Shown here piece after piece: positions 1-64,000 of a DNA stretch of 64,000 nt. The translations under genes and the position numbers were made by a program. Within the stretch, counting starts at the first letter, position 1. Each line of letters begins with the position of its first letter. The notes under the pieces were generated by a model, which worked only from the letters and a program-made list of their open reading frames with translations, ran no database searches and had not been told where the DNA came from. Source of the stretch: Candidatus Poribacteria bacterium (lineage in GTDB: Bacteria > Poribacteria > WGA-4E > WGA-3G); contig JAJECN010000010.1 of NCBI GenBank assembly GCA_022821965.1, positions 62,001 to 126,000 on the forward strand, read 5' to 3'.

Positions 1-840
1 GAGTTCGTCAAGGGAGTGAACGTGTGCTATGAGTTCGCTGGGCGCGCCCTGTTGTAAAAAGAGAAGATCGCGATACCACGTCACCAACTCATTTAAAGTC
101 TCTGGGTTATCTTTGAAGTTTTCAGCGAGTTTGAACGCGGCTAATAGATTTGTCTCTTTGAGGATTTCTGGAACGCTCTCAGTGTGTATATCGCCTTTTT
201 CAAGTTGTGTGAGTGCTTTTCCGATTGCGCCATCCGCTGCAATTGCGAGCGTCGTTGCTTGATCTGGTGCGACCGAAAATTTATTCACCAAAATTTCTGC
301 TAACGCTTGTGTCGGCATTGGATGAAATTGGAGGATTTGGCACCGAGAACGGGTCGTAGGGAGCAATGCTTGGATGTTTGATGTAAGCAGAATTAAAACT
401 GAGGCTGCAGGTGGCTCCTCCAACGTCTTGAGCAGACAGTTTTCCGCCTCTGGGTTCATCCGTTCTGTGTCTGCTAAAATATAGATTTTTCGCCTCGCTT
501 CAAGGGGCTCATAGATAATCTGTTTCTGCAATTCTCGGATTTGTCCGATCTTCAGCAGACTCCCTTCAGGTCGGATGAACTGTAAATCCGGGTGGTTCCC
601 GGAATCTACTTTTCGACAGGCGAGACATGTTCCGCACACCTGTCCCTTCCCAATAACGGGTGGGGACCCCGGTTGCGCCCCTTGTTGGCAAAGAATCAGT
701 TGCGCAAAATAGCGAGCGACCGTTTCCTTTCCAACGCCTTCCGGTCCATAGAAAAGATACGCACCAGCAATACGATCCGATGCGACGGTTCGTTGGAGTT
801 GTTCGACAATTTGTTGGTGTCCTATGATTGGATTTTGCAT
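1..840 (-). CDS. holB: DNA polymerase III subunit delta' (partial, 3' end off the window)
   Basis: This encodes the clamp-loader subunit delta', which helps load the beta sliding clamp onto primed DNA. The reading frame is open for 280 codons from the ATG at 838-840 and leaves the window on the left. Visible marks are a P-loop-like GPEGVGKE near residue 34, a four-cysteine zinc module ending CGTCLAC, the LEEPP sensor-type motif and the SRC arginine-finger motif. It lies directly downstream of tmk, the usual tmk-holB order. A clamp-loader tau/gamma paralogue would be longer and carry other C-terminal domains, but the C-terminus cannot be seen here. Confidence 0.93.
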   Translation of the reverse strand, partial: MQNPIIGHQQIVEQLQRTVASDRIAGAYLFYGPEGVGKETVARYFAQLILCQQGAQPGSPPVIGKGQVCGTCLACRKVDSGNHPDLQFIRPEGSLLKIGQIRELQKQIIYEPLEARRKIYILADTERMNPEAENCLLKTLEEPPAASVLILLTSNIQALLPTTRSRCQILQFHPMPTQALAEILVNKFSVAPDQATTLAIAADGAIGKALTQLEKGDIHTESVPEILKETNLLAAFKLAENFKDNPETLNELVTWYRDLLFLQQGAPSELIAHVHSLDEL

Positions 841-886
841 TTTTCCTTCTTCATAACTTTCGCACACTTTACAAGCGTTTCGTCGT

Positions 887-1501
887 TTACCATACGTAGT
901 CTTGATATTCAGCTAAGATCGCAGCGTGGACAGTATCTGGAGACTGTGTAGCGTCTATCAGTTTGATACGATGTGGGTTCGCTTTCGCGACGGATAGGTA
1001 TCCTTCGCGAACCTTCCGATGAGATTCCAACGACTCTCTGTCGAGACGGTCGCGGGGCACGCCTCCTTGCTGTTGGCGTGATAGTCCTATCTCTGGAGAC
1101 AGATCGAGGATAAAGGTGATGTCAGGTGTCAAGCCGTCAGTAGCAGTGTGATTTAATTGGTGAATAAACGCAAGGTCGATGTCCCCGCGATAGCCTTGAT
1201 ACGCCACAGTAGCATCAATAAACCTATCACAGATGACGGTTCGCTTCGCGTGTAATGCGGGACGTATGAGTTCGTTGACGTGTTGTGTGCGTGCGGCAGC
1301 TATCAGCAACAACTCTGTCATCGGTGTTATTCCATCTGATGTCAGAAAGATATCGCGAATTTGTTCAGAAATGTGTGTGCCGCCGGGTTCACGGGTGAGC
1401 AGAGCGTCCGGTCCCAGAACAGTTGCCAAGCGTTGTGATTGCGTCGTCTTACCTGACCCTTCTATACCTTCAAATGTAATAAAAATTCCACGTTGTGCCA
1501 T
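887..1501 (-). CDS. tmk: Thymidylate kinase
   Basis: This kinase phosphorylates dTMP to dTDP in the cytoplasm for DNA synthesis. The start used is the ATG at 1499-1501, giving 204 residues, the normal family length. A 43-residue extension is open upstream but lacks family features. The P-loop GIEGSGKT is at residues 12-19, followed by TREPGG, the CDRF motif with the nearby VAYQG, and an arginine-rich LID segment near residue 150. The Shine-Dalgarno AAGGAA belongs to a leader shared with other genes in this window. holB follows 46 bp downstream and is probably cotranscribed. Confidence 0.95.
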   Translation of the reverse strand: MAQRGIFITFEGIEGSGKTTQSQRLATVLGPDALLTREPGGTHISEQIRDIFLTSDGITPMTELLLIAAARTQHVNELIRPALHAKRTVICDRFIDATVAYQGYRGDIDLAFIHQLNHTATDGLTPDITFILDLSPEIGLSRQQQGGVPRDRLDRESLESHRKVREGYLSVAKANPHRIKLIDATQSPDTVHAAILAEYQDYVW

Positions 1502-1611
1502 TTTTTTGTTGTTCCTTGCGGTTAAACGACGTGCGATGGAACATTGACGATCCTTGATGACGAGCCGGCCGAGCACTACGTGTCGGACTCGGTTTATAGA
1601 TAAGGGGCAAA

Positions 1612-2625
1612 TCAGATAAAAAGCACCCACATAGGGTTTTCCCCAACAGCATAGGTGGTGAGAGGAGACAATGCTCCACTTTCCCGATTGATGCGGTAGG
1701 TAGCGAGTTTTCCTGAACCCTGCCCACCGACAAAGAGATAATTGCCAGTTCCGTCAATGTTGAAAACGCGCGGGGTGGGTTCGGTTAGTTGATGCCCGAT
1801 GGGAGTTAATTCGCCGCTCTCTTCATCGATTGCGAATCCTGCAATGCTGTCGTGCCCGCGATTGGAGACGTAGAGAAATGTTGCCTGTGGATCGATGTGA
1901 ATTTGAGCGCAAGTATTATCCGCATCAAAATCTGCGGGGAGCGTAGAGAGATCTTCTTGTAGGTCTATCAAGGTCCCCGGGTGCTCTTCTTCCCACAAGG
2001 TGTAGGCAGAGACGCTCGATCCTTGTTCATTTGAGAAATAGAAGATCGGTTTACTCGGATGCAAGCAGAAATGCCGGGGTCCAATCGGGGCACCCGGATT
2101 GAGATTTCCTACAGGATTTTGCGTAAGGGTGCCTGTATCCTCATTGAAATGAAACTGATAGATTGCATTTCGAGGGACAGTATGCGGGACAAAGGCATAT
2201 CGGTTTGAGGCATCTGTTTCGACACAATGGGCGTGTATATCGGTCTCGACCGTCTGAAGCGGTTCACCTTGGACAGTTTTATCGTTGCCGATTGTATGTA
2301 CAGTAACTTTGCCAGCACCGTAATAGGCGGAGAGCAGAAAATTACCGGTTTTGTCTGGCGCAATATAACACGTATCCGCGTCCAGCTGGACTGTCCGCAA
2401 GTGTGAGAGGTGTTTTGTCTCTTCATCAATACGAAAACTTGCGATCTCTCGGCTGGAGCGTAGACCAGCATACAAGTAGTTACCACAAGGTGAAAGTGCT
2501 AACGGACCCGGAGAACCGGTGACATCAATATTTTTCTGAAATTCGATGCTACCATCAGAAGCATCAAATGTGTAAATGGCGATTCTGTTTTCTCCTGCTA
2601 TGGAGAGATAGACATGCGTTTGCAT
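1612..2625 (-). CDS. Lactonase-family seven-bladed beta-propeller protein (6-phosphogluconolactonase-like)
   Basis: This 337-residue protein matches the lactonase_10/YbhE-type propeller family, whose known members hydrolyse 6-phosphogluconolactone. Repeated blade motifs occur throughout, such as LSPCGNYLYAG, HIDPQATFLYVSNRG and IDGTGNYLFVGGQG, along with the family's conserved SKPIFYFSNEQGSSVSAY segment. No signal peptide is visible, so it is probably cytoplasmic. The start ATG at 2623-2625 is preceded by CGCAAGGAAAA in a leader repeat. The true substrate is uncertain because this family includes many uncharacterised lactonases. The gene ends 110 bp before the tmk start. Confidence 0.8.
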   Translation of the reverse strand: MQTHVYLSIAGENRIAIYTFDASDGSIEFQKNIDVTGSPGPLALSPCGNYLYAGLRSSREIASFRIDEETKHLSHLRTVQLDADTCYIAPDKTGNFLLSAYYGAGKVTVHTIGNDKTVQGEPLQTVETDIHAHCVETDASNRYAFVPHTVPRNAIYQFHFNEDTGTLTQNPVGNLNPGAPIGPRHFCLHPSKPIFYFSNEQGSSVSAYTLWEEEHPGTLIDLQEDLSTLPADFDADNTCAQIHIDPQATFLYVSNRGHDSIAGFAIDEESGELTPIGHQLTEPTPRVFNIDGTGNYLFVGGQGSGKLATYRINRESGALSPLTTYAVGENPMWVLFI

Positions 2626-2626
2626 A

Positions 2627-2713
2627 TTTTTAATTTTCCTTGCGGTTCGTTGAAGTGGGTTTGACCTTTGACGTTCCTCCCCGTCTATCCGCCCTCCATT
2701 TCATTACGGGCTA
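2627..2713 (-). repeat. Leader repeat, copy A (upstream of lactonase-like gene)
   Basis: Read on the minus strand this has the order CGTAATGAAATGGAG, an AGGAACGT block, GAACCGCAAGGAAAATTAAA, then the start codon. The same order occurs upstream of hppA and folC, and its end also occurs upstream of tmk. The AAGGAA core serves as the Shine-Dalgarno. Confidence 0.7.
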
Positions 2714-2769
2714 TGTGCGCATTAAAACTTCGTGGGTATGGCGGAAAGAGGAAACACCACTTCCTTTTT

Positions 2770-3957
2770 TTACGTCGGATTTAGAAAAATGCCAGCGGCA
2801 CCCATACCACCGCCGACACACATCGTTACCATGCCGTATCGGTGATGTTGCCTACGCATTTCATTAATCAAGCTCACAGTGAGTTTTGTGCCTGTGCAAC
2901 CGAGCGGATGCCCTAACGCGACTGCCCCGCCGTTGACGTTTACTTTTTCAGGCGGCAGCTGTGCCTCCTCAATTACGGCGAGAGCTTGTACAGCAAATGC
3001 TTCGTTGAGTTCTATAACGTCTATATCAGCCAAAGTTAACGCTGCAGGTGCAAGTGCCTTCGGGATTGCAGGCACAGGTCCAATTCCCATGATTTCGGGC
3101 GAAACACCGGCTGTGGCGTAACTGACAAAATGAGCCAAAGGCTCGTAACCTTCCGCTTCCGCGCGCACCTCAGACATGAGGACGACAGCGGCGGCAGCGT
3201 CACTCATCTGAGAGGCGTTGCCAGCGGTTACAGTTCCGTTTACATGAAAAACAGGTTTGAGAGATGCCAACGCTTCTGACGATGTATCTCGGCGGGGTCC
3301 CTCATCCGTATCAAAGACCGAACTGTTCGTTTCAGGAGCACCCTCTGAATTGAGAAGCGTCTCCTCTACCGTGAACGGAACGATTTCTTCTCGAAATTTG
3401 CCTGCATCAATTGCCGAGATCGCCTTGCGATGGCTCTGGTATGCATAAGTGTCCTGGGCAGTGCGAGATATATTGTATTTTCGCGCCAGATTTTCAGCAG
3501 TTAATCCCATACTGAGGTAGGCATCCGGGGCATTTTCGATGAGTGTAGGGTTTGGAGAAAGATTGGCACCGAACGGGACTTGACTCATGCTCTCTACTCC
3601 ACCCGCGATAACCACATCGGCACGCCCAGATCGAATCTGCTCAACACCCATCGCTATCGTTTCTAAACCGGATGCGCAGAAACGGTTGATCGTAATGGCA
3701 GGTACGGAAACCGGAAACCCTGCACGTAAACTTGCGATGCGGGCGACGTTGTAACCCTGCGGTCCCTCATGGGTAGCGCAGCCAATGATGACATCATCTA
3801 TAGTATCCAAGTCAAGTTGTGGGAGTCTACCAACTGCCCCGCGGAGCGCAGCAGCGGCGAGTTCATCGGGGCGCGTGTTTCTCAGCGTTCCTTTTCCCGC
3901 TCTTCCTACAGCTGTGCGCACCGCAGATACGATAACTACGTCTGGTGTCGTTTGCAT
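2770..3957 (-). CDS. Acetyl-CoA acyltransferase (thiolase, FadA type)
   Basis: This 395-residue thiolase cleaves 3-ketoacyl-CoA, or condenses two acyl-CoAs, in the cytoplasm. The acyl-accepting cysteine is C94 in NRFCASGLE. The C-terminal motifs GGAVALGHPLGCTG and CVGGGMGAAG carry the catalytic His and the second Cys. The start codon shares one base with the stop of the upstream hydratase gene (TAATG), so translation is probably coupled. Together they resemble a fadN-fadA beta-oxidation operon. It could serve another degradative or biosynthetic acetoacetyl-CoA route; substrate chain length cannot be read from the sequence. Confidence 0.92.
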   Translation of the reverse strand: MQTTPDVVIVSAVRTAVGRAGKGTLRNTRPDELAAAALRGAVGRLPQLDLDTIDDVIIGCATHEGPQGYNVARIASLRAGFPVSVPAITINRFCASGLETIAMGVEQIRSGRADVVIAGGVESMSQVPFGANLSPNPTLIENAPDAYLSMGLTAENLARKYNISRTAQDTYAYQSHRKAISAIDAGKFREEIVPFTVEETLLNSEGAPETNSSVFDTDEGPRRDTSSEALASLKPVFHVNGTVTAGNASQMSDAAAAVVLMSEVRAEAEGYEPLAHFVSYATAGVSPEIMGIGPVPAIPKALAPAALTLADIDVIELNEAFAVQALAVIEEAQLPPEKVNVNGGAVALGHPLGCTGTKLTVSLINEMRRQHHRYGMVTMCVGGGMGAAGIFLNPT

Positions 3958-4946
3958 TACTTTTTACTCTTCTGGAGTGTTGCTTCTATCCTCGCGTGCG
4001 TTTCCTGTTCCCCACAAAGACTGAGAAAGACTTCATGTTCCAAGTCAAGCAGATACTGTTCGGTGACGAATTGTGGAACCGAAAGTGCGCCGCCACACAG
4101 GACGTAAGCCAATTGATTAGCGAGGTGCTGTGTATAGCCGTCAATAGCATCCGCTTGCCGAAGGAGATGTGTTTGTAGATTGAGACGAGCGATCCCCTCT
4201 TCACCGAGCACAAATATCTGTGGTGGTTCCGGTGGGTTATACCCTGTTTCGTGCATTGAAAGGACCAATCGCTTGGCATCTTCAAGATGTGTTTCCTGAT
4301 TCGATGAGATAGCATCAGTCTGACGAAGGTAACCGAGCCCTACTGCTTCTGCAGCGTTTTGTGAAACTGTGGATTCTCGGATTGTCTCAAAAGCCTTATT
4401 AACATGCGGAAACAGGTCCTGAATTGGCGCAGGCAGTGTCTGTCCGTCCAAACATCGGAGTGCCATCTCCTTAGTGCCACCGCCACCCGGAATGAGTCCA
4501 ACGCGGACTTCAACCAGACCGAGGGAACTTTCAGTAAACGCTTGTACTGCATCTGCCCCAAAGGCAAGTTCGCAACCACCCCCAAGTGCCATGCCCGATG
4601 TTGCAGCAACAACCGGTTTTGATGCAGTCCGAAGTCGTGTACAGACGGCTTGTAGTTTTCGGAGTGTTTCCGAAATCGCTTCCCAATTTTTGCTCTTGGC
4701 ACGCTCTAATAGGAGAATAAGGTTGAGTCCCACCGAGAAATGCTTCGCCTCTGTAGCAACAACCATTCCCGCATAATTCGTTTCTACTTCGTCCAACGCG
4801 GCATCAAACATCTCCAGCATTCCGTCCCCGATGATGTTCAACTTGCTATGCAGTTCAAACCGAGCAATGCCATCGCCGATGCCTATCAAACTGGCATCTG
4901 CATTGGAGATGATGGGTTTAGTATCTGTTACTTTTAACATTGACAT
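3957..4946 (-). CDS. Enoyl-CoA hydratase, stand-alone C-terminal half of a FadN-type enzyme
   Basis: This 329-residue crotonase-fold protein would hydrate trans-2-enoyl-CoA in beta-oxidation. The core motif GMALGGGCELAFGADAVQA is near residue 115, followed by GLVEVRVGLIPGGGGTKEM, which carries the oxyanion-hole and catalytic region. The C-terminus (TEQYLLDLEHEVFLSLCGE) matches the end of FadN-like bifunctional proteins. In those, a 3-hydroxyacyl-CoA dehydrogenase domain precedes the hydratase. Here that domain is absent: the upstream gene is an unrelated cupin ending 49 bp away. The gene overlaps the thiolase by one base. The dehydrogenase step must be supplied elsewhere, if this pathway is complete. 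Confidence 0.85.
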   Translation of the reverse strand: MSMLKVTDTKPIISNADASLIGIGDGIARFELHSKLNIIGDGMLEMFDAALDEVETNYAGMVVATEAKHFSVGLNLILLLERAKSKNWEAISETLRKLQAVCTRLRTASKPVVAATSGMALGGGCELAFGADAVQAFTESSLGLVEVRVGLIPGGGGTKEMALRCLDGQTLPAPIQDLFPHVNKAFETIRESTVSQNAAEAVGLGYLRQTDAISSNQETHLEDAKRLVLSMHETGYNPPEPPQIFVLGEEGIARLNLQTHLLRQADAIDGYTQHLANQLAYVLCGGALSVPQFVTEQYLLDLEHEVFLSLCGEQETHARIEATLQKSKK

Positions 4947-4995
4947 CTTAACAATTTACCTTAGAAGCATTCTCAAACTGTTCGGTAACGAGGCA

Positions 4996-5394
4996 TTACG
5001 CATCGAAATGGTAGACGATTTCATCGAACCGATCCGCTGCGAAAGTGAATAGGAAAACTAACTTCTCGGTGCCGGTGCAACGGAGTGAATGCTTTGCATT
5101 AGAAGGTATGAAAACCGATGCCCCGGGCCCCAGTGATGCTTCGCTATCATCTACTGTTACATATCCAAAACCACTGATGACATAATACGTTTCCTCGGGT
5201 TCGTGGTGATGGAGTGGGAGTAGGGTCCCCGGAGCCATCTCTGCTATTCCGGTGCTGAGCCGACTGCTGGGTCCACGTTCACCCGATACGAGGATTTTCC
5301 AACGGACTGGACTTCTGGTAGCGAGGTCTGGATCGTCCCACGTTTCCCAATCAAGTTCCGCTTGGTTAAGGATAATAGGTTTTTGTTTATTCAT
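4996..5394 (-). CDS. Small cupin-domain protein
   Basis: This is a single-domain cupin of 132 residues. Metal-binding motif 1 is visible as PLHHHEPEETYYVISGFG near residues 60-77. Motif 2 is visible as GPGASVFIPSNAKHSL, with one His retained. Such proteins are metal-dependent sugar isomerases, dioxygenases or sensory folds, and sequence alone does not choose between them. No signal peptide is seen. It lies 49 bp upstream of the hydratase-thiolase pair on the same strand and may be cotranscribed with it. Confidence 0.75.
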   Translation of the reverse strand: MNKQKPIILNQAELDWETWDDPDLATRSPVRWKILVSGERGPSSRLSTGIAEMAPGTLLPLHHHEPEETYYVISGFGYVTVDDSEASLGPGASVFIPSNAKHSLRCTGTEKLVFLFTFAADRFDEIVYHFDA

Positions 5395-5544
5395 AAGTCA
5401 TATTCTAACAAATTGAAGGGTATTTTACAAGACTTTTCCGACAACGCAAACTCAGATAATTGGCAAAGGTATTGTTACTTGACAAAAGATAAGAGGCTTG
5501 CTAAAATTATAGAAAACGTATCGGAAACTTTCAAAAACAATTGA

Positions 5545-6162
5545 CAGAGACTTCGCGCTCTTATGCGAGTGAGGGACCTTCCGACACTGATACGGAGGAG
5601 ATCATAGATACCCTAGCGGCGCAGTTTTTATACGTGGTCAGAAGGTGCCACCCCCGTGGCTATTTTTGAATTTCTTTCCGATTCAACGGCAAACCAGGAT
5701 CGGCATGAGAAAGTTCAAATCTATCTCGGTGATATGGGGGCTGAAGAGTATTTCATCCATCAACCTGAAATGAAGAAACCGTCGGAATTTCGGGGGTGGC
5801 GGCGAAACCCAGGGGGGGATATTGTCGAAATCATCCCTGATGCCCAAGGTGGCTTGTTCAGCGAAGCGTTAAATCTCTATTTTCGGTGGGAGGACCAACT
5901 TGATACCCACGTCAGGCTTTTGCGCCCGTATCTACCTGATGGCACTCCGATTACGACTTCAATGGAAGAACAGCACCTTCGGATAGAAGAACAGCATCTT
6001 CGGATGGAAGAGCAGCAACTTCGCATGGAAGAACAACACCGTCGGATGGAAGAACAGCACCTTCGCATGGAAGCAGAAACGCGCGCAGCAGAAGAGACCC
6101 AACGGCGACACGAAGCAGAAATTGAGATAGAACGTCTCCGTCGGCAACTTACTAATCGCTAA
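5545..6162 (+). pseudogene. Uma2-family (DUF820) endonuclease remnant with internal deletion
   Basis: From about 5626 one frame reads FYTWSEGATPVAIFEFLSD, then RHEKVQIYLGDMGAEEYFIH, the C-terminal half of the PD-(D/E)XK-like Uma2 family. The longest ORF begins at the GTG at 5656 and has 168 residues. Just upstream, in a different frame, SYASEGPSDTDTEEIIDTL resembles an Uma2 N-terminus. The middle of the domain is missing and the halves are out of frame, so this appears to be a deletion-damaged gene. The C-terminus carries five near-identical EEQHLRM heptads forming a coiled coil. It is the only plus-strand gene in the first 14 kb. A GTG-started truncated protein cannot be excluded. Confidence 0.65.
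5962..6066 (+). repeat. Five tandem 21-bp repeats encoding MEEQHLR heptads
   Basis: Five consecutive 21-bp units start at 5962, 5983, 6004, 6025 and 6046. Each encodes a (M/I)EEQ(H/Q)(L/R)R heptad. They lie in the Uma2 remnant and would form one charged coiled coil; copy number is likely to vary by slippage. Confidence 0.9.
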
Positions 6163-6182
6163 GATAACCGCATTTAAGGGTT

Positions 6183-7862
6183 TTATCCCGTCACAGCACC
6201 TTCGGAAGCAGAAGAGACTGAGTTCGCATATTTTGCCATGACCCCGCGAGCATAGCGCGGTTCAGGTGGTGTCCACTGTTCAAAGCGTGCTTGAATTTCT
6301 GTGTCGGAGAGTTGAACGTCGAGTCGTCGTTCCTTTGCATCAATTACGATTTCGTCCCCCTCTTGGAGGATAGCAATTGTCCCGCCTCTTGCTGCTTCGG
6401 GCGCGACGTGGCAAATCATGAAACCGTGTGTTGCACCAGAGAATCTGCCATCGGTTAAGAGGGCAACATCTTCGCTCAAGCCTGCGCCGACAATTGCTGC
6501 CGTTACGCCCAACATCTCGCGCATACCGGGACCACCGGTGGGTCCCTCATAACGGATAACGACAACATCACCCGGTTTAATCTCTCCGCCTTTGATAGCA
6601 GCAAAGGTATCCTCTTCCCGTTCAAAGATACGCGCGGGACCGCGATGGAGCGTTTTGTCCTGTCCGGCTAACTTGATGACACACCCATCCGGGGCAAGGT
6701 TCCCCCTCAAGATCGCAAATCCACCCGTCGGTTTGAGCGGTGCATTTACTGGTCTGACGACCTGTTGTCCTTCAGTTTCAGTAGCTGCGTTTGCTTCTAC
6801 ACCTATGGTTTTACCTGTGACGGTAAGTTCGTCAGTGTGGAGCAAACCTGCTTCTGCCAAGCGTTTTGTTAAGAATGGAATGCCACCCGCTTCATAGAGA
6901 TCGGTGGCGACAAACTGTCCGCCGGGTTTGAGGTCCGCCAATACCGGGGTTCTTTGACTAATGGCATGGAAGTCCTCAAGCGTCAACGGAATCTGTGCTT
7001 CGTGTGCGATGGCGAGGAGATGCAAAACACCGTTCGTAGAACCACCGGTTGCAGCGACAGAGGTAATAGCGTTTTCAAGCGACTTACGAGTGATAATCTG
7101 ACTCGGTCGCCGATCATCAGCAAGCATGTCCATGACAAGTTGCCCAGCTTTGTATGCCTCCTGATCCTTGTCTTCTGCGACGGCGGGGACACTTCCACTT
7201 CCCATCGGGGCAATCCCTAACATTTCAACGGCTGTTGCCATAGTATTGGCAGTAAATTGTCCGCCGCATGCCCCGGGACCGGGACATCCCTTACTAATCA
7301 GATCGTCCAATTCTTCGACGGTTATTGTGCCTTCTGCGTGCTGCCCAACTGCTTCAAACACATCTTGGATGGTGACATCGCGTCCCTGAAAGTTGCCCGG
7401 CATGATTGAACCGCCGTAGAGGGTGAGCGACGGAATATCTAACCGTGCCAACGCCATGACGGTGCCGGGGACGGTCTTATCGCAGCCACAGAGGGCAACG
7501 ACAGCATCAAACATATTGCCGATGGAAACTAACTCAATCGAGTCGGCGATGATTTCCCGACTGATGAGTGAGGTTTTCATACCCTCAGTCCCCATCGTGA
7601 TACCATCGGAGATACTAACGGTGTTAAATTCAAGCGGTGTTCCGCCTGCAGCACGGATACCCTCTTTGACTTTGGCGGCAAGTCTTCTTAAGTGGAAGTT
7701 ACAGGGACCGATTTCGATCCATGTATTGGCAACCCCGATAATCGGCTTGTCAAGGTCTTCGGGTGATAACCCGCCATCGCCAAACATGAGCATGGTGCGT
7801 GCGGCGGCGCGGTCGGGGCCATCGGTAATCGCATAACTTCGGGGCTTCAGCTTATTGGACAT
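6183..7862 (-). CDS. ilvD: Dihydroxy-acid dehydratase
   Basis: This enzyme converts 2,3-dihydroxy acids to 2-keto acids, the third common step of valine, leucine and isoleucine synthesis. The ATG at 7860-7862 gives 559 residues and has GGAG ten bases upstream; a 19-residue upstream extension is not needed. Iron-sulfur ligands are visible in [11 protein letters not shown] and [16 protein letters not shown], and the active-site segment [10 protein letters not shown] lies near the C-terminus. No other ilv gene is present, so the gene is separated from the rest of its pathway. Confidence 0.96.
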
Positions 7863-7954
7863 TTCTTTGTGTTCTCCTACAAATTGGTAGACAAGCAGAG
7901 GGCAGCCACAAGGGAACACGGTTTCCCTACAACGCCGAGATTTAGAGATCGAAA

Positions 7955-8470
7955 CTACATGGTAAATTCGTAGACAAGTTCTCCATCTGGAGCATCTTTG
8001 AGTCGTAAAATAATAGTGCCCGCTTTTTGTCGGTAAGCTGTCTGGTACATTTTCTTGATTGCCGTGAGGTCAAAGCGATAGTTCTCCGTTGGATATGCTT
8101 CGCATGTGTCGCCGTTAGCATTGTGTGCAATGGAAGCGTGCAGTTGAACGGGGAACGATTCAAGAAACGTATCCGAAACGACGAGTGTGAATTGGTGATC
8201 TTCACATCCTCCACTATAGGATACACTGATATTCAGCGTGTCATCTGTGATAGCAGCAGAATTTAAGGCATATTCGTCGGTTCCGAACCTATCTCCTGCA
8301 TCACCAATAAAAACAGGACCTGTATAGCCTGTTTCATCTGCATCAACGCCACCTACAACGACAGATAGGCCATCATCAGGGCCCGTCTGCATCTGGTCGT
8401 TTAACTGCTGACACCCTATGGAAAAAATGAATACACCCAAGGCATGTACAATGACGTTTTTTACTTTCAT
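7955..8470 (-). CDS. Putative lipoprotein of unknown function
   Basis: This 171-residue protein starts with a signal peptide ending in the lipobox FSIGC, so it should be lipidated and held in the envelope. The rest is a soluble domain with beta-rich character and two cysteines (GGCEDHQF and GDTCEAYP) that could pair. I recognise no family. The ending [19 protein letters not shown] suggests a beta-sandwich. It sits alone between hppA and ilvD on the same strand. Confidence 0.65.
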
Positions 8471-8498
8471 ATTTAGGTCTGTTTTAATTCACCAACTA

Positions 8499-10856
8499 CT
8501 ATATACCGAGCCAACTACTAAGCACACCGCCGTATTTCGCGATGAGACCGGCAAACACCACAGACACCATAGACATTAATTTAATCAAAATGTTAAGTGA
8601 AGGACCGGAGGTATCTTTGAAAGGATCTCCAACGGTATCACCAACAACAGTTGCTTTGTGCTGTTCTGATCCTTTTTCACCGTATTCGTCCTTGTGGCTA
8701 CCCTCTTCAATAAACTTTTTGGCATTGTCCCATGCACCGCCAGCATTTGCCATCATAATTGCGAGAACGAACCCAGTTGCCAATCCACCTGCCAGTAATC
8801 CTAATACACCGCCGACATTAAAAATTAGACCGACAGCGACAGGTACAATGATGGCGATGAGTGATGGGAAAATCATTTCCCGTTGTGCACCAACTGTTGA
8901 GATTTCGACACATTGTGCGTAATCTGGTTTTTCTTCGCCTTTCATGATACCGGGTCTCTCACGAAACTGACGGCGGACCTCTTCTACCATAGCACCGGCG
9001 GCGCGTCCGACGGCTTTCATTGTCAATGCACAGAAGTAGAACGCCATTACTGCACCTATGAACAGTCCGATGAGGACTTGTGGGTTCATCAGGGTAACAT
9101 CGTAGTAATCCATGAATTGACTGACGGTGACTTTCAGCGTCTCAACTGTGCCTTCGCCTTCAATGTCCAGCGTATCCTTGCCTGCTAAATGGATTAGACC
9201 GTATCGGATTTCTTCTAAGTAGGCAGCTAAGAGTGCAAGTGCCGTTAGCGCGGCTGAACCGATTGCGAACCCCTTGCCGGTTGCGGCTGTTGTGTTACCG
9301 AGTGCATCCAACTGATCTGTACGTTCTCGGACACTTTTATCGAGTTCCGCCATTTCGGCGTTTCCACCGGCGTTGTCTGCGATGGGTCCATAAGCATCTG
9401 TAGCGAGGGTAATACCGAGCGTCGCCAGCATACCGACAGCGGCGATGCCGACCCCGTAAAGCCCCATCAGGGGTTCGGTTGCCCCACCGGGGAGGTAATA
9501 ACTGATAGCGACTGCAGCAACAATCGTTATGACTGGAATCGCTGTTGATTCCATGCCGACTGCGATGCCTTCAATAATCACTGTTGCGGGTCCGGTTTGT
9601 GCCTGCTTGGCAATGGCACGCGTTGGAGCGTAATCGTGAGAGGTAAAGATTTCGGTGACTTTGCCGATAATCAAACCTGCTACAAGCCCTGCGATAATTG
9701 CCCCCCAAATCTGCCATAGGTTTGGAAGTCCCAAATACATAAGAATGGGAAGTGAAACGACCGCGATGCCTACAGCGCTTCCGTTGATGCCTAAGTTCAG
9801 GGAACCCATCAGCTGTTTCATCGTCGCGCCCTCTTTTGTTCGCACCATATAGATACCCAAAATGGAGAGGATCACGCCGATACCGGCAATAATCATCGGT
9901 GCTGAGAGATACTTCAACTGGAGGGTAAGGTCATTGTGGTCTCTGGCAGCAACAGCTGCGACACCGAGAGCAGCCGTCGCGAGGATTGATCCTGCATAGG
10001 ATTCGTAGAGATCCGCTCCCATGCCTGCGACATCACCGACGTTATCACCGACGTTATCTGCGATGGCTGCAGGATTGCGGGGATCATCCTCTGCAAGTCC
10101 GGTTTCAACTTTTCCGACAAGGTCTGCACCAACGTCCGCCGCTTTGGTATAGATACCACCACCAACACGAGCAAAGAGTGCTTGGGTTGAGGCACCCATA
10201 CCAAAACTGAGCATAATCACCGTAATTTGCGGTAGCGGATTTACTTCTAAAAATCCGGGCAGTATCTTGGGGAACAGATAGTAGAGAATGAGAAACCATC
10301 CGGTAATATCAAGGAGCGCGAATCCGACGACTATTAATCCCATAACTGCGCCAGCACGGAACGAAACTTTTAAGCCTGCGTTGAGTCCTTGCATCGCGGC
10401 ACTTGTCGTACGTGCCGAAGCATTGGTCGCTGTCTTCATGCCGAGGAAACCGCAGAGGCCTGAGAAAAAACCGCCTGTGAGAAAGGCAAACGGGACAACT
10501 TTGTTCTGGGCATCAAGGACGAAAGCCATGAAGATAAAAATAAGGCAGAGGACAACAAAAACGATGCCTACCACTTTGTATTGTTGTCTGAGATATGCCA
10601 TCGCACCATCGCGCACAGATTGTGCGATGTCTCGCATTTTTTCATTGCCCTCGTCCTGTTTCATCACAGCACGGTAAAAGTGATAAGCAAATCCCAAAGC
10701 GATAAGCGCACCGATAGGGGAAATCCACCATACCGGTGGTAGAGCAGGTTGGGGGTCTGTTTGGGCAAAAGCCTCGGTGGCTAAATTTAGGATGGGTAGG
10801 AGTACCAGAAATGATTTCCAATTTAGCCACCCTCTCTTGCAAGTGATATCACGCAT
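8499..10856 (-). CDS. hppA: Membrane-bound K+-dependent ion-translocating pyrophosphatase
   Basis: This multi-span membrane enzyme hydrolyses PPi and pumps H+ and/or Na+ across the membrane. The ATG at 10854-10856 with AGAGAGG upstream gives 785 residues. Substrate motifs are GGGIYTKAADVGADLVGKVE, DDPRNPAAIADNVGDNVGDV and TDAYGPIADNAGGNAEM; a third acidic site follows GGAWDNAKK. The segment GNTTAATGKGFAIGSA has Ala where K+-independent enzymes have Lys, which assigns it to the K+-dependent class. A hydrophobic stretch ending ATEAFA near residue 31 may be a signal peptide. Which ion is pumped cannot be decided from these motifs alone. Confidence 0.94.
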   Translation of the reverse strand: MRDITCKRGWLNWKSFLVLLPILNLATEAFAQTDPQPALPPVWWISPIGALIALGFAYHFYRAVMKQDEGNEKMRDIAQSVRDGAMAYLRQQYKVVGIVFVVLCLIFIFMAFVLDAQNKVVPFAFLTGGFFSGLCGFLGMKTATNASARTTSAAMQGLNAGLKVSFRAGAVMGLIVVGFALLDITGWFLILYYLFPKILPGFLEVNPLPQITVIMLSFGMGASTQALFARVGGGIYTKAADVGADLVGKVETGLAEDDPRNPAAIADNVGDNVGDVAGMGADLYESYAGSILATAALGVAAVAARDHNDLTLQLKYLSAPMIIAGIGVILSILGIYMVRTKEGATMKQLMGSLNLGINGSAVGIAVVSLPILMYLGLPNLWQIWGAIIAGLVAGLIIGKVTEIFTSHDYAPTRAIAKQAQTGPATVIIEGIAVGMESTAIPVITIVAAVAISYYLPGGATEPLMGLYGVGIAAVGMLATLGITLATDAYGPIADNAGGNAEMAELDKSVRERTDQLDALGNTTAATGKGFAIGSAALTALALLAAYLEEIRYGLIHLAGKDTLDIEGEGTVETLKVTVSQFMDYYDVTLMNPQVLIGLFIGAVMAFYFCALTMKAVGRAAGAMVEEVRRQFRERPGIMKGEEKPDYAQCVEISTVGAQREMIFPSLIAIIVPVAVGLIFNVGGVLGLLAGGLATGFVLAIMMANAGGAWDNAKKFIEEGSHKDEYGEKGSEQHKATVVGDTVGDPFKDTSGPSLNILIKLMSMVSVVFAGLIAKYGGVLSSWLGI

Positions 10857-10866
10857 TAAAAACCTC

Positions 10867-10978
10867 TCTTTTTTTAATTTTCCTTGCGGTTCGATGAAGT
10901 GTATTTGAGCATTGAAGTTCCTTTCTATAGAGCTGGAGAAGCACCCCAGCAAAACCCCTCCATTTCATTACGGGCTTA
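10867..10978 (-). repeat. Leader repeat, copy B (upstream of hppA)
   Basis: This is the second copy of the leader repeat. Its minus-strand elements are CGTAATGAAATGGAG at 10960-10974, an AGGAACTTC block and GAACCGCAAGGAAAATTAAA next to the gene. It is about 25 bp longer in the middle than copy A. Confidence 0.7.
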
Positions 10979-10988
10979 CGATCTTTCG

Positions 10989-12377
10989 CTAAGAAAGAGG
11001 AATTTCAATACAATCTTTCGCTGAAAAATTCGATTTAAATATTTTAAGTGCTTGACCAACAAGATAGAGCGAACCTGTAATACAAATTAAATCTGTTGGT
11101 GCTGCGTCAGATAACGCCTTCTCGATCGCTTTTTCCGGCGTTGAACATGTAGTTACTCTCTTGCATATACCCTTCCAAGTATACTGTATCTCTTCAGCAG
11201 GCATCACACGCGGGTTATTGGGAACTTGTGTCGTAATCACGGAATCTGCTGTTTGTGAGATAATGTCGCCAATTGCTGTCAGGTTTTTATCTTTCATTAA
11301 ACTAACGATAAAGGTCACCTGAGTGTAACGAAAACTCTGACGGATTGTACAGCATAACGCCTCCATCGAGACCGGCGAATGTGCACCATCAAGTATAATA
11401 ATCGGTGAGGACATAATTCGCTGAATTCGTCCACGCCATTGCACATTCTTAAATCCCGCGTAAACGCTGGTTTTTGGAATTATGTATCCTTTCTGTTTCA
11501 AGCATTCAATCGCTGCAATAGCCGTTGTCGCGTTTACAAACTGATGGTGCCCTAAAAGTGGTATAGTGAGTTGCGAATAACGCTCCAAATCCGTTTCCAC
11601 GTCAAATTGCTGTGCCACAGGGACACCATCGGTATCCTGAACGAGGCGGGGAATTGATACACAGGAATTTTTCCCAACTAAACCCTTTGCTTCAAGAATC
11701 GGTGCCTTGCGTTCACCTGCCACTTTTTCAAATACAGCCTGTGCCTCCGGATGCTGCGGAGCGAGTGCCAATGGACACTCCTGTTTAATGATTTCCGCCT
11801 TCTCGCCTGCTATCTCAGTATAAGTTTCGCCTAATATCGCAGTGTGCTCCAAACCGATTGGTGTAATAACAGTTGTAATCGGCGTGACAACGTTCGTTGC
11901 ATCGAGCCTACCGCCCAAACCGACCTCAATAACGGCAAAGTCAGTTGCTTTGTCGGCGAAATAGGAAAAAGCAAGTGCTGTGTATATTTCAAAAAACGAA
12001 ACACGTCCGAATTCAGAAGCGGAAACAGTTTCTATCGCAGGCTTGAGTTTCTCAATATAGCACGCAACGTCTGCTTCTGAAATTAACTCACCATCTATAC
12101 GGCACCGTTCTCGCGGCGTAATGAGATGCGGGGATGTAAATAAGCCCGTTTTATAGCCAGCATGCGTAAGCACCGATGCCACGAGTGCAGCCGTGGAGCC
12201 TTTCCCTTTGCTCCCTGCGATGTGGATAACCTTTAATCTATCGTGTGGATTATCGAGCAGTGCCAGTAATAAGGATATCCTGTCCAGATTATAGAACCGT
12301 GCCTGCCGTGAAAAATCGGGACTTCTTTCATAGTCAATAAATGATTCGATATAGGCGAGTGCTGCTTCATAATCCAT
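10989..12377 (-). CDS. folC: Bifunctional folylpolyglutamate synthase/dihydrofolate synthase
   Basis: This Mur-ligase-fold enzyme adds glutamate to dihydropteroate and then to tetrahydrofolates. The 462-residue length is slightly above the usual 420-450. The P-loop GSKGKGST is near residue 53, IEVGLGGRLDATNVV near 146 and GLEHTAILGETYTEIAGEKA near 172, all in family order. The gene lies between hppA and glyA on one strand. glyA also feeds one-carbon folate metabolism, so their proximity is sensible. A decayed leader repeat precedes the start codon. Confidence 0.93.
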   Translation of the reverse strand: MDYEAALAYIESFIDYERSPDFSRQARFYNLDRISLLLALLDNPHDRLKVIHIAGSKGKGSTAALVASVLTHAGYKTGLFTSPHLITPRERCRIDGELISEADVACYIEKLKPAIETVSASEFGRVSFFEIYTALAFSYFADKATDFAVIEVGLGGRLDATNVVTPITTVITPIGLEHTAILGETYTEIAGEKAEIIKQECPLALAPQHPEAQAVFEKVAGERKAPILEAKGLVGKNSCVSIPRLVQDTDGVPVAQQFDVETDLERYSQLTIPLLGHHQFVNATTAIAAIECLKQKGYIIPKTSVYAGFKNVQWRGRIQRIMSSPIIILDGAHSPVSMEALCCTIRQSFRYTQVTFIVSLMKDKNLTAIGDIISQTADSVITTQVPNNPRVMPAEEIQYTWKGICKRVTTCSTPEKAIEKALSDAAPTDLICITGSLYLVGQALKIFKSNFSAKDCIEIPLS

Positions 12378-12470
12378 TTTTTAAGTTGCCTTACGGTTCG
12401 GTGAGGGCGGGATGTGTCAAAAACGTTCCTCTCCGTATATCCGCGCTCCATTTCATTCCGCGCTATATCT
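12378..12470 (-). repeat. Leader repeat, copy C (upstream of folC)
   Basis: This copy is more diverged: GAACCGTAAGGCAACTTAAA next to the ATG, AGGAACGT in the middle and GGAATGAAATGGAGCGCGG at the far end. Order and spacing match copy A. Confidence 0.65.
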
Positions 12471-12625
12471 CATAATAGTTGTCAGTTTTCAGTTTGGTTT
12501 TTGATTGTTAATTCGTCTTTTGATAACTTTTGTTTCTTCAGTTGCGTAACGACGACTACAAGAACAGACTGGACAATCGGAAATCTCTTTTAACTGATAA
12601 CTGACGACTGACAACCGATAACTAC
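12467..12625. repeat. Intergenic TTATCAGTTGTCAGT-type microrepeats
   Basis: The folC-glyA gap is dominated by degenerate copies of AGTTGTCAGTTTTCAGT at one end and the complementary ACTGATAACTGACGACTGAC at the other. The two ends could pair. Similar runs occur at four other intergenic places. No gene is seen here. Confidence 0.6.
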
Positions 12626-13884
12626 TCTAAATATTCATAAATCGGGAATTGTTCACAGAGTTCTTTGACTTTCCCCCGGATTTGCTGTTTGATAGAGGCT
12701 TTCTGCCTGTTTTCAAGCGTCTCCGCGATGAAATCCGCAACCTGGAGCATCTCATCCTCTTTCATGCCGCGAGTTGTGAGCATTGGCGTACCGAGACGTA
12801 AACCGCTCGTTGTTCTCGGTTTCCTTTTGTCGAAAGGAATCGTATTTTTATTCACAATAATTCCGGCATCTTCCAAGTGATCCGCGGCTTGTCGTCCACT
12901 GAGCTTCTCATATTTGGAGGTAAGATCTATCAGCATCAGGTGATTGTCGGTTCCACCGCTCACTAATCGGAATCCATTTTCAATTAATCTCGCAGCGAGT
13001 GCTTTCGCATTTTTAACAATCTGTGCCTGATATATTTTGAAAGCGGGTTCACTCGCTTCCTTAAAGGCAACGGCTCTCGCAGCAATTGTATGGAGAAAAG
13101 GTCCACCCTGTAAACCCGGAAACACAGCGCGATCAATCTTATCCGCGTGTTCGGCTTTACACATAATCATGGCACCGCGGGGACCGCGTAAGGTCTTGTG
13201 TGTTGTTGTGGTGATCACATCGCTGTATGGAGCGGGATCCGGATGCGCGCCACCAGCAATAAGTCCCGCAATATGCGCTATATCTGCAAGTAAGTAGGCA
13301 TCCACGGAATCAGCAACCTGTCGCCATCCGGCAAAATCAAAGTGTCGAGGATAGGCTGTCGCACCAACAACGATAAGTTTCGGACGATGCTCCTTAGCAA
13401 GACGCATGATCTCTTCCATGTCGATACGCTCGGTTTCAGCATCTACACCATAAGCAGCAATATTGTAAAGGTGTCCTGAGAAGTTGACACCAGCACCATG
13501 CGTGAGATGTCCACCTTGGCTGAGAGACATACCGAGAATTGTGTCACCCGGTTCGAGCAGCGCGTGGTAGACCGCCATGTTCGCTTGGCTGCCAGCGTGC
13601 GGTTGGACATTGACGTGATCAACGCCGAAGAGCCCCTTCGCGCGCGCAATCGCGAGCGATTCAACATCGTCCATAAACTGGCATCCATTATAGTAACGCT
13701 CACCGGGATAACCCTCGGCGTATTTATTGGCGAGAATGCTGCTTTGCGCCTCCATAACAGCACGGCTGGCGTAATTCTCGGAAGGGATTAGCATGAGAGA
13801 ATCTTGCTGACGTTTTAAATCTTTGGCGGCGATTTCAACAATTTGTGGGTCGACTTCACCTAATTTGGATTCTAATGTGTTCAT
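12622..13884 (-). CDS. glyA: Serine hydroxymethyltransferase
   Basis: This PLP enzyme interconverts serine and glycine with transfer of a one-carbon unit to tetrahydrofolate. The 420-residue length is typical. The cofactor lysine lies in [16 protein letters not shown]. The N-terminal [15 protein letters not shown] and [15 protein letters not shown] motifs are also diagnostic. A well-formed promoter lies about 60 bp upstream. No glycine riboswitch was seen in the leader. folC, also a folate gene, follows downstream after a repeat-rich gap. Confidence 0.97.
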
Positions 13885-13940
13885 TCTGGTTTACCGCTTG
13901 CAATTAAAATATGAGATGGTATTGTGTTTGTAGGAGTTAA

Positions 13941-13969
13941 ATTTTAACACAAATTCACCACAAATTCAA
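13941..13969 (-). promoter_or_regulatory. Predicted promoter of glyA
   Basis: On the minus strand, TTGAAT (13964-13969) and TAAAAT (13941-13946) are separated by 17 bp, about 57 bp upstream of the glyA start codon. Confidence 0.55.
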
Positions 13970-14164
13970 ATTTTTCTAATCTTGTGGTCTAGAAATAATA
14001 AGACTTACACATTTCCTCTTAAAGTCTCTCTGATAAGGGGGTTTAGGGGGTAAAAATACCGATTTACTGAAGAGTCGGGCATCGGAGTTCACGTTACCGG
14101 ATCCGGATTCGGAAATCCCACCTACAAGAGAATTGAATGCTTCTGAAGACCATTGACATTGCAG

Positions 14165-14193
14165 TTGCATTATGTTGCAAATCGTGCTAAACT
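14165..14193 (+). promoter_or_regulatory. Possible promoter of the PQQ-propeller lipoprotein gene
   Basis: TTGCAT (14165-14170) and TAAACT (14188-14193) are 17 bp apart, ending 38 bp before the GTG start. This is a weak match; the rest of the 13,885-14,231 gap shows no gene. Confidence 0.3.
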
Positions 14194-14231
14194 GATAGGT
14201 ATTAGAACTTCGTAGAGAGAGGCATCTATTT

Positions 14232-16496
14232 GTGCATATTATCAGACGATTGCGGAACAGAAAATACCTGATTGTGTTCATATTTCTGCTTGTGTGGGGA
14301 TGTGATTCACAGCAAACGAACCAGACCGATCAATCCGAAACACAACAAGAGCCCACCTCTGAAGTTACGGAACTTGTTACCCCTCCTCCACGTGCCGAAG
14401 ATTGGCATACGTTCATGCACGATTTAGGTTTCTCGGGGATCAGCCCTGATAAAAACCTCACACCACCGTTGAAATTGCTTTGGAAATTCAAGACGGGTGG
14501 GCCCCTCCATGCCTCTCCAGTAATTGCAAACGGGATTTTGTATATCGGTTCAACTGACGGCAAATTGTACGCCCTCGATGCAAAGCAGTGGGGTGTTAAA
14601 TGGGTTTTTGATGCGGGGGATGCTATCCGCTATTCTGCGACGGTCTTGGGGAATCAGGTTTATTTCAATGCTCGGAATAACAAAGTTTATGCATTGGATA
14701 CGAAAACAGGCGAGAAACTGTGGGAGTTCAAAACAAAAAGTTGGATGGATGCGCCACCAATCGTTTCTGACAATAAAGTTTATGTTGGCGCGTTTCCGTC
14801 AAAAATCTATCTCTTAAACGCGAGGACAGGTGAACTTGAAGCGATGCGTGAACGGACAGTCCGCATTCGTGGCATTGAATATGGGTGTGCAAAAGGCGTG
14901 TTCCGTCCTATCTTTCCGGAACACAATGCGAATCTGTGGCGGGATCAAACAAATGGGAGTGAGAGTTATCCTGTGACAGCAAACGGTATCGTCTATATCG
15001 GTGCACGAGACGGTCATCTTCACGCGTTTGATGCAGTATCTAAGGCTGAAACTTGGGCATATCAACTCGGTGGCTTTGTGAGTGCTGCGCCTGCTATCTC
15101 TGATGGCATCCTTTACGCTGCCTCTGGCGATGGTAACGTTTATGCGTTTACAAGTGCAAGCGAGGTTACAAACCTCGCCAGCAAAGATCGTGAGGTTACA
15201 AACCGCGCTAGCGAGAATCGGACAACAGATACGCGACGGCAGGGTGTTGTAACGCATGACGCTGCCCCCGTTTACACCAGAAAAGGCGGGGTTACAAACC
15301 CCGCCAGCGAAGGGGCTTCCGTGCTGTTAGAACTCAATGATGGCGTGAACTTGCCAATCGTGCAAGTTTCGGGTGGATGGTATGAGATTGAGCTCCCGAA
15401 CGGTGTTCGCGGATGGATGAACAAATTCGCCTTCGGGGACTTTGAAGAAACAGACGACATCATGTTCAATACGAATTTCTGTCGCAGCGAAGACCAGTCA
15501 ACTGTGGCTCCGTATAAGGTGCAATTGATTGAAGGTGCGGAATTCCCTCGTTGGAGTCCTGATGGACAGTTTATTGCATTTTTGAAAAGGGGAGACTTAG
15601 GGAGCAGGTATTGGCGTGCGAATGAATTGTGGATTATGGATCGGAAAGGTGAGCGTGCCCGAAAACTCTATACTGGACAGTTTTACAATCCGTCCGTTTC
15701 TTGGTCGCTTGACAGTAGACTTTTGGCGTTTGAGGTTGACGAAAATGGCGAACGATATATCTATACAGTGGATTGGAAGTTTGGGCGGATTAGACAATTG
15801 GCTCGTGGAGATGGACCCGCCTTTTCACCGACATCCAACCGTTTGGTGTTCAGAAGACGTGAGAAAGGACTGGATGTTGTCTATCGAATCAACAGCGATG
15901 GTAGCGGTTTAGGGGCTATTGCCCGTGTTCCAATTGAACGTCCACAGCGTTCTTATACCTATTTGGATGCGCCGTCTTGGGCAGCAGATGGCACCCGCGT
16001 CGCCTTTGGCGTGAACAACTCAAAATACGTCGGTGTCCGCATCCAAGATATAGAAGGTCAACGCATAAAAGAGATCCAGACGCAACATCAACAGGTACAT
16101 CAAATCAATTGGTCAGCAGATGGCACACAACTGGCTTATGTCCTGTCCGGTGGCAACCGTCCCGGTCAACTGTTTGACAAGCAGCTGCACCTATCAGAAA
16201 CGGTGTCAACTTTAACGCAGATTCTGAAACATACATCGCCGTCGTGGTCACCAACGGGTAAGCAGTTGGCATATATGGAACGTGAGGACTGCGTGGGCAT
16301 CCGCTGGAAGGTCTGGGTTTACGATCTTGAGAGCGGTAAGAAATTCCCTATTGCCCGCACGCCGATGAAACTGACTTCCGTTGTTTGGATGCCGGATGGT
16401 GAGCATCTCTGCTTGTGGCAAACGTCGGATTATCTGCGCGATAATGCATATAAACCGGCACTGACGAAGGGTTGGATTGTGCCAATTCTCCAGTAG
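14232..16496 (+). CDS. Lipoprotein with PQQ-type beta-propeller, SH3-like domain and TolB-type repeats
   Basis: This 754-residue envelope protein begins with GTG. Its signal peptide ends in the lipobox VWGC, with the lipidated Cys near residue 24. Residues about 70-310 hold PQQ-like blades (SPVIANGILYIGSTDGKLYALD, broken here by my reading into SPVIANGILYIG and SDGKLYALD-like units). Residues about 345-395 look like a bacterial SH3 domain (VSGGWYEIELPNGVRGWM). Residues about 410-750 carry TolB/PD40-like repeats (WSPDGQFIAFLKRG, WAADGTRVAFGVN). The linker at about 308-360 encodes three (E/G)VTN(L/R/P)AS units derived from palindromic DNA. It is convergent with the next gene. A scaffold or binding role in the envelope is inferred; no catalytic residues are evident. 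Confidence 0.75.
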   Translation: MHIIRRLRNRKYLIVFIFLLVWGCDSQQTNQTDQSETQQEPTSEVTELVTPPPRAEDWHTFMHDLGFSGISPDKNLTPPLKLLWKFKTGGPLHASPVIANGILYIGSTDGKLYALDAKQWGVKWVFDAGDAIRYSATVLGNQVYFNARNNKVYALDTKTGEKLWEFKTKSWMDAPPIVSDNKVYVGAFPSKIYLLNARTGELEAMRERTVRIRGIEYGCAKGVFRPIFPEHNANLWRDQTNGSESYPVTANGIVYIGARDGHLHAFDAVSKAETWAYQLGGFVSAAPAISDGILYAASGDGNVYAFTSASEVTNLASKDREVTNRASENRTTDTRRQGVVTHDAAPVYTRKGGVTNPASEGASVLLELNDGVNLPIVQVSGGWYEIELPNGVRGWMNKFAFGDFEETDDIMFNTNFCRSEDQSTVAPYKVQLIEGAEFPRWSPDGQFIAFLKRGDLGSRYWRANELWIMDRKGERARKLYTGQFYNPSVSWSLDSRLLAFEVDENGERYIYTVDWKFGRIRQLARGDGPAFSPTSNRLVFRRREKGLDVVYRINSDGSGLGAIARVPIERPQRSYTYLDAPSWAADGTRVAFGVNNSKYVGVRIQDIEGQRIKEIQTQHQQVHQINWSADGTQLAYVLSGGNRPGQLFDKQLHLSETVSTLTQILKHTSPSWSPTGKQLAYMEREDCVGIRWKVWVYDLESGKKFPIARTPMKLTSVVWMPDGEHLCLWQTSDYLRDNAYKPALTKGWIVPILQ
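15160..15305 (+). repeat. Three palindromic elements inserted in frame in the lipoprotein gene
   Basis: GCGAGGTT-ACA-AACCTCGC at 15160-15178 and GGCGGGGTT-ACA-AACCCCGCC at 15285-15305 are perfect hairpins. An imperfect copy lies at 15190-15208. Each keeps the frame and encodes (E/G)VTNxAS. Confidence 0.8.
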
Positions 16497-16520
16497 GGAG
16501 ACCAGACCTACGAGAGGAAC

Positions 16521-16541
16521 GGCGCGGTTGGAGACCACGCC
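16521..16541. terminator. Inverted repeat between convergent genes
   Basis: GGCGCGGT and ACCACGCC pair with one mismatch around a TGGAG loop, midway between two convergent stop codons. It could act as a bidirectional terminator, though no T-run follows. It also resembles a REP-like palindrome. Confidence 0.35.
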
Positions 16542-16551
16542 GCTGAGAAAA

Positions 16552-19101
16552 TTACTTTCGTATCAACATCTTTCGTGTGGCGGTGAAATCACCTGCGGTT
16601 AATGTATAGAAATACACGCCACTCGCGACAGGCTCATCGATCTCGTTTTTACCATCCCAGTACGCCGCCCGGCTGCGCGACTGATATACACCACTTGCCT
16701 TATGTCCTAAGGATAAGGTTTGGACTAAACTGCCATCCACGGCATGGATGCGTAGCGTTACATCCGCTGGCATGGACAACTGATACGGGATCCATGTCTC
16801 CGGGTTGAATGGGTTCGGATAGTTCGCTAACAGTGCCGTCTCTTTAGGAGTCAATGTTAACAGCAGCTGCTCCAAGAAACGGATACCGCGTTGTGAGATT
16901 GCGTTTGTGAGACTTAAGTGCTGTGCTTGCGTCAGCCACTGCTGCACGGTCTCTGGAGAGAACTGGGAGAGATGGACTGCAGCGGGAGCATTGGCTGCCA
17001 TCCCTCCGAATGCAGCAGCGACAGCGACGAGGTCTCGAATGTCAACTGTCCCATCGCCGTTGACATCTGCAGGGTGCTGACCCCTAAAACCGAAGTTTGC
17101 AGCAACCGACACCAAATCTTGGATATTTACAACACCATCATTATTAACATCTGCCTTAACACGGGCATCGCTGATGTTAGGACTTACGGCGGAAGGAGTT
17201 AGACTCCATAGGAGTACCGTCCCATCGGAACTCCCACTTGCAAGGATTGTGCCATCAGGACTAAAAGCGACACTATTGACAGGACCGGTGTGTTCCGAGA
17301 ATGTGTTGAGGTGTCTGCCAGTCGCTGCATCCCAGAAATGCACGGTGTTATCCCAACTCCCACTCGCGAGGGTGTGGCCATCAGGACTATATGCAACACT
17401 TGGGAACCAGTCGGTGTGTTCCGGGAGTGTGTTGAGGAGTTGGCCGGTTGCCGCATTCCAGAGACGCACGGTGTTATCGAAACTCGTACTCGCGATAGTG
17501 CTACCATCCGGACTGTAGGAAACACTCCAGATCTGGGAGGTGTGTTCAATTGTGTTTTTGAGTCTACCAGTTATCGCATCCCATAAACGCACGGTGCGAT
17601 CCTTACACCCACTCGCGAGGGTGTGGCCATCAGGACTATATGCAACACCGTAAACCTCATCTGTGTGTCCTACGAGTTCAGCTTTCAAGCCGGTTGCTGT
17701 ATCCCATAAGTTTACCGCTCCATAACTCCCAACAGCGATTCTCTTTCCATCGGGACTATATGCAACACTCAAGCCACCGCCTCTGTTATCGGTGAGGTTC
17801 CTTGTGAGGGTTCCCGTTGCTACATCCCATAAAACTAAGTAGCTAGCACTCACACTAACCATGGTTTTTCCATCGGGACTAAAAGCGATACCAAGGGTAC
17901 CGGCGGTACGTTCCGTGAACTTGGTTTTTGGGGTGCCGGTTACCACATCCCATAAATAGATCTCATTACCTGCACTAGCGAGAGTTTTTCCATCGGGACT
18001 AAAAGTGACACTATTGACAGAACCGGTGTGTCCCGAGAGTGTGTTTTGCAGTTGCAGCGAATCTTGTCCGGTGTTGGTGAATGTTATTGAGGCAGTTGTG
18101 CCACTGGTGTCTGTGGCTGCGTGGATAACGTCCGTTGTACCGACACCTGGCATGAGTTGCCATAGGCGTACCGTCTGGTCACTGCACCCAACGGCGAGGG
18201 TGTTGCCATCAGGACTATATGTAACATATCTGGCACCGTCGGGGTGTCCGACGAGTTTGTGTAGAAGGGTACCCGTGTGTGCATCCCAGAGCCACACCTG
18301 TGTCCCTCTTACACTAGCGACCATGTTTCCATCGGGACTATACGCGACACTGGAGGTCCAGGCAAAATGTTGAAGGGTATTTTGGAGGGTCCTTGTCTGG
18401 ATATCCCAGAGAAATACCTCTGTCCCCTCGACACTTGCGATCCTGTTTCCATCGGGACTATACGCGATACTTCTGACTTCGGAGAAGTGTTCCAATTCAG
18501 TTATGTGTTCGCGCGTCTGTGCATCCCAGAAATACACCGCACCATAACCCCCAATAGCGATAATTTTCCCATCAGGACTATACGCAATAGCATTACCGCC
18601 TTCCCTGGGAGCTAGATCTAGGCGAGTGCCCGTCTGTACATCCCAAAAACATGTCTCTACACCAGTACCAGCGATGGTTTTTCCATCCGGACTAAAAGTG
18701 ACGCTCTTGATACCCAGTCTGGCCCCCGTTAACTCGTTTAAGAGTGTACCTGTCCGGGCATCCCACAGACGCACAGGAGGATCGATACGACCTGAATCAC
18801 TTGCACTAGCGATGGTTTTTCCATTCGGACTAAAAACAACACTGTTGACACTATAGTGTTCCATCGTGTTGAGAAGTGTACCGGTTGCCGCATCCCAGAG
18901 ACGCACGGTGTTACCGGGATATCCATCTCCACTAGCGATGGTTTTTCCATCCGGACTAAAGACAACACTATTGACATAACCGGTGTGTCCTACGAGAATG
19001 TTTATCTGCTTCGGCAACTCTTGGGCGAAACTCGTTGCCGTGTTGAGGGTTAGAAAAGCAAATAGAACTATCAGTAAAGAAAAAACGTTTCTTATTTTCA
19101 T
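16552..19101 (-). CDS. Secreted 14-blade WD40 protein with dockerin pair and C-terminal sorting-type module
   Basis: This 849-residue protein has a signal peptide ending near SFAQ. I count 14 WD40 units (for example VNSVVFSPDGKTIASG and SVAYSPDGHTLASGSWD), seven before and seven after a non-WD linker around residue 325. This fits two complete seven-bladed propellers. Two dockerin-like calcium loops follow (DVNNDGVVNIQDLV and DVNGDGTVDIRDLV, near residues 650-690). The C-terminus contains YPNPFNPETWIPYQLS and ends VYFYTLTAGDFTATRKMLI, a FlgD-Ig-like or type IX-style sorting module. It probably acts as an extracellular or surface binding scaffold; the ligand is unknown. Confidence 0.85.
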   Translation of the reverse strand: MKIRNVFSLLIVLFAFLTLNTATSFAQELPKQINILVGHTGYVNSVVFSPDGKTIASGDGYPGNTVRLWDAATGTLLNTMEHYSVNSVVFSPNGKTIASASDSGRIDPPVRLWDARTGTLLNELTGARLGIKSVTFSPDGKTIAGTGVETCFWDVQTGTRLDLAPREGGNAIAYSPDGKIIAIGGYGAVYFWDAQTREHITELEHFSEVRSIAYSPDGNRIASVEGTEVFLWDIQTRTLQNTLQHFAWTSSVAYSPDGNMVASVRGTQVWLWDAHTGTLLHKLVGHPDGARYVTYSPDGNTLAVGCSDQTVRLWQLMPGVGTTDVIHAATDTSGTTASITFTNTGQDSLQLQNTLSGHTGSVNSVTFSPDGKTLASAGNEIYLWDVVTGTPKTKFTERTAGTLGIAFSPDGKTMVSVSASYLVLWDVATGTLTRNLTDNRGGGLSVAYSPDGKRIAVGSYGAVNLWDTATGLKAELVGHTDEVYGVAYSPDGHTLASGCKDRTVRLWDAITGRLKNTIEHTSQIWSVSYSPDGSTIASTSFDNTVRLWNAATGQLLNTLPEHTDWFPSVAYSPDGHTLASGSWDNTVHFWDAATGRHLNTFSEHTGPVNSVAFSPDGTILASGSSDGTVLLWSLTPSAVSPNISDARVKADVNNDGVVNIQDLVSVAANFGFRGQHPADVNGDGTVDIRDLVAVAAAFGGMAANAPAAVHLSQFSPETVQQWLTQAQHLSLTNAISQRGIRFLEQLLLTLTPKETALLANYPNPFNPETWIPYQLSMPADVTLRIHAVDGSLVQTLSLGHKASGVYQSRSRAAYWDGKNEIDEPVASGVYFYTLTAGDFTATRKMLIRK

Positions 19102-19130
19102 GTGCTTTTGTCTCCTTTACAGATTTCACT

Positions 19131-19197
19131 CCTACGGGGTTCAAGAGATTGATGGAGCGATTTTCTACATAGAGGTTTCCACCCCTACGGGGCTAAA
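19131..19197. repeat. Short palindromic CCTACGGGG repeats
   Basis: Two copies of a CTACGGGG-centred sequence (CTCCTACGGGGTT and CCCCTACGGGGCT) lie about 50 bp apart upstream of the WD40 gene. The second is a palindrome CCCC-TAC-GGGG. Confidence 0.4.
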
Positions 19198-19292
19198 ATA
19201 GTTATCAGTTAAACAGACGCTTTCTTTAACTTCAGACTTCTTGTAACTGAAGATTGAAAACTCTCAAAGACGCAAGGACTTGGATTTCACGG

Positions 19293-19985
19293 CTACTCAG
19301 GGGCTTTGTATTTCGGATCGTCGAAGTATTTCCGAGTATCCCATTTACCCGTAACGACGAGTTCATTCATGTGCCATCTATTCTCCCGTTTTGTCAGGTA
19401 AATATAGGTGTTATCAGCCGTTTTTGCACTCGCTTCACGCCAAGGAATCTGGACATTCTTACGACGGATATAAAATTCTGTCAATAGAGGAGTCGAACTC
19501 AATGGAGAAAATCCTCCATTACACACGTTATAAGGGTTCCTTAACGAAACTGTGCTCAATAACTTACGAGGTACTAAGCCCAACTCTCCACCGCATAGAA
19601 AGACGAATCTGATAGTAGAAGGATAAAAGTACGACGCAACAGTTTCAAAATCTCTTGCCTCCCACGCATTATAAACTTCGGTGTAGACCTGTTGAATGGC
19701 TGCTGTTTCTGTAGGAAAATCAATTGGAGTACTCTCCGCCACTTCCTCCTCTGGTACTATCTCTACCCACGATTTATCTACGTAAGGGGCAGTTGGAAAA
19801 AAGACGTATTCGACAAATCGAGCAAGGTGTTTTTGTTCTTCTACTGTTAGTTGGTTTGTTCCCCCATCCGTTTCTGTCTCATCTGCCCCGCAACTGATAA
19901 GATTCAAACTTGCAAAGCCTGTTACCAACAGGATTATCACGGGCAGTGCCCTCACAAAAAACAGGGACATTTTTTTCTGATTCAT
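19293..19985 (-). CDS. Putative lipoprotein with possible NTF2/SnoaL-like domain
   Basis: This 230-residue protein has a hydrophobic signal sequence and lipobox LISC near residue 32, so it is likely a lipoprotein. The middle (ETAAIQQVYTEVYNAWEARD followed by FETVASYFYP) resembles the first helices of SnoaL/NTF2-like folds, a call by eye only. The stop lies 192 bp from the WD40-dockerin gene start, and the start lies 15 bp from the end of the WD40-barrel gene, so the latter pair is probably cotranscribed. Function is unknown. Confidence 0.6.
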   Translation of the reverse strand: MNQKKMSLFFVRALPVIILLVTGFASLNLISCGADETETDGGTNQLTVEEQKHLARFVEYVFFPTAPYVDKSWVEIVPEEEVAESTPIDFPTETAAIQQVYTEVYNAWEARDFETVASYFYPSTIRFVFLCGGELGLVPRKLLSTVSLRNPYNVCNGGFSPLSSTPLLTEFYIRRKNVQIPWREASAKTADNTYIYLTKRENRWHMNELVVTGKWDTRKYFDDPKYKAPE

Positions 19986-20000
19986 GATTACCTCAATAGA

Positions 20001-21554
20001 TTAGTAAGCAAGCCCGTTGAGAGTCAGTAAAACAGTTATGACCTCATTTGTTAGTTCAATGTAATTCCTTTCATCAATTTCCGTTCTGGATGCGTTACCA
20101 AAACTCACCGTCAGGTCAACGGAACTGTGAGGAAAAAACTCATAACCGATTCCTGCCGAAACCGCGAGTCCTGTTGCTCGTGCCTTTTCCAATTCAAGGG
20201 GTGGGAACCAAGTCGCTAAGGTTGATAGCCCCACGGAACTTGAAAGATAAAAGTTTGATTTGTTGTGAGGATAGATCGTCACTCCCAAACCAGCTGTGCC
20301 ATTGGCGATGACCGTGTCCCGATAAAGATTGCGCAGAGGTATCCACGCGATTCGACTTGTATAGTAAATGAGGACTTGATCAGTCAAACCGTGTCCGATT
20401 CTGAAATTAGTTATAAAAGCTGATTCCCTGCCTCGTGCCTCCAATCGAGGTCCTTCGTACGCATTTCCCCAATATTCGACAAGAGATTGGGTATAACTCG
20501 CCATCCCAGTACCGACACCGATTCCGCAGATAAAACCTTCACGGTCAGCTCTGGTACTGAATATCCTTGCTCTGGCACTATACACGATTGTTGAGGGATT
20601 CCATAAACGGGTTTCTCTCCCACTTGCACTTGCCAGTGTCTTCCCATCCGGACTGTAGGCTACACTACTGATATTACTGATATGTCCTTCAAGCATCCGC
20701 TTAAGCGCACCCGTCTTGGCATCCCATAAGCCGATGGTTTTATCCCAACCTCCACTTGCCAGGATCTTCCCATCCGGACTGAATGAAACGCTATTGACAG
20801 TGCCTGTATGCCCTTTGAGTTTCCGTTTGTAGGCACCCGTCTTCACATCCAACAAGTGGATTTCCTTCCCACTTGCACTTGCCAGGGTCTTCCCATCCGG
20901 ACTGAATGAAACGCTATTGACAGTGCCTGTATGCCCCTTAAATATTCGCTTGAGCGCGCCTGTCTTCACATCCCATAAACGAATAGTGGCATCCCAACCC
21001 CCACTTGCCAATGTTTTCCCATCTGGACTGAATGAGACACTTAAAACTTCATCCGTATGTCCTCTGATTGTTCGCTTGTGAACACCCGTCTCCGCATCCC
21101 ACAAACGGATGGTTTTGTCTCTACTCGCACTTGCCAGTGTTTTCCCATCTGGACTGAACGAAACACTCCAAACAAAAGTCGTGTGCCCTTTGAGCGACTG
21201 CTTATGCGCACCTGTCTTTACATCCAACAAGCGGATTTCTCTTCCGCTTCCACCTGCCAGTGTTTTCCCATCTGGACTGAATGAGACACTGCTGACACCG
21301 CCTATATGCCTTGTTAATTGCGGCAACTCTTCACCACTGTCTGTATCGTATAGCCAAATGCCGATGGAACTCGCAATTGCCAGCAGCCGACCGTCTCGGG
21401 AATATTGTATAGCAGTGATCCTACCTTCCGTGAGGTGTGGGTCAACCTCCTCAGGTAAGCTGAATCGTGTGTATTCTTGAGCGAAGCTCGATGATAGATA
21501 GACACCTAAAAACAGAAGGAACGTCAAAACAATAAAAAACACCTTCGTTTTCAT
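20001..21554 (-). CDS. WD40 seven-blade propeller fused to a probable outer-membrane beta-barrel
   Basis: This 517-residue protein has a signal peptide ending SSFAQ. Residues about 40-330 contain seven WD40 units (SVSFSPDGKTLASASRDKT and variants). From about residue 340 to the end the repeats stop and an alternating, aromatic-rich pattern takes over. It includes GVGTGMASYTQSLVEYWG, the following GHGLTDQVLIYYTSRIAW and SNFYLSSSVGLSTLATWF. The chain ends LTLNGLAY, with the terminal aromatic residue typical of outer-membrane barrels. I infer a small outer-membrane barrel carrying a periplasmic or surface propeller. The start overlaps the previous gene as ATGA. I know of no named family with this layout. 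Confidence 0.7.
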   Translation of the reverse strand: MKTKVFFIVLTFLLFLGVYLSSSFAQEYTRFSLPEEVDPHLTEGRITAIQYSRDGRLLAIASSIGIWLYDTDSGEELPQLTRHIGGVSSVSFSPDGKTLAGGSGREIRLLDVKTGAHKQSLKGHTTFVWSVSFSPDGKTLASASRDKTIRLWDAETGVHKRTIRGHTDEVLSVSFSPDGKTLASGGWDATIRLWDVKTGALKRIFKGHTGTVNSVSFSPDGKTLASASGKEIHLLDVKTGAYKRKLKGHTGTVNSVSFSPDGKILASGGWDKTIGLWDAKTGALKRMLEGHISNISSVAYSPDGKTLASASGRETRLWNPSTIVYSARARIFSTRADREGFICGIGVGTGMASYTQSLVEYWGNAYEGPRLEARGRESAFITNFRIGHGLTDQVLIYYTSRIAWIPLRNLYRDTVIANGTAGLGVTIYPHNKSNFYLSSSVGLSTLATWFPPLELEKARATGLAVSAGIGYEFFPHSSVDLTVSFGNASRTEIDERNYIELTNEVITVLLTLNGLAY

Positions 21555-21859
21555 GCGGAATTTCCTCTTTTTCTAAGAATTGAAGGTTCAGTCCGCATCT
21601 CCTCTTGTGTCAGTTCGCTGGTGGTGCCATCCCCTTCTAACACAAGAATAACCTCCACTGTAAAGCCAACTGCTCGGTCTGAAGATTGAGGTGTATTGTT
21701 TCCTTGTCCTCCAGCATCTGAAAACAGTGTAACCTGATCGAAGTAATCTGTCAGTGGGAGGGACTCTGTTGTTTCATCGGTGGGGACCTGCGCTGCTCCT
21801 TGTGTTATGAAAGCAACAGTTGTCAATGTAAAAACGAAATAGAGATAGTATCTTTTCAT
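21551..21859 (-). CDS. Small secreted protein of unknown function
   Basis: This 102-residue protein has a signal peptide ending near GAAQ and an acidic, Thr/Ser-rich mature part with no recognised domain. Its stop overlaps the start of the WD40-barrel gene as ATGA, so the two are translationally coupled. It may be a partner or an N-terminal fragment related to secretion of the barrel protein; neither can be shown here. Confidence 0.55.
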   Translation of the reverse strand: MKRYYLYFVFTLTTVAFITQGAAQVPTDETTESLPLTDYFDQVTLFSDAGGQGNNTPQSSDRAVGFTVEVILVLEGDGTTSELTQEEMRTEPSILRKRGNSA

Positions 21860-21912
21860 CGTTCACTGTTCTCCGAAATCCCTATTGGAACGCGAATTTG
21901 ATAGTAACAGTA

Positions 21913-21948
21913 TTAGGACTTACGCAAAGGCATTTGGGTAAGTCCTAA
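21913..21948. repeat. 36-bp palindrome TTAGGACTTAC...GTAAGTCCTAA
   Basis: Perfect 11-bp arms extend inward through CAAA/TTTG with one G-G mismatch, leaving loop GGCA. The arm begins like the TTAGGACTTACGCA end at 59,944. It may be a minimal transposon-end remnant or a terminator; no T-run follows. Confidence 0.65.
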
Positions 21949-22061
21949 AGAATCACAACTAACGTGGGTTTGATAAATAATTGAGTGATTTTTTCTATAA
22001 AGAGAATCCTTTTGATATAATGAAGTTATCACATTTCAACTCAAAGGAGTTCTCTGATTTT

Positions 22062-23231
22062 TCAAAACGCCGCCTCAAATAATGCGACCATATCCTCTTC
22101 CGTACACTCTCTCGGATTAAATTTGTGACAGTGATCGAGCATCGCATCCGCGCCGAGTTTCGGAATCTTCTTTCGATCCAAACCAGCAGCTCCGAGACCA
22201 GTGGGCATATTCAGTTCTACATTGTATGCCTTGATTTTATCAATGGCAGCACGCCCTGCTTCATCGATATCCATCTTACTCGTATCTATCCCTAAAGCAC
22301 GCGCTATCTCGGCGTATCTCTCTTTGGCATGGGAGAAGTTGAATTCCATGACAGGCGGTAGGAGAATCGCGTTCGCTACGCCGTGCGGGATAGGGGCATC
22401 CGTAGAGAGTTGATGTGCCAGAGAGTGAACCGCGCCGAGTCCTTTCTGGAACGCAAACGCTGCCATACAAGATCCAAGAAGCATCTCGCCGCGCGCTGTT
22501 ACATCACTACCGTCGTGATAGACCTTTTGGATATTCGCGCTCAACATTCTGAGTGCCTGCAATGCAACCCCTTCAGCGATAGGGTGATATTTCGTTGCGA
22601 CATACGCCTCAATACCGTGTGTGATAGCATCCATACCTGTAGCGGCGGTGAGCGCAGGTGGCATGCCGAGCGTTATCCCCGGATCCAGAAGTGCTATATT
22701 CGACATGTTGAACGGCGTAACGATTGCCCGCTTTCGCCATCGATCCGTCGTGTTTAACGATGTATCCGTAATGATCGAACCCTGTGAGACTTCACTGCCG
22801 GTGCCAGCCGTTGTCGGGACACAGATGAGTGGCGGCATATCGTCGCGAATCCGTTCAAGCCCCCCAACATCAGCGTAGTACGGCTCTAAAGGTGGTTCAT
22901 GGGTCGTCAAGAGGCGGATGGCTTTGGCGGCATCCATCACACTCCCGCCACCCACAGCAATAACGACATCACACGCTTCGGCTTTGTAGGCTTCCACACC
23001 ATCTGTGATACTGATGTCCGTCGGATTCGGTTCAATATCTGAATATGTGGCATGCGACAAGTTGCTTGCGTCCAAGGCATCCACTGCTTTAGCGAGAATA
23101 CCCGCATTGATAACGCCAGCATCGCTTACCAAGAGTGGTTTTTTGCCATCAAACGCTTTGACATGCTCACCTAAATTTTGGATAGTTCCATCGCCAAATT
23201 CGATTCGCGGGGGTAAAAAATAATTTTGCAT
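22062..23231 (-). CDS. Iron-containing alcohol dehydrogenase
   Basis: This group III, Fe-dependent dehydrogenase reduces aldehydes or oxidises alcohols with NAD(P). The NAD-binding AVGGGSVMDAAKAI is near residue 85. PTTAGTGSEVSQGSIITD follows, then the metal ligands in MDAITHGIEAY, HSLAHQLS and PHGVANAI. The start chosen is the ATG at 23229-23231 (MQNYFLPP), giving 389 residues; two in-frame ATGs lie 15 and 36 bp upstream, and no Shine-Dalgarno decides. A palindrome and a long non-coding gap separate it from the WD40 operon downstream. Substrate is unknown. Confidence 0.9.
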   Translation of the reverse strand: MQNYFLPPRIEFGDGTIQNLGEHVKAFDGKKPLLVSDAGVINAGILAKAVDALDASNLSHATYSDIEPNPTDISITDGVEAYKAEACDVVIAVGGGSVMDAAKAIRLLTTHEPPLEPYYADVGGLERIRDDMPPLICVPTTAGTGSEVSQGSIITDTSLNTTDRWRKRAIVTPFNMSNIALLDPGITLGMPPALTAATGMDAITHGIEAYVATKYHPIAEGVALQALRMLSANIQKVYHDGSDVTARGEMLLGSCMAAFAFQKGLGAVHSLAHQLSTDAPIPHGVANAILLPPVMEFNFSHAKERYAEIARALGIDTSKMDIDEAGRAAIDKIKAYNVELNMPTGLGAAGLDRKKIPKLGADAMLDHCHKFNPRECTEEDMVALFEAAF

Positions 23232-23253
23232 TTGAAATTTTTGCATAAAGGTA

Positions 23254-23279
23254 GCGCGAGACAGCAAAACCCCGCGCTA
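23254..23279. repeat. TAGCGCG...CGCGCTA inverted repeat upstream of the Fe-ADH gene
   Basis: Seven-base arms TAGCGCG and CGCGCTA flank about 13 bases in the short gap between the alcohol dehydrogenase and the next upstream gene. It may terminate the upstream transcript or bind a regulator. Confidence 0.35.
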
Positions 23280-23306
23280 AAGATTATTCATAACAGTGTT
23301 CAAAAA

Positions 23307-24029
23307 CTACTTTACGGATTTGAGATGTGCCCAAGTTGTTGCGAGTTTACTTTTGGCATCAACCGGTAACGACGGTCCATCAGGCCCATAAACAACGACA
23401 TCGTCATACTTTGCAACTGTGCTCCACGTCGCTAAACCGACTCTCCCGACACCGCCTTCAGTGTCGTCGTCAACTTTTGCGACCTCTTCATCGTTGAGGA
23501 TGACTGTGTAACTTTTAGGTGTATTGACGATCTTGATGTTATACCAATCTTTCTCATCTATGGTGTGGTTGCTATTAGCACCGGCTTTGCCGCCCCACGA
23601 TTCAACTTGTGAGCGTGAGTTGCCCCAACCGCCAAGATTCCACCAATATTCCAATGAAGGTTTAAGTTTCTCCATACGTGGCGGATGGTCTTCAAGAGCC
23701 TGACCACGGGGTTGCATCAAGCCTTGGCACCGGAACATAATCAGAAAACCTTCAGCACCGCTGATTTTGCTGCCTCTCACCTCGAAAGTGTAATCGCTCC
23801 ACTTGTCATCCCAAAATTCGTCAGCGACAACGCTCATGCAGTTGGGTGAATTCTGGAGTTGATGGTATTCATCAGCCTTAAGTTCCCATTCTCCAAAGAG
23901 GGGGACCCACTTGTCTTCAGATGCCTTTGGATCATCAAAATTATCTTCAAAATAGGTTTGCGACATCGCAAGTGCAGCAATGCCGAGCGTGATTGTACAA
24001 ACAGTAATGAACACATTACGTCTGTTCAT
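23307..24029 (-). CDS. Secreted LamG/DUF1080-like carbohydrate-binding or hydrolase protein
   Basis: This 240-residue protein has a signal peptide ending LAMSQ. The mature part starts TYFEDNFDDPKASEDKW and contains WGGKAGANSNHTIDEKDW, IVNTPKSYTVILNDEEVAKV and GGVGRVGLATWSTVAKYDDV. These are hallmarks of the concanavalin-like fold of DUF1080/3-keto-disaccharide hydrolase-type and LamG proteins. An AAGGAG Shine-Dalgarno lies upstream. A role in binding or processing an extracellular glycan is inferred from the family. Confidence 0.7.
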   Translation of the reverse strand: MNRRNVFITVCTITLGIAALAMSQTYFEDNFDDPKASEDKWVPLFGEWELKADEYHQLQNSPNCMSVVADEFWDDKWSDYTFEVRGSKISGAEGFLIMFRCQGLMQPRGQALEDHPPRMEKLKPSLEYWWNLGGWGNSRSQVESWGGKAGANSNHTIDEKDWYNIKIVNTPKSYTVILNDEEVAKVDDDTEGGVGRVGLATWSTVAKYDDVVVYGPDGPSLPVDAKSKLATTWAHLKSVK

Positions 24030-24198
24030 AATAGTATTCTCCTTTTAGTGTGCATTGGATATGTAAATCCAAGCACTTCTCAATTATAGTAGAACCCATC
24101 TTTCTGATTGTTGCTAGTTAATTGCTGAAAACTGAACGGTTCTGAATCCATCCAAATTTCGGTTTAACTTAACAGAATGGTATTATTCGACACTTCCT

Positions 24199-24631
24199 TA
24201 GACTAAACTATAGTTTGGGCAATTTTAAGAGTTTCGAGTAGTTGAACTCAAGAGAACACCAGAAGGGACCCTCTCAGATTTTGTAGACTCCCATAGACAC
24301 GAAACACAGCGCATATAACACACTGAATATCACTCATGAAAACCACAGAAACGCCGACATCTACATTCTTAGATCGGAGGGTGAATCGGAGGTTTCGCTG
24401 CTCCCTAAAAATGCGATCTGCCCACGCTACGTCTATTGCAGCGTTGATTTTGATTTTCCTGAAAACCTCCGATCTATGCGTCCTTTTTTATCGGTTTCCG
24501 GTTTCCGTTTTGGATGCTTATCTGATTTTTCGAGGCGTTAGACATCCGTCCGAACTTTTGAGAAAAATCAGTAATGTTTTGAAAATAGGGCATGAACCGC
24601 CCTGAAATTGTCCAAACTATAGTAGACTAAA
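24199..24631. mobile_element. 415-bp non-autonomous transposon (MITE-like) with 9-bp target duplication
   Basis: The element spans 24208-24622. The left end CTATAGTTTGGGCAATTTT and right end GAAATTGTCCAAACTATAG are inverted repeats matching at 17 of 19 positions. They are flanked by a perfect direct repeat TAGACTAAA at 24199-24207 and 24623-24631, the target-site duplication. Inside, TAGATCGGAGG (24370-24380) and CCTCCGATCTA (24466-24476) form a second inverted repeat. A plus-strand ORF of 89 codons inside shows no transposase features. The duplication length suits the IS1, IS4 or IS256 groups, but I cannot assign a family. Confidence 0.85.
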
Positions 24632-24734
24632 GGCTGGAGATATCTTTCTCTTTTGTGAATAGATCGTTTCTACTAGAGAAACCAATATTAGCCTTGTGAG
24701 CCAAGGAGTTTTCGTGGACTTACTACTGGAATTA

Positions 24735-25361
24735 TTATCTCCCAGATACTTTTGCGTTTTGGTGTAATAATGGCAATATAAATTCATTAAGAAAAGCAGC
24801 TCTTGCATAAAACGCTTTACCTGGACCTTTTGTTCTGGGTTGGATATATTTACCCATATATCCGTGAAGTTCAGAAAATTCACCGTTAAGTACCTTATCT
24901 CTAACTAAGTTATAATCAGATTCTATTTGTTTGTAAATTTGCTGATTATCATCTAAGTCAAACATTACCGCTCCATAAAAAACAACTTCTGTTTGATATG
25001 GAGCTTCCCAAATTGTAGTGGCTATTATCATTTTTCTTAATTTCGCCAGCAAACCACTATCTTTAAAACTAGATTTCCTAACATCACTTTCATTAATCAT
25101 TGTTATAGACATAGGATATCTAAATTTGAGTTCACCGTTTTTAAATTCTAAAGCGGTTGTTTTCAGTTCCCAATCCCCAAAATCAGGCTTTTTTGAGGAA
25201 TCTATAGTTCCACCCAAATGCCTTTCTACAACTTGACCTGGCCACCCTTTATTGTATCCGCCGTTATTAGAAATTATTGTGACACCGTACCCATCGGCAA
25301 ATTTACTTAAGTCTTTACCATTAAGGTTGGATAATTTCTGTATTGCTGTTTCTCTTTCCAT
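24735..25361 (-). CDS. MutH/MvaI-like type II restriction endonuclease, copy 1
   Basis: This 208-residue protein fits the MutH/Sau3AI/MvaI-BcnI branch of PD-(D/E)XK nucleases. GWPGQVVERHLG (E46) precedes PDFGDWELK, with D60, E65 and K67 in the expected catalytic arrangement. The C-terminus YIQPRTKGPGKAFYARAAFL matches the MutH-type DNA-contact region. It is the last of three tandem paralogues downstream of a DNA methyltransferase and the most diverged, lacking the HGSTSR insert of the other two. It is the only copy with Asp at the first active-site position. Cleavage site is unknown; GATC would fit the Sau3AI/MutH branch. Confidence 0.75.
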   Translation of the reverse strand: MERETAIQKLSNLNGKDLSKFADGYGVTIISNNGGYNKGWPGQVVERHLGGTIDSSKKPDFGDWELKTTALEFKNGELKFRYPMSITMINESDVRKSSFKDSGLLAKLRKMIIATTIWEAPYQTEVVFYGAVMFDLDDNQQIYKQIESDYNLVRDKVLNGEFSELHGYMGKYIQPRTKGPGKAFYARAAFLNEFILPLLHQNAKVSGR

Positions 25362-25461
25362 TATAAAATCCTTTCCAATATTGCTTTCATTGCTTCTTTG
25401 GTAAAGTAAAACTGGCGGACGTTATAACCCCCGCCATCCGTAAACAGCTCAATATGCCTTG

Positions 25462-26088
25462 TTAGTTATCCCTCTGAGATAGTGCTGGGAAGATAAATTT
25501 TTCAAGAAAAGATTTTCTGGCATAAAAAGCTCTCGAAGTACTTCCATGCCCCGTACCTTTTGTTCTGGGTTGAATGTATACACCCATTTTGCCGGTAAGA
25601 GCAGAAAACCCTTGTGTACAAATTGTTTCTCTGACTAAGTCATAATCCGCTTTCACCTGATTGTAGACTACTGGATCATCTAAATCAAAAGTTGTTACAC
25701 AATATAAAATTGATCTTTCCTCTCGTTGACTTTCCCAAATTCTCGCAGCTACAACCATTTTTCTCAATTTGGTTAGCAGATGACTATCCTCAAAATCAGT
25801 TCGTTCGACGTTATAGGGATCGATCATTGTTACTGCCATTGTCTCTTTAATTCTCAACTCTCCATTCTGTAGATATTTTAAGGGAACTGTTTTTAGTTCC
25901 CACGACCCAAAGTTAGGTGCTTGAGCCGAATTAATAGGCAAATCTAAATGCCTTTCAAGGACATGTCCCGCCCAACCTTTATTTTTCTTTTCACCCTTAA
26001 ATACAGTGACTTCATATTCACTGGCTAACTCTCGAAGGTCCTGACCAGCAATCGTTGATAATTCTTCAACTGCTTTTTGTCTTTCCAT
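25462..26088 (-). CDS. MutH/MvaI-like restriction endonuclease, copy 2
   Basis: This is a 208-residue paralogue of the flanking nucleases. GWAGHVLERHLD (E45) is followed by PNFGSWELK, with N59 where copy 1 has Asp, then E64 and K66. The C-terminal YIQPRTKGTGHGSTSRAFYA is retained. The GGAGAAAGCTATG start region and the preceding AATTGGTAATAG mirror the end of the methyltransferase gene and the start of copy 3, so this copy was duplicated together with methyltransferase sequence. Whether the Asn variant still cuts is uncertain, because the true first acidic ligand in this family may lie elsewhere. Confidence 0.72.
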   Translation of the reverse strand: MERQKAVEELSTIAGQDLRELASEYEVTVFKGEKKNKGWAGHVLERHLDLPINSAQAPNFGSWELKTVPLKYLQNGELRIKETMAVTMIDPYNVERTDFEDSHLLTKLRKMVVAARIWESQREERSILYCVTTFDLDDPVVYNQVKADYDLVRETICTQGFSALTGKMGVYIQPRTKGTGHGSTSRAFYARKSFLEKFIFPALSQRDN

Positions 26089-26101
26089 AGCTTTCTCCTA
26101 T

Positions 26102-26415
26102 TACCAATTATTGTTAGAGCCATCTTCAAATAATCTATGAGGCAATTCATTAAGCCTGTTTTGATCAATTCCGATTGCGTTGATCGGCTGCAGCTGCTGT
26201 AGTTCTCATCTCAGAGAATGGATCAAAAATGAGATCGCCTTCATTAGTACCAACTAAAATAAGCCGATTAACGACCGCTACAAGCTTTTGTGATGGATGT
26301 TTCCAATACTTCCGCTTTGAGGCTTGGTTATCAAAATTTCCCACATGGTTCGCATCTGCTTGTTATTGCCCATCGCTTTCATCTTTTCATAACTGAACGC
26401 CCAATTTACGCGAAT
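26102..26415 (-). pseudogene. Decayed 3' part of a duplicated DNA methyltransferase gene
   Basis: The minus strand translates in pieces to KMKAMGNNKQMRTMWEI, then HPSQKLVAVVNRLILVGTNE and LIFDPFSEMRTTAAAA, ending LFEDGSNNNW. These match the C-terminal third of the intact methyltransferase at 27,159. Frameshifts and stops break the frame, motif I DPFSGTGTT has become DPFSEMRTT, and a segment before the C-terminus is lost. It lies exactly upstream of nuclease copy 2, as the intact gene lies upstream of copy 3. The 26,416-26,519 stretch shows nothing recognisable. Confidence 0.85.
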
Positions 26416-26519
26416 AACCTTGGATTTCAACCAAAGAGAACAGGGCCAAACTGAAAATCTCCAGACATTCTTTCATCACACGTGTCACATCCGAGTGAAG
26501 TCGTGCGCCCAATCTCCTA

Positions 26520-27146
26520 TTACTCTTGAGATAACAAGGGTAAGACGAACTTTTTAAGGAAAGATATCTTTGCATAAAAGGCTCTTGAGGTGCTTCCATG
26601 TCCAGGTCCCTTCGTTTTAGGCTGGATATATTTGCCCATTCCGCTATTAAGAGTAGAAAATCCTTGAGAGCGAATTGTTTCTTTAACCGAATTATAATCG
26701 TCTTTTATCTGATTATAGACCTCAAGATCATCTAATAAATCAAAAGTCGTAACACCATAAAAAATTGATTTTTCCTCCTGTTTACTCTCCCAAATTCTTG
26801 CCCCTATGACAACATGCTTTAATTTGGTAAGTAAATGACTGTTTTCAAAATCGGTCTGCCTAACATTATTAGGATTAAGCTGCGTTACTTGCATTGGCTC
26901 TTTAACTGTCAGTTCTCTGCTTTTCAGGGGTCGTAGAGAAATCAGTTTTAATTCCCATGATCCAGCATTAGGTTCTTGAGAGGAACTGATAGGTAAGCCG
27001 AGATATCTTTCAATTACATGACCTGCCCAACCTTTATTTTTTCCTCCGCCCTTTTTAAATACAGTGACTTTATACTCATCAGCAAGTTCTCGGAGGTCCT
27101 GACCAATAAGGCCTGACAATCTCTGAATTGCTTCATGTCTTTCCAT
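26520..27146 (-). CDS. MutH/MvaI-like restriction endonuclease, copy 3 (adjacent to methyltransferase)
   Basis: This 208-residue nuclease starts 12 bp after the methyltransferase stop, with GGGGGA as Shine-Dalgarno, so it is in the original operon position. GWAGHVIERYLG precedes PNAGSWELK, with N60 where copy 1 has Asp, then E65 and K67. The C-terminal YIQPKTKGPGHGSTSRAFYA is intact. It is clearly closer to copy 2 than to copy 1. It would cut unmethylated invading DNA if active. A nicking or regulatory role is an alternative if the Asn impairs catalysis. Confidence 0.75.
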   Translation of the reverse strand: MERHEAIQRLSGLIGQDLRELADEYKVTVFKKGGGKNKGWAGHVIERYLGLPISSSQEPNAGSWELKLISLRPLKSRELTVKEPMQVTQLNPNNVRQTDFENSHLLTKLKHVVIGARIWESKQEEKSIFYGVTTFDLLDDLEVYNQIKDDYNSVKETIRSQGFSTLNSGMGKYIQPKTKGPGHGSTSRAFYAKISFLKKFVLPLLSQE

Positions 27147-27158
27147 AACTTCCCCCTA

Positions 27159-28334
27159 TTACCAATCGTTATTTGAACCATCCTCAAATAATTCACCGAA
27201 CAACTCATCAACCCTTTTTTGAGCAATTTGATTATACGCTTCTTCCTTCTCAATCATTATCCATCTCCGGTTGTTTTGTTTGGCAACAACTGCTGTTGTT
27301 CCAGTTCCAGAAAATGGATCAAGAATGAGATCATCTTCATTAGTTCCAGCCAAAATAAGCCGATTGACGACCGCTGAAGGCTTTTGTGATGGGTGTTTCC
27401 CATGCTTTCGCTCTGACGGTTTGGTAAGCGGAATTTCCCACATGTTCCGCATTTGCTTGTTATTGTTCATCGCCTTCATTGTTCCATAATTGAAAGTCCA
27501 ATTTTTAGCTTTCTTACTTTCATTATTGACCGCCCAAATGATAAACTCAGTAGACTCAGTAAACATTCGGCAGGTAATATTAGGCTGGGCGTTAGGTTTA
27601 TACCAAACAATTTGGCTTATAATCCGTCGGTTGAACAAACTTTGAAGAATAAAACCGATTGTAAAGATGCAATGAAAAGACCCAAAAATGAATAAATTGC
27701 CGTTTGTCTTCAGCACCCTCAACACTTCAGTAATCCAATCAACAGTGAACTGGAAATAATCATCCTGGGCAAAAATATCCCATTGTTCCTGCATCGTGAC
27801 GTGAGAACTAAATGCCCAACCTAAACCTTTCTTTCTCGACATATTAAACGGTGGATCGGTGATACAACAATCAAAAATTCCATCAGGAAAAGATTGCATA
27901 ACATTTATGCAGTCCCCTGACACAATTTGATTGACAGGAAGTTTCTCGGTTCCGCCCAAAAGAGTTGGTGAACATCCAATAACTTCAGAAGATGGATCGC
28001 GTATTTCACCCCCTACTATTTCCGGGGATACCTGTGTGTTTTTTAGTGGGTGGATTCCAGTTAAAAGATATTCAATCAACTGGGTCTTCTTCAACGATGA
28101 ATATCCTTTTAACCCACGTCCCTTGAGTTCTTCTCTTAACTCCTTTACGCGCATTTGGTGGTGATTTACCTGTTTAATAGGGTTCTTTAATGGATGAATT
28201 CCAGCTGAAAGATATTCAATCATCTGTGCTTTTTTTAGTGACGAGTATCCCTTCAGTCCACGTTTTTTAAGTTCTTCTCTTAGCTCTTTGTTTAGCATTT
28301 GGTGGTAGTTCATAATTTGAGAGTGTTCCTTCAT
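27159..28334 (-). CDS. Beta-class DNA methyltransferase (N6-adenine or N4-cytosine) with two SAP-like motifs
   Basis: This enzyme would methylate the recognition site of the adjacent nucleases. Motif IV DCCITDPPFNMS precedes motif I LILDPFSGTGTT, the beta-class order; DPPF indicates amino-methylation of A or C. The N-terminus has two copies, 43 residues apart, of an ELREELKxRGLKGYSSLKK unit ending in IEYL, which resembles a DNA-binding SAP motif. The chosen ATG at 28332-28334 gives 391 residues; a TTG four codons upstream and an ATG seven codons downstream are possible. Two GATC-containing 11-mers lie just upstream. A second, decayed copy of its 3' end lies at 26.1 kb. Confidence 0.88.
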   Translation of the reverse strand: MKEHSQIMNYHQMLNKELREELKKRGLKGYSSLKKAQMIEYLSAGIHPLKNPIKQVNHHQMRVKELREELKGRGLKGYSSLKKTQLIEYLLTGIHPLKNTQVSPEIVGGEIRDPSSEVIGCSPTLLGGTEKLPVNQIVSGDCINVMQSFPDGIFDCCITDPPFNMSRKKGLGWAFSSHVTMQEQWDIFAQDDYFQFTVDWITEVLRVLKTNGNLFIFGSFHCIFTIGFILQSLFNRRIISQIVWYKPNAQPNITCRMFTESTEFIIWAVNNESKKAKNWTFNYGTMKAMNNNKQMRNMWEIPLTKPSERKHGKHPSQKPSAVVNRLILAGTNEDDLILDPFSGTGTTAVVAKQNNRRWIMIEKEEAYNQIAQKRVDELFGELFEDGSNNDW

Positions 28335-28341
28335 AATTTTT

Positions 28342-28363
28342 GTCAAGATCTCGTCTAGATCTC
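28342..28363 (-). promoter_or_regulatory. Tandem 11-mers GTCAAGATCTC / GTCTAGATCTC before the methyltransferase gene
   Basis: Two 11-bp units, identical at 10 of 11 positions and each holding a GATC, abut directly 8 bp upstream of the methyltransferase ATG. The position suits an operator or a methylation-sensitive control site; this is inference. Confidence 0.45.
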
Positions 28364-28400
28364 AGTCGAAAAAGTGGTTAAGCCTATTTCAGACTTCACT

Positions 28401-28409
28401 AGTATATCA
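28401..28409 (-). promoter_or_regulatory. Possible extended -10 promoter of the restriction-modification cassette
   Basis: On the minus strand, GTGATATACT contains TATACT preceded by TG one base earlier, about 65 bp upstream of the methyltransferase start. No good -35 is seen. Confidence 0.35.
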
Positions 28410-28431
28410 CGAATTGTAGATTTCATTATAG

Positions 28432-30084
28432 TTAATGATTGAGCGAAAATTCGGCTGAATTGAGCAAGACCCAATAGAGGTCTTCATAAGCCAAGTCTTT
28501 GTTACGATAGAGACTGCGCTCCATATAGCGTTTGAAATAGGTTTTTTCTTTAGTCGTTGGCAATCGAGAGAGGACATTGAGATAGATATACTCCAATCGG
28601 TCTGCGGGTTCGCGCCATTTTACCAGTACGTAATTTATGAAGCTGCCGTGTTCTTCATGACTCGCACTGTCATTTACCATATCCCCATTAATCATCATGA
28701 GTGCCTGTGGCACGGTGCCGTTGAAGGCTTCAATTTCCTCCATCTCGCCGTTATCAAGCAGAAAGAGAAATTTTTGGAGATGTTCACGTTTCTTTTCTTC
28801 AAGCGAGCGTAGCATTCCCCTGCGGTCTTCGCCCCCTTGCTTTTTGATACCTTCCATTTTAACCTGTTGTAGCCTTTCAAAACCGGTGGCTTGCAGTAGA
28901 GAATAGAAAAACTGTTCAGCAGTTAGCGGTTTGACGTAGGCATGTGAGTAATAGAATTCGTCATCCTCGTTACTTTTATTCGTTTGCGATGTACGTTGAT
29001 ACGTCTCTGAATTCAGGATTGTCCGCATTAAGTGTTGTAAATCGTAGTCGTGAATCACGAAATCATTTGCGAGCCACTTCAAAAGTTCAGGGTTCGTAGC
29101 TTGGTTTTCTTCTCCGAACCCATCAACGGGTTCGACAAAGGCACGTCCCAGAAAGCGTTTCCAAATCCGATTCACGAGTGCCTGACTAAAATACGGATTT
29201 GATTTATCGGTCATCCATTGTGCGAGTGCTTCGCGTTTTTTAAGGCGTGAACCTTTGTATTCCGTTCCATCCAAAAAGTGTGGGCGGACATGCTTCTCAA
29301 GGTCTCTCACCCAAATCGAATCTTCCGGTTTGTTGGTAAGCAGAAAATTGTCGATCCTCCTCTCATTACCAACCATATCCATACCTTCAATAAACCCTTT
29401 CTGCTCACTCTCAATACCAGTAAAGAAGGCAGCAATGCCGTAGAAATCCTCTTGGCTCCATACTTCTGTTTTATGATCATGGCATTCTGTACACTGCATA
29501 GGGAGTCCTAAAAAGAGTCGGGAGGCATGCGAAGTCAGAAAGACAGGCGAACGCTCGTAACGCAAAATATAGTTTCCCGCGCCGTTGTCTCGTAATTCCC
29601 CATCTGCGGCGATGAGTTCCTGAACAAACTGGTTGTACGGCATATTTTTTCCCAAGGCATCCCGGACCCAAAGTCTTAAGCCGAGGTACTGGCTGTCGGT
29701 ATCGCGCCGCCTACCGATTAACCAATTCACCCACAACCCGGTCCAATAATCAAGGTAGTCTTCACTGTCAAACAGTGCCTCAATCTTTTTCTGACGTTTG
29801 GTTGATGAACCGTCCTTAAGAAAATCCAAGACCTCTTCGGGGGTTGGAATTCTGCCAGTCATATCAAGATGGACGCGACGCAAAAACTCTGTATCCTCGG
29901 ACATCTTTGAGGGTTGAATCCCTTCCCTTTTAAGCACGGCATTGATATGTCGGTCCAGGTGCTTCGTGCTCGACGAAACCTGTCGTGTCGGTGCGACCGT
30001 AGTTTTGGTGCAACCCAACGTCAAGAGGGGAAAAATAAGGAGGATAAGCAGGTAAAAAATGGGCGTTCCAAAAGAGGTTTTCAC
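28432..30084 (-). CDS. DUF1549/DUF1553 (Planctomycete cytochrome-type) lipoprotein
   Basis: This 550-residue protein starts with GTG and has a lipoprotein signal (LTLGC). DUF1549 covers about residues 40-240 (FLRRVHLDMTGRIPTPEEV, LGLPMQCTECHDHKTEVWSQ). DUF1553 covers about 290-545 (LAQWMTDKSNPYFSQALVNR, NRIWKRFLGRAFVEPVDGFG). The CTECHDH motif is the family's cytochrome-like CxxCH, which suggests haem binding. Members often pair with a DUF1501 protein in Planctomycetes, but that partner is absent here. It probably works in the periplasm in oxidative catabolism; the substrate is unknown. Confidence 0.88.
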   Translation of the reverse strand: MKTSFGTPIFYLLILLIFPLLTLGCTKTTVAPTRQVSSSTKHLDRHINAVLKREGIQPSKMSEDTEFLRRVHLDMTGRIPTPEEVLDFLKDGSSTKRQKKIEALFDSEDYLDYWTGLWVNWLIGRRRDTDSQYLGLRLWVRDALGKNMPYNQFVQELIAADGELRDNGAGNYILRYERSPVFLTSHASRLFLGLPMQCTECHDHKTEVWSQEDFYGIAAFFTGIESEQKGFIEGMDMVGNERRIDNFLLTNKPEDSIWVRDLEKHVRPHFLDGTEYKGSRLKKREALAQWMTDKSNPYFSQALVNRIWKRFLGRAFVEPVDGFGEENQATNPELLKWLANDFVIHDYDLQHLMRTILNSETYQRTSQTNKSNEDDEFYYSHAYVKPLTAEQFFYSLLQATGFERLQQVKMEGIKKQGGEDRRGMLRSLEEKKREHLQKFLFLLDNGEMEEIEAFNGTVPQALMMINGDMVNDSASHEEHGSFINYVLVKWREPADRLEYIYLNVLSRLPTTKEKTYFKRYMERSLYRNKDLAYEDLYWVLLNSAEFSLNH

Positions 30085-30257
30085 AACAAAGAATCTCTCG
30101 GCTTAGCGTTTAATTAGGTTGGACCAGTATTCAGATAAAGTACAACGCCTAAGTAGTTTAATTTTAACCCAATCATTCACAAGACATCAAGGAAAATTGC
30201 CAAAGCTACGAAGGCACGAGTCGGAGATTGCACAAAAGAATGGTCAAAAAATGGATA

Positions 30258-31310
30258 CTAAGTCCATCGAACGCCTGTCGGAATGATACCAACATCTTCG
30301 CCGCGACGCATCGCTTCAGCAGCATCAAGGATACTCGCCAAGTCGTGTTGTGGTTCATAGTCCAACAGCGTTTTGATTTTGCTTAAATCAAATTCAAAAT
30401 GGAGAGGTTGCGGGAGTTTCACATCAACAAAATCCTTATGGTAACGTTCAGATAGGTATGGAGCGACCTCTTCATGTTTGAAGACACCGTTTCCACCGAG
30501 TGTGAATTCTTCGCCGACTGCGGCATCTTTTTCGATCCCTAAAACCAACCCCTGCACAATATCCCGGACATCGGTGAAGTGCTCTTTATAGGGTTGTCCA
30601 TTAGGATTGCGTTTGAGTATGAACTTTTCTTGCCCATCCCAGAGGCGTTTGACGGTCTCTGCGGTCTCTAACTCAGTAGAATCGTCACCTTTATAATTCT
30701 TATATCGGTTATAGATAGGACTAAAGACAAACTGTTTTGGCAAATCGTCTTCGTTGAGAAATTCGCTCGGTTCAATGACAGTTGTGAATCGGAAGACTGT
30801 GGAGGGCACACCGTATTGGTGATGATATGTCATACACAACTCCTCGCCAATCCATTTGGTAAGGAAATAGGGCATGTGATGGTATTTAGCGACCATGTCC
30901 TCGGTAATCAGTTTATCGAAAAACCGACCTTTTTCAGTGAGTTCCCAATAAATCGCCTCGGTACAGGCGTAGACAAGACGATGGATATTCGGATTGAACT
31001 CGCGGATACACTCTAAAATATTGAGTGTTCCCATGCCGTTGATTGCCAAGTACTCGCGGTTATTAAAGGGACCCCCGAAGGCAGCAGCGATATGATAGAT
31101 GGCATCTACCCCATCAACGGCTTTCTTGACATCCTCGTATTCGCGCAAGTCACCGAAGACAGTCTCTACACGCTCAGCACCATCCCATCTGCCGACACGA
31201 TTGACATCACCGGGATAGACGAAACTGCAGATATCGTGTCCTTTTTCCAACAATTTTTTGACAAGATTGGACCCAATACGACCTGTGCCACCTGTAACTA
31301 ATATTTTCAT
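30258..31310 (-). CDS. NAD-dependent epimerase/dehydratase (extended SDR)
   Basis: This 350-residue Rossmann protein has the cofactor motif GGTGRIGSNL at residues 7-16 and the catalytic YFLTK (Tyr-x3-Lys) near residue 155. IYHIAAAFGGPF marks the usual SDR strand. Such enzymes act on nucleotide sugars or related substrates. The neighbourhood of a gamma-glutamyltransferase, a Gfo/Idh/MocA dehydrogenase and DUF6807 points to catabolism of sugar-like compounds, an inference only. Confidence 0.85.
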   Translation of the reverse strand: MKILVTGGTGRIGSNLVKKLLEKGHDICSFVYPGDVNRVGRWDGAERVETVFGDLREYEDVKKAVDGVDAIYHIAAAFGGPFNNREYLAINGMGTLNILECIREFNPNIHRLVYACTEAIYWELTEKGRFFDKLITEDMVAKYHHMPYFLTKWIGEELCMTYHHQYGVPSTVFRFTTVIEPSEFLNEDDLPKQFVFSPIYNRYKNYKGDDSTELETAETVKRLWDGQEKFILKRNPNGQPYKEHFTDVRDIVQGLVLGIEKDAAVGEEFTLGGNGVFKHEEVAPYLSERYHKDFVDVKLPQPLHFEFDLSKIKTLLDYEPQHDLASILDAAEAMRRGEDVGIIPTGVRWT

Positions 31311-31349
31311 TTGTTGCTCTACTTTCGCTATGAAGTCTCCAAGAATAGG

Positions 31350-32978
31350 CTAAAAAGTAACGGCATATCCATCGGTTCTCGGATCAGAACCTCCGATGAG
31401 CGCGCCAGATTCAGGATGAACCATAATTGCCTGAGCACTCCCGGGTCCACCCCAATCCCCAACGAGTTGAAGTTCATGTCCTTTTGCCGCTAACCCCTCC
31501 TGTGTATCGGAAGCGAACCGGGTTTCTAACTGAAGGTCATTGGAACAAGTGTGTGGGATGGTGGATTCCATCGGGTTCTGTAAACTGCGCCACCGTGGCG
31601 CGGAGACCGCTTCCTGTGGCATCATTCCGAAGTCAACAATATGCGTAACGAGCTGCAGATTTGTCTGAACCTGTGTATCTGCACCGGGTGTGCCGCATGC
31701 TAAGAAGGGTTGACCGTCTTTTGTAACGATGACGGGGTTCATGGTGTGACGGACGCGCTTGCCCGGCATCAAACAGTTCGGATGTTCCTCTTCCAGATGC
31801 CAATAGGTCATACGATTGTTCAAAAGGACACCTGTGTCGCCTGCGACTAAGCTGGAACCGAATCCTGATTGGATACTCTGCAATACACAAACAAGGTTTC
31901 CGGCGCGATCCGCTGTGCAGAAACAGGTTGTATCCTCGTGCGCCTCTGGACCGCCAGCAGGAACATCATAGGCTGCTTTACCTAAGTCAATCCGTTCGGC
32001 TTGTTCAGCGGCGTAGGATTTGGATAACATCCCTTCTATCGGAACATCTACCCACTCTGGATCTGCCATATATTTTTCTCGATCGGCGAACGCAAGCTTT
32101 TTTGCCTCAACCATCAGATGAACGCTTTCGGCGGTATTGCATCCCAAACTTTGCAAATCAAATAACTCAACCATGTTCAATTCTTGAAGCAGAATATGTC
32201 CGCTTGAATTGGGAGGCATCTCATAGACTTCGTAACCGCGGTAGTTGACATGTATAGGTTCAGCCCAGTGTGCATGGTAATCAGCGAGGTCTTCGGCGGT
32301 CAAGAGTCCATCGTGAGCGCGGCTGAATTCGCCAATAGTTTTAGCAATTTCGCCTTTATAGAATACATCTCTGCCATGTTTTGCTACTTTTCGGAGTGTG
32401 GTACCGAGATTAGGGTTGGCGATAAATTGACCGGCGGGGATCGGTTCACCATCGTTTGTGAAAATAGCACGACTGTCTGGTTCAGCGGCGAAACGTTCGT
32501 TTTCACCTCTAAGTCCACCAGCAAGTCTATGACTGACGGGAAAACCGTCTTCGCAGAGCGAAATTGCTGGCGCGAAAACATCTTCTAATTTGAGTGCACC
32601 GTAGCGTTCATGCGCGAGGAGCCATGCGTCAACAATCCCTGGCACCGAAACACTCCGTATGCCTTTCATTGGGATTCCACCATCCTTGAGATAGGTTTCC
32701 CGTGTCGCAGCACGCGGGGCGGGTCCAGTTCCATTCACCGCTTCGACCTTCCCGGTTTCCGCCCAATAGATGAGGATAAACCCATCGCCGCCGAGTCCAG
32801 AGCCAGCAGGTTCAACCATACCGAGTGCGACCGCTGTTGCGATGGCTGCATCAACGGCGTTGCCACCCGCCATCATCGTCTGAATGCCTGCTTGTGAGGC
32901 GAGTACGTGTCCAGAAGTAACCATTCCGTTCCGACCCATCACAGATGGTCGAAACGCTGAGCCGTGTGGAGATTGCAT
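31350..32978 (-). CDS. ggt: Gamma-glutamyltransferase family protein
   Basis: This Ntn-hydrolase cleaves gamma-glutamyl bonds, as in glutathione. The ATG at 32976-32978 has GGAGG upstream and gives 542 residues; an upstream 19-residue extension is unsupported. The autoprocessing site has the nucleophilic Thr in HEDTTCFCTADRAGN near residue 355. GGNAVDAAIATAVALGMVEP and SGLGGDGFILIYW near the start are diagnostic. No signal peptide is visible, unlike periplasmic E. coli GGT, so it may be cytoplasmic or belong to the acylase-like branch. Confidence 0.9.
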   Translation of the reverse strand: MQSPHGSAFRPSVMGRNGMVTSGHVLASQAGIQTMMAGGNAVDAAIATAVALGMVEPAGSGLGGDGFILIYWAETGKVEAVNGTGPAPRAATRETYLKDGGIPMKGIRSVSVPGIVDAWLLAHERYGALKLEDVFAPAISLCEDGFPVSHRLAGGLRGENERFAAEPDSRAIFTNDGEPIPAGQFIANPNLGTTLRKVAKHGRDVFYKGEIAKTIGEFSRAHDGLLTAEDLADYHAHWAEPIHVNYRGYEVYEMPPNSSGHILLQELNMVELFDLQSLGCNTAESVHLMVEAKKLAFADREKYMADPEWVDVPIEGMLSKSYAAEQAERIDLGKAAYDVPAGGPEAHEDTTCFCTADRAGNLVCVLQSIQSGFGSSLVAGDTGVLLNNRMTYWHLEEEHPNCLMPGKRVRHTMNPVIVTKDGQPFLACGTPGADTQVQTNLQLVTHIVDFGMMPQEAVSAPRWRSLQNPMESTIPHTCSNDLQLETRFASDTQEGLAAKGHELQLVGDWGGPGSAQAIMVHPESGALIGGSDPRTDGYAVTF

Positions 32979-33049
32979 TATGAAGCCTCCGTTTTTAAAA
33001 TGGCAGTCGGTTAAGGGGTAGTGTGGGTAAGTCAAAACCTTTCATTAGT

Positions 33050-33099
33050 AGTTTCCAATAACCAACCGCCAACCGACAACTGACAACCGATAACTAATC
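33050..33099. repeat. Microrepeat run ACAACTGACAACCGATAACT
   Basis: The intergenic stretch before the Gfo/Idh/MocA stop is made of degenerate AACCGACAACTGACAACCG units, the complement of the TTATCAGTTGTCAGT family seen elsewhere in the window. Confidence 0.6.
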
Positions 33100-34165
33100 A
33101 AGCAAGCATCTTCTTGGCGAACGCTTCAACATCAACGCGTTCATGCGTTCGTGCCGATTCATTGCATGCTTCCATAAGTATCCATGTCCCCAGGGTTGTG
33201 TCTTGCATCCAGTCCCGATCCGTGCCGTTGGCAATCGCCTGTGCAAAGGCATCGAATTGGAGTCGATCATCTTCTATGAGTCCTGCGTGTAAATCTTGGA
33301 GATTTAAATCTTCAATGGTTTTGCCGAGTCGGAAGAGTTGTAGTTGTCCTGCGTCTCGTCGGAGGTCTCCATCTTCACCGTGGAAGGTCCAACTTCCACT
33401 CCAACCGAAGGACCCGGCATGCCCTGCCCGCGTTCCTGCATAGGAGAAAGGGGCACCGTTTGCGTATTCCATGAGGGCGTTGCCCCCAGCTGTCCCCCAA
33501 GCTTCGATTTGCCCAAGCTCCGGGTCACGACGGTTGTGAATGTGCGCTGTGACATACTTCGGAAGCCCTTTCGCTGCAACAAGTTGATCGAGTTGATGGC
33601 TTGTACCAGCGTGGAAGAAAAGTCCATCCACATAAGCATCGGGCTGCCGAGAATCAGGACCCGTGTATAAATTTTGGCGAATCCAGAATCTACACTCCCC
33701 GGCTAACATTTCACCGATGCCGCCCTCTTCGCGTAGCCATTCCCGCATTTTCGCTGCGGCAGGGTTCCATCGCTTATTTTGACCTTGGACGAGCATCAAG
33801 CCAGGGTTCGCCTTGTGTGCACGAATAATATCGTGGAATTCTGCTTGTGTCGTTGCGATCGGTTTGACGCAGAGGGTATGCATGCCGAGATTTAGACTTT
33901 CGACAATTAACTTGGCGTGAACCGTTGTTGACGCATAGATAAGACACGCTTGGGCATCGTGTTTCTCTTTTGCTTCGGTTATCGTCGTGTAGATACGTTC
34001 TTCCAAGCCTTCAGGCGCACCGTTTATTGATGCTACACCTTCCCGTGCTTCTTCAAGGTTGATGTCCACACACGCGACAGGTTCTAACCCGTGCGAATTG
34101 ACCTGTGCTTGCAAACGACCGTGCGCGAAATGGGTACATCCAACATGAATAGTAGGAATTGGCAT
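33098..34165 (-). CDS. Gfo/Idh/MocA-family oxidoreductase
   Basis: This 355-residue NAD(P)-dependent dehydrogenase has an N-terminal Rossmann domain (IPTIHVGCTHFAHGRLQ, with VACVDINLEEAREG) and the conserved CVKPIATT (usual EKP-type Lys) near residue 97. The C-terminal domain has FFHAGTSHQLDQLVAA. Substrates in the family are sugars or inositols. AAAGGAG lies upstream of the ATG. Position 4 has no canonical GxGxxG (GCTHFAHG), so cofactor binding may be altered. DUF6807 precedes it in the same direction. Confidence 0.87.
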   Translation of the reverse strand: MPIPTIHVGCTHFAHGRLQAQVNSHGLEPVACVDINLEEAREGVASINGAPEGLEERIYTTITEAKEKHDAQACLIYASTTVHAKLIVESLNLGMHTLCVKPIATTQAEFHDIIRAHKANPGLMLVQGQNKRWNPAAAKMREWLREEGGIGEMLAGECRFWIRQNLYTGPDSRQPDAYVDGLFFHAGTSHQLDQLVAAKGLPKYVTAHIHNRRDPELGQIEAWGTAGGNALMEYANGAPFSYAGTRAGHAGSFGWSGSWTFHGEDGDLRRDAGQLQLFRLGKTIEDLNLQDLHAGLIEDDRLQFDAFAQAIANGTDRDWMQDTTLGTWILMEACNESARTHERVDVEAFAKKMLA

Positions 34166-34180
34166 TCGTGAAACTCCTTT

Positions 34181-34215
34181 AATGACTATCAGTTATCAGT
34201 TGTCGGCTATCAGTA
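34181..34215. repeat. Microrepeat run TATCAGTTATCAGTTGTC
   Basis: A short run of the TTATCAGTTGTCAGT family lies in the gap upstream of the Gfo/Idh/MocA gene. Nothing else is seen in this gap. Confidence 0.6.
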
Positions 34216-34287
34216 ACTCGTTTGTGTCAGTTAGGAACATTCACAACTGCCACACACTCTACTAACCACTAACGACTATTAGAAGGG

Positions 34288-35442
34288 TTAGGAAATTTCA
34301 ACGGCAGGTGGGTTGATGAAATCGTGATATTTCTGCGCTACTTTCCCATGGGTTGCGTCGCCAGCGTGGATAAGGACACGGAAGCGGAAGTGCATCTCTT
34401 CACCCTGTTTAAGCGTGTAGGAACCGTCTTTAGAAGGGTCTTTTTCAAAGGTGCCACCTCCGAAAATATTGGTTCCCATTAACCCGTAGTTACGCACGTG
34501 CCAGTATGTCGGATAGCGTGGATTGACAATATGATCGAACACAGCAATCCCAACATGCGTTCCGTCAACCACACCAGAGTAATCGCACCAGTTCGCACGT
34601 TTACCCCAAGTTTCTGGCTGATTGATACCACCGAAAGCATTCTCTATCTTCCCGCCATCCGAAGCGTTCATCGACGGATGTACCCGAATTGTGATAATAC
34701 CGCCCTCCTTGGTATCTCCGAAATGGACATCTCCCGCGGAAGCGATAAAACTCAGATCTAAGTCAAGAATTGCAGCATCCTCAGGTAGGTTGTAGATACG
34801 GAAGTTTTGGTTATCCGTCATCAATACGTCCCCTGCCTGTGTTTGCCAACTATTTTCGGTGTAAATTCTACCGACGACAGTCCCACCCTGTTTTTGTGTG
34901 AAGTTTTGCGGCACGACTCGTCCAGAATTACCGCCTTCACCCCACAGGTCAACATCATTGACTTCACCATAAGCGACATAGAGAGAGCGGTGATGGCGGT
35001 GATCTGTTGAGATCTCGCTTGTTTCACCACGTGTTACTTCACATCCATTGGGACCGTGAACAGGAAAGAAATAGGGGCGGAACTGCGTTTCAGCATAGCG
35101 AAATGTTGTGAAGTGCCGGTCATTGAGTGTAACGACGATCGTTTCGGCTTCGTCTTTTAATTGAACACCTGTCTCTCCAGCGACGCTTCCCTCAGAAAGG
35201 GTATAGGTGCGTGAGTCACCGGCGGCAAGTCCATTAAGTATCCAAGTTAAAGTCGTAATGCCATCTTCGCCAGCGTAACACTGCGCTGAGATGACATCAC
35301 CGGACGCAACATCTGTCAAGATGACGGCATGATCGTGAAGTTGGCTCACGCCAGGATGCTCAAGACTCACACTAACCGGACACCCGTCTCGGTCGTGAAA
35401 GCCAGCGTTGACGGTGAGCGTCGGAAGGTCCTGATTTGCCAT
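34288..35442 (-). CDS. DUF6807 (PmoA-like) family protein
   Basis: This 384-residue protein matches the 'methane oxygenase PmoA' DUF6807 family, despite the name not a methane monooxygenase. Diagnostic features are RYAETQFRPYFFPVHGPNG, STDHRHHRSLYVAYGEVN and VDLWGEGGNSGR near residues 110-175. The DHRHHRSLY cluster could bind metal. The start at 35440-35442 has AAGGAG five bases upstream; the longer frame is unsupported. It neighbours a Gfo/Idh/MocA dehydrogenase, a common pairing in sugar catabolism of Planctomycetes-type genomes. Confidence 0.82.
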   Translation of the reverse strand: MANQDLPTLTVNAGFHDRDGCPVSVSLEHPGVSQLHDHAVILTDVASGDVISAQCYAGEDGITTLTWILNGLAAGDSRTYTLSEGSVAGETGVQLKDEAETIVVTLNDRHFTTFRYAETQFRPYFFPVHGPNGCEVTRGETSEISTDHRHHRSLYVAYGEVNDVDLWGEGGNSGRVVPQNFTQKQGGTVVGRIYTENSWQTQAGDVLMTDNQNFRIYNLPEDAAILDLDLSFIASAGDVHFGDTKEGGIITIRVHPSMNASDGGKIENAFGGINQPETWGKRANWCDYSGVVDGTHVGIAVFDHIVNPRYPTYWHVRNYGLMGTNIFGGGTFEKDPSKDGSYTLKQGEEMHFRFRVLIHAGDATHGKVAQKYHDFINPPAVEIS

Positions 35443-35581
35443 AAATCTCCTTTTTCGTATCTTGGTTTCTCTTGGAAATTTTCCCAAGAGCGAAGGGGAA
35501 TCACTTTGTCTGTCAGAGCCATTTCGTTTTGATTGCAGCTATCGTCGTCGTGAGCGAAACTAAATGACTTCATTACTTTTA

Positions 35582-35935
35582 TTAGCTTTCCTCAGAGGTT
35601 AGGGCGAGGATTCCCTCTTCTTCACTATTGTAATTCTCAAAAACGCTCATTAAGCGACCGAGGATGAGAAGGTTGCGGATGTGCGCGCCTGCGTTGACGA
35701 GCGCAGTACGTCCACCTTTGCGTGAAACAGTCACGTTCACGGAGACCAACGTACCGAGACCGCTACTATCCATGCGGGTAACATTCTCAAGGTTAAAGAT
35801 AACCTTTGGAGAGTCAAAATGCTCCTCCAATTCCTCATTAATTTGTTCTCTAATTTCAGCATTTGCTGCACCGATCATGCGTCCGGTGGGGCGAATAACA
35901 ATGACCCCTTCTCTTTGACGTATTTCTGCTAACAT
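35582..35935 (-). CDS. STAS-domain anti-sigma factor antagonist (SpoIIAA-like)
   Basis: This 117-residue single-domain protein has the STAS core VIFNLENVTRMDSSGLGTLV; the Ser in DSSG would be phosphorylated by an anti-sigma kinase. Such proteins release sigma factors by partner switching. No kinase (RsbW-type) or phosphatase is seen within the window, so its partners are encoded elsewhere. AAAGGA lies six bases before the ATG, and a well-formed promoter lies about 80 bp upstream. A role in localisation or signalling without a sigma factor is possible. Confidence 0.87.
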   Translation of the reverse strand: MLAEIRQREGVIVIRPTGRMIGAANAEIREQINEELEEHFDSPKVIFNLENVTRMDSSGLGTLVSVNVTVSRKGGRTALVNAGAHIRNLLILGRLMSVFENYNSEEEGILALTSEES

Positions 35936-36018
35936 CTATTTTCCTTTCTTAATTGTTCGTGTTAAAAATTAATACGGGCTTACGAATTATACCCTAACGA
36001 AGAAATTTTCAATACGTT

Positions 36019-36047
36019 AATATAGTTGTTTTTAAAAACTTTGTCAA
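36019..36047 (-). promoter_or_regulatory. Predicted strong promoter of the STAS gene
   Basis: On the minus strand TTGACA (36042-36047) and TATATT (36019-36024) are 17 bp apart, about 84 bp upstream of the STAS ATG. The match to the sigma-70 consensus is close. Confidence 0.7.
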
Positions 36048-36070
36048 GATTTTTAGTGCATTTTTAGGAA

Positions 36071-36108
36071 CTATCCAGTTTTTGGAATATGCGCTATCTG
36101 CTGGATAG
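36071..36108. terminator. Inverted repeat downstream of hsdR
   Basis: CTATCCAG and CTGGATAG (8-bp arms) are separated by 22 bases just past the hsdR stop. This may end the restriction operon transcript, but there is no clear T-run. Confidence 0.3.
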
Positions 36109-36156
36109 AAAGAAAAAAGGATCGCTTAGATTTCAAAACGGATTGTTTTCAATCTC

Positions 36157-39100
36157 CTACGCTGCCCAATCCTGACATAACATTTCAGCTTGCTCCAAGA
36201 CAGTTTTAGAAGCCTGCTCCCGCTTGTCAGGTGGGTAACCGTGTTTAAGAAGGATACGTTTCACCAGCCTCCGTATATTCGCGCGAGCACTTTCCTTCAT
36301 TGTCCAGTCAATACTGACGTTCTGCCGAACAGTCTTTACAAGTTCAACAGCGATAGCTCTCAAGGTTTCGTCACCTAACACTTTGACCGCGCTGTCGTTA
36401 ACCTCAAGGGCATCATAAAATGCTAATTCCTCATCTGAAAGTCCTAAATTATCGCCTCGTTCTTGTGCTTGACGCATCTCTTTTGCGATTTGGATGAGTT
36501 CTTCAATTACTTGTGCTGCTTCAATTGCCCGATTCTGGTAGGTGCGAATTGAGCGTTCCAGCATACTGGCAAATGAACGTCCTTGTACAACATTTTTCTG
36601 TGAGCGAGTTCTAATTTCATCATTCAGCAGCCTCTCTAAAAGTTCAACCGCCACGTTTTTATGGGGTAAATCTTGGACTTCTGCCAGGAATTCATCAGAG
36701 AGAATTGAGACATCGGGCTTCTCCAATCCCGCTGCAGTAAAGATGTCAACCACTCCTTCAGAAACGACCGCTTTGGATACTAACTGCTTAATCGCCTGTT
36801 CTGTCATTTCAGCTTGTGCTTCTTCTGGCGTTGAGGGTTTTGCCAAAACGCTTCTTACCGCCTGAAAAAAAGCGACATCGTCGCGTATCTCGGTTGTTTT
36901 CTCATCTGGAACAGCCAGGGCAAACGCTTTGGAGAGCTCGGTGACCGTGCCTAATAAACACTCTTTGCCATCTTTTTGCGTCAATATATGTTCTTGTGCT
37001 GACGGTAGTAATCTAATCCGATCTTCAGCGTTTCCAGTCGTCCAAGATGACCAGTCAAAACCGTGAAAGAGTCCGCAGCAGATTTCGTATTTCTCCAGCA
37101 TCACAGCAACAGCATCAGCTTTATTAAGGGTAGCATCTCCTTTTCCACCACTCTGAGTGTAATTCTGTAATGCCTGTTTTAGGTGGTAAGCAAGCCCTAT
37201 GTAGTCTACAATCAAACCGCCGGGTTTGTCGCGGTACACACGATTGACACGGGCGATCGCCTGCATCAGTCCGTGTCCACGCATCGGCTTGTCTACATAC
37301 ATAGTGTGAAGACTCGGCGCGTCAAATCCGGTTAGCCACATATCACGGACAATGACAAGTTTCAGCGGGTCATTGGCATTTTTGAATCGGGTTGCCATCT
37401 GCTCGCGCCTTGCCTTGTTTCGGATATGTGGCTGCCATGATACATCATCGGAAGCAGAACCTGTCATCACAATTTTTATTACGCCATTCTTGTCATCATC
37501 GTCGTCCCAGTCCGGACGGCGTTTGACAATCGCCTTGTAGAGGTCAACACAGATGCGGCGGCTCATACAAACAATCATTCCCTTACCGTCTATCGTTTCC
37601 AACCGTTCTTCAAAATGTGCGATTATATCATCGGCAATAAGTCCCAGTCGTTTTTCGGTTCCCATTAACTTTTCAAGTTGTGCCCATTTGGTTTTAAGTT
37701 TTTCCTTCTGTGTCACTTCCTCTGTCTCAGTAACTTCCTCAAATTCTGGATCAATGTGAGGCTTTTCATTCTCGTCAAGTTCAATTTTGGCGAGGCGGCT
37801 TTCGTAGTAAATTGGAACAGTGGCACCATCCTGAACCGCCTGTTGGATGTCGTAGATGCTGATGTAATTCCCAAAAACAGCGATGGTATTACGATCCGTT
37901 AATTCAACTGGCGTACCGGTAAACCCGATAAATGAGGCGTTGGGAAGGGCATCGCGTATATGGCGGGCGAATCCATCAATAAAGCCGTACTGGCTACGGT
38001 GCGCTTCGTCCGCGATAAGCACAATGTTTCGTCGGTCAGATAATTGCGGAAAACGGGTTTCCTCACCTTCAGGAAAAAATTTTTGAACTGTGGTAAAGAC
38101 GACTCCACCAGAGGCAACTTGCAGAAGTTCGCGTAAGTGTTGTCTGCTTTGTGCCTGTGCCGGTGTTTGTCGTAGAAGTTGGTGACATCGCGCGAATGTG
38201 CCGAATAGTTGATCGTCCAGGTCGTTTGTGTCAGTGATAACAACAAGGGTTGGGTTTTCCATCTGTGGATGTTGAATAATGCTGCCAGCGTAAAAAGCCA
38301 TTGTCAGACTTTTACCGGAGCCTTGCGTATGCCATACGACACCGCACTGCTTATCTCCGTCCAGAGATGATGCTTGAACGGTTGTATCCACTGCCGTCTT
38401 GACAGCATGGAATTGGTGATAACCTGCGATTTTTTTGGCAATCGCACCGCTCTCAGTTTCCTCAAAAACGATGAAGTGTTTAAGATAACTTAAAAATCGA
38501 TGTTTCTCAAAAGTTCCCTTAATCAATACTTCCAGTTCTAATTCGGTTGATGGTGCCTCGTCCTCTCCCTCAATTGTCCGCCACGGCAGAAACCATTCCG
38601 TATCAGCGGTTAAAGATCCGATACGCGCTTCTAGTCCGTCAGAAATGACGATCGCTTCGTTGTAGGTAAACAGCGTAGGGATTTCCTGTTTGTAGGTCTG
38701 GATTTGGCGAAACGCAGTTAAGACGGTGGCCTTTTCATCGGTCGGATTTTTGAGTTCAAGGACAGCTAAGGGGAGTCCGTTGAGAAACAGTACGATGTCC
38801 GGACGGCGTTCGCTTGCTTCTACCACTGTGAACTGGTTAACTGCCAACCAATCGTTGTTTTTTGGCGTATCAAAATCGACGAATCGTACGCGTTCACCGC
38901 GGATTGTCCCATCGGCTTGCCGATATTCTACCTCTACACCATCAACCAACATCTGATGAAATGCGCGGTTGTTCTGAACCAATGCTGGAGAATCTGGATT
39001 AAGCACCTTGCGGATCGCTTCTTCCTGGGCATCAGTGGGTATTTGTGGGTTTAAGTGGGCAACGGCATCTCGCAGGCGGTTCTCTAAGACGACTTCGCTG

Positions 39101-39231
39101 TAAGTAGAGCGTTCAGCATTGGGTGTGTCTGGGGCGATGTCGGGACCGTGTAAAACGGTATAGCCTAACTCAGCAAGCCAGTTGAGAGAGGCTTCTTCGA
39201 TATCGGATTCGTAAATTGTATTGCGATTCAT
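36157..39231 (-). CDS. hsdR: Type I restriction enzyme, R subunit (helicase-nuclease)
   Basis: This 1024-residue subunit translocates and cuts unmethylated DNA in the HsdRMS complex. The nuclease motif is [20 protein letters not shown] with D145, E159 and K161. The Walker [10 protein letters not shown] is at residues 301-309 and the DEAH box at 408-411. The helicase motif GFTGTPVE and the arginine-rich [15 protein letters not shown] follow. It is the last gene of an operon starting with hsdM at 48.2 kb, and starts 19 bp after the DUF4276 gene. All motifs look intact. Confidence 0.96.
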
Positions 39232-39250
39232 GTTATTGTCCTAATGTCCC

Positions 39251-39874
39251 CTACACCAACAATTCTTTCCCTACGCATGCTTTGATTCCTTCAAGAAATA
39301 CCTGAAAACTTTTCGATCTGTTCCGACTTGGTACCATGTGTTGTGCAATGTTCTGCGCTACTGTAGGTTTAGATATCCGTCCTCTATAGTAGTTTTTCTG
39401 TATCAATAAATGTTCTAATGCTTCGGACGTGCCGCCCTTGATTGCGTCTGGATTCCTATATTTTGCCTTAGATTGGAGATTTATTGGGATTCTTGGATAA
39501 GCCGTGTGCATCGCTTCAACATCTCCAAAAAACCACGCCTCTAATTCTTCTATTGCCAACCGGTTGACGACTTGAAAATCTTCGTTTGGAGCCGCGCTGG
39601 ACTTTGTCACAAAGCCAGCCTCGTGTGCTGCTGCCTCTAATCTTTCTTTCAATTGGTGGCAGTCTCTTCGGTCTTCATCAATAAGCACAATAATTCGCCA
39701 GTCGTTAGGTATCCCTTGGAGTCCTTTCAAATGATTTGGCAATTCTTCGAGCATATCTTCCTTTCCTTCAAATACATGGAAAATACAAGTGACATGGGGT
39801 GAAAGAATCTTGGGTAAAATGTGTTTTAATGCTTCCTCAGCAGAAGGCTCCTCTAAGAAGAATTTAATGTGCAT
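39251..39874 (-). CDS. DUF4276-type TOPRIM-like protein
   Basis: This 207-residue protein has an acidic N-terminal EEPSAEEA and the TOPRIM-like DxD motif in IIVLIDEDRRD (D66, D68). The conserved RLAIEELEAWFFGDVEAM follows, marking the DUF4276 family. Such proteins pair with AAA ATPases in OLD- and PARIS-type defence systems as the nuclease or effector. The start at 39872-39874 overlaps the end of the SEFIR-ATPase gene by 11 bp, so the two are translated together; the longer ORF start at 39901 would overlap by 38 bp. It lies 19 bp upstream of hsdR. Metal-dependent DNA or RNA cleavage is likely but unproven. Confidence 0.82.
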   Translation of the reverse strand: MHIKFFLEEPSAEEALKHILPKILSPHVTCIFHVFEGKEDMLEELPNHLKGLQGIPNDWRIIVLIDEDRRDCHQLKERLEAAAHEAGFVTKSSAAPNEDFQVVNRLAIEELEAWFFGDVEAMHTAYPRIPINLQSKAKYRNPDAIKGGTSEALEHLLIQKNYYRGRISKPTVAQNIAQHMVPSRNRSKSFQVFLEGIKACVGKELLV

Positions 39875-41534
39875 CCAAACTTCGCTTTGGGCCTCCTGCA
39901 TTGGTCAACGGATCACCGAATTCAAATAATCCTTCCATCCAGAGTTTCCCTAATTTCGCACCTGCTTCCAAAAGCTGCTCTACTCCGAGCATATCCGAAG
40001 CGCGTTTGCAGACTGTGAAGCCTTGCTCATCCCGATAGAGTACCCACACCTCATCAGCACTCAATTCGTTGACAAGGTGAGGTGAATGTGTGGTAATTAT
40101 GAATTGAGAGCGCATTAACGCCTCAATGCACGCCCCGACTAAACCTGTCAGCAGGCGTGGGTGCAGGTAGTTCTCGGGTTCTTCAATGCCGATCAATTGC
40201 GGCGGTTGTGGGTCATGAAATAGCGTCAGGTACGACAGCAGCTTCAATGTGCCATCGGAGGCGAACTTCGCCAAGATAGGTTGTTCAAACGGTGCATCTT
40301 TAATTTGTAGGCGGCGGCGACCACTCATCATTAATTCCGTGTCAACCTTTTCTAAACGAGGCACCTGATTTGATAGGGAAGATATAATTTTCTCCAAACG
40401 TTCTGGGTATCTTTCCTGCAAGTATTGGATAACATTGGGCAAATTGTCACCTGTTGTGGACAATCGCTTTTGCGGTCCATCGTTGGTTGCTTGGCGCGTG
40501 GCATCGGTAGAAAGGTCGGAGAGATACCAATCTGTAATAAAGTGCCGAAGGGCACTGACGCGCGGGTGATGTGTGGATTGACCAAACATACTTGCTGCGA
40601 TCGTTGTGGGATCGTCGAGTTGTTCATCGATAGGTTTATCTGTTTTATCTGGTGTTTCACCAGGAATTACACTGCCTTTTCCGTGATGAAAATTGAGGAA
40701 ACGCACATGTTTTCCGCGACTCCCGCGCCGCCATTGCAGCCACTCGGTTTCAACAAAGGGGCCTTCAGCATTTTCATTAATGGAAAGATGATAAGTAACA
40801 ATTGGGGTTCCAGGTTCCTCACGATATTTCAACTCAAATGCAATTGGTCCATCACAACCGCGTGTTCTCAGTTCTTTAAAACCTTCTCTGTTGTCTAAAG
40901 CACGGCGCAGCCCGTCCGTGAAACATTCAGCGAGGAACGCAAACACATCAAAGAAAGTTGATTTGCCACTACCGTTCGCTCCTAAAAGGACTGTTAACGG
41001 TTTAAGTTGTTTCAATTCTATATCCTGTAACGCTCGGTAGTTTTTTACACGCAATGCCTCAATATGCGGCACCGATGGTCTTTGTCCAGTTGGAACTAAC
41101 AAACGTTCATGGAGCAATTCCTCAAATTTCTCATCAAATTGAGTATCATTCGTAAAGTCAACAGAAACTCTTTCTTGGAGAAAATATGGCGTTTTTTCTT
41201 CTCCGAACATTGGGCGAATTATGGGAATGAATTTGTTAGGTCCGAGATCTTCAACAAGTTTACTGGTCACAATTATCGCTTCATAGCCAACACCGCCTTC
41301 ACCATCGTTTGCTTTTCTCACGTACCTGTCCGTGCAAACAACTAGAACCCAGTCAGAATCTCTAACACCAGATTCCATAAATTGTGTAGAGTCCTCGTCT
41401 AGGTCGGGGTTCCCCTGATAAAGTATAATATCAACGCCATCACGGCGTAATTGCGCAGCGAGTTCAAATACCCATTGTTTATGTGCCTCAGAATCCTGAG
41501 AATATGAAATGAACACTTTAGGATTTTCCGCCAT
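39864..41534 (-). CDS. SEFIR domain fused to AAA_21/SMC-type ATPase
   Basis: This 556-residue fusion has a SEFIR domain at residues 5-140 and an ABC-type ATPase at about 155-540. Walker A is GANGSGKS (185-192), the signature ASDGT (425-429), Walker B LIGIEEPE (447-454) and the H-loop THSPH (482-486). The SEFIR region aligns gaplessly with that of the neighbouring SEFIR protein and keeps GGVGYE (80-85). However, DQWDLGLGDD has become YQGNPDLDED (39-48), so it may be a non-catalytic adaptor. The ATPase resembles those of OLD/PARIS-type systems. Partners are DUF4276 by overlap and the SEFIR protein 165 bp upstream. Sensor-ATPase function is inferred. Confidence 0.88.
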   Translation of the reverse strand: MAENPKVFISYSQDSEAHKQWVFELAAQLRRDGVDIILYQGNPDLDEDSTQFMESGVRDSDWVLVVCTDRYVRKANDGEGGVGYEAIIVTSKLVEDLGPNKFIPIIRPMFGEEKTPYFLQERVSVDFTNDTQFDEKFEELLHERLLVPTGQRPSVPHIEALRVKNYRALQDIELKQLKPLTVLLGANGSGKSTFFDVFAFLAECFTDGLRRALDNREGFKELRTRGCDGPIAFELKYREEPGTPIVTYHLSINENAEGPFVETEWLQWRRGSRGKHVRFLNFHHGKGSVIPGETPDKTDKPIDEQLDDPTTIAASMFGQSTHHPRVSALRHFITDWYLSDLSTDATRQATNDGPQKRLSTTGDNLPNVIQYLQERYPERLEKIISSLSNQVPRLEKVDTELMMSGRRRLQIKDAPFEQPILAKFASDGTLKLLSYLTLFHDPQPPQLIGIEEPENYLHPRLLTGLVGACIEALMRSQFIITTHSPHLVNELSADEVWVLYRDEQGFTVCKRASDMLGVEQLLEAGAKLGKLWMEGLFEFGDPLTNAGGPKRSLDAH

Positions 41535-41699
41535 CTATTACGCCCTACATTTTATCAATAATACGCTTAACAAATTTAATATTATTCGGAAATCAACGAA
41601 ACTAAACGACACAAACCTATCCTCATCAAATTCTACAGCAAGTCTTGATCTGAAAAGGCATAAGGTTATTCCAAGGGTTTGATTAATTAGTGAGTAAAG

Positions 41700-43211
41700 T
41701 TACCGCAAACCCTCAAAGATACGTTGAAAAATATCAGTGAGACCCAAAAGAGGTTCCGGATTAAAAGGTTTCCTGTACTGCAATAATTGGGATAATTGGT
41801 TTTCGGCCAAGCGACACCAATTTTCCCATGAGTTTTCCATCTGCTCACGCGTGACATTTAAGCATGTCCATAATTCCGTAAGTGCTTCTGGATTACGACG
41901 CAGTATGGAAGTCGCGCGTTTTGTTATATCGTAGTCTTCAAAAAGGAAAGTCAACGGGATATTAAAAGGATAATTGGAATAATTGTTTAATCTATCTTGC
42001 CGGTCTGAAGCGATTAACGCTGCTAATTCATGTATATTCATTGCCATGTTATAAGTAACCAATGATGTTCGGTATTCCAATTGAGTTTCAAAAATCGAGG
42101 ATAGCCACTCCCATCTTTTATAAGCTTTAGCGAGGAAGTCCCAACTTTCTATAACATTTGCACTCCGTCCTCCACTAAGATTCGGAGTTTGTCTCCTAAG
42201 TTCTTTTATCTCCCAAGCACAGAGGAACTTTGTTCCATCTGGAATGGGAATTTTAACACGCGCAAGACCCAGGGCAAGGTCTATCTGATTTGTACTCAAA
42301 CTGACACATCCGTGCAAACTAAAATAGACATATCCTAAGGCATTTGGAATGTTTACCCAAGTTGTGTAACCAGCGGGATTCCAGCCTGCAATGTTGAGCA
42401 AATCATCAAGTAAAGATTTTTGATTCCTAAATTCCTCTCTTCCAGATTCAACCCCTACTAACGCAACAATCATTAAGGGTGAAACAATTTCAACCGCTTT
42501 ATCTACAGTCTGGACCAATTGCTCTTTGCTTTCAGGTTTTTGGTTATCCAATTCATCTTGCCGCCATTGGATCAAAGATTCAAATATAGGTTTCCGAATT
42601 TCCTTGATGAGTTGCCGCCATCCAAGTGTATCACCAGCACGCACGAGTTTAGACGCTATTTTGTAAGTTTCTGATGCAGATTCAATCTGCTCCGGAATTT
42701 CCGTCAGTTGTAGGTCTAATTCCGCAGAAGAGAATGGGTTTTTTCCCAAAGGCGGTTTCTCTATAATTGGCATTTCGTGGAGTTCACGAATTAATTTTTC
42801 ACATTCCGCGTCAAATTGAGTGTCATTTCTAAAGTCAGCATAAACCCGGGTTCCTAAGAATGTTGGTGTTTTTTCTTTTCTTAATGCTTGACGGATGATA
42901 GGAATAAATTTGTCTGTCCCTAAATTCTGAACAAGTTCCGCGTTTACAATCATCCGCTCGTAGCCAACGCCACCTTCGGCAGTATTCGCTTTGCTCACGT
43001 ACTTGTCCGTGCAAATGACCAGAACTCTATCAGCATCTACAATACCACGTTCCATGAATCGTGTTACATCATCTCCCAATCCGAGGTCCCACTGATCAAG
43101 TATTGCATCAATACCGTTACGACGAAGTCGCGCGGCGAGTTCGGAGACCCACTGTTTATGCTCTGGAGAGTCATGGGAATATGAAATGAACACTTTAGGA
43201 TTTTCTGTCAT
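41700..43211 (-). CDS. SEFIR-domain protein with unknown C-terminal region
   Basis: This 503-residue protein has a full SEFIR domain at residues 5-140 (KVFISYSHDSPEHKQWV, DQWDLGLGDDVTRFMERG, CTDKYVSKAN and GGVGYE). SEFIR/TIR-type domains in bacterial immunity often consume NAD+ once a partner signals infection. The remaining 360 residues are mostly helical and match no family I know. The start at 43209-43211 lies inside the hsdS coding end, with GGAGG six bases upstream, so hsdS and SEFIR translation are coupled. A second ATG lies 3 bp earlier. Confidence 0.85.
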   Translation of the reverse strand: MTENPKVFISYSHDSPEHKQWVSELAARLRRNGIDAILDQWDLGLGDDVTRFMERGIVDADRVLVICTDKYVSKANTAEGGVGYERMIVNAELVQNLGTDKFIPIIRQALRKEKTPTFLGTRVYADFRNDTQFDAECEKLIRELHEMPIIEKPPLGKNPFSSAELDLQLTEIPEQIESASETYKIASKLVRAGDTLGWRQLIKEIRKPIFESLIQWRQDELDNQKPESKEQLVQTVDKAVEIVSPLMIVALVGVESGREEFRNQKSLLDDLLNIAGWNPAGYTTWVNIPNALGYVYFSLHGCVSLSTNQIDLALGLARVKIPIPDGTKFLCAWEIKELRRQTPNLSGGRSANVIESWDFLAKAYKRWEWLSSIFETQLEYRTSLVTYNMAMNIHELAALIASDRQDRLNNYSNYPFNIPLTFLFEDYDITKRATSILRRNPEALTELWTCLNVTREQMENSWENWCRLAENQLSQLLQYRKPFNPEPLLGLTDIFQRIFEGLR

Positions 43212-44517
43212 CATTTTCCTCCAATATCCCAGCTGCATCGTCTACGTGGATTTCTCCAGATAATAGTTTTGAAAGCAGCCTGTCTCGGATTTGGGAGAGG
43301 GTATGAGATTGTTGATTGTTCATCCGAATTTTCTTCATTAATGGTTTAACAATTTTGCCAAACTCCTGAACAATTGGTACAGTAGGTGCCGCAAACTGAT
43401 AATAATCAAAGCACGACGCTGGTACACGTTGTCGTCCAGTCGTGCCTGTCATATTATGAATGGCAAAAACACGCAGACTATCGCTCCGGGCAAGATAATA
43501 ACCAAATTCAACAGGGAACGGAGGTTTAGGTCGAAGGATTATATATTCGGTTGATCCCCATCCCACCTCGTCCTCGCGTAGAAAATCCACAAAGCCCGTT
43601 TTACCATTTTCAAGGCACGGTGTAATCCTTGCCAAAAGGGTATCCCCGTTAATAAATTTTGTGCCGGAATTAAACTCCCGGGACGTCCAATTATCAGGTC
43701 TGTGTCCTTGCGTTGGTAGATTCTGCATTGGCAAATAAGGAGCAATTGTTTCCTTTTTCAAAACGCGACGCGGATTTACTTCTATCACTTCAGGTAGCGC
43801 AACAACCTTCCATCCTTCTGGAATCTTCCGTAATGGAGAATCCTGAAACGCTGATGGGAATAGTGCAGCGATTTCAGGATTCATGCATGGCGGTTTGTGT
43901 CCTTCCATTTTTGATTTTACGGGGTCAAAGTCTACAAACCATGACTTGAAAATTGCCCGTGCAGTTGCTTCTAAGGTTTCATTCATTTGTCGGTTGAGTT
44001 CTATTTTTTCATCAAGCGTGCCGAGGATGTGAGCGATATGATGTTGTTCAGAGAGAGGTGGAAGTGGAATTTCAACCTTTCTAAGTTCACGCTGAGAAAT
44101 GCCCAAAACAGTAGTACCTGTGGATCTTGCCTTCAACTGGTTTTGCACAAATGCTGCTTGCATTGCAAACTTCAGATAAGTATTGTTTAATACATCTGGT
44201 TTGCCTCTCAAAGTGATAAGTCGCTGACCAAGCGCAACTTTACGATTATCAATTTGGGCAATCTCGCCCAAAGGTGCTTCAGTCGTCATAACGACATCAC
44301 CCGGCTCTGGCAATCCCCGATTCATCCATGAATCATAACCTTCGGAAGCAATGAATTCGGTAGGAGGCATTATCCGACCATCTTTGACAATTTTAGCCGT
44401 AATTAGCGGAACACCAGAAGGCGTTTTGCGCGGGGTCTTACCGCGATAATCAATAATCGCTTTCATGCTATCCTCGACAGATTGAAGTTGCCATCCATCG
44501 GGAAAATCAAACGTCAT
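43195..44517 (-). CDS. hsdS: Type I restriction enzyme, S (specificity) subunit
   Basis: This 440-residue subunit gives the complex its DNA target. Two target-recognition domains lie at about residues 1-160 and 225-400. They are separated by the conserved helical spacer LPPLSEQHHIAHILGTLDEK with NRQMNETLEATARAIFKSWF after it. The C-terminal repeat LRDRLLSKLLSGEI ends the chain. AGAGG lies before the ATG. It overlaps the SEFIR gene by 17 bp. Recognition sequence is not predictable from sequence alone. Confidence 0.93.
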   Translation of the reverse strand: MTFDFPDGWQLQSVEDSMKAIIDYRGKTPRKTPSGVPLITAKIVKDGRIMPPTEFIASEGYDSWMNRGLPEPGDVVMTTEAPLGEIAQIDNRKVALGQRLITLRGKPDVLNNTYLKFAMQAAFVQNQLKARSTGTTVLGISQRELRKVEIPLPPLSEQHHIAHILGTLDEKIELNRQMNETLEATARAIFKSWFVDFDPVKSKMEGHKPPCMNPEIAALFPSAFQDSPLRKIPEGWKVVALPEVIEVNPRRVLKKETIAPYLPMQNLPTQGHRPDNWTSREFNSGTKFINGDTLLARITPCLENGKTGFVDFLREDEVGWGSTEYIILRPKPPFPVEFGYYLARSDSLRVFAIHNMTGTTGRQRVPASCFDYYQFAAPTVPIVQEFGKIVKPLMKKIRMNNQQSHTLSQIRDRLLSKLLSGEIHVDDAAGILEENDDRKS

Positions 44518-44549
44518 AATCTACCTCTGAGAATTGTTTTCAATCTACT

Positions 44550-44798
44550 TTAATAATACGGAGCGCGATGGAAAACCAAAGCATCTACAATTTTGGTATC
44601 ATCAGTCGATGCATCATCCCCATAGAGTGCACCACCGTGTTGACCTTCCCAGTCATGCTTTCCGGCATCTAATTCTATTTTTGTGGTGGAAATTCTTTCT
44701 GGCAAAATATCGTCATAGCCATCCTCATAGCCATTGACAACAACTCGTAAATCGTCCGGATATTTTTCGAGAAATTCCATTAATTCTTTTACTGTCAT
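44550..44798 (-). CDS. Small acidic protein in the restriction operon
   Basis: This 82-residue protein ([20 protein letters not shown], then NGYEDGYDDILPERI) is rich in Asp and Glu. Similar small proteins occur near mobile and phage genes, without a named function. The start overlaps the stop of the AlbA gene as ATGA, and hsdS starts 32 bp further on. A DNA-mimic or regulatory subunit is possible given the acidity, but this is speculation. Confidence 0.72.
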   Translation of the reverse strand: MTVKELMEFLEKYPDDLRVVVNGYEDGYDDILPERISTTKIELDAGKHDWEGQHGGALYGDDASTDDTKIVDALVFHRAPYY

Positions 44799-46549
44799 TT
44801 TTTGTTTCCTTTGGTATAAGGTTGATACTCCAGCAGTGCTGATTTACCAACGACGGCAACGATGCGTACTGACAGCTCTCTACCATTGGTATCGGTGAGA
44901 CGCAAATCCTCTCCAAGGATAAAATGAACAGGCTGTGGTTGTCCTTCATTTATGGCGATGTTAGAAGCATACAGATAGGTTCGGTCTTGGGCATCTCGAA
45001 TCGGATTCAAACGTCCGGATACGCCTGGAATGTTTCCTGTTGCTTCGGGAAAGATTATCGATCCACCCTCTTGGAGACTCCGCATTTCAATTGCAAGCCC
45101 TCCTTTTGCTGGGACCCAGTCATTTTCAAGGTGTGCGGCAAAGCCGGGAGCGGCTGCGAACACTGTCATTGGCAGATGTGTCGTGTGGAGATCAATCTGC
45201 ACGTTACCATTCTCATCGGTAGTTGCGCTGTTCCATGTTTTATTTGGAAATAGAACTAAGAGTTCAACGCCAGGTAATGGATTACCGCTGTAGTGAGCAA
45301 GGATACGAGCGGTTGCTGGTGTAAAATTTGTATCGGCAGCGGGAAGTGTGAGGACAAGATCTGAACCATCAATGAGTTGATACTGTGGTGATTCTCCACT
45401 TAACGCTTTCGTTTCGCGAAAGATAATTGGCACACCATCTCCGCGCCGTTCCATGAAAAATTGTCGGTCATCTGAGCCGTGTATATTTCCAACAGACATC
45501 CTTCCAAGCATCGAAGTGAGAGCTTCATTGCGCGTTGATTGTCGGACATCCATGCTTTCAATAGTGAGGTTGTTTGGCAAACCCCCGGGAGAATTTATTT
45601 CAAGCCGATCTGCGAACATTGAGAGTCGAATTCGACTTCCGCGAATTTCGTAGTCGCGGTGGGCTACTGCATTGACGATCGCTTCAAAAAGTGCTTTTTC
45701 ACTGTATTGTGGCAGGTCAGTACGAGCCGGATTCTTGTATGCTCCGATGCGCATATTGCGCACAGCAAAGGTAACTGCTCCAGCAATTTGTTGGTTCAGC
45801 GGCCCTGTAATTGTTTGGGCATCTATCTGGCCGGAGGCGCGGTCTTTGCCACGGTAACAGGTTGCGGAGATGCAGGCGTTGGGAAGCCAATGCTCGGGAG
45901 AGTGACTGCACAACAGTAACCCCGCTACAGTAGCGTGTGTTATGCCGTTTTCGTCTTTAATTAGAAGCCCCATCTTTTCCAGTGCCAATTCAGGAGCGGT
46001 GGCACCTTCGGCACTTAATAAAGGTTTCCAAAGAGATTCATCCAATGATCCAAAACCTGTTTCCGGAACCGGCTGTTTATCAAACCAGAGGAAGCGTGTT
46101 TGGCCTCGCTTCTGGGCAAGACGCAACCGTTCATCACTAGTCATTTTGCGTTTTGAGCTGCCGACACGATGGTAGCCACCACCAGGACTATCGTGCAGCG
46201 CATATCCTTGTGGTACTTCAACAAGCAGGAACGGTTTGCCTTCTTCTATTTCTCTACGAAAAATAGCAGGACGAATTGAGGGTTTAATCGTGTCAGTGCA
46301 GATCTCGGTCAAGAGTCTTTCCAATTCGTCCATTTGCTCGCGCGACATACCTTGTACATCACCGCTGTTGGTCACGCCACACAGTACTACTCCGCCATCC
46401 GTATTCGCGAATGCAGCGAACTCGTCCGCCAGATCGTCCCGGCTGGGACTCCTCGGTTTGTTTTCCGCGAACACAATTTCTTTGAATTCCCAACGGTTAT
46501 CTTCACCTAAGCGTATGTGGCGTTTGATTTCCTCGTCACTGAAATTCAT
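44795..46549 (-). CDS. AlbA_2 (Schlafen-type)/HATPase protein with C-terminal beta domain
   Basis: This 584-residue protein has the AlbA_2 domain at about residues 10-130 ([28 protein letters not shown]) with the Schlafen-type [16 protein letters not shown]-ATPase-like region follows at about 285-350 ([19 protein letters not shown], the N-box). About 180 C-terminal residues ([22 protein letters not shown], with [11 protein letters not shown]) look like an Ig/carboxypeptidase-regulatory fold, unusual here. It overlaps hsdM and the next gene by ATGA motifs. This family is often found inside type I restriction operons and may regulate them or act as a nucleic-acid sensor. Confidence 0.83.
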
Positions 46550-48162
46550 TGCTCATCTCCAAATCCGAGCATTTGCAAATTTTTCGCGATAGCGTCATCC
46601 AATCGCCTTGCCTCTGCCATCTGTTTGGTTAATTTCTCAGTCAGGTTTGCCATTATATCCTCAAATTGTTCGTCGTCCTCTTCCTGCACTTCGGCACCGA
46701 CGTAACGCCCGGGAGTTAGGACGTTGCTGTGTTCTTGAATTTCAGTAAGCGTGACATTTTTGCAGAAACCAGGCACGTCAGCATATTCACCAGCACCTTC
46801 ATCGCCGCGCCATGCGTGATAGGTTTCGGCGATGCGTGTCATTTCTTTATGAGTGAGTTCACGGTGCACACGGTCAATCATCTTCCCTAACCTGCGCGCA
46901 TCTATAAAAAGCGTTTCGCCCGTGCGTTTGCGAAAATGGTGATCTTCTTTGTTCCTGGCGATAAACCATAGGCAAACCGGAATAGACGTGGAATAGAAAA
47001 GTTGACCGGGCAATGCGACCATGCAATCCACCAAATCGAAGGCAACGATATTTTTGCGAATTTCGCCTTCGGTTGCGGTATTGCTACTCATAGAGCCGTT
47101 CGCCAAAACAAACCCAGCGATGCCGTTCGGGGCAAGGTGATAGATAAAGTGTTGCACCCAAGCAAAGTTAGCATTGCCGGGCGGGGGCGTGCCGTAGACC
47201 CAACGTTTATCTTCACGCAACCTGTCCCCACCCCAATCGCTACTGTTGAAGGGTGGGTTGGCGAGAATGTAATCAACTTTCAGGTCAGGGTGCATATCGT
47301 CGTGAAAGCTGTCGGCGTGTTCCTGTCCGAGATTCGCCTCAATGCCGCGAATAGCCAGATTCATCAATGCCAATTGCCGCGTGGTGGGGTTGGACTCTTG
47401 CCCGTAGATAGAGATGTCGTCGCGCTGCCCACCGTGTGCCTCAACAAACGCTTCGCTCTGGACAAACATTCCGCCTGAGCCGCAGCACGGATCGAGAATC
47501 CGTCCTTGATAGGGGGCGAGCATCTCAACAAGCAGCTGCACAACACAGCGGGGTGTGTAGAACTGACCACCCCTTTTGCCTTCGGCACTGGCAAATTGCG
47601 AAAGGAAGTATTCGTAAACTCTGCCCAATATATCCTTTGAGCGATTCTCTTCTTCACCTAAACCGATTGTACCGATGAGATCGACAAGCTCACCGAGGCG
47701 TTGTTTGTCAAGCCCTGGGCGGGCGTAGTTTTTGGGCAGAACACCTTTGAGCCGCGGGTTCTCCTGTTCAATTGCCAGCATCGCGTTATCAATGAGGTTG
47801 CCGATTTCTGGTTGTTTTGCATTTGCTTGTAAATATGACCAACGCGCTTCCTGCGGCACGTAAAAGATGTTTTCTGCCAAGTATTCATCTCTATCCTCCG
47901 CATACGCAAAACGATCAATTTCCTCTTTGATATAGAATTCACTGTCAGGATTGGCAAATTCTTGCAGCAGAAAATTGTACTTTTCCTCAAAAGAATCTGA
48001 GATGTATTTGAGGAAGATCAACCCTAACACGACGTGCTTATATTCCGCAGCATCCATGTTATTGCGGAGTTTATCGGCTGCTTGGTATAAGGTCGCTTCA
48101 AAACCGAGCGTTGCGCCGTTTTTATTCGTATTTGTGTTTGATTTTTGCTTTTTGTTTTTCAT
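46546..48162 (-). CDS. hsdM: Type I restriction enzyme, M (methyltransferase) subunit
   Basis: This 538-residue N6-adenine methyltransferase subunit protects host DNA and is required for restriction. Motif [14 protein letters not shown] is near residue 220 and motif [16 protein letters not shown] near 290. [17 protein letters not shown] lies just before motif I, and the N-terminal HsdM_N domain is present. It is the first gene of the operon and its stop overlaps the AlbA start as ATGA. A promoter lies upstream. All catalytic motifs are intact. Confidence 0.96.
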
Positions 48163-48209
48163 AACTTTTTCGATATTGTGGGGAACAATCGAAGTTAATC
48201 GTTGTTAAA

Positions 48210-48238
48210 ATAATACCACACTTGGCATAGAAATTCAA
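48210..48238 (-). promoter_or_regulatory. Predicted promoter of the hsdM-hsdR operon
   Basis: On the minus strand TTGAAT (48233-48238) and TATTAT (48210-48215) are 17 bp apart, about 48 bp upstream of the hsdM start. Confidence 0.55.
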
Positions 48239-48316
48239 TGACTTCAATTAGAAAATATTTGCGTTGACTATCTGAATCAAGGATTTACGCGGAGGGCAGA
48301 GAGACACGGATTGAAG

Positions 48317-48415
48317 GGTGCGGTTGAAATGCACGTTGCAAATGTAAAGCAAAGACAAATTTGGTTTCCGCGTGTGGGAAACCAAATTTGGGCGAGTACG
48401 CCGCAAAACCGCACC
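48317..48415. repeat. Nested palindromic element, copy 1
   Basis: Perfect arms CAAATTTGGTTTCC and GGAAACCAAATTTG (48356-48369 and 48377-48390) lie inside outer arms GGTGCGGTT and AACCGCACC (48317-48325 and 48407-48415). Flanks ATGCACGTTGCA and GAGTACGCCGCA recur at 52.5 kb. Confidence 0.75.
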
Positions 48416-48437
48416 TACCATTTTTGGGAACTGTCAT

Positions 48438-49895
48438 TCAACGTCCAGTGGATGGCTGTGGTGGCCAGTGAAGTCCGCGTTGGCCCGATAAGGCCCGATT
48501 GGGAGATGGACGATACTCACGATCAGGCAAACCGATGAGTTTGCCATCTTCGACCCATTCCTCATCACTGCCATAGAGTTCACCGATTAAGTGATTCGTT
48601 AATCGCTCAAGCACTTCGGCATGCTCAGGTGAATCGGCGAGATCGTTCAACTCTCGTGGATCCTCTTCCAGATCGAAGAGTTGCCGGTAATTTCCGGTGA
48701 CGTAATAGATAAGCTTGAAACGTCCCTCGTGAATCATTCGGGTTGCACTTCCGCCTTCGCCACATTCGCCATAGAGCCACTCACGCTTTTCTTCACCTAC
48801 CATCGGTATTCCGTCCACCGTATCTGGGATCTCAATCCCCGCAAGGTGGAGAAGTGTCGGCATAACATCCTGCCATCCAACGAGCCGGTCATCAACCCTA
48901 TGATGCCCTACCCGTTCATCGCCTGCGGCACCGATGAGAAGCATAGGGACATTAGCAGAGTCTTCATAATAGAGACGTTTTGCCCACATCTGATGGTTTC
49001 CAAGCATATCACCGTGGTCGGAGGTAAACAGCAGAATCGTGTTGTTTAACAGACCTTCTTCCCGCAAAGTTCCGATAACGACGCGCAATTGATGGTCAAT
49101 ATGGGTACAAAGCGCATAAAAGGCTTGACGGGCGGAACGGATTAGGTCTTCATTATAAAGCGAGTTCTGCGCCTGACGTGATCTGAGGGGCAAAGGCAAA
49201 TTTTCGGTTTCTTTAGACCATTCACCGTGAAACGGCATATCCACGTCAATATCGCGATACATGTCCATGTAACACTGAAGGGGTGCCAAAGGCGGATGCG
49301 GGTGACAATAGGAAAGATACCAGAATCCGGGACGGGTCGGATCGCGGCGTTTAATCATCCGCACCATCTGCTGTGTACTCCAGTTCGTGACATGGCAGTC
49401 TTCTGGGAGGTGCCAAGGACGGTTGAGATAATCATTGTTGCACATCCCGTGAGCAAACTGCTGGCCAGCATACCCTCTGTCGCCGAGGAAGAGTTCATAG
49501 TCGTCAACCACGCCGTATTGTAATCTGCCCTCCTCACCTAACAGTACATCGTCAAATCCGATACGGTCACGTTGGGGATAGACGTGCAATTTACCGACGG
49601 CGTAAGCCTGATACCCCGCGTCGCGAAACGTCTGTGCAATTGTCGGTAATCCACCTATATCCTTCTGATCGTTGAAAACCCTGTCTTTGTGGGTCCGCGT
49701 TGTTGCACCGGTCATCAACGTCTTTCGCGCTGGAACACAGACCGGGCATTCACTGTAGCCGCGTGTGAAGCGAGTACCAGCACGAGCGATCGAATCAAGC
49801 GTCGGTGTCTGGATAGCAGGATGTCCACTGACACCCAGAAGTGAGTTGGGCCAATGGTCAGTTGAGATAAGCAGAACGTGTGGTTTGTCAGCCAT
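48438..49895 (-). CDS. Type I sulfatase (Cys-type formylglycine)
   Basis: This 485-residue hydrolase removes sulfate esters. The modified Cys is C53 in VCVPARK, the CxPxR motif converted to formylglycine by a separate enzyme. Metal and substrate motifs STDHWPNSLLG, TGATTRTHKDRVF and FTSDHGDMLGNHQMWAKR are present. The ATG at 49893-49895 has AAGGA six bases upstream; an earlier ATG sits on the Shine-Dalgarno itself. No signal peptide is visible. Many such sulfatases act on sulfated polysaccharides, in keeping with a marine or sponge-associated lifestyle. Confidence 0.92.
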   Translation of the reverse strand: MADKPHVLLISTDHWPNSLLGVSGHPAIQTPTLDSIARAGTRFTRGYSECPVCVPARKTLMTGATTRTHKDRVFNDQKDIGGLPTIAQTFRDAGYQAYAVGKLHVYPQRDRIGFDDVLLGEEGRLQYGVVDDYELFLGDRGYAGQQFAHGMCNNDYLNRPWHLPEDCHVTNWSTQQMVRMIKRRDPTRPGFWYLSYCHPHPPLAPLQCYMDMYRDIDVDMPFHGEWSKETENLPLPLRSRQAQNSLYNEDLIRSARQAFYALCTHIDHQLRVVIGTLREEGLLNNTILLFTSDHGDMLGNHQMWAKRLYYEDSANVPMLLIGAAGDERVGHHRVDDRLVGWQDVMPTLLHLAGIEIPDTVDGIPMVGEEKREWLYGECGEGGSATRMIHEGRFKLIYYVTGNYRQLFDLEEDPRELNDLADSPEHAEVLERLTNHLIGELYGSDEEWVEDGKLIGLPDREYRPSPNRALSGQRGLHWPPQPSTGR

Positions 49896-49906
49896 AGTCA
49901 TTCCTT

Positions 49907-50635
49907 TTAGTGATCGTAACGTGCAAAGTAGAAGGTCTTAAGCGGTTCATCCGTGTCATTGATAAGGCTATGCCCCGGATTTGATGAAGCCACGGAAACA
50001 GCATCACCCGGCATCTGGCGATAAACATTCCTGCTGACAACGTGGATACCATTACCCTCAAGCATATACCAGACCTCATCCATATCTGGACCGTGACCGT
50101 GTGTATCAGGCGTTTGCATGGCTTCAATCCGCACCATCAGTACGGAGTGGAGTGTTACCAAACCGTCGTCCGGACCGAAAATCGGATGTACGAGATGCGT
50201 CCAATGTCCCTGCCCTAACGGGCGTTCGCGATAGTTTCGGATGAGTGCATCCTTGCGTGGTGCCTCTGTACCGTCCGAAAGCACCTCTTCCAATATTAAA
50301 AACTCCAAGAGGGCATTTTCCGAGTTACTCAAAACATGGGTAAGTCCAGGCGGCACAAGGATAGCGTCCCCTTCCGTAATCTGCTGCTTCAAGTCTCCTG
50401 CTTCAAATGTGCCAGCACCGTCAACGATGTAAAAAATAAGCTGCCGGTCATCGAGTGCGGTGGGAACTGAGGCGATCTTCGGTTCAAGATAGCACCGAGA
50501 GAAGCTATCGACATATCTTAGGATCGCGCCCTCTTTGTCTGTGGCATCTTCTGTACGTTTGCTAAAAATCTCGCGTTTGATGATGTTGCCGTGTGTTAGG
50601 CTTGAAGGACTCTGTAACCAATGCCGCATATACAT
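49907..50635 (-). CDS. Two-domain cupin protein
   Basis: This 242-residue protein has two cupin cores. The first (ILVPPGLTHVL after FYIVDGAGTFE) lacks some metal residues. The second, HGHGPDMDEVWYMLEGNG with PGDAVSVASSNPGHSL, keeps the His-x-His...Glu set and the second His. The ATG at 50633-50635 has GGAGG nine bases upstream. It ends 11 bp before the sulfatase start, so the two form an operon. A role in handling a sulfated or sugar substrate is inferred from this pairing. Confidence 0.78.
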   Translation of the reverse strand: MYMRHWLQSPSSLTHGNIIKREIFSKRTEDATDKEGAILRYVDSFSRCYLEPKIASVPTALDDRQLIFYIVDGAGTFEAGDLKQQITEGDAILVPPGLTHVLSNSENALLEFLILEEVLSDGTEAPRKDALIRNYRERPLGQGHWTHLVHPIFGPDDGLVTLHSVLMVRIEAMQTPDTHGHGPDMDEVWYMLEGNGIHVVSRNVYRQMPGDAVSVASSNPGHSLINDTDEPLKTFYFARYDH

Positions 50636-50695
50636 TGTAAAGCACCTCCGACGTGATTGAGAATTAACGACCCACAAGACTTAGAATATTATACA

Positions 50696-51682
50696 TTAGC
50701 TTCGGGCGTTTTTCAAAGTGAGGTCTTGTTGTGTGTCGCTTTCTTGTGTGAGCTGAAGTAGTTCTTCTGTCAGTCTTGCTAACATTTTCAGTTTTTGTTC
50801 TTCATTTCTGAATATATTACTTCCCTCCTGCATCAACTCAGAGAGTATTTCAAGGAAACGTAAGAGTTTTACCTTCTTCTGTTTTTCAGCGTCGAGTCTA
50901 CCGATGACCGAGGTGCGCTGTTTCGGCGATAGGTTGCTGTTGCGACGTATGATTTTCACTAAGTCATCAGAATCGACTTCATCGGTTCTCCAGTGTCCGT
51001 ATAAAAATTTATGAACTGCACTGAACATAAAATCCCGGATGGCTTCATCACGGAGTTCTTGGGTATGAACATGGTAGAACCCATAGAAAGGGATGTCGGG
51101 TTTGAGTAATTCCGCACGATCGGTACTATGCAAATATAAGTTTATCGTCAGTGCGTGCTTTTTGTCTACCGAATTGCGGCACCTGACTTTGAGGATATAA
51201 GGCTTTTTTTTGTAGTGCGGCAGAAGGAATTCGATATAGATGCGTGCCCCATAGATCGAAAGCCTCATTGTTGCCTCAAGATCTTCAATATCAGCGATCC
51301 TTACGTCTGGGCTGGGGTTCTCCAATACGGCTAAGACATCGTTAAGCATTTTGTGATGTGGGATAAGTTTATATTCCTGCATTTTCCCCCTGAACAACTT
51401 AGTGCCGTAACTGTTGCGAACCGATGTAATCGGGATCGGGTCGTGCGTGGCAGCTTCAGGGTATCCCACTTCATTTCTAATACGATCGATGCCGAGATCA
51501 TCGTGAATATCAGATAGCGGCTGCCTGACGATGACATCCATGTATTTGTTGATGTCTTTTTCAATCTTAAATATGTCCTGTTTGAAATGAGGTATCTTCT
51601 TTCGCAGACACCGAATAGATCCGGTCCATATTGTATAATGTCGCCCGCCCGAATCGCCTTGCGATACCAGTCTACTTTTCAT
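50696..51682 (-). CDS. Unrecognised protein (hypothetical)
   Basis: This 328-residue soluble protein has no family I can name with confidence. The middle (YKLIPHHKMLNDVLAVLEN, then MRLSIYGARIYIEFLLPHYK) faintly recalls DUF932-type phage/plasmid proteins, and the C-terminus (about 290-328) is a probable coiled coil. GGAGG precedes the ATG by seven bases, so it is really translated. It stands between the bicupin and a lipoprotein gene, on the same strand. Confidence 0.6.
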   Translation of the reverse strand: MKSRLVSQGDSGGRHYTIWTGSIRCLRKKIPHFKQDIFKIEKDINKYMDVIVRQPLSDIHDDLGIDRIRNEVGYPEAATHDPIPITSVRNSYGTKLFRGKMQEYKLIPHHKMLNDVLAVLENPSPDVRIADIEDLEATMRLSIYGARIYIEFLLPHYKKKPYILKVRCRNSVDKKHALTINLYLHSTDRAELLKPDIPFYGFYHVHTQELRDEAIRDFMFSAVHKFLYGHWRTDEVDSDDLVKIIRRNSNLSPKQRTSVIGRLDAEKQKKVKLLRFLEILSELMQEGSNIFRNEEQKLKMLARLTEELLQLTQESDTQQDLTLKNARS

Positions 51683-51845
51683 TGGGATGCCTCCTAAACT
51701 CTATTGTCGGGACCCTCTCGGATCGTAAAACCTCGCGGGGTTCGGCGTGTTCTGCTTTTTTCTTTTTTCCGACGGCTGTTGCGGCACACAGGGGAAGTGA
51801 TGAGCGCATGCGGGTGAAAGTGCTGCTGTCTTTCATGGCTCCCCC

Positions 51846-52373
51846 TTATTTCAATCGCGGGGTCGGCTTTACTAAATGACAGTCGTGAAGTTTTACAAAA
51901 TAATACGTTTTGTCTGTCCCGCTGTAAGTCCCCCGCTGCAATATGCCTGCCGTGCCTGTGCCTTCTATCATCGAAAACGACAACCCTTTATGCCAAAGTC
52001 TACCGCTGATTTTTACGTCGTCCCCTTTGGAGAGGGACCGGAGTTTTGAAGCTTCTGAAGTATCAAAAAAACAATAGACTTCCGTCGGGATGCCATCAAT
52101 AACTTCGGGCTGCATCCGAAGAGTATACCACCATTGATTGACATACTGTGCGGATTCTTTTTTCTGAATACGTCCTATTTTTCCTGTGAGTATAACGCGA
52201 CGATACGCATATTTCTGTTCCGCAGCGTATGCATCCGAAACAAAATCTGACATTATTTCTTTTGGACTTACCGTCCATGTCACTTCTTTTTGGTTTGACG
52301 GATCGCAACCGCAGACAAACAGACAGAAGCATCCGAAAACGATCCCGTTGCCAATGGGCGTTTGTTTTTTCAT
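51846..52373 (-). CDS. Lipoprotein with OB-fold (tRNA_anti-like) domain
   Basis: This 175-residue protein has lipobox VCGC near residue 23. The mature part starts with SPKEIMSDFVSDAYAAEQK and continues RRVILTGKIGRIQKKES and KGDDVKISGRLWHKG. These match the tRNA_anti-like OB-fold family common in lipoproteins of environmental bacteria. It likely binds a ligand in the envelope. The palindromic element at 52.5 kb lies upstream. Confidence 0.72.
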   Translation of the reverse strand: MKKQTPIGNGIVFGCFCLFVCGCDPSNQKEVTWTVSPKEIMSDFVSDAYAAEQKYAYRRVILTGKIGRIQKKESAQYVNQWWYTLRMQPEVIDGIPTEVYCFFDTSEASKLRSLSKGDDVKISGRLWHKGLSFSMIEGTGTAGILQRGTYSGTDKTYYFVKLHDCHLVKPTPRLK

Positions 52374-52499
52374 AAAAAATCAATTCCTTTGTATATCAAT
52401 TGGATAGACCCTGCTCGTCAAATTCGATTCGCATCATTCACTTCATTTTATCAGAAGATTCAACAATTGGCAAGGGAAAAAGTTCAGTAACGGGCAATA

Positions 52500-52573
52500 A
52501 TGCACGTCGCATTTGGGGTTTTTGCAAACGCTAAAATCCAATGCGAAGAAAGTGTTTCTTCAAGTACGCCGCA
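52500..52573. repeat. Palindromic element, copy 2
   Basis: Flanks ATGCACGTCGCA (52500-52511) and AAGTACGCCGCA (52562-52573) match copy 1 at 48.3 kb. Inside are CGCATTTGG/CCAATGCG and a GAAGAAA-GTG-TTTCTTC hairpin at 52545-52561. Hairpin sequences differ but spacing is similar. Confidence 0.65.
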
Positions 52574-52619
52574 GAATTTCCCTACTACAAACCAAGGCAG
52601 ATTGAAACTTGATAAATCA

Positions 52620-53750
52620 CTATATCTGCATTACAGTAGTATTTGTTAGATAGGGGGAATCAAATTCTGTCATGCAGTCTGCGTTGCATCCCGGAACTGG
52701 AAAAAGGCGTACCGATAGCGGTTTGTTTAACCGTATAGAGAGTGAGGCAACATCCGTCAGAATAGCGGCAATCTGAGAGGTTGAAGCATCGCCCGGTATC
52801 GGAATTGTATCCAGCCCCGTCCCACAGACAGTAGAATAGAGGAGGAGGCTGTCAAGGTTAAAATAGCCTGCTTCGCTTCGCTCTCCCAAACCTACATCTT
52901 CAAGGACAGGGAGCATTAATCCCGAATATCCACAGAGTGGCAGTTCGAGGGATTGGAGTGTACGGGTCAGACCGGCAGCGACTGTCAACGTACCGCGCTC
53001 GCCAAAATAACCGGGAAGCTGTTGTTCCATGGCGTAAGCGATGCTTTCATTTCCCATCGGTGCAAGTGACGCGTCTATACCAACAAACTTTATGCCCCAT
53101 TCCTGCCCCAACGTTTGTGCAAGGGCAACAATCTTTTGTCCTTCCGCTTCCATGACGGTTTTCAGGTTCTGCAAGCCGACTTCTAAATTCGGAGCATCTG
53201 TGAAAGCGTCTTGCACGAGGTCCACAGCCTGCCATCCGATGCTGAAGTTAGTTCGAGCGTCGTGCCAGTATGCTGCTGGGAAGAAGGGCGTATTTGGTGG
53301 ACAGTTCATTAACGCTGCAAAACGAAGGTTTCCGTAGCCAGCATCGGTGCGATGGGCGATCTGTCGAATGATGTTTGCAGTGTTTTCAGTGATATCCGAT
53401 GCCATACCTCCAGATTGCGTCGTAAGGGTGACGGTGGCGTAGAGCATCTCACTTTGGACAATCACATCGGCGACACGAGCAAGATGGGTTTCTGTGTATC
53501 GCTTTTCTGGTAGGATTGTCCCTAAGTTTAGGAATTCAATTCCCAATGCTTGGGCATCGGACTCTAATGTAAGGATTGCGTCTATATCGCGTGCCTCATC
53601 CCAGATTTGGCAGCTGACACGTGTCGTTTGGACTTCGTAACCGTTCGCCTCGAAGCAGGTTCTACAGGCGGTGTTAAATTTTGCCGCACGTTGAAGTTGG
53701 TAAGGGGAAAAAGGGAGTGGAATGCCTGTCGTGATCGTTCGAATTTTCAT
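52620..53750 (-). CDS. DUF711 (UPF0210-like) family protein
   Basis: This 376-residue protein matches DUF711, whose members resemble a pyruvate-formate-lyase-like fold. Diagnostic stretches are KFVGIDASLAPMGNESIAYA, LPLCGYSGLMLPVLEDVGL and CGTGLDTIPIPGDASTSQIA. Several cysteines, including RTCFEANG and PGCNADCM, are conserved-looking. No Shine-Dalgarno is obvious before the ATG. Its biochemical activity is not known. It neighbours accA across a repeat-rich gap. Confidence 0.85.
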   Translation of the reverse strand: MKIRTITTGIPLPFSPYQLQRAAKFNTACRTCFEANGYEVQTTRVSCQIWDEARDIDAILTLESDAQALGIEFLNLGTILPEKRYTETHLARVADVIVQSEMLYATVTLTTQSGGMASDITENTANIIRQIAHRTDAGYGNLRFAALMNCPPNTPFFPAAYWHDARTNFSIGWQAVDLVQDAFTDAPNLEVGLQNLKTVMEAEGQKIVALAQTLGQEWGIKFVGIDASLAPMGNESIAYAMEQQLPGYFGERGTLTVAAGLTRTLQSLELPLCGYSGLMLPVLEDVGLGERSEAGYFNLDSLLLYSTVCGTGLDTIPIPGDASTSQIAAILTDVASLSIRLNKPLSVRLFPVPGCNADCMTEFDSPYLTNTTVMQI

Positions 53751-53756
53751 GTTTTT

Positions 53757-53925
53757 TAGTCATCAGTTGTCAGTCATTAGTTGTCAGTTACAAGAGGTTT
53801 GGGTTACACAAAGCCTTTTTCCCTGTTAGCTTCTAAAGAGGTATCTTCTCTAATCAAAGGAAACCCACTTAACTACTCTCACTGTGAGGTATGTTAACTG
53901 TTAATGTTAACTGATAACTATTCAA
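53757..53925. repeat. Microrepeat runs between accA and the DUF711 gene
   Basis: CATCAGTTGTCAGTCATTAG at 53761-53780 and the complementary TTAACTGTTAATGTTAACTG near 53890 belong to the window-wide TTATCAGTTGTCAGT family. No gene is seen in this 171-bp gap. Confidence 0.6.
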
Positions 53926-54893
53926 GCGGAATCTTTGCCATAAAGTCCGATGTGTCTATAACGTTCGTATCTTTGTTGGATGAGCTGTTGAGGAGTCATT
54001 TGCATCAATTCGGTGAAGTGTTTTCGCACCGCACGTTTGACATTGCGTGCAGAAGCCTCTGCATTTCTATGTGCCCCACCGAGCGGTTCCCGAACAACTT
54101 GGTCAATGATTCCCAATTTAAGCAGATCTGGGGCGGTAGGTTTATAACCTTCGGTTGCCTCTGGTGCGTGTTCGCCTTTGTCCTTCCACACAATACCACT
54201 GCAGGCTTCGGGTGGCGCGACACAGTAGACGGCATACTCCATCATCAAAACACGGTTTCCGACTGCGATTGCCAAAGCCCCCCCACTTCCGCCTTCACCG
54301 ATAATAACGACGAGAATTGGGACACGCATCGTCATCATCTCCGCAAGGTTTTCAGCGATCGCCATCGCCTGTCCATATTCCTCAGAGCGAAGATCGAAAT
54401 GTGCTCCTGGCGTATCAACAAAACAGATTACGGGACGGTTGAACTTATTTGCTAACTGCATCAACCGTCTCGCCTTGCGGTAACCCTCTGGATGTGTGTA
54501 ACCGAAATTCATCTCCTGCCGCTCTTGAAGGTTCGTGCCTTTCTGCTGTGCGAGATAAACGACGGGTTGCTCGTCAAACCATGCGAAGCCCCCGATGAGC
54601 GCGCGGTCGTCGCCGTAGAGTTTATCACTGTGGAGTTCAACAGGTTCATCAAGGAGCGCGTCAATATAGAAGGAGGCTTGTGGACGTTGTGGATGTCTTG
54701 CCAACCGCACTTTATCCCAGCGACTTAAATTTTGGAACGTCTGTTTTGTTAGCGTGTCCGTATTCTGCTTTAGTGCCGCAATACCCTCCGTGAGGTCTAA
54801 CTCAGGATGCGTTTCCGAAAAAGCATTTAATTGGGCGAGATGCCGTTCCAACTCAATAAGTGGTTTCTCAAATTCCAATTCTGTTGTGTTCAT
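53922..54893 (-). CDS. accA: Acetyl-CoA carboxylase carboxyltransferase, alpha subunit
   Basis: This 323-residue subunit transfers the carboxyl group from biotin to acetyl-CoA in fatty acid synthesis. The N-terminal helix LEFEKPLIELERHL and the acyl-CoA site GEGGSGGALAIAVGN are clear, with VDTPGAHFDLRSEEYGQAMA between them. The family-length start is the ATG at 54891-54893; a 35-residue upstream extension is not needed. accD is not in the window, so the beta subunit is encoded elsewhere. Confidence 0.94.
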   Translation of the reverse strand: MNTTELEFEKPLIELERHLAQLNAFSETHPELDLTEGIAALKQNTDTLTKQTFQNLSRWDKVRLARHPQRPQASFYIDALLDEPVELHSDKLYGDDRALIGGFAWFDEQPVVYLAQQKGTNLQERQEMNFGYTHPEGYRKARRLMQLANKFNRPVICFVDTPGAHFDLRSEEYGQAMAIAENLAEMMTMRVPILVVIIGEGGSGGALAIAVGNRVLMMEYAVYCVAPPEACSGIVWKDKGEHAPEATEGYKPTAPDLLKLGIIDQVVREPLGGAHRNAEASARNVKRAVRKHFTELMQMTPQQLIQQRYERYRHIGLYGKDSA

Positions 54894-55152
54894 ATTTTCG
54901 GACCAAACAATATTAAGAAAAATTTTTAGGTTTTGAGGAAGGATGGAAAAAAGGAAAGTTGAAAGAAATGTTGTGTTGACTATCTTCCCAACTTCCATAC
55001 CTCCAATTTTCTAATACATCTGAAAGCCAAAAACGCAAATTTAATATTCAAACTTGCTTATCGATGATAGGGTGTTGTTATTTCATATTATACTCTAAGA
55101 CCTGCCTGAAAATCAAGAGTTAATCAAATCTAAAAATGATCGACAGGTTAAT

Positions 55153-56775
55153 TCAGTGAGTCGCTTTCCGAAGTGCTATCCACGTGCAGATTCCTATCCC
55201 AATAAGGACGAAGGCGAACGGTAAACCGGATATAAGCGTGGCAGCCTGCAGCGACCGGAGCCCACCACCGAGCAAAAGTGCAATTGCAACTAACCCCTCG
55301 GCAGTACACCAAAACACACGTTGCGCTGCTGGCGCGTCCATCTTGCCGCCAGCGGTGATCGTGTCAACAACCAGTGAACCAGAATCCGACGTTGTGACGA
55401 AAAAGGTGATGAGCAAAACAATGCTGACGAATGAAGTAAGCTGCGTCAACGGCAATTCCTCAAACATTTTGAAGAGGGCAACCTCATACGCCCCTGTCTC
55501 AACACTCTCCATCACACCGGTATAGCCATCAACGAGGAACTGGTGGATGGCAGTTCCTCCAAAAGTACTGAAGCACAAGAGCGTAATCAGCATTGGCAGA
55601 AGTAGTACACAGAACAGGAATTCGCGAACCGTGCGTCCCTTTGAAATACGGGCGATGAAAGTTCCAACGAACGGTACCCAGGTAATCCACCATGCCATGT
55701 GGAATGCAGACCAGTCATGTATGAAGTAGGAGTCCGTGCGCCCCACCCAGTTGCTGAGCGGTACAATTTTAACGACATAGGTGCCAAGTGCCCTAAAAAA
55801 GGTACTGAAAATCACGCCAGTCGGCCCGGCGACGATGACGAATGAGAATAGGACGACCATGATCCAGATGTTAACTTGGCTCAGCCGTTTGATACCGACA
55901 TCAATCCCACTGAGCACCGAAGCCGTAGCGATGACGGTAATCAACACGATTATCGTCACTTCGGTAGTACTGGTTGCGGGAATGTTGAACAAGTAGTTAA
56001 GCCCTGCTGCCACTTGCTTCGAGCCCAGCCCCAGCGAAGGCGCGAGCCCGAACAAGGTCGCTAATACAGCGAGCGTATCAACAACGTGGCCGGGCCATCC
56101 CCATACACGCTCTCCGAGAAGAGGATAGAACGCTGAGCGCAGCGCGAGCGGCAACCCCCGGTTATAGGTAAAAAACGCGAGGGCAAGCCCAACGACAGCG
56201 TAGCCTGTCCAGGCATGGAGGCCCCAATGAAAAGCTACTGCCGCGAAACTTATACTTCGCGCTGCCTTGACATCCGGATGGTTCGGATCGGGCAATAGAT
56301 GCTGCGCATCATAAACCTGTGCAGCATCGTAAACCTTCGTCATGTTGAACGGCGGGGTCTGAAAATGCTGGACCGGCTCTGCTATACCCCAATAGACAAG
56401 CCCGATAGCCAAACCTGCCGAAAAGAGCATGGCTATCCAAGTCAACGTGGAATAATCCGGCACCGCATTCTGCCCGCCAAGGCGCACCTTGCCAAGGGGC
56501 GAAACAATCAGGTACAGGCAAAACAGCACAAGCAGGCTACAAGTAAGGAGGAATACCCAATCTAAACGTGAAGTCATCCACTTCCGGATATCTTCAAAGA
56601 CAACAGTCGCCTTTTCTTGGAAAACAAGTGCCACGAGGACAAAAATGAGGATGGTGAGACTGGAAGTAAGGAATACCGGTGCATTGATATCCAATCCGAA
56701 TATCTGGAGATTATCTTGGCCAATCTGGTGACTCGTGTTTGTCTCAGGTCGCGATTGTTTTTCTTTTTTACTCAT
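55153..56775 (-). CDS. BCCT-family transporter, copy 1 (betaine/choline/carnitine type)
   Basis: This 540-residue inner-membrane protein has about 12 membrane segments. It carries the family signature WITWVPFVGTFIARISKGRT near residue 340. Such carriers import osmoprotectants with Na+ or H+. The second copy lies 118 bp upstream on the same strand, and the two proteins are clearly paralogous throughout. The N-terminus is acidic and lacks the long regulatory tails of some osmosensing members. Substrate is unknown. Confidence 0.9.
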   Translation of the reverse strand: MSKKEKQSRPETNTSHQIGQDNLQIFGLDINAPVFLTSSLTILIFVLVALVFQEKATVVFEDIRKWMTSRLDWVFLLTCSLLVLFCLYLIVSPLGKVRLGGQNAVPDYSTLTWIAMLFSAGLAIGLVYWGIAEPVQHFQTPPFNMTKVYDAAQVYDAQHLLPDPNHPDVKAARSISFAAVAFHWGLHAWTGYAVVGLALAFFTYNRGLPLALRSAFYPLLGERVWGWPGHVVDTLAVLATLFGLAPSLGLGSKQVAAGLNYLFNIPATSTTEVTIIVLITVIATASVLSGIDVGIKRLSQVNIWIMVVLFSFVIVAGPTGVIFSTFFRALGTYVVKIVPLSNWVGRTDSYFIHDWSAFHMAWWITWVPFVGTFIARISKGRTVREFLFCVLLLPMLITLLCFSTFGGTAIHQFLVDGYTGVMESVETGAYEVALFKMFEELPLTQLTSFVSIVLLITFFVTTSDSGSLVVDTITAGGKMDAPAAQRVFWCTAEGLVAIALLLGGGLRSLQAATLISGLPFAFVLIGIGICTWIALRKATH

Positions 56776-56849
56776 ATCCTATTATTTGTCTCGGATAGAA
56801 GAATAGGTTGACGGCACCCAGCATGTGCCTACTACCGTAGGCGAATAAG

Positions 56850-56873
56850 GGCGGATATTTCCATATCCGCCCA
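56850..56873. terminator. Perfect hairpin GGGCGGATAT-TTCC-ATATCCGCCC
   Basis: A 10-bp perfect stem with a 4-base loop lies 20 bp past the stop of BCCT copy 2. It suits an intrinsic terminator between the two transporter genes, though the T-run is short. A second small hairpin, GCCTAC-TACC-GTAGGC, lies beside it at about 56828-56843. Confidence 0.55.
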
Positions 56874-56893
56874 CCTAATATTCTCACAGCAAA

Positions 56894-58516
56894 TTAGCCT
56901 GATTGACGCAGTTCTTTACGCAGTCCGATCCAAACACAGACTCCCATGCCTAATAGCACAATCGCGAAGGGGAAGCCCGTCGCGAGAGAAGCAGCTTGTA
57001 ATGCCTTTAGCCCTCCGCCAAGTAAAAGTGCGATAGCGACTAAGCCTTCCGCAGTACACCAAAACACACGTTGCGGTACCGGTGCGTCAACCTTGCCACC
57101 GGCTGCGATGATGTCAATAATCAAAGAACCGGAGTCCGACGAAGTAACGAAAAAGATGATTGTTAACGTCATAGCGACGCAGGAGAGCAGCATTGTCCAC
57201 GGAAGACCTTCAAACATTTTGAATAGGGCAAGTTCGTAAGTATATGTCTCAACGTTTTCGGTTACGCCCGTGTAACCATCAGTGAGGAACTGATGAATAG
57301 CAGTGCCACCAAAGGCACTAAACCAAATTAGACATAGTATGGTAGGTAGAAGCAGGACAAAGATTACGAATTCGCGAACTGTGCGTCCTTTTGAAATGCG
57401 AGCAATGAAGGTACCGATGAACGGTGCCCAAGCGATCCACCATGCCCAGTAGAACGTCGTCCAATCGTGAAAGAAGCCAGTGTCTTCACGCCCAATCCAG
57501 TTACTGAGCGGCACAATCTTCATGATATAGGTGCCAATCCCAGTGAAGAAACTGCGGAAAATGTAAAGTGTCGGCCCGAGAAGGATAATAGCCGCCAGCA
57601 ATAAAAAGGCGAGAATTATATTGAACTGACTGAGGCGTTTGATACCGACATTAATACCCGTCATCACCGAGATCAACGCGATGGCTGTAATCAAGACAAT
57701 CAGGAGAACCATGGTGACGGAGTTCGCTGGTATTCCAAATAGATGGTTGAGACCGGAGGTCACCTGTTGTACGCCTAAGCCGAGCGAGGTCGCGAGTCCA
57801 AAAATACCTGCGAATATGGCGAAGGTGTCAATGATGTGTCCGGGCCATCCCCAGATCCGGTCACCGAATATCGGATAGAAAGCAGATCGGATAAGGAGTG
57901 GTAAACCTCGGTTGTAAGCGAAAAACGCGAGGGCGAGTCCAACAACCCCGTAGATCGCCCACCCTTGTAAACCCCAGTGGAAGACCGTCGTCGCTATACC
58001 CAAGGAAGCCGCCGCTTGAACCTTGGGATCCCCAGCGTCGGGAACATTTTCAGCGTTGTAGACCGTCTCTGGATCGTAAACCGTTTCTGTCTCCAGCGGC
58101 GAATAACTACCCCCCTGAAAATAGGTAACCGGTTCCGAGACACCAAAGAAGAGAAGCCCAATCCCCACGCCTGCGGCAAAAAGCATAGCAAGCCAAGTTA
58201 AGTAGGAATATTCAGGCTTTGCATCTGCACCGCCGAGACGGATCTTACCGAGTGGCGAAAATGCGACGACCAGACAAAAGAGAAAAACGAGGTTAGCCGT
58301 AATCATGAACAGCCAATCAAGATTCGTGGTGAGCCAGACGCGGAGATCACCAAAGAGTTTTGTTGCCCCTTCTTGGAAAATGAGGGAACCGACGATAAAA
58401 ACGACAATTGCGATACTGGAAATAACGAATACAGGTGTGAGGTAAATATCCAAACCGAATAACTTCTTATATTCCCTTTCCTGCATATACTGGGGTTGTT
58501 TTCCTTCTTCGTGCAT
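56894..58516 (-). CDS. BCCT-family transporter, copy 2
   Basis: This 540-residue transporter, with about 12 membrane segments, carries the signature WIAWAPFIGTFIARISKGRT. The ATG at 58514-58516 has AAGGAG ten bases upstream; the 15-residue longer frame is unsupported. It is a paralogue of copy 1, differing mainly in the loop after the third membrane segment (SPLETETVYDPETVYNAENV). A porin gene follows upstream on the same strand, so import may run porin then BCCT. Substrate is unknown. Confidence 0.9.
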   Translation of the reverse strand: MHEEGKQPQYMQEREYKKLFGLDIYLTPVFVISSIAIVVFIVGSLIFQEGATKLFGDLRVWLTTNLDWLFMITANLVFLFCLVVAFSPLGKIRLGGADAKPEYSYLTWLAMLFAAGVGIGLLFFGVSEPVTYFQGGSYSPLETETVYDPETVYNAENVPDAGDPKVQAAASLGIATTVFHWGLQGWAIYGVVGLALAFFAYNRGLPLLIRSAFYPIFGDRIWGWPGHIIDTFAIFAGIFGLATSLGLGVQQVTSGLNHLFGIPANSVTMVLLIVLITAIALISVMTGINVGIKRLSQFNIILAFLLLAAIILLGPTLYIFRSFFTGIGTYIMKIVPLSNWIGREDTGFFHDWTTFYWAWWIAWAPFIGTFIARISKGRTVREFVIFVLLLPTILCLIWFSAFGGTAIHQFLTDGYTGVTENVETYTYELALFKMFEGLPWTMLLSCVAMTLTIIFFVTSSDSGSLIIDIIAAGGKVDAPVPQRVFWCTAEGLVAIALLLGGGLKALQAASLATGFPFAIVLLGMGVCVWIGLRKELRQSG

Positions 58517-58623
58517 TTTCAAAATTCTCCTTATTATTAGAGTTGATTTGGCGGTTTTCAACCGCGCACGGAACGAAGGACGCGCTTACACAGCGCGCCT
58601 CCGGTGGAAGGTAGCGTAGCCGA

Positions 58624-59904
58624 TTAGAAATAATAACCGAAGTTAAAGTTAAGGCGCCAATGCAGTCTGTTGTTTCCGTTAGCACCGACGTGATTCACCC
58701 CTGTAAGGATATTCCCGTAGTCATCTCCGGTGTTACCTACAAAGAAATTGCCGTCGGAGAGTGCGAAATCACTATACACATACAGTGTTTCCAAGACTGT
58801 CCAACTCGCGCCAAGCGTCACGAGCATACTGGGGTTGTAGTCATCTACGGTTTTGAGGATAGTGCTCCATTCCGCATAAGGTGTAACGCTGTCAACCCAT
58901 GAGATACTTGAGGTATCTATACCACCGTAACGCAGAGAGAGTGCAGGTATTAACCCTTTGGATGCGATGGGCCAAGCGAAATCATAAGCCCCCATCGGAA
59001 TTAGGTCACCAGTGCCCCAGGGAGTTTTGTCAGTGATATTATGGGCATAATAGGAGAATTGCGAATAGAGCGTAAAGTCCGAGAACGAGTTTTTCGCGTG
59101 TGCGGAAACGGCGTAGTGGTTACCACTATCATCGTTCCCCACATTTGTCCCTTTCAGCAACCCGTATTGTAGCGATACACCGACATCAGCGATGTTCTCA
59201 AGTGCGTAGATGGCTCGGAGGTTAACTTGATGCTGCTCATCAAACCCATTTTCACCAGCACCCCACTCGACGTTTCCTTTGGCATCGGCTTTTTCTTCCC
59301 ATTTGACAACATCATAACTGTATCTTGAACTCGCTAAACTGCCATACTTTACCAGTTGAGGGTCGGCCAGAGGATAGTAGCCGACATCAAGCGTCAGTTT
59401 ACCAAAGGTGTCATTCCACCTGATCCCTAAATCCATGTCGTCAGCGAGTCCGACGTAAAAATGCTGGTCAAAAAACCAGCTCGTAGAAACGCCGTAGGCG
59501 GTTGGGCCGAAGGGCACCCGCACAATACCCGCTTTAACTGTGCTGGAATCACTAAGTTTATACCCTAACCATGCGGTGTGTATCATGCTGTAGCCATCAT
59601 ACCATCGGTATTCAAGTCTACTGATGATGTTGTTATAGTCAAAGTCGGCATTGAGACGGAATATCTCAAGGTCAACATCGCCGATCTTTTCACCTCGTGG
59701 ATGTGGGTTATCCTCATCACCGTAGGTACCGTAGGCGTAGTTTACGCGCATCGCCCCACCGACTTTAATGGGGCTTTTCTTAGGTGCCGCAGCCTCAACT
59801 GCTTCTGCTGCCTCTTCGGTTGTATCAGCCGCCATCGCGAACGGAGAAACGATTAGCAAAAATGTGATGCCGAAACTGAATATGAAACTTATCTGTTTAT
59901 ACAC
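58624..59904 (-). CDS. Outer-membrane porin-like protein
   Basis: This 426-residue protein starts with GTG and has a signal peptide ending PFAMAA. The chain is rich in alternating aromatic beta strands (VDLEIFRLNADFDYNNIISR, AWLGYKLSDSSTVKAGIVRV) and ends in NFGYYF, the terminal Phe of outer-membrane barrels. Resemblance is to carbohydrate- or phosphate-selective porins by eye. AAGGGAG precedes the GTG. It is encoded next to two BCCT transporters and may serve uptake of the same solutes; this is inference. Confidence 0.78.
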   Translation of the reverse strand: MYKQISFIFSFGITFLLIVSPFAMAADTTEEAAEAVEAAAPKKSPIKVGGAMRVNYAYGTYGDEDNPHPRGEKIGDVDLEIFRLNADFDYNNIISRLEYRWYDGYSMIHTAWLGYKLSDSSTVKAGIVRVPFGPTAYGVSTSWFFDQHFYVGLADDMDLGIRWNDTFGKLTLDVGYYPLADPQLVKYGSLASSRYSYDVVKWEEKADAKGNVEWGAGENGFDEQHQVNLRAIYALENIADVGVSLQYGLLKGTNVGNDDSGNHYAVSAHAKNSFSDFTLYSQFSYYAHNITDKTPWGTGDLIPMGAYDFAWPIASKGLIPALSLRYGGIDTSSISWVDSVTPYAEWSTILKTVDDYNPSMLVTLGASWTVLETLYVYSDFALSDGNFFVGNTGDDYGNILTGVNHVGANGNNRLHWRLNFNFGYYF

Positions 59905-59943
59905 CAGCTTTTCTCCCTTAGGTAAGTAATAATGTGAGTTAAG

Positions 59944-60035
59944 TTAGGACTTACGCAATTCCCTGGTAGGTGTGGTTTCCTAACCGCACTTATCGCGTCG
60001 TCATAGGCATAATTCCCCGATTTTGCGTAAATCCT
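59944..60035. repeat. Inverted-repeat element TTAGGACTTACGCA...TGCGTAAATCCT
   Basis: TTAGGACTTACGCAA (59944-59958) faces TTGCGTAAATCCTGT (60023-60037), 12 of the first 15 positions complementary. The interior contains GGTAGGTGTGGTTTCCTAACC, similar to the outer arms of the palindromic element at 48.3 kb. It is a probable MITE or transposon-end remnant of about 92 bp. Confidence 0.65.
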
Positions 60036-60134
60036 GTTATAGCGTGAGTTTAATATAAGATGCCAGATGCGGAAAGGTTTCAAAAAATTCTGTGGCAAAC
60101 TTATGTTGGAAAAATACCCGTTATCATAACTCTT

Positions 60135-60178
60135 CCGATTCTAAAACCCCTACATTCATGTTGGGGATACAGAATCGG
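60135..60178. repeat. Nested hairpin CCGATTCT...AGAATCGG
   Basis: Outer 8-bp arms (60135-60142 and 60171-60178) enclose CCCCTACAT-TC-ATGTTGGGG. It lies just past the stop of the 88-residue minus-strand gene. It could be a terminator, or an IS200/IS605 end, as the inner part resembles the hairpin at 63,367. Confidence 0.5.
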
Positions 60179-60213
60179 CTAAAATGTTTCAACTCAGAAC
60201 AAAACGAACAGAA

Positions 60214-60480
60214 CTACGATTTTCCCTCGTAATCATGTTCCTCTTCCTCGTCGAGTCTGTATTTGTGCGATTGGCAAAACAAAGTAATAGCCGTAAACAT
60301 TTCCCTAATCATCGGTCTACGCAATAAGAAAAAATCTAACATGCTTTCGATTTTTCCAAGGACAGTCCAAGCACGAAAACATAAAGCAAACACAAAGCCC
60401 ATTAATACAAGGGCTACAAAATATGCTAAGAATTGGAGAATGGGCGTGAAGTCCTCGAAGAATTCAAAAATTGGATTCAC
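60214..60480 (-). CDS. Small membrane protein of unknown function
   Basis: This 88-residue protein starts with GTG after an AGGGGGG Shine-Dalgarno. One long hydrophobic stretch (PILQFLAYFVALVLMGFVF, residues 13-31) suggests a single membrane span with a cytoplasmic acidic tail (DEEEEHDYEG). No family is recognised. It lies 59 bp downstream of the 125-residue gene on the same strand. Confidence 0.5.
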   Translation of the reverse strand: MNPIFEFFEDFTPILQFLAYFVALVLMGFVFALCFRAWTVLGKIESMLDFFLLRRPMIREMFTAITLFCQSHKYRLDEEEEHDYEGKS

Positions 60481-60539
60481 ATAAATTACCCCCCTTTAAT
60501 TCTGTTGTTTGGGTGTCCTGCGACTAAAATCGACTATGG

Positions 60540-60917
60540 CTAACGTATCGGATTAGAATTGTTTTCTTTGATTAATTCTCGTATTTCGCTTTTAAATGTT
60601 TCAATTTGCCTAACAGCATCTTCGGCTTTCTTAATATCTTGCCTGTCTTTGTGCGAATACCATGCAATAAGTGATATAGGAATTGCAAGTCCTGCACCTA
60701 TAAATGCCATTAATACTATAAATAAAGTAAAATTTGAATCTGTTCGACTTTCTAAATTTTTAGTAGACTCTTTAAGTGTAGCAATATCTTTCTTGATAGG
60801 TTCAACAGCATCTTTAACAATAAGTTTTATTTTGTCTAAATCCGCATCAGATAATTCCGAATGGATAGGCAATGAAATCGCACAGAATAAAAAACAAGAA
60901 ATCAGAAATAATCTCAT
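60540..60917 (-). CDS. Signal-peptide, coiled-coil and single-span membrane protein
   Basis: This protein has a signal sequence (MRLFLISCFLFCAISLPIHS). A helical, coiled-coil region with LKESTKNLESRTDSN follows, then one membrane span (FIVLMAFIGAGLAIPISLIA) and a charged tail. The ATG at 60915-60917 is chosen because GGAG lies six bases upstream; the longer frame starts at TTG. The length is 125 residues. The layout suggests a small periplasm-facing membrane protein, but no family is recognised. Confidence 0.55.
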   Translation of the reverse strand: MRLFLISCFLFCAISLPIHSELSDADLDKIKLIVKDAVEPIKKDIATLKESTKNLESRTDSNFTLFIVLMAFIGAGLAIPISLIAWYSHKDRQDIKKAEDAVRQIETFKSEIRELIKENNSNPIR

Positions 60918-60983
60918 AATTAACTCCAATTCTAAAAAAGTATTATATTAATAATATAACATTTTTTAAGATAACGCTATAGA

Positions 60984-61019
60984 AACCCGCGAGTGCTACT
61001 GTGGGCTTTCTTTTTTTAA
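60984..61019 (+). terminator. Probable intrinsic terminator
   Basis: An imperfect CCCGC/GTGGG hairpin is followed by CTTTCTTTTTTT on the plus strand, 29 bp before the plus-strand promoter at 61,048. No plus-strand gene is evident upstream of it, so it may insulate the next promoter or end an unseen small RNA. Confidence 0.5.
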
Positions 61020-61047
61020 TTTAGATGAAAAATCAATCAATTTTTTC

Positions 61048-61076
61048 TTGACTTACATTTTGCATAATGCTATAAT
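61048..61076 (+). promoter_or_regulatory. Strong predicted promoter upstream of the 61.3-kb lipoprotein
   Basis: TTGACT (61048-61053) and a perfect TATAAT (61071-61076) are 17 bp apart. The predicted start of transcription is about 61,083, giving a leader near 208 nt. Confidence 0.8.
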
Positions 61077-61082
61077 ATATTT

Positions 61083-61290
61083 TGAAGTGAGCAGGCAAAG
61101 GCTGCAACCTTTACCTGCTCTGTAAAATTAGACAGCTTTGATCTTGGCTATAACAGGATAATTCTGCCTAAGTTTGCCGGAGGGTGGTTTCACCCTCCAC
61201 TATCCATTTTAATTTTAGCAGAATAATGTTTTTTGTGTCAAGTGAAAAAATGTCTAATCAGTTTAATTCTCTAAATATGGAGATGAAATA
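61083..61290 (+). ncRNA. Structured 5' leader (candidate regulatory RNA)
   Basis: Four nested or serial pairings are visible. GAGCAGG-C-AAAGG pairs with CCTTT-A-CCTGCTC at 61089-61120. ATTAGACA (61127-61134) pairs with TGTCTAAT (61251-61258), enclosing ATTCTGC/GCAGAAT (61161-61167 and 61218-61224) and the hairpin GGAGGGTG/CACCCTCC (61179-61198). The closed domain ends 19 bp before the GGAG of the gene. No known riboswitch family was recognised. Confidence 0.5.
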
Positions 61291-61956
61291 ATGATTAGAA
61301 TATTGTTGACAACAACTACAATTGCAGTTTTTGCTGTTTTTTTCGCATGCAACGGAGAATCTCCCCTTACAGAAAATGAACAAACTGATTCTTTTGCGTC
61401 CGCACCTCAACTTGGTGAACAACAAGCACAACAAGATGATTTTAATTTACTTCGCGAGATTGAAATTAAGGAGATCAAGCATGACTTCGCTATAGGGAGA
61501 CTTGAAGTAAAAAATCTAATTAGTGGTAGAGGCGTGATAAAAGAGGATGAAAGAATACTAAATTGGCATCTCCAAGATGTAGAATGCAATTCTCACCTTG
61601 CTGATGTTGAATCTGTAGCTCTTTTTCTTGGCTCAGAACAGGCAAATGAAAGAGACTCTGATATATGCGCCGTATGGGGAATTCATCAAGTAATGTTTTT
61701 GCGCTTAGAAGTATTTAATGAAGGCAGTGTATATCTTAAGACTCCTTCTGCAAGGTATAAACTCGTCGATGAGCAACAAGAATTGATCAACTTAGATATA
61801 TTTCCTGCCGATAAACTGGAGGCAGGCGATTTAGTGTGGATTTTCCGTGTCGATAAACAAAGAACAGAAAGAAGTGTTGCTCACATTCAATATGTCCTTT
61901 ACTGGAATGAAACGCAACAATGGCAGTTTGCCGAATTTAAAGAGGTGAAGCCATGA
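61291..61956 (+). CDS. Putative lipoprotein of unknown function
   Basis: This 221-residue protein has lipobox FFAC near residue 20 and an acidic, Gln-rich linker. A beta-rich domain follows (IKHDFAIGRLEVKNLISGRG, then VMFLRLEVFNEGSVYLKTPS, similar in pattern to extracellular DUF4352/telomeric-repeat-binding-type folds). No family is certain. GGAG precedes the ATG by eight bases. It overlaps the next gene by ATGA, so they are coupled. A structured leader and a strong promoter precede it. Confidence 0.6.
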   Translation: MIRILLTTTTIAVFAVFFACNGESPLTENEQTDSFASAPQLGEQQAQQDDFNLLREIEIKEIKHDFAIGRLEVKNLISGRGVIKEDERILNWHLQDVECNSHLADVESVALFLGSEQANERDSDICAVWGIHQVMFLRLEVFNEGSVYLKTPSARYKLVDEQQELINLDIFPADKLEAGDLVWIFRVDKQRTERSVAHIQYVLYWNETQQWQFAEFKEVKP

Positions 61957-62297
61957 ACGATCTAACTACAAGGCTTTCGTTTCCAGATGATACATATATC
62001 GTAATTCTGCTTGTCCGTATCCGCTGGTGGTTTGGAAGGCGAAGCACAGACTCATTGTCCAAAGTGCTTGATATAAGTCCCGTTAAGATAAGTGAAATAA
62101 CCCGTTCATCTGAATATCTTGATGAACTTAGATATTTAATGCGAACCGTCCGCAACCGAGATGAGATCGCAGAATGGATCGAAACCTACCCTGATATGGA
62201 AAACAAATTTTCTAAGCGAATGGGTATTGATGTGGAGACCGCACGACAATTGATCCTTGAACTCGTTGCTGAACTGGAAGGCGATGATGAACAGTAA
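61953..62297 (+). CDS. Unrecognised small protein coupled to the lipoprotein gene
   Basis: This 114-residue, mainly helical, charged protein (RLSFPDDTYIVILLVRIRWW, then SKVLDISPVKISEITRSSEY) matches no family I know. It overlaps the lipoprotein stop by ATGA, so both are made from one message. There is no signal peptide, so it may be cytoplasmic, an odd partner for a lipoprotein. A phage-type small protein is possible. Confidence 0.5.
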   Translation: MNDLTTRLSFPDDTYIVILLVRIRWWFGRRSTDSLSKVLDISPVKISEITRSSEYLDELRYLMRTVRNRDEIAEWIETYPDMENKFSKRMGIDVETARQLILELVAELEGDDEQ

Positions 62298-62305
62298 TAT
62301 TTAAC

Positions 62306-62334
62306 TTGACAACCACGAGAAAATGTGATATATT
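62306..62334 (+). promoter_or_regulatory. Strong predicted promoter of the TPR gene remnant
   Basis: TTGACA (62306-62311) and TATATT (62329-62334) are 17 bp apart, a near-consensus match, about 105 bp upstream of the next start codon. Confidence 0.75.
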
Positions 62335-62360
62335 AACAAGTAGGTTGCCAGCCGAAAAAA

Positions 62361-62402
62361 GAAACGCCGGGGGACAAAAGTTATCAATCTTCCCGGTGTT
62401 TC
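62361..62402 (+). promoter_or_regulatory. Leader hairpin GAAACGCCGGG/CCCGGTGTTTC
   Basis: An 11-bp stem including one G-T pair with about 20 bases between arms lies between the promoter and the start codon. It could modulate transcription or translation; there is no T-run after it, which argues against a simple terminator. Confidence 0.45.
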
Positions 62403-62440
62403 TAACTATCTAAATTTTTACTCGAAGGAGAAGATTAATT

Positions 62441-62767
62441 ATGAGCGAAAATAAAACTGCACTTATTACTCAACTTAGTGAAAGTTATATCCGTGTTGGA
62501 GGAACTGATAGATACGCAATGAGCAACAATGAAGGTGTTGCTTCAGCAAAACAAAATAATTTTTCCTCTGCACTTAAAAGTTTTGATGAAGCAATACGCC
62601 AAGACCCTGACTCAAAAGAGGCATACTACAATAGAGGGATTGCGAAAATCCAATCAGGATTTTTCGACATCGTCGGATCGTTCGACCTTTCCGAAGATTC
62701 TTTGGTAAGTGATGATGGCTTTGATAAGCTCCGCTACCTTGCAAAGATTCTCAACACTTTCCTCTGA
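62441..62767 (+). pseudogene. TPR-repeat protein gene, broken after the first repeat
   Basis: The first part reads as a TPR unit (AKQNNFSSALKSFDEAIRQD, then SKEAYYNRGIAKIQSG, residues 35-73), preceded by GAAGGAG. From about 62,655 the frame continues without TPR character (FFDIVGSFDLSEDSLVSDDG). This stretch is exactly antisense to a minus-strand small ORF. A normal TPR protein would continue with further repeats, so a rearrangement near 62,655 probably truncated it. The 108-codon frame is open, so a fused product could still be made. Confidence 0.55.
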
Positions 62768-62827
62768 CATGTATATTTTCCCGTTTTCACTGTAGCATCC
62801 ATTTTCACTATAAATTCTATTAGACAT
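62654..62827 (-). CDS. Small 57-residue ORF with strong Shine-Dalgarno, antisense to the TPR remnant
   Basis: On the minus strand AAAGGAGG precedes an ATG at 62825-62827 by about nine bases and opens a 57-codon frame ending at 62,654 (SNRIYSENGCYSENGKIYMS, then EESVENLCKVAELIKAIITY). It has no family match. It overlaps the TPR remnant on the other strand. The near-consensus ribosome site makes translation credible. Its own C-terminus may have been cut at the same junction. Confidence 0.5.
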   Translation of the reverse strand: MSNRIYSENGCYSENGKIYMSEESVENLCKVAELIKAIITYQRIFGKVERSDDVEKS

Positions 62828-62875
62828 TGCAAAAAACCTCCTTTGTAATATCTAATATTAAAATGTGAGATTTAA

Positions 62876-62970
62876 AATTGCACGCACTACATAGTCTAAA
62901 GAATCTATGCGCTTGACGTGCAATTAAAACATGTTGGGAGATTGTAAAGAATCCCAACATGTTTTAATTG
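62876..62970. repeat. Paired hairpins, probable left end of an IS200/IS605 element
   Basis: AATTGCACG/CGTGCAATT (62876-62884 and 62917-62925) enclose CATAG/CTATG. A perfect 19-bp inverted repeat follows (62921-62939 and 62952-62970, CAATTAAAACATGTTGGGA with 12-base loop). The two share CAATT. Subterminal hairpins are the recognition sites of Y1 transposases. Confidence 0.6.
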
Positions 62971-62998
62971 GTAATAAATATACTATACTAAAATATAG

Positions 62999-63027
62999 TT
63001 GTGACTTAATAAGTAATCGTGTATAAT
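62999..63027 (+). promoter_or_regulatory. Predicted promoter of the tnpA fragment
   Basis: TTGTGA (62999-63004) and a perfect TATAAT (63022-63027) are 17 bp apart, about 38 bp before the tnpA start codon. Confidence 0.65.
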
Positions 63028-63064
63028 TAACACATATCGCAAAATTCAAAAGGGTAAATAAAAA

Positions 63065-63379
63065 ATGTTTGAAAGTATACGCTCCGAACCAAGATATAAA
63101 TCAGCTCATAATTACGTTTGGGCTTGCGATTATCACGTGATATTCTGCACCAAATATCGGAAACAACTTTTAACAAACGCTATACAAAATCGACTAAAAG
63201 AACTAATCCTTGAAAAACAAGAGGACTACAATTACACATTAACCGCACTTGAAACAATGCCGGAACACGTGCATTTACTGATTTCCATTGAACCGAAATA
63301 TTCTGTTACTCGTATTGTAGGAAAAATCAAGGGCTATACGTCTTACCAACTTTTTCGGTGTGAAAGCCCCCTCCTTTAG
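63065..63379 (+). pseudogene. tnpA: IS200/IS605-family Y1 transposase (tnpA), C-terminally truncated
   Basis: The 104-residue frame starts HNYVWACDYHVIFCTKYRKQ and holds the HUH motif EHVHLLI near residue 75. It follows the IS200 TnpA pattern as far as KIKGYTSYQLFR. It then runs into CESPLL and stops, where the family continues to the catalytic tyrosine in the last third. The new sequence is the start of a CCCC/GGGG hairpin, so a deletion seems to have joined the middle of tnpA to an element end. Without the tyrosine it cannot cut DNA. Confidence 0.75.
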
Positions 63380-63386
63380 GTTGGGG
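63367..63386. repeat. Hairpin CCCCCTCCTTTAGGTTGGGG, probable element right end
   Basis: CCCC/GGGG arms with inner CC/GG and a TTTA loop lie at the tnpA breakpoint. Such a hairpin is typical of IS605 right ends. Confidence 0.5.
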
Positions 63387-63437
63387 ATGAAACACCGCCT
63401 TTGTGAATTAGACCAAAGCATTTTTTTCAAACAACAC

Positions 63438-63466
63438 TTGACTTTTTTCGTGAGTTGTGGTTTACT
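63438..63466 (+). promoter_or_regulatory. Possible promoter upstream of tnpB
   Basis: TTGACT near 63,439 is followed about 18 bp later by TTACTA/TACTAT. It is a moderate match located upstream of the hairpin that precedes tnpB. Confidence 0.35.
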
Positions 63467-63480
63467 ATTAGTATCAAGTT

Positions 63481-63521
63481 GGCAGACATGATGAGCGTAA
63501 TCGCAAGGTTACGTGTCTGCC
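63481..63521 (+). repeat. Hairpin upstream of tnpB
   Basis: GGCAGACA (63481-63488) pairs with TGTCTGCC (63514-63521), enclosing CGTAA/TTACG. It may be the left end of a second, tnpB-bearing IS element. Confidence 0.6.
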
Positions 63522-63563
63522 TACCCACTCATTAGGGGTTAAAGACTTGATACTTGATAGTCC

Positions 63564-64000
63564 ATGAAGACCTATAAATATAAGTTTGGCGATCAGTCGA
63601 ATACGATACGCCTTGGCAACTTGCTTGACGATATGTGGCAAGTGCATGACTACTTCCACAAGTGGCAACGTCAGCGATATAAAGATGGGCTGCCGTATGC
63701 GAACGACGCGGCAATGTGTGCGCATTTGACCGATTTGAAGCGGACGACCCACCCGCATTGGAACGCCTTGCCGAGCCAAGCGATTCAAGAAGAACTCAGA
63801 CGCATTGATGCAGCGTATGTGCGATTTTTCAAGAAACTTGGTGGTAGACCGAAAACCAAGAAACGACACAAGTTCAAGTCTATCACACTGAAACAAACAG
63901 GTTGGGACCTGAAAAACAATCGTATCACGCTGAACTTTCGTAAATGGGAAAGAGGTAAATGGCGATTTGACCGCGTGCCTTATACTTTCCATAAGCACCG
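63564..64000 (+). CDS. tnpB: IS200/IS605-type TnpB RNA-guided nuclease (partial, runs off right edge)
   Basis: The frame opens at the ATG 63564-63566 and is open to the window end (about 145 codons). The N-terminus MKTYKYKFGDQSNTIRLGNL is followed by FHKWQRQRYKDGLPYAND. Next come LPSQAIQEELRRIDAAYVRF and LGGRPKTKKRHKFKS, the typical TnpB N-terminal pattern. The RuvC catalytic core lies beyond the window, so activity cannot be judged. No zinc finger is seen in the part present. It follows a separate left-end hairpin, so it is probably a second IS element beside the tnpA fragment. Confidence 0.8.
   Translation, partial: MKTYKYKFGDQSNTIRLGNLLDDMWQVHDYFHKWQRQRYKDGLPYANDAAMCAHLTDLKRTTHPHWNALPSQAIQEELRRIDAAYVRFFKKLGGRPKTKKRHKFKSITLKQTGWDLKNNRITLNFRKWERGKWRFDRVPYTFHKH

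Follow-up and report, generated by a model that had tools for sequence, protein, structure and literature searches.

Two cassettes of one MutH/Sau3AI-like family are probably stacked end to end, M-R3 on psiM-R2-R1, at a chromosomal type II restriction-modification (R-M) site of a Candidatus Poribacteria genome. In the window (the whole 64,000-nucleotide stretch of DNA that we analyzed), the list of open reading frames places an intact methyltransferase (M) and three intact nuclease paralogues of 208 amino acids (R1, R2, and R3) on the minus strand, spanning positions 24735 to 28346. A preliminary description had read these genes as one methyltransferase followed by three tandem nucleases. The gene count was right, but the nucleases do not form an unbroken series: the minus-strand order is M, R3, psiM, R2, R1, with a broken second methyltransferase, psiM, separating the third copy from the second (Table 1). 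The system is of a familiar kind in a rare arrangement, and the locus is mostly an explicable oddity.

Table 1. Genes of the array, the slot that it occupies, and the two related cassettes. Positions count from the first letter of the window.
Feature	Position or record	Strand	Remarks
Downstream neighbor, 3-keto-disaccharide-hydrolase-type gene	23307-24029	-	Pfam; adjoins the slot across the genus
Occupied slot	24044-28432		4.39 kb here; ~45 bp in nearest relatives G075 and G079, similar in G081 (blastn of flanks, L110-L112)
R1	24735-25361	-	208 codons, ATG start
R2-R1 spacer	25362-25461	-	homologous to the Ra-Rb spacers in G082 and G059
R2	25462-26088	-	208 codons, ATG start
psiM	26089-26519	-	broken second methyltransferase, between R3 and R2
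R3	26520-27146	-	208 codons, ATG start
M	27159-28346	-	TTG start; ATG at 28334
Upstream neighbor, PSCyt2/PSD1 (DUF1549/DUF1553) gene	28432-30084	-	Pfam; adjoins the slot across the genus
M-Ra-Rb cassette	OX639973 (G082/L032)		closed chromosome
M-Ra-Rb cassette	JAAXHL010000063 (G059/L030)

psiM corresponds to the C-terminal half of a second M. It matches M in two different frames, carries large internal deletions, frameshifts, and stops, and has a disrupted motif I. Its DNA is collinear with M 3' ends and is 79% identical to the 3' end of the L032 methyltransferase over 309 columns. By blastn, positions 24826 to 26407 (R1, R2, and psiM) are collinear in one 1.6-kb piece with the M-Ra-Rb cassettes of L032 and L030, the alignment running uninterrupted across the R2-R1 spacer. 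Positions 26525 to 28343 (R3 and M) align separately to M and the nuclease that follows it. The presence of psiM between R3 and R2, together with the separate collinearity of the two halves, argues for stacked cassettes. Judged by its sequence, psiM appears to be the remains of the former methyltransferase partner of R2, and psiM-R2-R1 would be what is left of an M-Ra-Rb cassette of the kind seen in the two sister lineages. Those cassettes lie in the same slot and have tandem nucleases and a methyltransferase of the same family; they differ in having two nucleases and one intact methyltransferase, with neither a pseudogene nor an M-R3 unit in front. Possibly, M-R3 arose instead by unequal crossing over within one lineage, as the tree of M 3' ends does not resolve psiM from M.

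The three nucleases are of different types. In the tree, R2 is the orthologue of Ra, being 97% identical to G082 Ra and 93% identical to G059 Ra. R3 clusters with the second nucleases (Rb) of the same two genomes and with the single nuclease of locus L031 (100/98), and its sequence marks it as Rb-type. R1 forms a long branch inside the poribacterial clade, its end branch measuring 1.77 substitutions per site where the median is 0.21. It groups with Rb at 87/98, a position on the Ra side not being rejected (AU p 0.33), and at 22 sites diagnostic of Ra or Rb it is Rb-like at 13 and Ra-like at 5. The homologous spacer, the position, and these diagnostic residues suggest that R1 occupies the Rb slot. 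The first copy had been called the oldest or most diverged. It is indeed the most diverged, but the claim of greatest age is unsupported, R1 being a fast-evolving gene in an Rb slot. The closer kinship of copies 2 and 3 was confirmed: R2 and R3 are 65.5% identical as proteins, compared to 49.0% for R1-R3 and 47.5% for R1-R2, all far above chance.

M and R3 are 12 bp apart, and methyltransferase-nuclease linkage holds throughout the nuclease family, as befits a type II R-M system. The family is carried by 22 of 85 genomes of the phylum, and M is present in 9 of 38 genomes. A search of the host genome found no nuclease copies beyond R1, R2, and R3. That R-M cassettes usually have one nuclease, as the preliminary description held, is borne out here: only the two poribacterial M-Ra-Rb loci, among 80 loci from many phyla, have two intact nucleases, and no second intact copy occurs in the 69 non-poribacterial loci. 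In the literature searched, coverage of which was partial, we came across no system arranged in precisely this way, and the only R-M systems there with several nucleases were two-methyltransferase cases (C. cellulovorans and LlaJI).

The slot is a defense hotspot. In this genus, wherever both neighbors are visible, the cassette lies between the PSCyt2 and 3-keto-disaccharide-hydrolase-type genes; L031 is without the latter. G075, G079, and G081 are nearest by PSCyt2, and in them the slot neighbors almost touch (61 bp). Elsewhere the slot is occupied by M-R, M-R-R, Mrr_cat, PDDEXK_11, ParE-like, or IS200-like genes or by solitary R genes. In 2-kb bins, G+C content is 37 to 40% over the array and 44 to 49% in neighboring bins. 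Synonymous distances to G082 are 0.30 for R2, 0.46 for M, and 0.66 for R3, against 0.87 to 1.26 for flanking genes; to G059, R2 again stands at 0.30, against 0.96 to 1.75. Since these distances are lower in the cassette than in its flanks, we conclude that the cassette has passed from lineage to lineage and that its pieces differ in age. A mobile-element or phage origin was considered and rejected: relatives of R1 were not found in viral contigs, nor was a plasmid match found for R2. One 35% match to R1 lies in an unannotated 595-kb phage record. Within one genus, the slot is found empty, single, double, stacked with a fossil, and lacking a methyltransferase, which makes it possible to trace what becomes of surplus nucleases when only one methyltransferase protects.

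The nucleases had been described as MutH/MvaI-like. The first half of that name stands: all three exceed the Pfam MutH cutoff of 23 bits, R1 with 31.3 bits (E value, 1.9e-7), R2 with 50.7 (1.7e-13), and R3 with 35.3 (1.1e-8). The MvaI_BcnI cutoff of 25 bits is missed by all three (18.2, 23.9, and 23.2 bits, respectively), and sequence matches of R2 in the PDB are to MutH and Sau3AI only. None is an equivalog of either enzyme by NCBIfam, with scores of 41 to 59 bits against a MutH cutoff of 243 and 57 to 60 bits against a Sau3AI cutoff of 300, the latter for proteins of 208 amino acids and a model of 475 positions. By sequence, then, R1, R2, and R3 are MutH/Sau3AI-like, and their resemblance to MvaI is marginal. 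A MutH fold is predicted for R1 and R2. The AlphaFold model of R2 (pLDDT 90.9) has MutH 2aor as its best fold match, with a TM score of 0.81, and that of R1 (pLDDT 91.4) has a MutH/Sau3AI fold, with a TM score of 0.78 to 2aor. Both MutH-like domains of Sau3AI match these models (4pxg, 7xm0, and 2reu).

The nucleases share with MutH their size, predicted fold, and ExK site; they differ from it in adjoining a methyltransferase in a defense slot, in having four residues before ExK rather than six, and, in R2 and R3, in having Asn for the first catalytic Asp. Sau3AI has an N-terminal domain that shares fold and sequence match with them, but its second MutH-like domain lies in the same long chain, whereas here the 208-residue proteins are separate. 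MvaI and BcnI offer the D-x4-ExK-type spacing (with Asn in R2 and R3) and the subthreshold Pfam match, but the fold match is weak (E value of 0.09 for MvaI).

The ExK motif and a later Lys are invariant across the nuclease family. The first metal-ligand position, residue 58 in R2, aligns in sequence with the catalytic Asp of MutH; it is Asn in R2, R3, and almost every relative, in a search whose pattern, with [ND] at that position, was biased against other residues and was accompanied by a second pattern (NKGW) independent of it. R1 has Asp, its active-site string being PDFGDWELK where almost every other member of the family reads PNFGSWELK. The idea that an Asp-to-Asn change cost R2 and R3 their catalysis was rejected, as Asn is the rule across the family. 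From their wide occurrence in linkage with methyltransferases, we infer that the Asn-type nucleases are active. That Asn replaces the catalytic Asp family-wide raises a biochemical question that can be tested directly.

M is an intact beta-class, N6-adenine-type DNA methyltransferase of CcrM/DpnA-like type (Pfam N6_N4_Mtase, 1.5e-50). CcrM is its best PDB match (1.1e-48), followed by DpnA. The N terminus carries two tandem SAP/Rho_N-like repeats (Pfam Rho_N, 2.9e-6), encoded by DNA repeats at positions 28182 to 28306 and 28038 to 28162 that share 75% identity across 125 bp.

GATC is the target of both MutH and Sau3AI. In 6 of 6 tested loci without a CcrM-like gene upstream, a Dam-family methyltransferase partners the same nuclease family. 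The MutH/Sau3AI folds, the DpnA match of M, and the Dam-family partners make GATC the best guess for the target here, and by this analogy a likely one. K-mer avoidance of GATC and GANTC does not differ between two carriers and four noncarriers (for GATC, 0.59 to 0.60 and 0.60 to 0.67, respectively) and speaks neither for nor against this target. In other phyla, the nuclease family sits between Dam-type and beta-class-like methyltransferase genes, as in the DpnII-type organization (Dam-like plus DpnA-like methyltransferases, GATC); the difference is that the nuclease here is MutH-like and that Poribacteria have the beta-class methyltransferase only.

We propose that M shields the chromosome by methylating the adenine of its target, which is most likely GATC, while unmethylated incoming DNA would be cut by R2, very probably by R3, and possibly by R1. 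The nucleases would probably act as MutH-like monomers, strand by strand. One M would protect against all three, and three nucleases under a single methyltransferase would be tolerated because they share a target. psiM would then have decayed, presumably because its site is also guarded by the intact M upstream. R1, freed from constraint by two sister nucleases, may have drifted in its DNA-contact region or been selected to change there.

Could R1, and perhaps R3, be turning into pseudogenes, leaving restriction to R2 alone in a decaying defense relic? This rival is compatible with a stacking history and concerns present function; we consider it rather unlikely. psiM is already dead, M-less nucleases with damaged motifs lie at the same slot in three relatives, and solitary restriction genes are often fragments (PMC3488263). 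Among 73 near-invariant columns of the family, 18 are broken in R1 and 10 in R3. Those changed in R1 include the KET motif and the His of SH, and the HGS(TS) loop is deleted. In R2, none of substance is broken (Met1 is an alignment artifact), and R2 is canonical for the family. However, R1 retains the family-invariant residues Glu46, Glu65, Lys67, and Lys107 and yields a confident model. It also has no frameshift and no stop, whereas neutral simulation to the same divergence gave a mean of 11.9 stops and a minimum of 2. Thus, R1 evolves fast yet stays open; its dN/dS is unreliable because synonymous sites are saturated (dS 1.3 to 3.2). For R3, dN/dS is 0.22 to 0.25 in comparisons with orthologues, which also speaks against decay. 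The corresponding values are 0.06 to 0.12 for R2 (0.07 in comparison with G082 Ra) and 0.09 to 0.13 for M. Purifying selection is therefore strong on M and R2 and weaker on R3. The preliminary description had named very high identity without purifying selection as evidence against it; the copies are instead diverged, and R2 and R3 are constrained.

A different history would have the nuclease of one cassette amplified in place and diversified, the three products acting together as heterodimers or with a nicking or allosteric subunit, in the manner of Type IIT enzymes or of two-domain Sau3AI. We regard this as improbable. All three reading frames are open, each preceded by a purine-rich Shine-Dalgarno-like sequence. 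Moreover, two other lineages have kept a two-nuclease form in which purifying selection acts on each copy (dN/dS is 0.09 between the two Ra and 0.17 between the two Rb), and the two MutH-like domains in the single chain of Sau3AI both match the models. In-place amplification is countered by psiM between R3 and R2 and by the separate collinearity of the halves, and elsewhere a single nuclease of this family is enough, as with the lone Rb-type in L031. Type IIT systems such as BbvCI and Bpu10I likewise have more than one nuclease gene in the R-M locus, but they have asymmetric targets and normally two methyltransferases (PMC4081073), compared to one intact here. Unlike theirs, the extra nuclease copies here are explained by stacking.

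Functional diversification had been suggested for the copies in general. It is possible mainly for R1, the sole strong candidate given its 18 altered columns and retained catalytic residues; the single amplified cassette behind the suggestion was not borne out, as two superposed cassettes are seen. That R1 is a neofunctionalized MutH-like subunit, with Asp at the first metal-ligand position and the HGSTS loop behind the conserved RTKG lost, cooperating with R2 and R3 under one methyltransferase in nicking, in regulation, or with an altered specificity, strikes us as improbable.

Finally, a chimeric or collapsed assembly, another concern of the preliminary description, is barely credible even for a metagenome bin of 62 contigs: the copies, at no more than ~65% identity, are too diverged to collapse, M-R-R exists in a closed chromosome, and the nearest relatives, G075 and G079, have the same flanks on both sides.

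Three relatives' genomes (G054, G055 and G058) carry, in the slot between the PSCyt2 gene and the 3-keto-disaccharide-hydrolase-type gene, a nuclease homologue without a methyltransferase (loci L017, L019 and L020; also L117-L119). We observed that its motifs have changed (NKGW to NNIW, PNFG to PSFW or PSSW, and RTKG to KAIV), while the frames remain open despite these changes. Compared with one another, these genes gave dN/dS values of 0.23-0.36. We read them as solitary nucleases, decaying or domesticated. The slot itself is a defence hotspot. Its content in other genomes (L114, L115 and L117-L119) is an Mrr_cat nuclease, an IS200-like transposase-type, a ParE-like toxin or a PDDEXK_11 gene.

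Where the PD-(D/E)xK site has its first catalytic Asp, nearly all members of this MutH-like nuclease family carry Asn instead; in the window this is residue 58 of nuclease R2 and residue 60 of R3. A relative of nuclease R1, 35% identical, lies at 475760-476362 of LR756511.1, an unannotated 595-kb uncultured phage record.

Homologues of the methyltransferase M in L036, L031, L035 and L033 match it only from about residue 53-60. Hence, one of its two SAP/Rho_N-like repeats appears to be an extra copy. The stretch adjoining the array recurs at five further places in the genome (76-87% identity) and is probably a small dispersed repeat.

Coordinates of features at the array and the slot
Feature	Sequence	Position
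Tandem SAP/Rho_N-like repeat, M N terminus	window	28038-28306
Repeated stretch (~65 bp) adjoining array 3' end	window	24557-24626
Slot nuclease homologue without methyltransferase (G054, G055, G058 set)	L017	1501-2094
Same	L019	1501-2127
Same	L020	1501-2127
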